Positions 1 to 32,598 of a DNA stretch of 32,598 nucleotides are shown in pieces. Under the pieces are notes generated by a model. That model made no database searches. It was not told the DNA's origin and worked only from the letters and a program-made list of their open reading frames with translations. This DNA is from Pseudomonadales bacterium (GTDB taxonomy: Bacteria > Pseudomonadota > Gammaproteobacteria > Pseudomonadales > Azotimanducaceae), in NCBI GenBank assembly GCA_030728785.1, contig JANQYP010000023.1, positions 1-32,598 of the forward strand, written 5' to 3'. Position 1 is the first letter of the stretch. Each line of letters opens with the position of its first letter. The position numbers and the translations under genes are program-made.

Positions 1-56
1 GGGACGCCCAGTCGGGGACGCCCAGTCGGGGACGCCTAGTCGGGGACGCCTAGTCT
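1..56. repeat. 14-bp tandem repeat (gggacgccYagtcg), 4 copies, truncated by the window edge
   Basis: Direct reading: gggacgcccagtcg, gggacgcccagtcg, gggacgcctagtcg, gggacgcctagtct. The last copy contains the stop codon of the minus-strand gene at 50-1309. Confidence 0.95.
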
Positions 57-1309
57 GCCTGGGCCCTGGACAGCCTGGCGGTGCGGATCATGTTGTCCTG
101 TATCTGCACTATCTCGATGCGATAGCCGTCAATCACCAGGCCAATATTGGCCTCTGGAATGGTTTCCAGATATTCGGTGATCAGGCCGTTTAAGGTTTTG
201 GGTCCGTCCTGGGGTAGGTGCCAGTTAAGCTGGCGGTTGATGAGGCGAATGTGCGCGCCGCCATCAATCATGAAGGAGCCGTCATCCTGGGGATGTATGT
301 CGATGCTGGTATTGGCCAGGTCGGTAGTAAACTCACCGACAATCTCCTCAAGAATATCCTCGATGGTGACAATACCCTGAATATCACCATACTCATCCAC
401 CACCAGGCCGATGCGTTGTTTCTGCTGCTGGAAATTAAACAGCAGGGTCTGCAGCGGGGTGTTTTCGGGGACAAAATAGGGCTCGTCGGCACCTTGCAGA
501 ATCAGTGCCTTTGACAGGGTGTCCTGGGTTAACAGCTTGGCGGCATTGCGCATATGCAGCACGCCGATGATCTTGTCGATATCGTTTTTGAACACTGGCA
601 GGCGGGTGTGCTGGGAGGCGCGGATCTGCAGGACAATGTCCTCCAGGTCGTCTTCCAGGTCGATGCCAAAAATCTCTGTACGGGGCACCATGATGTCCTC
701 CACGGTAACCTTGTCCAGATCAAGCACTCCCAGCATCATGTTCTGTGGGTGCGCTGCAATCTGTGCGCCTTCAAATACCACGGTGCGCAATTCTTCGTGG
801 CTCAGGTTATCTTCGATGGCGTTTTCCGGCCGAAAGCCCGCGAGTCGCAGCAGGCCGTTGGCAGTGCCATTCACAAGCCACACCAGGGGGTAGAGTATCC
901 ACATGAGGATGTTGAGGATGTAGGACGAGGGCAGGGCAATTTTTTCAGGGTAGGCGGCAGAGACCGTTTTTGGTGCCACTTCGGAGAAAATCAGGAAGAT
1001 CAGGGTGCAGGCCACAGGCGCTATGGCAATGCCGGCTTCGCCGAAGAGTTTTAATGCCAGCAGGGTGGCGATGGAGGCCGCGGAAAAGTTGACAAAATTG
1101 TTGCCAATCAGGATGACGCTGAGTAGTTTGTCGGGTCGCTCCAGCAGGCGGCTGGCGCGCCTGGCACCGCCGTGACCTTCGTTCGCAAGGTGCTTCAGGC
1201 GATAGCGGTTCATAGCCATCATGGCTGTTTCAGAACCAGAGAAATAAGCGGACAAAACTACAAGTACAAATATGGCACCCGTCAGGGCGCCAACAGACAG
1301 ATCGTCCAA
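50..1309 (-). CDS. yfjD: HlyC/CorC family transporter (CNNM/DUF21 membrane domain plus CBS pair and CorC_HlyC domain)
   Basis: 419-aa ORF with N-terminal membrane domain (FSGSETAMMAMNRYRLKHLA), CBS region (VEDIMVPRTEIFGIDLEDDLEDI) and C-terminal VVDEYGDIQGIVTIEDILEEIVGEF; next to ypjD-ffh, as in E. coli. Confidence 0.93.
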   Translation of the reverse strand: MDDLSVGALTGAIFVLVVLSAYFSGSETAMMAMNRYRLKHLANEGHGGARRASRLLERPDKLLSVILIGNNFVNFSAASIATLLALKLFGEAGIAIAPVACTLIFLIFSEVAPKTVSAAYPEKIALPSSYILNILMWILYPLVWLVNGTANGLLRLAGFRPENAIEDNLSHEELRTVVFEGAQIAAHPQNMMLGVLDLDKVTVEDIMVPRTEIFGIDLEDDLEDIVLQIRASQHTRLPVFKNDIDKIIGVLHMRNAAKLLTQDTLSKALILQGADEPYFVPENTPLQTLLFNFQQQKQRIGLVVDEYGDIQGIVTIEDILEEIVGEFTTDLANTSIDIHPQDDGSFMIDGGAHIRLINRQLNWHLPQDGPKTLNGLITEYLETIPEANIGLVIDGYRIEIVQIQDNMIRTARLSRAQAD

Positions 1310-1408
1310 GAATTGGACCTCAGGCTAGATACATCGGCGCAGTTTCATCGACCGGCTGTGTTGGTGTCAAGAGTTGCAGAGGGCAGGCGTCGCTGGCTAG
1401 GATGGCTA

Positions 1409-2206
1409 TCAACCTTGGAGAATAATTTCTAGCACCAGCTTGCTGCCGAAATAGCCCAGCAACAACAGGGCAAAACCGCTCAGGGTCCAGCGTGAGGCCG
1501 CAGCGCCACGCCAGCCAAGTCGGTAACGGCCCCAGAGGAGGATGGCAAAGACAATCCAGGCTGCCAGGGTGATGGATGTGTGATGGATTAGGCCGGGCAG
1601 GTTGAGGTCGCTGAGGAACATAAAGCCACTGACAATAGACAGGGTGAGGAATGTCAGGCCACTCCACAGAAGCTCAAACAACAGCGTTTCCATGGTCTGC
1701 AGGGGCGGCATGTGGCGCAGCAGGCCAAATTTGCGATTTTTTAGTTCATAGTCACCAAAAGACAACAGCACAGCCTGCAAGGCAGCAACGGCCAGCAGCC
1801 CATAGGCAATAACTGACAGGATAATGTGCAGGAGGATGCCAGGCGCAAGCTGTTCGCGCGGTGCATGGCCGGTCTTGGTTGCTAACGTCGCCAGGATAGT
1901 GATAATGGCCAGCGGAAAAATAGCAAGCACAAGGTTGGCAACGGGGCGGCGCAGGCTGCTGGCCACCAGAATAGTGCTGATGGCCAAAGTGATTAACGTC
2001 GCCATGGGCATGATGCTGAGATCAATACCCTGGTCTGTATCGAGTTCGCTGAAGCTGAACAGTCCATGGAGAACAATGGCGCCAAGGCCGGTCAGGGAAA
2101 CGAACAGGTGTTTCGCCTGTACCTCGCGTCGCAGGCCCAGCAACTGGGCCCCGGCGCTCACCAGGTACAGCAAGCAAGCAAGGATGCCAAAAATTGTCGC
2201 GTTCAT
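1409..2206 (-). CDS. ypjD: Inner membrane protein YpjD, CcsA/cytochrome c assembly-like
   Basis: Multi-TM protein with HIILSVIAYGLLAVAALQAVLLSFGDYELK...; conserved position divergent from ffh. Start likely MNATIFG (2206) rather than 2236. Confidence 0.85.
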   Translation of the reverse strand: MNATIFGILACLLYLVSAGAQLLGLRREVQAKHLFVSLTGLGAIVLHGLFSFSELDTDQGIDLSIMPMATLITLAISTILVASSLRRPVANLVLAIFPLAIITILATLATKTGHAPREQLAPGILLHIILSVIAYGLLAVAALQAVLLSFGDYELKNRKFGLLRHMPPLQTMETLLFELLWSGLTFLTLSIVSGFMFLSDLNLPGLIHHTSITLAAWIVFAILLWGRYRLGWRGAAASRWTLSGFALLLLGYFGSKLVLEIILQG

Positions 2207-2239
2207 GATTGCATCTCTGAGATTGCGTCTCTGCAAAGG

Positions 2240-2295
2240 CCCCTGCAGGTCACCCCCTGCAGGTCACCCCCCGCAGAGCACTCCCCGCAGGGTAC
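2240..2295. repeat. Degenerate 14-bp tandem repeat (cccctgcaggtcac-like), 4 copies, ypjD/ffh divergent intergenic region
   Basis: Units cccctgcaggtcac, cccctgcaggtcac, cccccgcagagcac, tccccgcagggtac read directly. Confidence 0.9.
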
Positions 2296-2387
2296 TGCCA
2301 GAAAGATTGTCGCAGTGAGCGAAAACCAGTGGCAGAAATTGGGGTATGATAGCAGGTTCATTAACGATCTGAGTCAGGATAACGCAA

Positions 2388-3761
2388 GTGTTTGATTCTT
2401 TAACAGAGCGACTAAGTGCCACCCTGGGCAATATCACCGGTAAAGCCCGGCTGAGCGAAGAAAACATCCAAGACACGCTCCGCGAGGTGCGGATGGCCCT
2501 GCTTGAGGCTGACGTCGCGCTGCCCGTGGTCAAAGATTTTATCGACCAGGTCCGGGCGCGAGCCGTGGGTCAGGATGTCGCCAGCAGCCTGTCGCCGGGC
2601 CAGGTATTCGTCAAGATAGTCAACGACGAGCTGATTCGGGTGATGGGCGCCGAAGACAACAGTCTGAACCTCACAACCCAGCCACCCGCCGTGATTCTGA
2701 TGGCGGGTCTGCAGGGTGCCGGTAAAACCACATCCGTGGCAAAACTTGGCCTGTGGCTGAAGCGCCGGGATAAAAAGTCGGTGATGGTGGTCAGTACGGA
2801 CGTCTATCGCCCAGCCGCTATCGACCAGCTGCGGACACTGGCGGCCGAAGCGGATATCAGCTTCTTTGAAAGTAACCCCGAGCAGAAGCCACTGGATATT
2901 GCTCGTGACGCCCTGGTTGCCGCCAAACGCCAGTTCTGTGATGTGCTGATTGTTGATACTGCCGGTCGCCTGGCCATTGATGCTGCCATGATGGCCGAGA
3001 TCAGGCACCTGCATGATGCGCTGAAACCCATCGAAACCCTGTTTGTGGTTGATGCCATGACTGGCCAGGACGCGGCCGCGACGGCGCGGGCCTTTAATGA
3101 CCAGTTGCCGCTCACTGGTGTGATCCTGACCAAGACTGATGGCGACGCTCGCGGTGGTGCTGCCTTGTCAGTGCGGACCATCACCGGCAAGCCCATCAAG
3201 TTTATGGGGGTCAGTGAAAAGATTGATGGCCTGGAAAGTTTCCATCCTGACCGTATCGCCTCACGCATCCTTGGCATGGGCGATGTATTGTCGCTGATTG
3301 AAGAAGCTGAACAGAAGATCGACAAGAACAAGGCAAAAAAACTTGCCAATAAGCTTAAAAAGGGCAAAAAGTTCGATCTTGAGGATTTCCGTGACCAGAT
3401 TCAGCAGATGAACAGCATGGGCGGTATCGCCAGTATGCTCGACAAGTTACCTGGTATGGGCGGCATGGCCAAGGCTGCCCAGGCGAAACTGGAGGCTAAT
3501 CCCTTTGGGCCGATGGAAGCGATCATCAATTCCATGACACCCGGCGAGCGTCATTTTCCCGACAGTATTAATGGTTCACGCAAGAAGCGTATTGCCAACG
3601 GCTCCGGAACCCAGATCCAGGATGTCAACCGACTGCTCAAGCAACACAAACAAATGCAGAAAATGATGAAAAAGCTCACAAAAAAAGGCGCTATGGCCAA
3701 CATGATGCGCGGTATGGGTGGTATGATGCAGGGCCCCGGTGGCGGTATGCCACGGATGTAG
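2388..3761 (+). CDS. ffh: Signal recognition particle protein Ffh (SRP54)
   Basis: GTG start; GTPase motifs GLQGAGKTTSVAKL, DTAGRL, TKTDGDARGGAALS; methionine-rich M domain at the C terminus. Confidence 0.98.
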   Translation: MFDSLTERLSATLGNITGKARLSEENIQDTLREVRMALLEADVALPVVKDFIDQVRARAVGQDVASSLSPGQVFVKIVNDELIRVMGAEDNSLNLTTQPPAVILMAGLQGAGKTTSVAKLGLWLKRRDKKSVMVVSTDVYRPAAIDQLRTLAAEADISFFESNPEQKPLDIARDALVAAKRQFCDVLIVDTAGRLAIDAAMMAEIRHLHDALKPIETLFVVDAMTGQDAAATARAFNDQLPLTGVILTKTDGDARGGAALSVRTITGKPIKFMGVSEKIDGLESFHPDRIASRILGMGDVLSLIEEAEQKIDKNKAKKLANKLKKGKKFDLEDFRDQIQQMNSMGGIASMLDKLPGMGGMAKAAQAKLEANPFGPMEAIINSMTPGERHFPDSINGSRKKRIANGSGTQIQDVNRLLKQHKQMQKMMKKLTKKGAMANMMRGMGGMMQGPGGGMPRM

Positions 3762-3931
3762 AATTTCGAGTCTAAAAAAACAAGCGCGGCAGTGGATAGC
3801 CCCCATCCTGAAGAAATATACGGTGGGTGCTTAGCAACCTATTTAATTCTGTACGCCTTTACCGTACAATACCGGCCCTTTCGGCAGCCTTAATTTCTGC
3901 CGGGCCGGAATTTATAAAGGAAATCAAGAAC

Positions 3932-4210
3932 ATGGTAACGATTCGGTTATCCAGAAGTGGCAGTAAAAAACGCCCTTATTATTACATCAGTGTGGCTGAC
4001 AGCCGTGTCGCACGCGACGGTCGCTTTATTGAGCGCCTGGGTTTCTTTAACCCAATAGCCCGTGGTGCTGATGAAAAGCTGCGTATTGACCTTGAGCGTT
4101 ATGATCACTGGACTCGCCAGGGTGCGCAGAGCAGTGAGCGTGTGCTGCAGTTGGCCAAGGATTACCGTAAATCAGCCGTGGCCACCACGTCTGAGGAAGT
4201 AGCGGCTTAA
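3932..4210 (+). CDS. rpsP: 30S ribosomal protein S16
   Basis: [41 protein letters not shown]; start at ATG 3932 rather than the ORF-track start at 3827. Confidence 0.97.
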
Positions 4211-4232
4211 TTGACCTGTTGGGGCCGGTGCC

Positions 4233-4787
4233 TTGGCTGCTAGTACACCAGAGATCAGCGCCGTGGCGCCCATTGCCATAGGCCGAATCCTGGCGGTGTA
4301 TGGCCTGAAGGGCTGGGTCAAGGTTTTTTCTTTTACCGACCCGATTGAGCGTATTGCTAGTTACAGCCCCTGGTTGATCAAAAAGCCGGACTCGCGAAGT
4401 CCACTTCAATTGCTTGAGATAGAGGCGGTTAAGTCCCACGGTAAAGGTATTATCGCCTTGCCTAAGGGCTATACAGACAGGGACCAGGCACAGTTGCTGA
4501 TCGGCAACGAGATCTGGACCCCGGGCGAGCAGTTAGCCGAACTTGACGAAGGCGACTATTATTGGCGCGAACTTGTAGGTTTGCGCGTGGTGAACCAATC
4601 CGGCCAGGACTATGGCAAGGTGGACCACCTGCTTGAAACCGGCGCCAATGACGTGCTGGTGGTCAAAGCGGACAAACACAGTATGGACGACCGGGAACGT
4701 TTGATCCCGTTTGTTGTGCCGCGATTCATCCAGCAGGTGAATCTGGCAGAAGGCAAGATGACAGTGGACTGGGACCCGGAGTACTGA
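4233..4787 (+). CDS. rimM: Ribosome maturation factor RimM
   Basis: GRILAVYGLKGWVKVFSFTDP...; between rpsP and trmD; apparent TTG start. Confidence 0.94.
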   Translation: MAASTPEISAVAPIAIGRILAVYGLKGWVKVFSFTDPIERIASYSPWLIKKPDSRSPLQLLEIEAVKSHGKGIIALPKGYTDRDQAQLLIGNEIWTPGEQLAELDEGDYYWRELVGLRVVNQSGQDYGKVDHLLETGANDVLVVKADKHSMDDRERLIPFVVPRFIQQVNLAEGKMTVDWDPEY

Positions 4788-4834
4788 TCCCCAATAGACG
4801 TTGCTCGTTTTGACCAACCTTCGAGGACACTGGT

Positions 4835-5572
4835 ATGTGGATGGGAGTGGTGACTTTATTCCCGGAAATGTTCCAGGCGGTGGCTAACCACGGGATTACT
4901 CGGCGGGCCATTGAGGCAGGCCTGCTGACATTGGCAGTGTGGAATCCGCGGGATTTCACCACCGACAAACACCGGACTGTAGACGATAAGCCCTATGGCG
5001 GTGGCCCGGGCATGCTGATGAAAGTGGCGCCGCTAACCATGGCCATTGCTGCCGCACGCGAGGCTGCAGGGGCAGATTGCCTGGTGATTTATCTCTCGCC
5101 CCAGGGCCGGCGAATCGACCAGGCGGCACTTGAGCGGTTGGCCCAACAGCCACGGATGATTCTGGTGGCGGGTCGTTATGAAGGGATAGATGAACGTCTG
5201 ATCGGGTCAGTGATCGACGAAGAATACTCCATTGGAGACTATGTCTTGAGTGGAGGAGAGCTGCCAGCCATGGTGTTGATAGATGGTGTAACCCGTTTAA
5301 TACCGGGGGCAGTAGGTGATCCGGAATCCATTAGCTGTGATTCTTTTCAGGATGGCTTGCTTGACTACCCGCAATACACGCGGCCTGAGGAGGTCGATGG
5401 AATGCAGGTGCCACCGGTTTTGTTGGGTGGTGATCACCGAAAGATTCAGCGTTGGCGCTTGAAACAGGCGCTGGGGCGGACATATGAACGTCGACCAGAT
5501 TTGCTCAAAGGTCGGGAACTGAACGAGACGGAACAGCAGTTGTTGGACGAGTACTTACAAGAACTTGAGTAA
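4835..5572 (+). CDS. trmD: tRNA (guanine37-N1)-methyltransferase
   Basis: [55 protein letters not shown] motifs. Confidence 0.98.
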
Positions 5573-5623
5573 CAAGTTTTTGTTCGAGTGCAACATCCGC
5601 AGACGCTAATTGAGGAAAAGGTA

Positions 5624-5983
5624 ATGAAGAATAAATTGATTGCAGATATTGAGAATGCCCAGCTCAAGCAGGACATTCCTGATTTTGGTCCTGGCGACAC
5701 CCTGATTGTCCAGGTCAAGGTTAAGGAAGGTGCTCGAGAGCGTTTGCAGGCTTTCGAAGGCGTGGTCATTGCCAAGCGTAATCGCGGTATCAACTCTGCC
5801 TACACGGTCCGTAAAATTTCCCACGGTGTGGGCGTTGAGCGTACCTTCCAGGCCCACAGCCCGCTGATCGAGAGTGTCACTGTCACCCGTCGTGGTGATG
5901 TACGCCAGGCGAAGCTGTATTACCTGCGCGAACTCAGTGGTCGCAGTGCCCGTATCAAAGAGAAGCTGGCAAAGCGCTCTTAA
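5624..5983 (+). CDS. rplS: 50S ribosomal protein L19
   Basis: [50 protein letters not shown]; start at ATG 5624. Confidence 0.97.
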
Positions 5984-6001
5984 GCGCTGCCCAGTTCGGA
6001 A

Positions 6002-6028
6002 AACGCCGCTTCAGCGGCGTTTTTTTTT
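6002..6028 (+). terminator. Intrinsic terminator after rplS
   Basis: aacgccgc-ttca-gcggcgtt perfect 8-bp stem followed by a T tract. Confidence 0.92.
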
Positions 6029-6095
6029 AGTCGCCAGGAACCCTTCAGCGCCGCCGCTGATGTTGCGAGCAGCCCCTGATGCGCAGTAAGGTGCC

Positions 6096-6989
6096 GTGAT
6101 GAGTGAGCAGATCATCGACAGGTTTCTGGACAGTCTCTGGCTTGAAAAGGGCCTGAGCCGCAATACTCTTGAGTCCTATCGACGCGATCTCAAAGCCTAT
6201 AGCGGCTGGCTCGAGTTGCAGGGGCTGGCGTTGTTGCAGGTGCGGCGCGAAGATATCCTGCGCTACCTGGCCGAGCGTATGGGACAGGGCCTCAAGGCCA
6301 GGTCCATCGCCAGGGGGTTGTCCTGCCTGCGCAGCCTGTATCGATATCTGCTGCGGGAAAACCAGCTGCAGCTGGATCCTACCCTGCGTATCGAGAATCT
6401 CAAACTTGGCCGTCCTCTGCCTGATACGCTCACCGAGCGCGACATTGAGCGGTTGCTGGCGGCACCCGATGTGACAACCCTGTTGGGACTGCGTGATCGC
6501 ACCATGCTGGAAGTGTTGTACGCGACAGGTTTGCGGGTGACGGAACTGGTTTCACTGCGCCTGACAGAAATTAACCTGCGCCAGGGTGTGGTTCGTGTCA
6601 CCGGTAAGGGTAACAAGGAGCGGCTGGTACCACTGGGCGAAGAAGCCATCAGTTGGTTGCAGCGTTACCTGCAGGATGGCCGGGCGCCATTGCTGAAAAG
6701 CAATCTGTTTGCAGAGGTGGTGTTTCCCAGCAGCCGTGGCCAGCTGATGACCCGCCAGACCTTCTGGCACCGCATCAAAGCCCATGCCGCAACAGCTGCT
6801 ATCCAGCATAAGCTTTCACCTCATACCCTGCGCCACGCCTTTGCCACCCACTTGCTGAACCACGGCGCGGACCTGCGTGTGGTGCAGTTGCTGCTGGGCC
6901 ACAGCGATCTGTCAACCACCCAAATATACACCCACGTCGCCCAGCACCGCATGAAAGAACTGCACCAGACCCATCATCCTCGAGGGTGA
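6096..6989 (+). CDS. xerD: Site-specific tyrosine recombinase XerD
   Basis: Tyrosine recombinase motifs LYATGLRVTELVSL, HTLRHAFATHLLNHGADLRVVQLLLGHSDLSTTQIYTHV; upstream of dsbC. Confidence 0.94.
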   Translation: MMSEQIIDRFLDSLWLEKGLSRNTLESYRRDLKAYSGWLELQGLALLQVRREDILRYLAERMGQGLKARSIARGLSCLRSLYRYLLRENQLQLDPTLRIENLKLGRPLPDTLTERDIERLLAAPDVTTLLGLRDRTMLEVLYATGLRVTELVSLRLTEINLRQGVVRVTGKGNKERLVPLGEEAISWLQRYLQDGRAPLLKSNLFAEVVFPSSRGQLMTRQTFWHRIKAHAATAAIQHKLSPHTLRHAFATHLLNHGADLRVVQLLLGHSDLSTTQIYTHVAQHRMKELHQTHHPRG

Positions 6990-7189
6990 CGCAGGAAAAA
7001 TGACCGTTTGGCTGTTAAATTACCCGTGGCGCGGCGCTGCAGGGGTCTGTTACAGACTATAATAGGCCGGTTTTTGTTGTGGATCATGTGCACCGGCTTG
7101 GCCGGTTCCCCAGGCTATTTGCTGAAGGAATTTGCATAGGGACTTTGCTTTCAGGCAAAGTATTGCTCGTAAAATCAGGAATCCAGGTT

Positions 7190-8047
7190 ATGAATACTTT
7201 CAACAACTCAGGCACCAGCAGGTTGCACCGCACCGTTGTTGATGCGTCAGGTGCTGCTGGCATTGTTAAGAGCTGCTGCCGTGCCGGCGCCCTGGTGCTG
7301 GCCCTGCTGATGCTGCAGCTGGTTCCTGGCCAACTTGTCGTGGCGTTGGCAGCGACACCCGCTACCGCAACAGCAGCGGCGGCACTGGATGCTGCAGGCA
7401 TTCGCAACCGTTTGCTGCAGGCCAGGCCAGGGCTGCCCATCCTCGATGTGACCCCCAGCGAGCTGCAGGGATTCTGGGAAGTGACATTGCCTGGCGGCCA
7501 GGTGCTGTTTGTCAGTGCTGATGGCAACAATTTTGTTGTTGGCGAGCTTTTCCAGGTGACTGCCAACAGTTTTGTGAATCTCACTGAGGAGACCCGCAGT
7601 GCCGCGCGCGTCAAGCAGTTGGCTGCGATTGATCCAACGCAGATGGTGATTTTTAAGCCCGCAACGGGTGAACCCAAAGCGGTGATTACGGTGTTTACGG
7701 ATATCGACTGTGGCTTCTGCCGCAAGATGCACCAGGAGGTCCCAGAGCTGAACCGTCGTGGTGTTGAAGTTCGCTATCTGGCCTATCCTCGTGCCGGTGT
7801 GCCGTCGCCTTCCTACGACAAGTTCGTCTCTGTTTGGTGTGCTGACAACCGGCAATTAGCCCTGACCCTGGCCAAGGGTGGCACTGATTTGCCGCCGCGA
7901 AGCTGTGAGAATGGTGTTGCCGAGCAATATGCCCTCGGCGGTGAAATGGGTGTTACAGGTACACCAACACTGGTGTTTGCTGATGGCCGTATGCGCGCCG
8001 GTTATGTGCCGGTTGACCAACTGGCAGAAGAGCTGGGTGTCAATTGA
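7190..8047 (+). CDS. dsbC: Thiol:disulfide interchange protein DsbC
   Basis: ITVFTDIDCGFCRKMHQEVPEL (CxxC) and GVTGTPTLVFADG cis-Pro loop; xerD-dsbC order; start chosen at ATG 7190. Confidence 0.88.
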   Translation: MNTFNNSGTSRLHRTVVDASGAAGIVKSCCRAGALVLALLMLQLVPGQLVVALAATPATATAAAALDAAGIRNRLLQARPGLPILDVTPSELQGFWEVTLPGGQVLFVSADGNNFVVGELFQVTANSFVNLTEETRSAARVKQLAAIDPTQMVIFKPATGEPKAVITVFTDIDCGFCRKMHQEVPELNRRGVEVRYLAYPRAGVPSPSYDKFVSVWCADNRQLALTLAKGGTDLPPRSCENGVAEQYALGGEMGVTGTPTLVFADGRMRAGYVPVDQLAEELGVN

Positions 8048-8106
8048 GTCAACCCGCGGTTTGCTGTTGTGCCGCCCGGCATTGGTCGGCGGGAGTCAGA
8101 TAACAC

Positions 8107-9384
8107 TTGGACAAACAGGCAATGGCGCAGCGGCATGCTGAACGCCGCTATGATTTACAAGTTCAGCGGGACCTGCCCCGCAACTTTTACGCTCACCTTG
8201 GGCATGGCATGCTTGGCCAGACAGGTTTTCGGCTGATCAATGCGCCCACCTTCCTGCCGGCCTATATCATGTTGCTGTCCGGCGGATCAGAGATGATGGT
8301 TGGCCTGGCCTTGTCAGTGCAGGCCCTGGGCATGATGCTGACGCCATTGCTGGGCGCTAACCTGATTGAACACCGCAAGCGGGTCCTGCCAGTGGGTTTC
8401 CTGATTGGCGCTATGATGCGCCTCAGTGTCCTGTTTATCGCCTTGTCCGGGCTGCTGCTCGGTGGCACCAGCGTCCTGGTTGCGATCCTCGTCAGCCTGA
8501 CCCTGCTTGGCCTGTTCCAGGGCATGCAGGGTGTGGTGTTCAATTTCCTGATGTCGAAGGTCATTCCCGTGAAAAAACGTGGCCGTTTAACCGGCCTGCG
8601 TAACTTTCTCGCCGGTATTACCTCCGCCGCTGTGGCCTGGCTGGGTGGCCACTATCTGCTGGGCGAAGTCCCGACGGCAGCAGGTTACTCCTATACCTTC
8701 CTGCTGGCATTTGTTCTCACCAGTATTGGTTTGTTGCTGCTGTTGTTTGTCCGAGAGCCAGAGCCACCCACCGTTAAGGTCAAGCTGGGCCTGGTCCAGC
8801 GCCTCGGTGAGGTGCCGCAACTGCTCCGCGAGGATCCGGCGTTCAGTCGGTATTTTCTGGCGCGCTCACTGGCCACCATGGGCCGCATGGCCATGCCCTT
8901 CTATATTCTCTTTGCCGGCCAGTCCATCGGCCTGAGCGGCCAGAATCTGGGTATCATCACCTTCGCCTTTACCATTGCCGGCACCGTGTCGAATCTTGCC
9001 TGGGGCAGCATGGCCGATCGACACGGTTTCCGCGGTACATTTCTGCTGTCCATTGCACTCTGGGTGGTGTCCACTCTGGTGTTATTGGTGGCCAGCAGCC
9101 AGTGGCTGATTATTCTTGTATTTATTGGTATTGGTGCGGCCGTGCAGGGTTTTCAGAACTCCTCCATTAACCTGACCCTGGAATTTGGTGATCGGGATAA
9201 CCTGCCCATGCGCATTGCCATCGCCAATACGGCCTCAGAACTGGCGGGCACCCTTGGCCCTCTGTTGGGCGGTGTATTGGCTGCGCTGCTGGGTTATGAG
9301 GCGGTTTTTATCGCCTCAATTGTGTTCCTGATAATTGGTGGTGCCGTGGTCCGGATCTATGTGCCGGAACCAAGAAAGCGCTAA
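8107..9384 (+). CDS. MFS transporter
   Basis: About 12 hydrophobic segments; MFS-like signatures; TTG 8107 or ATG 8122 start. Confidence 0.85.
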   Translation: MDKQAMAQRHAERRYDLQVQRDLPRNFYAHLGHGMLGQTGFRLINAPTFLPAYIMLLSGGSEMMVGLALSVQALGMMLTPLLGANLIEHRKRVLPVGFLIGAMMRLSVLFIALSGLLLGGTSVLVAILVSLTLLGLFQGMQGVVFNFLMSKVIPVKKRGRLTGLRNFLAGITSAAVAWLGGHYLLGEVPTAAGYSYTFLLAFVLTSIGLLLLLFVREPEPPTVKVKLGLVQRLGEVPQLLREDPAFSRYFLARSLATMGRMAMPFYILFAGQSIGLSGQNLGIITFAFTIAGTVSNLAWGSMADRHGFRGTFLLSIALWVVSTLVLLVASSQWLIILVFIGIGAAVQGFQNSSINLTLEFGDRDNLPMRIAIANTASELAGTLGPLLGGVLAALLGYEAVFIASIVFLIIGGAVVRIYVPEPRKR

Positions 9385-9588
9385 TCGACCTTTGCAGCAG
9401 CAACCAAAGCTGGCTAATATGCTCACTCTTCACAGGTACTCGAGTCAGCCGGTCATGCCCCGTATTGTTGTTTTTGCAGCTGCATCCGCTCCCGCTGTGG
9501 CACCAGCCACGGCGGCTGTGGCGCGCCTGTTGGGTCAGCCTGCGCGATCTGCGGCAGCGGCAACCCCATAGATTTTGAAAACAGAGTG

Positions 9589-9626
9589 CCGGGTTCGCAC
9601 TCTAGGTGTGAACCCGGTTTTTTTTT
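9589..9626 (+). terminator. Intrinsic terminator between the MFS gene and alaC
   Basis: ccgggttcgcac-tctag-gtgtgaacccgg 12-bp stem (one G:U) followed by a run of Ts. Confidence 0.9.
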
Positions 9627-9659
9627 GGCAGTTATTTAACCGTAAAAGATGTAACCAAC

Positions 9660-10874
9660 ATGACAATGGAAGATTTTCCGCGTATCAAGCGCCTGCCGCC
9701 TTATATCTTCAGTATCACAGATGCTCTGAAAAAGACGGCCCGCGCCCGTGGTGAAGATATTATCGATTTTGGTATGGGTAACCCTGACCAGCCAACTCCC
9801 AAGCATATTGTCGATAAGCTGATTGAGACGGTGCAGCGCGGCGACACTCATCGCTACTCCCAGTCGAAGGGTATTCCGCGACTGCGCAAGGCCATCTGCA
9901 ACTGGTACAAGGATCGCTATGACGTTGACCTGAACCATGAGACTGAAGCCATTGTGACCCTGGGTTCGAAAGAGGGTATTGCCCATCTGGCCATGGCGGT
10001 ACTGGGGCCTGGAGACGCTGTGCTGGTCCCCAATCCGGCCTACCCCGTGCATCCCTATGGTTCAGTGCTGGCGGATGCTGACGTACGCCATGTGCCGCTG
10101 ACACCCGACGTGGACTTTTTTACGGAGCTTGAAAACGCCATCATCAATACCTGGCCAAAGCCAAAGATGTTGATTATCAACTTCCCGGGCAACCCGACGG
10201 GCCAGTGTGTGGAGCTGGAGTTTTTTGAAAAGATCATCAGAATCGCCAAGGAACACAGTATCTGGGTAGTGCAGGATATTGCCTATGCCGATATCGTCTT
10301 TGATGGCTACAAGGCGCCGTCCATCCTACAGGTGCCTGGCGCCAAGGATATTGCCGTTGAGTTTTTCACCATGTCGAAGAGTTACAACATGCCTGGCTGG
10401 CGGATAGGTTTTTGTGCGGGTAACCCAACCCTGATTGGCGCCCTGGCACGGATTAAGTCGTACCTCGACTACGGCATGTTTACACCGGTGCAGGTGGCTG
10501 CCATTGCCGCCCTGGAAGGTGACCAGAACTGTGTGACAGATATTGTCGAGATGTATCGCAAGCGCCGTGATGTCCTGTGTGAGGGTCTTAATGCCCTCGG
10601 CTGGCAGGTGCAGAAGCCCAAGGCGACCATGTTTGTCTGGGCCAAGATTCCACCCCGGTTTGCCCACCTGGGTTCACTGGAATTCAGCAAGTTGCTGCTC
10701 CAGGAAGCCAAGGTGGCAGTTTCCCCGGGTATTGGCTTTGGCCAGCACGGGGATGACCATGTACGTTTTGCCTTAATTGAAAATGAACACCGCACTCGTC
10801 AGGCCCTGCGCGGTTTGCGCAAGGTGTTTGGCACAGCCGGCAGCAGCGATACGGCTCCGAAGGGAGAGTCATAG
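9660..10874 (+). CDS. alaC: Alanine transaminase (PLP-dependent class I/II aminotransferase)
   Basis: [17 protein letters not shown]...[34 protein letters not shown] (PLP Lys region). Confidence 0.9.
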
Positions 10875-12160
10875 TGGATTCCGTGAAAATTGGCGTTTGC
10901 GGTCTGGGTACCGTCGGCGCCGGTGTGGTTAATCTGTTGCAACGGAACGCCGGGGAGATTCAACGCAAGACCGGCCGGCATCTCGAAGTGGTGCAGGTCG
11001 GTTGTCGGCGCGACAATGCCGATTGTGATCTGGCGGGTATTGACGTGGTGCGGGATATTTTTGCCGTGGTGAATAACCCGGCGGTGGACGTTGTCCTGGA
11101 GTTGATCGGCGGCACCGACACAGCCCTGGCGCTGGTACAACAAGCCTTGGGCAACGGCAAACATGTGGTCACCGCCAACAAAGCCCTGATAGCTCAGCAT
11201 GGTGATGCGTTGTTTGCCCTGGCCGCCAGTGCGGGTGTCAGCCTGAAATTTGAAGCCGGTATTGCCGGCGGTATCCCCATCGTCAAGGCCATTCGTGAAG
11301 GCCTGGCCGGCAACACCATCACGCGCCTGGCGGGTATTATCAATGGCACCTCCAACTTCATCCTTACTGAGATGGAAGCCGCCAATCGCAGCTTTGCCGA
11401 TGTGTTGGTGGAGGCGCAGGCCCTGGGTTATGCCGAGGCTGATCCCACCTTTGATGTTGAAGGCATTGATGCGGCTCACAAGCTGACCATCCTGTCGTCC
11501 ATTGCCTTTGGCGTGCCCCTGCGTTTTGATGCTATTTACACAGAAGGCATCAGCAAGATCACCGCTGAAGATATGCGTTTTGCCAGCGAGTTTGGCTACC
11601 GCATCAAGCACCTGGGTATTACCACCAAGGGCAAACGCGGCATTGAGTTGCGGGTGCATCCGACGCTGGTGGAGAAGAGCCATCTGCTGGCCCAGGTGAA
11701 TGGCGTCATGAATGCCGTGCTGGTTGACAGTGATGCCGCTGGCCAGACCCTTTATTATGGTGCTGGCGCCGGTGCCGGGCCCACAGCCTCGTCAGTGGTG
11801 GCAGACATTATTGATATTGTTCGTAACCAGGGTAGTGATGGTATACCGAACCTGGGGTTTGTGCCGGCGGCTATGCAGGCTTTGCCTATTCTGGGTATTC
11901 ACGAAACACAATCCTGCCAGTACCTGCGCCTTTCTGTCCTCGATCGGCCGGGTGTGCTGGCGCGGATTTCATCCATTCTCGGGCAGCATAATATCAGCAT
12001 CGAATCTTTGATCCAGAAGGATGCCCGCAAGGCGCTGGCACCCATCGCCATCATGACTGACGAGATACCCGAGCAAGCTATCATCGCGGCACTGGCAGAG
12101 CTTGAAGCCCTTGACGAAGTGATTGGCAGCGTCAGTCGTATTCGCGTCGAGTCCTTCTAG
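10874..12160 (+). CDS. hom: Homoserine dehydrogenase
   Basis: VKIGVCGLGTVGAGVV, VVTANKALIA, GIINGTSNFIL, C-terminal ACT domain (RLSVLDRPGVLARISSILGQHNISIESLIQ). Confidence 0.97.
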   Translation: MDSVKIGVCGLGTVGAGVVNLLQRNAGEIQRKTGRHLEVVQVGCRRDNADCDLAGIDVVRDIFAVVNNPAVDVVLELIGGTDTALALVQQALGNGKHVVTANKALIAQHGDALFALAASAGVSLKFEAGIAGGIPIVKAIREGLAGNTITRLAGIINGTSNFILTEMEAANRSFADVLVEAQALGYAEADPTFDVEGIDAAHKLTILSSIAFGVPLRFDAIYTEGISKITAEDMRFASEFGYRIKHLGITTKGKRGIELRVHPTLVEKSHLLAQVNGVMNAVLVDSDAAGQTLYYGAGAGAGPTASSVVADIIDIVRNQGSDGIPNLGFVPAAMQALPILGIHETQSCQYLRLSVLDRPGVLARISSILGQHNISIESLIQKDARKALAPIAIMTDEIPEQAIIAALAELEALDEVIGSVSRIRVESF

Positions 12161-12170
12161 GGCTTTTGCC

Positions 12171-13904
12171 ATGTCACAGCGCCTGGTTCGCCGTCCGGCC
12201 ACGCATCAGCTTGATGTGGGTTCGCCGCTTTTAGGGCGGTTGTATGCCGGCCGTGGTATTCGTCACCTGGATGAGATTGACTGCTCCCTGCAGCGCCTGT
12301 TGTCACCCGGCACCATGCTTGGCCTGGCGCCGGCCGGTGAGTTACTGGCAGCCTGCGTCAGTGGCCAGCAGCGCATTCTGGTGGTCGGTGACTTTGATGC
12401 CGATGGTGCCACCAGCGCCACCCTGATGGTGTTGGGCCTGCGGGCCATGGGTGCGCTGCAGGTGGATTACCTGGTGCCCAACCGCTTCGAATACGGCTAC
12501 GGCCTGACGCCGGAAATTGTCTTGCTGGCGGCGGGTATCGACACCCCGGCGCAAGCCTTGGGTGACGCCTGCCCGCACCTGATTATTACCGTGGATAACG
12601 GCATCTCCAGTCTTGAGGGTATTGCCCTCGCCAAATCCCTGGGTATTAAGGTGCTGGTCACAGACCACCATCTGCCGGGTGATGTTCTGCCCGCCGCGGA
12701 TGTTATTGTCAATCCGAACCAGCCTGGTTGCCAATTTGCCAGCAAGTCCCTGGCGGGTTGTGGTGTTGCCTTTTATTTGCTGACTGCCGTCCGTCAGGCC
12801 CTGCGGGCCCTTAACTGGTTTGACCCGACCATTCGAGCAGCCCCCAACCTTGCTGATTATCTTGACCTGGTGGCCCTTGGCACCATTGCTGATGTGGTAG
12901 TGCTGGACCAGAACAACCGCATTTTGGTCAGTGAAGGCATTCGCCGTATTCGTGCCGGGCGCTGCCGCCCGGGTATCACCGCACTGTTGGAGCAGGCGGG
13001 TACAGACCCCCGCCGCCTGGTGTCCCGGGACCTGGCCTTTGGTGTTGGTCCAAGGCTGAATGCAGCGGGGCGTCTGGAGGATATGTCGCTGGGTATCGAA
13101 TGCCTGCTGGCGCCGACCATTGAGGATGCCCGGGCCCGCGCCGGGCATCTGGATGAACTCAACAAGGCCCGGCGGCTCATTGAAAACGAGATGAAAGCCC
13201 AGGCCCAGCTGAACCTTAAACTGCAGCACAACCTTACCGCCGGTGGTCACCGCACCGGTGTCTGCCTGTTTAATGATGACTGGCACCAGGGTGTGATTGG
13301 CATCGTTGCGTCCCGTATCAAGGATCAGTTGCACCGCCCCGTGTTTGCCTTTGCGCAGACCACCGATAATGAAATGAAAGGCTCGGGCCGCTCTATCGCC
13401 GGCCTGCATATTCGAGACGCACTGGCGGTCATTGATGCCCGCAACCCTGGCCTGATTCTCAAATTTGGTGGCCATGCCATGGCTGCCGGCCTGACCATTA
13501 AGGCCAGCGAGTTTGAAACCTTTGCTCGGCTGTTTGACGAGCAGGCCAGTGCCAGCCTGAGCCAGGCAGACCTGGAGCGAGTGCTGGTGAGTGATGGTGC
13601 GCCAGGGGTGCCAGTAGACCTGCCCATGGTTCGCGAGATGCTGGAAGCCATGCCCTGGGGGCAGGGCTTTCCTGAACCTTTGTTTGATGGCGATTTTGAA
13701 ATTCTTGACCAGCGTATTGTTGGCCAGCGGCACCTGAAGATGAAACTGCTCAGTGGCAACCAGACCTTTGATGCCATTGCCTTTAATCAGGATCGACTGG
13801 TGGAAGGGCGCAACAAACACATGGCCTACCGGCTGGATATCAACGAATATCGTGGCCGGCAGACTGTGCAGTTGATTGTTGAAGCCGTAGACGTGTTTCT
13901 GTAA
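12171..13904 (+). CDS. recJ: Single-stranded-DNA-specific exonuclease RecJ
   Basis: DHH motifs VVGDFDADGATSATL, VTDHHLPGD, LDLVALGTIADVV, GPRLNAAGRLED, KFGGHAMAAGLTI; start at ATG 12171. Confidence 0.97.
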   Translation: MSQRLVRRPATHQLDVGSPLLGRLYAGRGIRHLDEIDCSLQRLLSPGTMLGLAPAGELLAACVSGQQRILVVGDFDADGATSATLMVLGLRAMGALQVDYLVPNRFEYGYGLTPEIVLLAAGIDTPAQALGDACPHLIITVDNGISSLEGIALAKSLGIKVLVTDHHLPGDVLPAADVIVNPNQPGCQFASKSLAGCGVAFYLLTAVRQALRALNWFDPTIRAAPNLADYLDLVALGTIADVVVLDQNNRILVSEGIRRIRAGRCRPGITALLEQAGTDPRRLVSRDLAFGVGPRLNAAGRLEDMSLGIECLLAPTIEDARARAGHLDELNKARRLIENEMKAQAQLNLKLQHNLTAGGHRTGVCLFNDDWHQGVIGIVASRIKDQLHRPVFAFAQTTDNEMKGSGRSIAGLHIRDALAVIDARNPGLILKFGGHAMAAGLTIKASEFETFARLFDEQASASLSQADLERVLVSDGAPGVPVDLPMVREMLEAMPWGQGFPEPLFDGDFEILDQRIVGQRHLKMKLLSGNQTFDAIAFNQDRLVEGRNKHMAYRLDINEYRGRQTVQLIVEAVDVFL

Positions 13905-13937
13905 ACGTGGTGCTGTAGCGCTGCCTTTTTTGGTGCC

Positions 13938-15092
13938 TCAGGCCGCTTTACCAATCAGCAGATCAGCCAGCTTGGTGCGGTGGTACCTGGCATCGCCATA
14001 CAGGGCCTGGTTATGCATCTGGCGCTTGAAGAACAGATGGACATAACACTCCCAGGTAAAACCAATGCCACCGTGGAACTGCACGGCCCGGCTGCTGGAA
14101 AATACCGCCATCTCACTGGCACAGGCTTTAGCCATATGGGCCAGTTTCTCTGTGTTGGCAAAGTCCAGGCGCTGCGGGTCTGAGTCGATGGCGCAGGCCG
14201 CGTTGTAGGCCAGCGACTTGGCCTTGTCGATCTCAATCATGACGTTCACCAAAGGATGTTTTACCGCCTGAAAGAAACCCAGGGGTCGGTCAAATTGAAC
14301 CCTGACCTTGGCGTATTCCACCGTGGTCTGCAGCAGCCATTCACCGGCGCCGACCATGTCTGCCGCGACAATGGCCTGGATCGCAGGCAGGGCATGGCGG
14401 ATGGCTGCAGCACCGGTACCCGGTGCGGCAACTTCAATAGCGTCAACATGGCTGAGATTGATATGGGCCTGGTCGCGGGTCAGGTCGATGATGCCATCGG
14501 CCTTGATGGTCACGCCGGCAGCGTTGCTGTTGACGTAGTACAAGCCAATGCCAGCCGCGGCGCGGGCACTGACCAACAGGCCTTCGGCTTTACCGGCGTC
14601 CTGGACAAACCAGGCACTGCCGTTGAGTTTGCCGGCCGTTACGCTGACATCTGTATCTTCAGGCTCCCACGAACCCGCCTTGTTAGTGATGGCCAGGGTC
14701 ATGGGCGTGCCTGTGGCGATGTCCGCCAGCAGGCTGTCAGCCGTGGCACTGGCGCATTCACGCAGCACAAAGGTGGTGTTGAAGGTGGCAATCAGCGGTG
14801 ACGGAAATGCCGCCCGGCCAGCTTCTTCTGCGAGGGCGACGGCTGCTACCAGCGGCATGCCGATACCACCGGCGGACTCGGGGACACAGGCGGCGGTCCA
14901 GCCCAGGTCTGTTATTTGTTGCCACAGGCCCTTGTCCCAGAGGCACTCAATGTTGCGGTGAATATTCGGGTTGGACGCCACCTGGCGGTGAATCTTGTCA
15001 GCACTGCAATGGTCGCTGAAAAACTTTCTGGCGGAATCCCTGAGCATGGTCTCGTCTTCGCCAAAACCAAAATTTTTAGGTTGCTCTTGCAT
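13938..15092 (-). CDS. Acyl-CoA dehydrogenase family protein (divergent, possible beta subunit)
   Basis: C-terminal VRVQFDRPLGFFQAVKHPLV and AVQFHGGIGFTWECYVHLFFKR; lacks the usual EPxxGSD motif. Confidence 0.88.
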   Translation of the reverse strand: MQEQPKNFGFGEDETMLRDSARKFFSDHCSADKIHRQVASNPNIHRNIECLWDKGLWQQITDLGWTAACVPESAGGIGMPLVAAVALAEEAGRAAFPSPLIATFNTTFVLRECASATADSLLADIATGTPMTLAITNKAGSWEPEDTDVSVTAGKLNGSAWFVQDAGKAEGLLVSARAAAGIGLYYVNSNAAGVTIKADGIIDLTRDQAHINLSHVDAIEVAAPGTGAAAIRHALPAIQAIVAADMVGAGEWLLQTTVEYAKVRVQFDRPLGFFQAVKHPLVNVMIEIDKAKSLAYNAACAIDSDPQRLDFANTEKLAHMAKACASEMAVFSSSRAVQFHGGIGFTWECYVHLFFKRQMHNQALYGDARYHRTKLADLLIGKAA

Positions 15093-15140
15093 GTTGTTTT
15101 CCTTTTATGGCGGTTGCGATGCCGGGCGTAAAAATCAGGG

Positions 15141-16385
15141 TTATTTAGATTTCGGCAGGCCAAGGACGCGTTCGCCAAGAATATTACGCTGCACTTCATT
15201 GGCGCCGGCGGCGATGGTGACGCCAAAGCTGTTCATGTAGGCCAGCTGCCATTCGCCACCACCGGCGGCGTTCTCATCATTCAGGTACAGGCTGCTGGCA
15301 GGGCCCTGGATGTCGTAGGTGATTGCCGCCAGGTCCTGGTTGAATTCGGTGCCAATTAATTTGTTCTGCAGGGGAATACGCATGGGATGGTCCGTCAGGG
15401 CCGGTACCAGGGTGCGGCGCTGGTTCTGCCGAAAGGCTTCCTGGCGAATGGCAATTTTGACCATTTCGTCGCGAATCAAGGGGTCGTCGGCGGCGGTCTT
15501 GCCGTTGCGACTACTGCTTTTGGCCAGGTTGATCAGGGCCGCGGGGCTGCTGGTATTTGCGCTTTTGCTGTTTTCCTGGATCATGCCACCGGCAGCGGGT
15601 GTGACCAGCAGACCCGCGCCGCGTTCATGGGCAAGGGTGGTCATGGCAACTTTCCAGCCGGCGCCAACGGCATCAAGACGGTATTTGTCCTCTATCACCA
15701 GGTCATCAAAAATCACTTCATTAAAGCCCGTCTCGCCGGTCAGTTTGATCAGCGGCCGAACAGTGACACCCTTGCCAACCGCTGGCTGGATGGGCACCAC
15801 AAAATAGGACAGGCCGTTATACTTGTCGGTTTTGTCTGTACGGCAGAGCAATATCATCCAGTCGGCAAAGTGCGCCAGGGAAGTCCAGACCTTGTGGCCA
15901 TTGATGACCCAGCTGTCACCGCGTTTCTCAGCAAAGGTCTGCTGGTTGGCAAGGTCCGAGCCAGCGCCGGGTTCACTGAAACCCTGGCACCAGATTTCCG
16001 CACCTGACAAAAGGCCTGGCAGCAAGGCGCGCTTGACCTCTTCCTGGGCATGGATATAGAGGGTCGGAGCCGCCATACCAAGGCCGATGATGTTCGGCAA
16101 AAAGGGTGTCCTGGCGCTCTGCATTTCCTGGTTGGCAATGGTCTGGCAGTTTGTATGGCCACCACCGCCCACCGCCGTTGAATAATCGCAGCCCACCAGG
16201 CCGGCGGCATAAGCGGATTTCTGCCAGGCCTGCAGCCAGGCCATCGCCTTCGGATCACTGAGCTCCAGTGCCCCGAGGGGAATCCGCACCGGCGGCTGGC
16301 CGGGATGGTTGGCGCTCAGCCATTGCCGGCAATAGGCACGAAACTCAGCTTGTTCGGGGGTGTCCATTCGATCAGCGTCTGCCAT
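15141..16385 (-). CDS. Acyl-CoA dehydrogenase family protein (possible alpha subunit)
   Basis: IWCQGFSEPGAGSDLANQQTFAEKRGDSWVINGHKVWTSLAHFADW and C-terminal SFGVTIAAGANEVQRNILGERVLGLPKS. Confidence 0.92.
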   Translation of the reverse strand: MADADRMDTPEQAEFRAYCRQWLSANHPGQPPVRIPLGALELSDPKAMAWLQAWQKSAYAAGLVGCDYSTAVGGGGHTNCQTIANQEMQSARTPFLPNIIGLGMAAPTLYIHAQEEVKRALLPGLLSGAEIWCQGFSEPGAGSDLANQQTFAEKRGDSWVINGHKVWTSLAHFADWMILLCRTDKTDKYNGLSYFVVPIQPAVGKGVTVRPLIKLTGETGFNEVIFDDLVIEDKYRLDAVGAGWKVAMTTLAHERGAGLLVTPAAGGMIQENSKSANTSSPAALINLAKSSSRNGKTAADDPLIRDEMVKIAIRQEAFRQNQRRTLVPALTDHPMRIPLQNKLIGTEFNQDLAAITYDIQGPASSLYLNDENAAGGGEWQLAYMNSFGVTIAAGANEVQRNILGERVLGLPKSK

Positions 16386-16526
16386 AGTGCTGCTCCAGAG
16401 AAGTGATTAACGAGTTTGCCAGGGATTGGCAAGCAGCCACGTTGGCAATGTTTTGCCTGCGGCATGTGTCTGACTGTGGAAATTACCTGATGGCTGGCGC
16501 CACAAAAAGGTCATTTATGACCAATT

Positions 16527-16559
16527 GTTGTGCCATGGTTGTGCCATGGTTGTGCCAGC
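16527..16559. repeat. Three 11-bp direct repeats (gttgtgccatg)
   Basis: gttgtgccatg, gttgtgccatg, gttgtgccagc read directly upstream of the molybdopterin oxidoreductase gene. Confidence 0.85.
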
Positions 16560-16674
16560 GTGCCGTCCTGGCGGCACTGCAAGACGGGACTTGATACCCT
16601 GCGGGCTATGCCGTTTAATCAGGCGCGGACGATTGCCGCTATCGATGACTCGCGACCAAACCATATTAAATGCC

Positions 16675-18786
16675 ATGGGTGAGCTGATGAACCAACAATT
16701 CAATACCTTCTGCCGTGTCTGTGAGCCTTCCTGCGCCCTTATTGCCGAGGTCGCTGACGGTGCAATTGTCAGTCTCAAGCCGGACCGTGAGCATCCTGTG
16801 ACCAAGGGTTTTGCCTGTCACAAGGGCCTGGCAACCCTGGATTTGCACCGCGACCCGGACCGCCTGGATTATCCCCAGCAGAAGGTCGGTGATGACTTTC
16901 AGCGGATCAGCTGGGATGCCGCGGCCAAGGGTATTGCGGAGCGCCTGGCGGCCATCAAGGCTCAGTATGGCAATGATGCGGTGGCGTCTTATGGCGGTAA
17001 CCCGCTGGCATTTAATGCCCTGGCGGGCCCGGCTATTGGCGGCTTTTTGATGAAAAATGAGATTCGCCGTAATTTCAGCTCCGGTACCCAGGATTGCACC
17101 AACAAGTTTGCCGGCAGCGAAGCAGTGTTTGGCTCCAGCACCATTCATCCCCTGCCGGATATTGAACACACGGATTTCCTGCTGATTTTTGGCTCCAATC
17201 CCCGTGTTTCCCATATGAGTTTTATCTCCATTGCCGACCCCATGAAAGCCCTGCGGGACGCCAAAAACCGCGGCGCGCAGATTCGTTTTATTGACCCACG
17301 GATCAATGAGTCGGTGAAAGGTATTGGTGAGATAGTCCAGGTCCATCCTGATACGGATGTCTATCTGATGGCTGCCATGCTGCAGCATCTGGATGCCAGC
17401 AAGCGCTTTGATGAGGTCACCATCAGCGAGCATGGCGAGCGTATTCACGAGCTGCGGGAGTTTGTCAGCGCCTACACTCCGGATCGTGTGGCCGCTGTAG
17501 TGGGTGTCAGTGCTGCGGAGATCAGGACTCTGGCAGATGATTTTGCCAATGCTGAGCGCGCGGCAGTGTACATGTCCACCGGCGTAAATATGGGGCGCCA
17601 GGGGACGCTGGCCTACTGGCTGCTGTTTATGCTCAGTTTTGTCACGGGCAATCTTGATAAGATCGGTGGCAATATCTACTCCCTGGGTTTTTACCCGGCG
17701 GCCAAGGCCGGCCGGTCACGGGCCGAAAGTCCGTTTTTTGACTCGCCCTATGGCGAGATCCGCAAGATTCGTGGCTCCCTGCCAGGCAACCTGATGGCCG
17801 ATATGATCCTGGCCGAGGACAATCCCATCAAGGCGCTGGTGGTGATCTCCGGCAACCCCCTGCTGTCCATGGGCAGTGGCGCGAAGCTGCGGCGGGCCTT
17901 CAAACAGCTGGAATTTCTGGTAGTCATTGATATCTATCCCAATGCCACTGCTGAATATGCCGACTATGTGCTGCCGGCGACGGATATGTATGAACGCGAA
18001 GACGTGAACATGTGTGGCCTGGGCCTGCAGGCCCAGCCCTTTGTGCAGTACACCAACTTTATTGTGCCACCCAAGGCTGAGCGTAAACCGGAGTGGTGGA
18101 TTCTGGGCAAGATCGAACAGGCCCAGGGTTTTGACTCCATCCTCGATGGCGACACCATTCCCTCCCAGACTTCGCGTATTGACCATATGTTGCGCCAGAG
18201 TGACGCAAGCATCGCGCAGATCCGGGCACTGCCGCACCAGACCCTGGTGTTACCGGCAAAGGCCGCCGGGCGTTTTTATTCCGATTGGATTCAGACGGAG
18301 TCTGGCCGCGTCGATTGTTGTCCGGCATTTTTTACGGAGGCGCTGGCACGTTGTGAGCGACTGTTTGTGGAGGCCCAGGCGGCAGACCCGCGGCAGTTGA
18401 AACTGATCTCGCGGCGCACCAACTATATGATCAACAGCTGGATGCATAACCTGCCAGCCTTGAAACGCCCAAGCCAGCAGACCAACCCCTTGTATATGCA
18501 TCCTGACGATGCCCGCGCGCGGAATCTGGGAGATGGCTCAGACGTGCGTATTTTTAACGAGTTTGGCGATATTGCTTCCACCGTGGCGTTGGACGAGACG
18601 CTTAAGCCCGGCACTGTTGCCATGACCCACGGCTGGGGTAATGCCAAAACCCGCATGACGGTCGCCCAGCAATATGCCGGTGTTAACGCCAATGACCTGT
18701 TACCCTCAGGCCCTGACAGTTTTGAGAAACTCAGTAACCAGGCTTTTATGACGGGAATACCGGTGAATGTTGAACAACCTGCCTGA
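16675..18786 (+). CDS. Molybdopterin-dependent oxidoreductase (4Fe-4S, bis-MGD family)
   Basis: N-terminal FCRVCEPSCALIAEV...GFACHKG Fe-S motif; molybdopterin-binding pattern; YADYVLPATDMYEREDVN; C-terminal dinucleotide-binding fold. Start uncertain (16675 or 16687). Confidence 0.9.
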   Translation: MGELMNQQFNTFCRVCEPSCALIAEVADGAIVSLKPDREHPVTKGFACHKGLATLDLHRDPDRLDYPQQKVGDDFQRISWDAAAKGIAERLAAIKAQYGNDAVASYGGNPLAFNALAGPAIGGFLMKNEIRRNFSSGTQDCTNKFAGSEAVFGSSTIHPLPDIEHTDFLLIFGSNPRVSHMSFISIADPMKALRDAKNRGAQIRFIDPRINESVKGIGEIVQVHPDTDVYLMAAMLQHLDASKRFDEVTISEHGERIHELREFVSAYTPDRVAAVVGVSAAEIRTLADDFANAERAAVYMSTGVNMGRQGTLAYWLLFMLSFVTGNLDKIGGNIYSLGFYPAAKAGRSRAESPFFDSPYGEIRKIRGSLPGNLMADMILAEDNPIKALVVISGNPLLSMGSGAKLRRAFKQLEFLVVIDIYPNATAEYADYVLPATDMYEREDVNMCGLGLQAQPFVQYTNFIVPPKAERKPEWWILGKIEQAQGFDSILDGDTIPSQTSRIDHMLRQSDASIAQIRALPHQTLVLPAKAAGRFYSDWIQTESGRVDCCPAFFTEALARCERLFVEAQAADPRQLKLISRRTNYMINSWMHNLPALKRPSQQTNPLYMHPDDARARNLGDGSDVRIFNEFGDIASTVALDETLKPGTVAMTHGWGNAKTRMTVAQQYAGVNANDLLPSGPDSFEKLSNQAFMTGIPVNVEQPA

Positions 18787-19378
18787 TGCCGGCTTAAGGG
18801 CCGCCAGTGTGCCGCCGACCCTGCGTATCGGCCTGATTGCCGACACCCATATGCCGGGGTCCTTGGCCGCGCTGTGGCCGCAGGCTTATGCGGCTTTCTG
18901 TGCGGTTGATATGATTCTCCATGCCGGCGATCTGCATACCCTGGAGGTGGTGGATGAACTGGGTAAGCTGGCACCTGTGTATGTGGCCCGCGGCAATGGC
19001 GATATGGATATTGTTGACCCGCGAATGCAGGACAGCTGGCTGCTGGAGGTGGGCGGTGTTCACATAGGCATGATCCATCACTTGCCGTCGCCGGTGCGCA
19101 AGTCCAGCGACCATATCCGGCGTTATGTGGATAAACATTTTTGTGATATCCGGCCGCAGGTGTTGATCTATGGTCACACCCATCTTGAAGGTTTGCATGT
19201 TGTGGGCGATATGCTTTGTGTCAATCCGGGCTCACCCACTCTGCCGCGCAATCAGTCCCTGCGCCTTGGGACTATTGGTTTTCTCGATATTGCTGCCGGT
19301 CAGGTCACCGCTTCTGTACATCAGTTGACGGACCACGGCATTGAGGCGCATGAAAGTGTGCTGCCACTGACAATCTAG
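18767..19378 (+). CDS. Metallophosphoesterase, YfcE/MJ0936-like
   Basis: GLIADTHMPG, LHAGDLHTLEV, RGNGDMD, YGHTHLEGLHVVGDMLCVNPGSPTLPR; overlaps the preceding gene by 20 bp. Confidence 0.92.
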   Translation: MLNNLPDAGLRAASVPPTLRIGLIADTHMPGSLAALWPQAYAAFCAVDMILHAGDLHTLEVVDELGKLAPVYVARGNGDMDIVDPRMQDSWLLEVGGVHIGMIHHLPSPVRKSSDHIRRYVDKHFCDIRPQVLIYGHTHLEGLHVVGDMLCVNPGSPTLPRNQSLRLGTIGFLDIAAGQVTASVHQLTDHGIEAHESVLPLTI

Positions 19379-19485
19379 TGGCTGGATCTTATGGCCACTG
19401 GCCTGATCTTAATTAGACAAGCAGACGTAACGGTACCTAAGGCCTGGTTACAGACTAGTTACTGCCCTCTTACAAGGAGATACCC

Positions 19486-20814
19486 ATGAGCACAGAACGT
19501 TCAGCCATCGTCCAGCGCATGCGCGATGGCGACATGACCATATCTAACGCGGAAATGCGCGGAGCTTTTGCCATTGACCCCCACCGCAATGTCAATGACA
19601 TCCCCCTGGCAGAACTGGATCCGTCGCACCCGGACCTGTTCGAGAACGACACCATGTGGGCCTATTTTGACCGTCTGCGAGCCGAGGATCCGGTGCATTA
19701 CACCGCTGAAAGTATGGTGGGGCCCTATTGGTCAGTGACCAAATATGCCGACATGATGTACGTCGACAAACATCATGAGCTGTTTTCGTCAAAACAGACC
19801 TATGGCGGCATTACCCTGGCCGGCTCACCCCGGCCCGAGGATGACCCCTATGCGTTACCCATGTTTATTGCCGATGATCCCCCCCGCCATGATGCCCAGC
19901 GGCGTGTGGTGACCCCGCTGTTTATTCCTCGCAACCTCGCCGAACTGGAGCCGCTGATTCGCGAGCGTGCCGGCCATATCCTTGACGGCCTGCCCCGTAA
20001 TGAGGAATTCAACCTGGTGCGTGAGGTGTCGGTGGAGCTGACGGGGCAGATGCTCGCCACCCTGTTTGATATTCCCCAGGAAGACCGTATGAAGCTGATC
20101 CACTGGTCTGATGTGGTGGCCAATATTGGTAACCCTGAATACTTTGATAATCCTGAGGAGGCCTTTCAGGAGCTGTTCAAGTGCCTGGCCTACTTCACCG
20201 AACTGTATGAGCGGCGCAAGACCGAGCCAGCCAAGTTCGATTTGATTTCCATGCTGGCCCACGATCCCTCCACCAACAACATGACCCCCCAGGAGCTGCT
20301 GGGTAATGTCATCCTGTTGATTGTTGGTGGCAATGACACCACCCGTAACTCCATCAGCGGCGGCGTCCTGGCGTTGAACCAGAATCCGCGGGAGTATGAA
20401 AAGCTGCTGCAGAACCCCGGTCTAATTCCAAAAATGGTGCCAGAAATTATTCGTTGGCAGACACCCCTGGCGCATATGGCTCGTACGGCCCTGCAGGACA
20501 CAGAGCTGGGTGGCAAGCAGATCAAGAAAGGTGATCGCCTGGCCATGTGGTATATCTCCGGCAACCGTGACGAAGACGCCATCGACAGACCCTATGAATT
20601 TATTATCGACCGGCCGAATCCCCGTCAGCACACCGCGTTTGGCTATGGCGTGCACCGTTGTGTGGGCAATCGCCTGGCAGAGATGCAACTGACGGTCATG
20701 TGGGAGGAAATTATGCGGCGCTTCCCCAAAATTGAAGTGACCGGCGAGGTCAAATATACCTCCAGCAGCTTTGTGCATGGTATTCGTGAGCTGCCGGTGA
20801 CCATTCGCGACTGA
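19486..20814 (+). CDS. Cytochrome P450, CYP153-like (putative alkane/terminal hydroxylase, divergent paralogue)
   Basis: I-helix LIVGGNDTTRNSISGGVLALNQNP, ExxR (EIIR), heme loop AFGYGVHRCVGNRLAEMQL. Confidence 0.92.
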   Translation: MSTERSAIVQRMRDGDMTISNAEMRGAFAIDPHRNVNDIPLAELDPSHPDLFENDTMWAYFDRLRAEDPVHYTAESMVGPYWSVTKYADMMYVDKHHELFSSKQTYGGITLAGSPRPEDDPYALPMFIADDPPRHDAQRRVVTPLFIPRNLAELEPLIRERAGHILDGLPRNEEFNLVREVSVELTGQMLATLFDIPQEDRMKLIHWSDVVANIGNPEYFDNPEEAFQELFKCLAYFTELYERRKTEPAKFDLISMLAHDPSTNNMTPQELLGNVILLIVGGNDTTRNSISGGVLALNQNPREYEKLLQNPGLIPKMVPEIIRWQTPLAHMARTALQDTELGGKQIKKGDRLAMWYISGNRDEDAIDRPYEFIIDRPNPRQHTAFGYGVHRCVGNRLAEMQLTVMWEEIMRRFPKIEVTGEVKYTSSSFVHGIRELPVTIRD

Positions 20815-20904
20815 TTTGTTCGTGACTATGGACGGGCTGGTGGGCTAGGCTCTACGGCCCCATTCCGCTATATTGGGGGCCGAGTAACTTAAGGGGTAAT
20901 AAAA

Positions 20905-23103
20905 ATGATAAAAAACCTGGTGATTGTGATCGTGATTGCGGCGGCCGGATTTGGTCTCTATACCGTTATGCAGGACAAGGCCGCGCCTCAGCCGGCGGCG
21001 GTCAGCGACGCAGCAGACACAGGCGCAGTGGTCGCAGAGCCGACAGTGGGTCTGATTGATGATGCGCGCATTATCAGTGCCGAGAGCGAACCGGGTAACT
21101 GGCTGGCTCATGGCCGTACCTATGAAGAACAGCGGTTTTCGCCCCTGGAGCAGGTTAACAAGGAGAGTGTCTCGCGCCTCGGCCTGGCCTGGTTCAGTGA
21201 TATGCAGAGCAATCGGGCGCAGGAATCCACGCCGATTGTGGTTGATGGCATGATGTTCCTCACCACCGCCTGGAGCCGGGTCTACGCCCTGGATGCCAAG
21301 ACCGGTGAGCAAATCTGGCATTACGATCCCCAGGTGCCCGGTGCCTGGGCGCGTAAAGGCTGCTGTGACGTGGTTAATCGCGGTGTCGCGGTCTACAAGG
21401 GTAAAGTCTATGTGGCCAGCTATGACGGCCGCCTGATTGCCCTGGATGCTGGCACTGGTGCTGAGATCTGGCAGATCAACACCCTTACCGATCGTAGTCG
21501 CGATTACACCATCACCGGCGCCCCGCGGGTAGCAAACGGCAAGGTGTTTATTGGTAACGGCGGTGCTGAGTTTGGTGTCCGCGGTTATGTCACCGCTTAT
21601 GACGCTGAGACCGGTGCCCAGGTCTGGCGTTTCTTTACAGTACCAGGTAACCCTGATGAACCCTTCGAAACCCCCGAAATGGCAATGGCTGCCAAGACCT
21701 GGAAAGGCGGTGAATGGTGGAAGATTGGTGGTGGCGGTACTGTCTGGAACTCCATTGTTTATGATCCCGAATTCAACCAGCTCTATCTTGGGGTAGGCAA
21801 CGGGACTCCCTGGACCCGCGCCATTCGGTCACCTGGTGGTGGCGACAATCTGTTCCTGTCGTCTATTGTCGCACTCGATGCTGACAGCGGTGCCTACAAG
21901 TGGCACTACCAGACCACACCCATGGATAACTGGGATTACACCGCTGTGCAGGATATGGTGCTGGCCAATATGGATGTGGATGGTGTCGAGCGCAAGGTGC
22001 TGATGCAGGCGCCGAAAAATGGTTTCTTTTATGTCCTGGATCGGTCTGACGGCAAGCTGCTGCGGGCGAACAAGTATGTCACGGCTACCTGGGCAACCCA
22101 TGTGGATATGACCACGGGGCGGCCAGTGGAAGACCCCGCTTATGATTACTCGGAAAAAACCAAATGGGTGTTGCCTGGTCCTTTGGGTGGCCACAACTGG
22201 CAGGCCATGGCCTTTGATCCGACGCGGCGCCTGGCGTTTATCCCAGCCATGGAAAACCCCCTGGCTTACGCCATGAATGATGAATGGAAGAATACCGGGG
22301 TCTACAAGCATATCGTCGGTGGCTGGAACACGGGGCTCGAGTTTGGCCGGCTGGTGCAGGTGATGGGTGAAGATGGTGTACCGCCCAAGGCGCGCGGTTA
22401 CCTGAAAGCCTTTGACCCCCTTACAGGTGAAGAAAAATGGGCGGTAGAGCAGGTCCATCACTGGAATGGCGGCACCCTGGCCACGGAAGGTGGCTTGGTA
22501 TTCCAGGGTAACTCATTGGGCGAAGTCAAAGCCTATGACTCAGATACTGGCGACGTGTTGTGGTCCTTTAACGCCTTCACGTCGTTTCTTGCGCCGCCCA
22601 TTACTTACCAGATTGAAGGGGTCCAGTACGTGGCGATTCAGGCAGGTACCGGTGGCGGTGACCTGTTTGGTGGTGAGTCGAATAACCTGGCGTCTATGAC
22701 CTATGGTAACTTTGGCAAGTTGCTGGTGTTCAAGCTGGATGGCAAGGCGGATCTGCCCCAGCCAATTGCGCTGGATCGAAGTATTCCGGAACCTCCTGCC
22801 AGCAATGCTTCCGCGCAAGAAATTGCCCGTGGTGAGAGTGTCTACCACTCTAACTGCGCCGTCTGTCATGGCTTTATGGCAAAATCCAGCGGTGTCGTAC
22901 CTGACCTGCGCATGACCGGTGAAACCCGTCATGGCCTGTATAAGGAAATTGTTCTGGGCGGTATCCTGGCCGGCACCGGCATGGCAAGTTATGCTGATCT
23001 GATCGACGAAAATGATGTGGAAGCCGTTCAGGCCTATGTCATCAGCCGCGCCAAAGAGGATCGGGCGGCTGCCGCTGCGGCCGCTGCGGCTCAGGGTGAC
23101 TAA
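20905..23103 (+). CDS. PQQ-dependent alcohol dehydrogenase with C-terminal cytochrome c (type II quinohemoprotein)
   Basis: Adjacent Cys pair in ARKGCCDVVNRGVAVY, repeated beta-propeller W motifs, GGGDNLFLSSIVALDADSG, and CAVCHG c-type heme motif near the C terminus; N-terminal membrane/export segment. Confidence 0.93.
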   Translation: MIKNLVIVIVIAAAGFGLYTVMQDKAAPQPAAVSDAADTGAVVAEPTVGLIDDARIISAESEPGNWLAHGRTYEEQRFSPLEQVNKESVSRLGLAWFSDMQSNRAQESTPIVVDGMMFLTTAWSRVYALDAKTGEQIWHYDPQVPGAWARKGCCDVVNRGVAVYKGKVYVASYDGRLIALDAGTGAEIWQINTLTDRSRDYTITGAPRVANGKVFIGNGGAEFGVRGYVTAYDAETGAQVWRFFTVPGNPDEPFETPEMAMAAKTWKGGEWWKIGGGGTVWNSIVYDPEFNQLYLGVGNGTPWTRAIRSPGGGDNLFLSSIVALDADSGAYKWHYQTTPMDNWDYTAVQDMVLANMDVDGVERKVLMQAPKNGFFYVLDRSDGKLLRANKYVTATWATHVDMTTGRPVEDPAYDYSEKTKWVLPGPLGGHNWQAMAFDPTRRLAFIPAMENPLAYAMNDEWKNTGVYKHIVGGWNTGLEFGRLVQVMGEDGVPPKARGYLKAFDPLTGEEKWAVEQVHHWNGGTLATEGGLVFQGNSLGEVKAYDSDTGDVLWSFNAFTSFLAPPITYQIEGVQYVAIQAGTGGGDLFGGESNNLASMTYGNFGKLLVFKLDGKADLPQPIALDRSIPEPPASNASAQEIARGESVYHSNCAVCHGFMAKSSGVVPDLRMTGETRHGLYKEIVLGGILAGTGMASYADLIDENDVEAVQAYVISRAKEDRAAAAAAAAAQGD

Positions 23104-23108
23104 GCGCT

Positions 23109-23666
23109 TCAGTTACCCTTGGGTGGCAGATTGTTGCGTTGCAGGGTTGTAAATTCCAACCCTGCATCGCGTTCCTGAAAGGCCGCATTGGCAGGATCCA
23201 GCGCAAGTGGCATGTCGCTGCTGCGGTCCTGCGTTGTTTCTGCCTCAAGCCGTTCTCGAGCCAGTTGCCCCTCAACAATCTTACCCTCGTCAATCTGGCG
23301 CAGGGCATCCTGAACTTTCTCCGCGGTTTCCAGTTCATAGGGCAGGTGATAGGCACGTGGCGTCGCGAGCAGTTTGCCGCCAGGCACGCTCGGTTGAATC
23401 CACAAATAGATGGCACCTTTAGCCTTCTGGGCCTTGTCGGGTTCATTAATGGTAGCCCAGTGCAGGCGAAAGTGTTTTGGTAATGCTTCCTCGACGGGCC
23501 AGCCCTGTAGTTCTTTAAGACCCAGATAGGTGCCGACATACAGGCCCGACACCAGTACCACCATGAACAGCTTGAAGGTGACGCTGCGGCGGGTTGCCAC
23601 CAGCAGGTAGAGTAACAGCGCACCTATCACCGCATAGGCGATAGCCAAAATCTGGACTGAGATCAA
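23109..23666 (-). CDS. Hypothetical membrane protein, two N-terminal TM segments, third gene of the ExbB/ExbD-like cluster
   Basis: 185-aa ORF overlapping the next upstream gene by 4 bp (ATG 3666 side/stop 23663); two hydrophobic segments then a soluble tail. Confidence 0.75.
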   Translation of the reverse strand: MISVQILAIAYAVIGALLLYLLVATRRSVTFKLFMVVLVSGLYVGTYLGLKELQGWPVEEALPKHFRLHWATINEPDKAQKAKGAIYLWIQPSVPGGKLLATPRAYHLPYELETAEKVQDALRQIDEGKIVEGQLARERLEAETTQDRSSDMPLALDPANAAFQERDAGLEFTTLQRNNLPPKGN

Positions 23667-24283
23667 GGGACTTTTCCTGGGTTGATTTTGGTCAGCAGGC
23701 GTTTCTGCAGATCGCTGGTGGCGGCCACGTCCCCATCACTATCCAGCACAAAACGGCTGGCGGTGACTTCCATACCGGCCCGGCTCAGTTGATGCACGCC
23801 GTAATACACCAGCGTCACCACGGGATTGAGTTTCTCCACCTTGACACTGACGGCTACAGGCTCACTGTAGTTAGCCTTGTAATGCAGGATGTTCACCACA
23901 TACTCGCCAGGAATCCAGGCCCGCACCGTGATACTTTCCTGGTTAATAGGGTTGGTGACCAATTCGCCGTTGATGATCATCTGGTCCTGCACGGCCCCGC
24001 GATCATCCCGATCCAGGTGCATGGTGCCGGTATCTTTGTTGTCGAACCAGAGGATCTCGCCGTTAGGGTCTTCCACCAGCACATCTATATCGTCAGGGTG
24101 ACCGTCGGGCCAGGCGACAGTGATGAGAAATTCTGCCTTGACGGTGACATTACCCTGCTTGTCAGGCTCGGCAATGAGGATAAACGCGATCAGGAACATA
24201 AAGGCAAAACCCAGCAGGGTGTTGAACAACAGGTCCGTAAAGGCGTCGTTAGTACGTGTCTGGCGGCTGAACCGGCGGCGCAT
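23663..24283 (-). CDS. ExbD/TolR/MotB-like single-TM protein with a beta-rich (DUF2135-like) periplasmic domain
   Basis: FTDLLFNTLLGFAFMFLIAFIL resembles ExbD/TolR PxxDxxLxLLxxFM with TM Asp; downstream WPDGHPDDIDVLVEDPNGEILWF... domain; directly follows the ExbB-like gene. Confidence 0.7.
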   Translation of the reverse strand: MRRRFSRQTRTNDAFTDLLFNTLLGFAFMFLIAFILIAEPDKQGNVTVKAEFLITVAWPDGHPDDIDVLVEDPNGEILWFDNKDTGTMHLDRDDRGAVQDQMIINGELVTNPINQESITVRAWIPGEYVVNILHYKANYSEPVAVSVKVEKLNPVVTLVYYGVHQLSRAGMEVTASRFVLDSDGDVAATSDLQKRLLTKINPGKVP

Positions 24284-24286
24284 GGA

Positions 24287-25078
24287 TCAGGCCGCGGGCT
24301 GGTGCAGTGTGGGTAGAATATAGACATCAACAGCCACGGCGACCTTGTCGATAAGCCTCGAGGCGGCCGTATCCAGCATCTCATATTGCAGGCCCAGCAG
24401 GGTGCTGGTGACCAGACCGGCCATGGTGGTGTACAGCGCCACAGCCATGCCACCGCTCATCTGGCCCAGCAGTTGCTGCAGCACATTGGGGTCAAAGTCC
24501 GTGAGTTCACCAACGGGGCTTAACATCATGATAAAACCCAGGATGGTCCCCAGCAGGCCCAGCTTAAGCAGCATGTCGGCAGCCCAGTGGCCAAAGGCAT
24601 AACGTGCCATCAGCCTTTCAGCGAGGACCTCCAGCAGTAACTGGTGGTTCAGTTCGCCACTGACATGACGTTGGGATTTATGCAGCAATTCCTGCAGATA
24701 ATCGGCAAACACGCCTTTTTCAACGGTTTCGCCCTTGAGGCTGACATGCCCTGCGTCAAGTTGCAGGTCGCCCACTGCCAGGTCGCTGATACGGCTGCCC
24801 AGGTTATCGATCACTTTGGTGTCCGTTGCCAGTTGGATTACCAGTGCCAGCCAATGCAGGCTAAGCACGGCATATAACAGCAGGATGACGTAGGAGATGT
24901 AGCTGCGGTCACTGTTGAGGGCGATACTCAGCCAGCCGCGGTCACCCGCCAGGAAAAAGCCGAACAGCACCAGGCCAACCAGGATAAGAGATTTCAGCAG
25001 GAGATTGTAGTGGGTGACCAGGGACAGGTTTTGCATCAAGATGACTTCGGGTCGTGACAGATGGCCGAAGAATAACAT
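24287..25078 (-). CDS. MotA/TolQ/ExbB proton channel family protein
   Basis: LLKLGLLGTILGFIMMLSPVGELTDFDPNVLQQLLGQMSGGMAVALYTTMAGLVTSTLLGLQYEMLD. Start at ATG 25078 preferred (GAGG upstream); the ORF-track start at 25114 falls in the terminator. Confidence 0.85.
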   Translation of the reverse strand: MLFFGHLSRPEVILMQNLSLVTHYNLLLKSLILVGLVLFGFFLAGDRGWLSIALNSDRSYISYVILLLYAVLSLHWLALVIQLATDTKVIDNLGSRISDLAVGDLQLDAGHVSLKGETVEKGVFADYLQELLHKSQRHVSGELNHQLLLEVLAERLMARYAFGHWAADMLLKLGLLGTILGFIMMLSPVGELTDFDPNVLQQLLGQMSGGMAVALYTTMAGLVTSTLLGLQYEMLDTAASRLIDKVAVAVDVYILPTLHQPAA

Positions 25079-25113
25079 TCTGCAGCGCCTCGGGGATACA
25101 TTAACGGCGGGCA

Positions 25114-25151
25114 TAAAAAAAGCGCCCGCAGCCCTTTAGCTGGCGGACGCT
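25114..25151 (-). terminator. Putative intrinsic terminator downstream of the minus-strand CYP153 gene
   Basis: Minus strand: agcgtccgccagc-taaag-ggctgcgggcgct followed by ttttttt; imperfect stem. Confidence 0.72.
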
Positions 25152-25171
25152 GTCGCGCTAAAAACCGCTGC

Positions 25172-26491
25172 CTACAAAGGGTGTACTTTCACGGGCAGTT
25201 CAGTAATACCACGAACAAAACTGGAACGCAGGCGTACCGGTTCACCAACAACTTCAACATGGCTGAAGCGCTTGAGAATTTCTTCCCAGACGATACGCAG
25301 CTGCATCTCTGCCAGGCGGTTACCCATGCAGCGGTGGATGCCAAAGCCAAAGGACAGGTGATGCCGGGCCTGGGGCCGGTCAATAATAAACTCATCCGGC
25401 CGGTCAATAGCGTCAGCATCGCGGTTGCCAGAGACATACCACATCAGCAGCTGGTCATCTTTCTTGATCTGCTTGCCGCGCAGCTCAAAGTCAACGTTAG
25501 AGGTGCGGCGCATGTAGGGCAGAGGTGTCTGCCAGCGGATAATTTCCGACACCATGTTGGGTATCAGCGCCGGATTGGCGCGCAGCTTGGCGTATTCTGC
25601 CGGGTTCTGGTTGAGGGCCAGCACACCACCACTCATGGAGTTACGGGTGGTGTCATTACCACCAACAATCAGCAGGATCAGGTTGCCAAGGAATTCAAAC
25701 GGCTGCATGTCTTTGGTGTCTTTGCCGTGGGCCAGCATGGAGATCAGGTCTGATCCGGGGGTCTCAAGCTTGGCGCGTTCGTTCCACAAGGTGGTGAAGT
25801 AGGCCAGGCACTCCAGCAACTCGGTGCGGCGTTGTTCCTCTGATTCCACCACACCGGTACCGGGCGCGGCAGTGGCAACATCTGACCAGCGGGTCAGCTT
25901 GCGGCGATCCTCAAAGGGAAAGTCAAACAGGGTGGCGAGCATCTGCGTGGTCAGCTCAATAGACACCAGGTCTACCCAGTTGAAGGTTTCACCCACCGGC
26001 AGGCTGTCGAGAATTTTACCAGCCCGCTCGCGAATGATACTTTCCATTTTTGCCAGGTTGGGTGGTGCAACCACACCGCTGACAGTCGCCCGCTGCAGGT
26101 CATGTTTGGGCGGGTCCATGGCAATAAACATGGACAGGTTCAGGTCTGCCGGATTCAGTTCGGCATCTACCCGTGGGCCAATGGCAATACCATGGGCGGA
26201 GGAAAACATGTCGTGGTTCTTGTCGACAAACATGATGTCTTCGAATTTGGTGATGGACCAGTAGCGGCCAATGACGGGCAGTTCGTTCAGGTGCACCGGG
26301 TCTTCTGCCCGCAGGCGGGCAAAATGCGCCCAGTGCAGGTCCTGCTCAAACAGGCGACCATCAATCATGTTGATGTCTTCGATGGGCACAGCATAGGGAT
26401 CAACAATAACCGGTGGTGCATCTTTCCCAAGAAAGGGACTCATGGTCTCGCGGTCGACGGGTTTCTGTTCTTCTTTGCGTTGTTCGCTCAT
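25172..26491 (-). CDS. Cytochrome P450, CYP153 family (putative alkane/terminal hydroxylase)
   Basis: LIVGGNDTTRNSMSGGVLALNQNPAEYAKLRANP, EIIRWQTPLPYMRRT, SFGFGIHRCMGNRLAEMQLRIVWEEILKRF, matching remembered CYP153 signatures. Confidence 0.94.
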   Translation of the reverse strand: MSEQRKEEQKPVDRETMSPFLGKDAPPVIVDPYAVPIEDINMIDGRLFEQDLHWAHFARLRAEDPVHLNELPVIGRYWSITKFEDIMFVDKNHDMFSSAHGIAIGPRVDAELNPADLNLSMFIAMDPPKHDLQRATVSGVVAPPNLAKMESIIRERAGKILDSLPVGETFNWVDLVSIELTTQMLATLFDFPFEDRRKLTRWSDVATAAPGTGVVESEEQRRTELLECLAYFTTLWNERAKLETPGSDLISMLAHGKDTKDMQPFEFLGNLILLIVGGNDTTRNSMSGGVLALNQNPAEYAKLRANPALIPNMVSEIIRWQTPLPYMRRTSNVDFELRGKQIKKDDQLLMWYVSGNRDADAIDRPDEFIIDRPQARHHLSFGFGIHRCMGNRLAEMQLRIVWEEILKRFSHVEVVGEPVRLRSSFVRGITELPVKVHPL

Positions 26492-26588
26492 GCTTAATGT
26501 GCCTGGTCAGGTTTTAGACGTGAGTCACACTAGCACAAATATTCCAATATTTAATGATCGAATCAGGACAGGCTGGCACCGCTTAAAT

Positions 26589-27827
26589 TCAGCCTGGCGG
26601 GGCCACCGGCTGGCTGGCCAGCTGGCGTAAGCGGTAAGCGCCGAAGGCCAGTGCCAGGCCAATGCCCGTTAGCAGATACAAGCCAGCATCGAAGTGGCCC
26701 GTCAGGTCAAACAGAAAACCCAGGGACAAGGGGCCGAGGACGCCGCCCACTTCGGCAGCGGAGAAAAACAGGCCGCTGGCGACGCCGGCATAACGATCAC
26801 CAATGGCTGGCAGTTCCACCAGGGTTAAAATTAATACCGTCATCAGGGCGGAGCGGGCAATACCCTGCAGCAGCAGGCCCATAAACAATAACGGCTCGTA
26901 CTGGAAATGCAGCAGCAGGCTGGCGGCAGCGGCCGCCAGGCTCAGGCCAATCAGGATGGGAAAACGCCGCCCGGGGGTCGCCAGGCGCGGGATTAACAGT
27001 GAGCCGGCAATGCCAATCACCGTCGGTATGGCAGCCCAGTAACCGGCGGTGACCAGGTCCATGCCGTTCTGTTGCAGCAGTGATGGCAGCCAGTTATTCA
27101 GGCCATGGTTAAACAGGAACACGCCCACACTCATCAGCAGTACCAGCACGACTGCCGGTGCACGAATCAGGTTGAGCAGAATCTGGGTCTGGGGCAGGGC
27201 GGTGCCAGTGCTGGCAGTGGCCGGCGCCCGATCCAGGCTCGAATGACAGGCAATGGCCAGCCAGGCCAGGCTCGCCAGAGTGCCAAAACCCGCCCACAGC
27301 AACATCACGCTGCGCCACTGGCCATCAAAATTGGGCAGCAGGGTGGCGTGGGTCTGGGTCAGCGAGATGACGCCGCCAATAGCGGGGCCGGTCATATAGA
27401 TACCCATGGCCAGGCCGCGAGAGGAACCGGTGAACAAGGCGGTTACAACCTTGGGCGCGCCGGCAGAAACAATGGGCCCGCCAATGCCGAATAACATCAC
27501 CGCCAGCAGCAGCGCAGTGTAACTGTCTGCCACACCGCGGAAGCCGGCGGAGGCGGCAATCAGCAGGCCGCCAGCGGTCAGGGCCCAGCGCGGCCCGAGC
27601 TTGTCGAGCAGGATGCCACAGGGAATGGCCGAGAAAATATACACCAGTTGCCAGGCACCCATAATGCTGCCCATGGCGGCATGGGTCATCTGCAGATCAC
27701 TTTCGATCAGGCCCACCAGCGGCGCAAAACTCGTGGCGACCAGGCCAAAGGCGCAGTACAGCAGCCAGACACCCGCGAGGATGACCCAGCGGTAGGCGTT
27801 GGGGGCAGTCTCTTCGGGTTTCGTCAT
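26589..27827 (-). CDS. MFS transporter
   Basis: About 12 hydrophobic segments, GIMxGAWQLVYIFSAIPCGILLDKLGPRWAL MFS motif-like region. Confidence 0.9.
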   Translation of the reverse strand: MTKPEETAPNAYRWVILAGVWLLYCAFGLVATSFAPLVGLIESDLQMTHAAMGSIMGAWQLVYIFSAIPCGILLDKLGPRWALTAGGLLIAASAGFRGVADSYTALLLAVMLFGIGGPIVSAGAPKVVTALFTGSSRGLAMGIYMTGPAIGGVISLTQTHATLLPNFDGQWRSVMLLWAGFGTLASLAWLAIACHSSLDRAPATASTGTALPQTQILLNLIRAPAVVLVLLMSVGVFLFNHGLNNWLPSLLQQNGMDLVTAGYWAAIPTVIGIAGSLLIPRLATPGRRFPILIGLSLAAAAASLLLHFQYEPLLFMGLLLQGIARSALMTVLILTLVELPAIGDRYAGVASGLFFSAAEVGGVLGPLSLGFLFDLTGHFDAGLYLLTGIGLALAFGAYRLRQLASQPVAPPG

Positions 27828-27966
27828 AGGGGTGTCGCTGGTTACAGGGTCGGCAATTTATGCATCAGGTTTAACCAACTGTAGCAGGTTTGTCTGATAT
27901 TTGGGGTCAGAGTAAAAACTCCGGCCTGGGTGAATAGAAGCCCCATCACCCGTGGCGCCTGCCAGA

Positions 27967-28806
27967 CTAAAAAAACGCGTCCGCAGTACCATCAACAAAT
28001 GCGATCAACTCTGCCCGGCTGCGCCCGGCCTGGAGCAGGATCAGGCGATCCACACCCAGTGCGGCATAACCCGCCAGGGTTTCGCGGGTCAGGGGTGCCC
28101 GCGGCGTGATACTGATTTCCAGATCGCCCAGCGCCTTCGGCCGAGGATATTTCTCCTGGGCCTTGCGTAACCCCGCAATTGCCTGGCCCGCCACCTCCAC
28201 ATCCATGGCAAAACCGTACCAACCCTGGCCTTGTGTCACTGCCCGGCGGAATGCCGACTGGCTGGCGCCACCGAGAACAATAGGCGGCCCCCCTGCTTGG
28301 TGTGGTTGCGGGCGGCTTTGGATACCCGCAAAGTTGACAAAGCGGCCGGCAAACTGTGGTTGGTCTGAGGTCCACAATTCCCGCATGGCCAGAATATACT
28401 CGTCGGTCCTGGCGCCGCGCTCTGCAAAATCCACCCCCAGGGCATCAAATTCGGCTTTGAGATAACCGGCACCAATACCGAAGATCAGGCGACCCCGGGA
28501 CAGATGGTCGAGGCTGGCCATTTCCTTGGCCAGCACCACGGCATTACGCTGGGCCAGTAAGGTGATGCCGGTCCCCAGCTTAATGCTGTTGGTGACCCCG
28601 GCAATAAACGCCAGTGCTGTTGAAGGGTGGACCATGGGGGTCAAGGGCGCCGCGGGGGAGGGTGCCACCTGGGGATCTGGCAACACCACATGCTCGCCGG
28701 TCCAGAGTGATTCAAAGCCAGCGGCTTCGGCACGTGTTGCCACCTGCAGCATAATGGCGGGATCTGCGCATAATCCTGTATTGATACCAAACAGACCGTA
28801 TTGCAA
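27967..28806 (-). CDS. LLM-class (luciferase-like) flavin/F420-type oxidoreductase, TIGR03619-like
   Basis: ATRAEAAGFESLWTGEHVV, LGTGITLLAQRNAVVLAKEMASLDHLSRGRLIFGIGAGYLKAEFDALGVDFAERGARTDEYI. Confidence 0.88.
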   Translation of the reverse strand: MQYGLFGINTGLCADPAIMLQVATRAEAAGFESLWTGEHVVLPDPQVAPSPAAPLTPMVHPSTALAFIAGVTNSIKLGTGITLLAQRNAVVLAKEMASLDHLSRGRLIFGIGAGYLKAEFDALGVDFAERGARTDEYILAMRELWTSDQPQFAGRFVNFAGIQSRPQPHQAGGPPIVLGGASQSAFRRAVTQGQGWYGFAMDVEVAGQAIAGLRKAQEKYPRPKALGDLEISITPRAPLTRETLAGYAALGVDRLILLQAGRSRAELIAFVDGTADAFF

Positions 28807-28996
28807 CTGGCATTCTCCTTGTGGCTGAAATCAATGCAAAGGCGTGGTTGTTCATCCAAGGTTGGATTTATAACGCGAACTCGCCATAACAGCCAGCTTT
28901 CAGCCCAGTGCCGGCTGCAAGGAAAAACGCCGGCATCGCGGTCCACGGCTTGCTCAAAGCGCTCAAGCAGGCCGGCAAGAATCTCAGCGGCCATGA

Positions 28997-30052
28997 TCAG
29001 GCCTGCGGGTAATTCCTCATTCTGGCGGTGACTTTTTTCAGGTAATTTTGCGACTCCAGCCGAATATGGCGATTTGTCAGGAACCAGTAAAACTCTTTAA
29101 CCGTCATCTCGTTGATTCGGTCAATGGCTGATTGCCTGCCGCCAGATGGCGCAAGGCTGTTAAACAAACTGCCAGTACCGCCGTTGTAACTGGCGATGAT
29201 CGCATACTCCAGCTTTTGCGGATGATAGATGCCAGCCAGGTAGAGGTCCGCCAGGATACTCAGATAGCCGGTCCCCACCTCGATGTTATTGGCAGGGTTG
29301 TAAAGAAACTGGGTTGTTGGCGTGTGGCTGCGACCATCAATGATTGAGAAATAGTCTCGACCGGCAGTCTCCGCCTTAATCTGCATCAGGCCAAGGGCAT
29401 TAGAGCGTGAGCGCGCCAGGGGGTTGAAGGAGCTTTCTGTTTCGATGATGGCCATAACCAGCGGCAGCGGTATCTTGTGCCTGGCGCTGGCCGCCTTGGC
29501 TAAGGTGAGGTATTTGTTGCCGGCGATGGTTTTGTGCTGGTCGCTCATTGGGATGATTAAGCGCTCAGCTTGGGCGCCGTTTGAGCGCTGCAGCAAATGC
29601 TCGAGATAACGTTCTGCGCGCCAGACCGAAGCAATGTTTGCGCCGTCCTGGTCAACAATCTGGCCGAAGAAAAATGGTTTTTGGGTTTTGGGGTTGATAA
29701 GGCCAAAATCGCTGGCCGTGCTGCCGTCGATAATTGTCGGGTCAAATTGTGTCAGGAGAATCTCAACGGCAGCGCGTTTGATGTCTCGGGGTTCTGCGGC
29801 GCTGATGCTGATCAACCCGCGCTCAAAGTCGACGAGGATTTCTGCGTTACTTTGGCCTTGGTAGGCAAGAATCGACGGCAACATGCTGCCAAGCTCGTCA
29901 GAGTCGGCGTGGTACTCCTGCAGAAGCGCGGCCACGTCCGGAGCATAGGCAGCAAAGCTGGGCTGGTCCGCTGCATACAGGTTTGCCGAGGACACAAGGA
30001 CACAGACAGCTGCTAACTTCTCGAGTATTCCATGGGCAGGCAGTCTTCGCAT
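28997..30052 (-). CDS. Lytic transglycosylase, MltC-like (DUF3393 plus SLT domain)
   Basis: MAIIETESSFNPLARSRSNALGLMQIKAETAGRDYF...LYNPANNIEVGTGYLSIL...AIIASYNGGTGSLF; N-terminal region resembling MltC. Confidence 0.88.
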   Translation of the reverse strand: MRRLPAHGILEKLAAVCVLVSSANLYAADQPSFAAYAPDVAALLQEYHADSDELGSMLPSILAYQGQSNAEILVDFERGLISISAAEPRDIKRAAVEILLTQFDPTIIDGSTASDFGLINPKTQKPFFFGQIVDQDGANIASVWRAERYLEHLLQRSNGAQAERLIIPMSDQHKTIAGNKYLTLAKAASARHKIPLPLVMAIIETESSFNPLARSRSNALGLMQIKAETAGRDYFSIIDGRSHTPTTQFLYNPANNIEVGTGYLSILADLYLAGIYHPQKLEYAIIASYNGGTGSLFNSLAPSGGRQSAIDRINEMTVKEFYWFLTNRHIRLESQNYLKKVTARMRNYPQA

Positions 30053-30191
30053 GGGTTTATTGTAGTCAATGGCGTTTTGTTAGAACAAGCATAGACTCGG
30101 CCGCAGAGATTGTAACTTGCACATCGGCGACCCTTGTGGCAGTTTTGTCCAGCTTTTATTCCCTACTCACATTATTCATGTCGGAGTACCC

Positions 30192-30827
30192 GTGCTGCTG
30201 GACTTACATACCCATTCAATCAAGTCAGACGATGGTCGTGCCAAGGTAGAGAACTATTGCCAGTGGATCCGTTCCAAAAACCTGCCCATTGATGGTTTTG
30301 TGCTCACCGAGCACCGCCAGTTCGACGCCGAGTCAGACTACTCGGCCTTGGCTGAGAAATTTGACCTGTGTATTCTCAAGGCCAGCGAGGTGGAAACCGA
30401 ATATGGTCATGTGCTGGTCTACGGCGTGACGCCGGCGCTGCAGGCCGAGTTTGATTTTGGCAGCATATCCCTGCCGCTGGCCAAGGTCATTGCGGCCTGC
30501 AATGCCCATGGTGCCATTGCCGTGCCGTGCCACCCTGGCCGGCCGCGGGTCGGTATGTTTGCCCATACGGATGCGTTGGGCGTACCCGCAGGCGTCGAAA
30601 TTGTCGAAATATACAACGGCGGCAGTCGCGATCAGGAAGACCAGATTGCCATTGAGCATGCCAGTCAGCTGGGTTATCGGGGTATTGGCGGCAGCGACTC
30701 GCATATTGTCAGCCATGTTGGCCGCTGTGCAACGCGGTTTGACGCCGAAATCAAATCCATAGATGATCTGGTGCTGGCGCTTAAGACAGGCCAGTTCGAA
30801 GCAGTTAATCTGAAGACTGGCGATTAG
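30192..30827 (+). CDS. PHP-domain metal-dependent hydrolase
   Basis: LLDLHTHSIKSDDGRAK, LTEHRQFDAESDY, ASEVETEYGHVLVYGV, AVPCHPGRPRVG, GGSDSHIVSHVG; GTG start at 30192 with upstream ggag. Confidence 0.88.
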   Translation: MLLDLHTHSIKSDDGRAKVENYCQWIRSKNLPIDGFVLTEHRQFDAESDYSALAEKFDLCILKASEVETEYGHVLVYGVTPALQAEFDFGSISLPLAKVIAACNAHGAIAVPCHPGRPRVGMFAHTDALGVPAGVEIVEIYNGGSRDQEDQIAIEHASQLGYRGIGGSDSHIVSHVGRCATRFDAEIKSIDDLVLALKTGQFEAVNLKTGD

Positions 30828-30882
30828 GCGGTCAGCTGCATATACCAGCCATTTAAACCAACAACCAACGCCGGGGATCATA

Positions 30883-31320
30883 GTGGACCAGGACATAACA
30901 GCAGCGCGAGAAAAGTTTCTGAACCAGGATTTTGATGAAAAATCATTTTCTGTTCCTGCCGAAAAAACCATTGAATATGCCCGCCTGTGTGGCGAAACGG
31001 CAGAGCGTTTTTTGGATGCCAGCCATCCGGATTTCCAGGCACCACCGACTTACATTGCCAGCCTGAGTGGCAGTCGGGCCTTGCCGGAAGGATTCCCACG
31101 TTTTGGTATCGGCATGGATGCGGGCAAAGGTATTGAGTGTTTCCTGCCAGTGCGCCCCGGCACCACGATTACCGGCCGCACCCACCTGCACGACATTTAC
31201 AGCAAAACCGGGCGCTCCGGGCGTATGGTTTTTGCCGTATCGAGAATTGCGTTTTATGACGCCGAGGGAAATCTTCTGGCGAACTCTGACAGCCGGGTTG
31301 TGATGCGGGAGAAGAGCTGA
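30883..31320 (+). CDS. MaoC-like/FAS1-type dehydratase N-terminal domain protein
   Basis: 145-aa hot-dog-like ORF: TIEYARLCGETAERFLDASHPDFQAPPTYIASL; IGMDAGKGIECFLPVRPGTTITGRTHLHDIYSKTGRSGRMVFAVSRIAFYDAEGNLLANSDSRVVMRE. Confidence 0.83.
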   Translation: MDQDITAAREKFLNQDFDEKSFSVPAEKTIEYARLCGETAERFLDASHPDFQAPPTYIASLSGSRALPEGFPRFGIGMDAGKGIECFLPVRPGTTITGRTHLHDIYSKTGRSGRMVFAVSRIAFYDAEGNLLANSDSRVVMREKS

Positions 31321-31736
31321 TGGCGATTAGCACAATACAGGAAGTTGTTTTTGGTGAAGACCTGCCCACCTTTGAGCCCGACACATCACTGGCCACTACC
31401 AGGCAGTTTGCGGCCCTGGTGGGTTGGGGTGGTGCCCGCTTCAGCGACCACGAGGCGGCTCGCAAAGAAGGTCTGGCCGGCGCCATGGTGCCGGGCATTC
31501 TCAACCAGGGCTACCTGGTAGCCATGATCCACCACTGGGCACCGAATGCCGAGATCAAAGCCATCGACACGGTCTTTCGAGCGCCCGTGATTGCCGATGA
31601 AAAACACACCATTTCCGGTGTGGTCACAGACGTTAACGAAGCAGATGGCCAGGTGGAGATAGACCTGACCGTGGCTAACGAAAAGGGTGAGACCCGGGTG
31701 TTTGGCACGGCGACGGTGCAGTTGCCGATCGCTTAG
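31320..31736 (+). CDS. MaoC-like dehydratase domain protein
   Basis: 138-aa hot-dog-like ORF overlapping the previous stop by 1 nt (TGATG); GGARFSDHEAARKEGLAGAMVPGILNQGYLVAMI. Confidence 0.83.
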   Translation: MAISTIQEVVFGEDLPTFEPDTSLATTRQFAALVGWGGARFSDHEAARKEGLAGAMVPGILNQGYLVAMIHHWAPNAEIKAIDTVFRAPVIADEKHTISGVVTDVNEADGQVEIDLTVANEKGETRVFGTATVQLPIA

Positions 31737-31745
31737 GGATGGTTT

Positions 31746-31925
31746 CGAGTAGCGAGTAGCGAGTAGCGAGTAGCGGGTTGCGAGGGGGGGTGGGGCTTCT
31801 AGCTTCTAGCTGCTGGCAAAAGCCTAAGAGGCGCTCTCGCTCGCGACTCGCAACCCGCCCCTCGCCCCTCGCTTCTGCCAGCAGCTAGCAGCCAGCAGCT
31901 AGCAGCCGCCCCCCACCCCCCCCAT
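31746..31925. repeat. Heptanucleotide-phased repeat island A with inverted arms
   Basis: 6 heptads 31746-31787 (cgagtag x4, cgggttg, cgagggg); 4 heptads 31797-31824 (ttctagc x2, tgctggc, aaaagcc); 10 heptads 31841-31910 (tcgcgac ... agccgcc). Confidence 0.93.
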
Positions 31926-31984
31926 TGATATTCAACCAGACTGTCCCAATCTCTGTGCTCACCATTCCCTCTTAAGGATTTACC

Positions 31985-32485
31985 ATGTCTCTGTATGCCG
32001 TTGCTGTACCCACGTTCAAGCGCACCCTGACCAGTCTGGCGGCGATTCTGAAGAAGGCTGAAGCCTTTGCTGAAGAAAAGAAGATTGATCCATCTGTACT
32101 GGTAAACGCCCGGCTGGCACCAGACATGTTTCCGCTGAAGCGCCAGATTCAGATTGCTTCTGACTCTGCTCGTCGCGGTACTGCCCAGTTGGCGGGTATC
32201 GAAGCACCCGTGATGGCTGACACCGAAGAGACCTTTGCTGAGTTGCAGACCCGTATCAGCAATACTATTGCCTTTCTTGACAGCCTCAAGCCTGCGCAAT
32301 TTGAAGGTGCCGAGGACAAGACCATTACCCTGCCAGTGGCCGGTACCGAAATTAAATTTGATGGCACCACTTACCTGATGTCATACGTGATGGCGAACTT
32401 TTCGTTCCACTCGGTCACGGTTTACAACATCCTGCGTCATAACGGCGTCGCGCTGGGCAAGATGGATTACCTCGGTAAGCCTTGA
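31985..32485 (+). CDS. DUF1993 domain-containing protein
   Basis: MSLYAVAVPTFKRTLTSLAAILKKAEAFAEEKKIDPSVLVNARLAPDMFPLKRQIQIASDSARR...FSFHSVTVYNILRHNGVALGKMDYLG. Confidence 0.9.
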   Translation: MSLYAVAVPTFKRTLTSLAAILKKAEAFAEEKKIDPSVLVNARLAPDMFPLKRQIQIASDSARRGTAQLAGIEAPVMADTEETFAELQTRISNTIAFLDSLKPAQFEGAEDKTITLPVAGTEIKFDGTTYLMSYVMANFSFHSVTVYNILRHNGVALGKMDYLGKP

Positions 32486-32490
32486 TGGGC

Positions 32491-32598
32491 GAGCTACTAG
32501 CTACTAGCTACTAGCTTCTAGCTGCTAGGAGCGAGAAGCCAGTAGCCAGAAGCCAGTTACGAGTTACGAGTCGCGAGATGCACTCGTAGCTCGCAACC
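32491..32598. repeat. Heptanucleotide-phased repeat island B (continues to or past the window edge)
   Basis: 13 contiguous in-phase heptads 32491-32581: gagctac tagctac tagctac tagcttc tagctgc taggagc gagaagc cagtagc cagaagc cagttac gagttac gagtcgc gagatgc. Confidence 0.93.

Follow-up and report, generated by a model that had tools for sequence, protein, structure and literature searches.

Converging heptad arms behind genes: a probable hairpin-forming intergenic repeat in a Pseudomonadales bacterium

The two islands of degenerate heptads at the right end of the window, the whole stretch of 32,598 nucleotides analysed here, are probably copies, one complete and the other truncated where the contig ends, of a dispersed, fast-turning-over and hairpin-forming intergenic repeat that is tolerated at, or useful for, the 3′ ends of genes. 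The data directly show a dispersed repeat with converging arms, a bias in location, stable folding, a slippage signature and absence from congeners. The window is contig C23 of the source assembly G000 (2.55 Mb, 72 contigs, 85% complete). The preliminary description of this DNA had recognised the heptads and overlooked the converging arms, the hairpin form and the location at 3′ ends and between convergent genes.

Island B reads GAGCTAC TAGCTAC TAGCTAC TAGCTTC TAGCTGC TAGGAGC GAGAAGC CAGTAGC CAGAAGC CAGTTAC GAGTTAC GAGTCGC GAGATGC. The count of 13 consecutive in-phase BAGNNNC heptads given earlier is exact, and the longest in-phase runs reached 2–3 units when the window was simulated 60 times with a Markov-1 model. 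Identity at lag 7 was 50 of 60 bases, the highest of all lags between 2 and 24, and no lag other than the multiples of 7 exceeded 36. An inverted arm (ACTCG TAGCTCG CAACC, 32582–32598) begins at the 3′ end of island B. As the right end of the window is also the end of the contig (G000:C23:1–32598), island B is incomplete and broken off at the start of this arm.

The mean difference was 1.5 bases between adjacent heptads of island B and 3.0–3.5 between units four to five apart (permutation p < 0.0002). This gradient of similarity between neighbours points to tandem duplication or slippage followed by point mutation. The 18 changes between neighbouring units were confined to positions 1, 4, 5 and 6, with none on the anchors 2, 3 and 7 (chance 0.0015, corrected for the choice of anchors). 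The proposed expansion with diversification was thus borne out, and with neighbours differing to this extent and with inverted arms the array is, as had been stated, not a simple microsatellite.

Island A was said to follow the same consensus with a strict 7-bp period. The listed units are all present, but they stand in separate blocks with phase breaks and not in a single strict array. Two of the blocks are oriented arms, another two are self-complementary, and a G-run and a C-run form a pair; the order is (GAGTAGC)4 GGGTTGC, G-rich run, TAGCTTC/TAGCTGC, spacer, inverted GAGNNNC, CAGCAGC/TAGCAGC and C-run (Table 1). In the predicted minimum-energy fold, the G-rich run is paired otherwise than with the C-run. 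The gene between the islands was correctly assigned to DUF1993, and both gaps beside it carry arrays. The flanking has no special tie to this gene, since arrays stand beside unrelated genes throughout the genome.

Table 1. Position, strand and basis of the features at the right end of the window.
Feature	Position	Strand	Basis
MaoC-like gene; TAG stop 10 nt upstream of island A	31320–31736	+	weak Pfam MaoC match below cut-off; syntenic in L077–L079
Island A, 5′ oriented heptad arm (GAGTAGC)4 GGGTTGC	31747–31781	+	sequence
Island A, match to hairpin model R1 (built only from another family's elements)	31754–31877	+	E 8.6e-9
G-rich run GAGGGGGGGTGGGG, complement of the C-run 31909–31924	31782–31795	+	complementarity read from sequence
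Almost self-complementary heptad block CTTCTAGCTTCTAGCTGCTGGC	31796–31817	.	sequence
Spacer/loop AAAAGCCTAAGAGGCGCTCTCGCTC	31818–31842	.	sequence
Island A, inverted heptad arm; minus strand CAGAAGC GAGGGGC GAGGGGC GGGTTGC GAGTCGC	31843–31877	-	sequence
Self-complementary heptad block CAGCAGCTAGCAGCCAGCAGCTAGCAGCC	31879–31908	.	sequence
C-run GCCCCCCACCCCCCCC, closing island A	31909–31924	+	sequence
DUF1993 protein gene; TGA stop 5 nt ahead of island B	31985–32485	+	PF09351, E 9.4e-61
Island B, 13 in-phase BAGNNNC heptads	32491–32581	+	sequence, lag identity, simulation
Partial hairpin element; converging arm from 32582, ended by the contig end	32547–32598	+	R1 match E 1.3e-4, cut off at 3′

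Units of the form GAGTNNC on one strand were followed by GAGTNNC on the opposite strand, which gives converging pairs. Because oriented heptads always occurred in such pairs, every array is read as one arm of a hairpin. The clearest pair was found at locus L130 (GCGAGTTACGAGTTACGAGT - loop - CTCGTAACTCGTAACTCGTAACTCGC), where a 25-bp stem is followed by CAC-T7. Among 40 genomes, the strict converging pattern GAGTNNCGAGTN{8,38}ACTCGNNACTC occurred at one locus in G000, at 13 loci in G307 (14 pattern matches) and at a single locus in G386 and another in G405; arms in the diverging order were matched in none of the 40. Eight of twelve islands folded more stably than their dinucleotide shuffles with z between -2.4 and -6.3 (island A -2.4, island B -5.0, L130b -6.3), and the other four (L123, L132, L133 and L126) folded no better than shuffles. 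The structure of the hairpin elements paired 95% of cells, compared to 21–43% when it was slid.

In genus g128, which belongs to a different family of the same order, the elements are clear palindromes of the form (GAGTNNC)n GAAANNC AAAACCGGTTTT GNNTTTC (GNNACTC)n. Their unit vocabulary is that of island B, e.g. GAGTTGCGAGTAGCGAGTAGCGAGTAGCGAGTTACGAGAAGC. The anchors of opposing g128 arms agreed in 224 of 240 cells. Compensatory pairing of the two variable bases was not found in opposing g128 heptads (32/96 complementary vs 0.40 across elements, permutation p 0.93). As complementarity of the inner bases is not above chance in this genus, perfect stems are not selected.

The covariance model R1 was built from twelve g128 elements only. 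It matched both islands of the window, island B up to the contig end, as well as L123, L124, L127, L129, L130 and L131, and gave 17 matches in the whole genome G000 with the window islands included. No R1 match was obtained in the congeners G003–G005 or in 248 kb of sequence from congeners and G007. At E <= 1e-4, just three of 121 genomes of the family, a set with all five congeners in it, had a match, and the five congeners were not among the three. In another genus of the family (L287, G072:C24), a related array of CGAGTCC/CGATTCC units together with a converging ACTCG arm was observed.

Within G000, in-phase BAGNNNC runs of five units gave 20 matches at five places and the reversed pattern none. 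With the wider pattern BRGNNNC and four units, 63 matches at about 17 places were counted against 13 for the reversed-pattern control. The suspected dispersed intergenic family with fixed anchors and varied inner bases is therefore present elsewhere in the genome. Its copies sit close behind genes: the first heptad lay between 3 nt before and 10 nt after the end of the stop codon at ten of eleven measured sites and 28 nt away at the remaining one. Arrays occupied 6 of 39 convergent gaps vs 2 of 165 other gaps (Fisher p 7e-4) in a 420-kb sample of G000 that was partly chosen for containing arrays, a choice not expected to bias orientation. In some cases, the genes on either side of an array are co-directional or divergent.

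The stop codon ahead of the arrays was TAG in nine of eleven cases, the one at 31736 of the window among them, vs 30% in the genome sample (p 5e-4). At L127 and L134, the TAG stop forms the first three bases of a heptad.

In the congeners L077, L078 and L079 (SAR86-labelled, K189A clade, UBA4475 records), the DUF1993 protein is 87–90% identical and the gene order is kept, and the arrays are absent. A cassette border around DUF1993, as suggested before, does not agree with this conserved order nor with the arrays beside unrelated genes. Upstream of DUF1993, the congeners have about 90 bp of plain sequence; downstream, a perfect GC hairpin lies between A- and T-runs and between convergent genes. 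Comparable orthologous junctions of other array sites were also without arrays. Terminator-like GC hairpins take the place of the array in congeners at the site of island B, at L129 and at L130b, with a T-tail at the first two. A home-made terminator finder detected few terminators anywhere in G000, and more in divergent than in convergent gaps; hence the exchange of terminator for array rests on these three sites as read by eye. Among the g128 congeners, about 3 of 21 orthologous junctions retain the element or a remnant, from which whole elements appear to turn over fast.

Taken as a dispersed repeat, the element would consist of two facing in-phase arrays, 5′-(GAGTNNC)n - loop - (GNNACTC)n-3′, with extra, almost self-complementary TAGCNGC/CAGNAGC blocks in the copies of G000. 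The arms would lengthen and shorten by tandem slippage in steps of 7 bp and drift by point mutation, and those anchors that pair across the hairpin would be held. Copies may be gained and lost quickly and kept where they are least harmful or most useful, namely, behind stop codons and between convergent genes. Transcription, a termination or 3′-end role and the mode of copy spread or mobility are parts that we infer. If the repeat has a role, it is probably that of a hairpin at transcript ends; the transcribed hairpin would most likely act as an mRNA 3′-end or terminator-like structure which stands in for a terminator or protects the 3′ end. A more far-reaching version can be offered only tentatively. 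In it, undescribed mobile heptad-armed hairpins, which families of the order would share because they spread horizontally or emerged more than once, would colonise gene 3′ ends and supplant intrinsic terminators, and repair or slippage would keep the anchors of both arms in step while the inner bases vary.

The main rival, a rather doubtful one, is a neutral, selfish hairpin repeat of MITE or REPIN type, moved by some other machinery, for which the 3′-end position is simply where insertions are tolerated. It accords with the copy numbers in G307 and G405 (at least 150 strand-matches each, ~75 copies or more), with the patchy occurrence among families and the mostly empty orthologous sites, and with two g128 loci of G405 (L206 and L259) in which heptad hairpins are nested, as though in the loop of a REPIN, within longer palindromes that form a GTAG-type REP-like pair (L259: CTGTAGGAGC...GCTCCTACAG). 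However, clean insertion junctions or target duplications were not seen, and both Y1-transposase (RAYT-like) genes of G000 are flanked by other repeats; such genes also occur in array-free congeners.

Plain heptanucleotide microsatellites, newly arisen by slippage in each genome independently and with inverted arms from template switching at existing terminator hairpins, are an unlikely source. The similarity gradient in island B and the hairpins already present at congener sites fit such an origin. So does the frequency of long perfect heptad SSRs in the order, where in-phase runs of at least six units were found in 62 of 394 genomes, many of them such SSRs. It does not account for the recurrence of CGAGTNN anchors and converging order in separate families, nor for the recovery of one family's elements by the other family's model at E about 1e-12. 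Perfect (GAGCTAC)n microsatellites of ~40–50 units abut ORF ends at L211 (G307) and L214 (G442), and both of these genomes also have degenerate hairpins.

It is very improbable that the heptads are binding sites of a DNA- or RNA-binding protein which recognises the anchors at each 7-bp step. The kept anchors and free inner bases speak for it, and a comparable proposal exists for the TAACTGA repeats (PMC4679880); yet the sites are mostly behind genes and not at promoters or start codons, and both strand orientations are paired within one element. An assembly artefact can practically be dismissed: island B is at a contig end and the arrays in C42 and C70 adjoin N-gaps, but island A lies inside the contig with unique flanks, and other genomes, G307 and G405 among them, show the same architecture in long contigs.

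Cyanobacterial STRRs had been named as the nearest analogue, but the paired GGGAATC heptads of Xanthomonas are closer (PMC4692102). The repeats GGGAATC (GGGANTN) of Xanthomonas and GGGGA(C/T)T of Nostoc are intergenic arrays of 2–26 degenerate 7-bp units which lie within 50 bp of stop codons or overlap them and vary in length between relatives (Rehm et al. 2015, PMC4692102). Converging pairs number about 70 per genome in Xanthomonas, and no repeats of this kind turned up in other gammaproteobacteria; transcripts started or stopped in the quadruplex-forming repeats more often than in a control set (PMC4692102). Converging pairs on opposite strands, the intergenic position near stops and the degenerate 7-bp unit are shared with the repeats described here. 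These differ in the unit, which is GAGTNNC/TAGNNGC instead of GGGANTN with only the variants GGGTTGC and GAGGGGC being G-rich, in the strong bias to convergent genes in G000 and in the host. As most units are without a GGG tract, the heptads are not quadruplex repeats. They are of the same kind as those of Xanthomonas and not members of that family, since they differ in sequence and host and lack the defining G-tract. The repeat is a real relative of the Xanthomonas-type paired heptameric repeats, and apparently one that has been undescribed so far. In the literature searched for unit sequences and for heptameric hairpin repeats, none was found outside Xanthomonas, Nostoc and Beggiatoaceae. 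In agreement with the expectation of an uncatalogued repeat, the islands matched no Rfam family at the gathering score; they gave just weak sub-gathering matches to hairpin-shaped miRNA models, so that a known RNA family was rejected.

In many bacteria, heptameric repeats are over-represented; they still lack an explanation. A second, sequence-unrelated case of the Xanthomonas anatomy, with converging degenerate heptad arms right behind genes, suggests that what such repeats have in common is pairing of the arms and the 3′-end position rather than a G-quadruplex sequence. As the equivalent junctions of the congeners hold plain hairpins or nothing, each of them offers a test of what the gain of an array does.

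Intrinsic (Rho-independent) terminators resemble the repeat as GC hairpins right after the stop that are often bidirectional between convergent genes, whereas the repeat usually has no U-tract and far longer stems of slipping heptads. Neither a terminator-like match nor a U-tract was found at the window islands (31700–32598), which were thus not identified as intrinsic terminators by a GC stem with a T-run. TAACTGA repeats of Beggiatoaceae (PMC4679880) and cyanobacterial STRRs are likewise intergenic heptamer arrays with patchy distribution, but the TAACTGA arrays are sequence-invariant direct repeats mostly just upstream of start codons (PMC4679880). BLAST searches for the g128 element on plasmids or phages gave no match, and island B gave only chance-level matches to plasmids.

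REP, BIME and REPIN elements with RAYT (PMC3733652, PMC8266576) are also dispersed intergenic palindromes at gene ends with many copies; in contrast, the arms here are heptad tracts of variable length, and a GTAG/CGTC-tagged short palindrome is not the unit. Membership in the REP/RAYT system was rejected, as the flanks of the RAYT-like genes at C9:103346 and C54:6340 are without heptads. The repeat that does flank these genes (L250 and L251) is a different one and resembles GGGGTCAGAGCCAAGTGCC.

Apart from the heptads, 14-bp tandem repeats were observed at 1–55 (GGGACGCCCAGTCG x3.9, at the contig start) and 2240–2291 (CCCCTGCAGGTCAC x3.7) of the window. Tandem repeats with a period of 12–15 are abundant in the genome sample, and several scaffold N-gaps bear the identical repeat on both sides.
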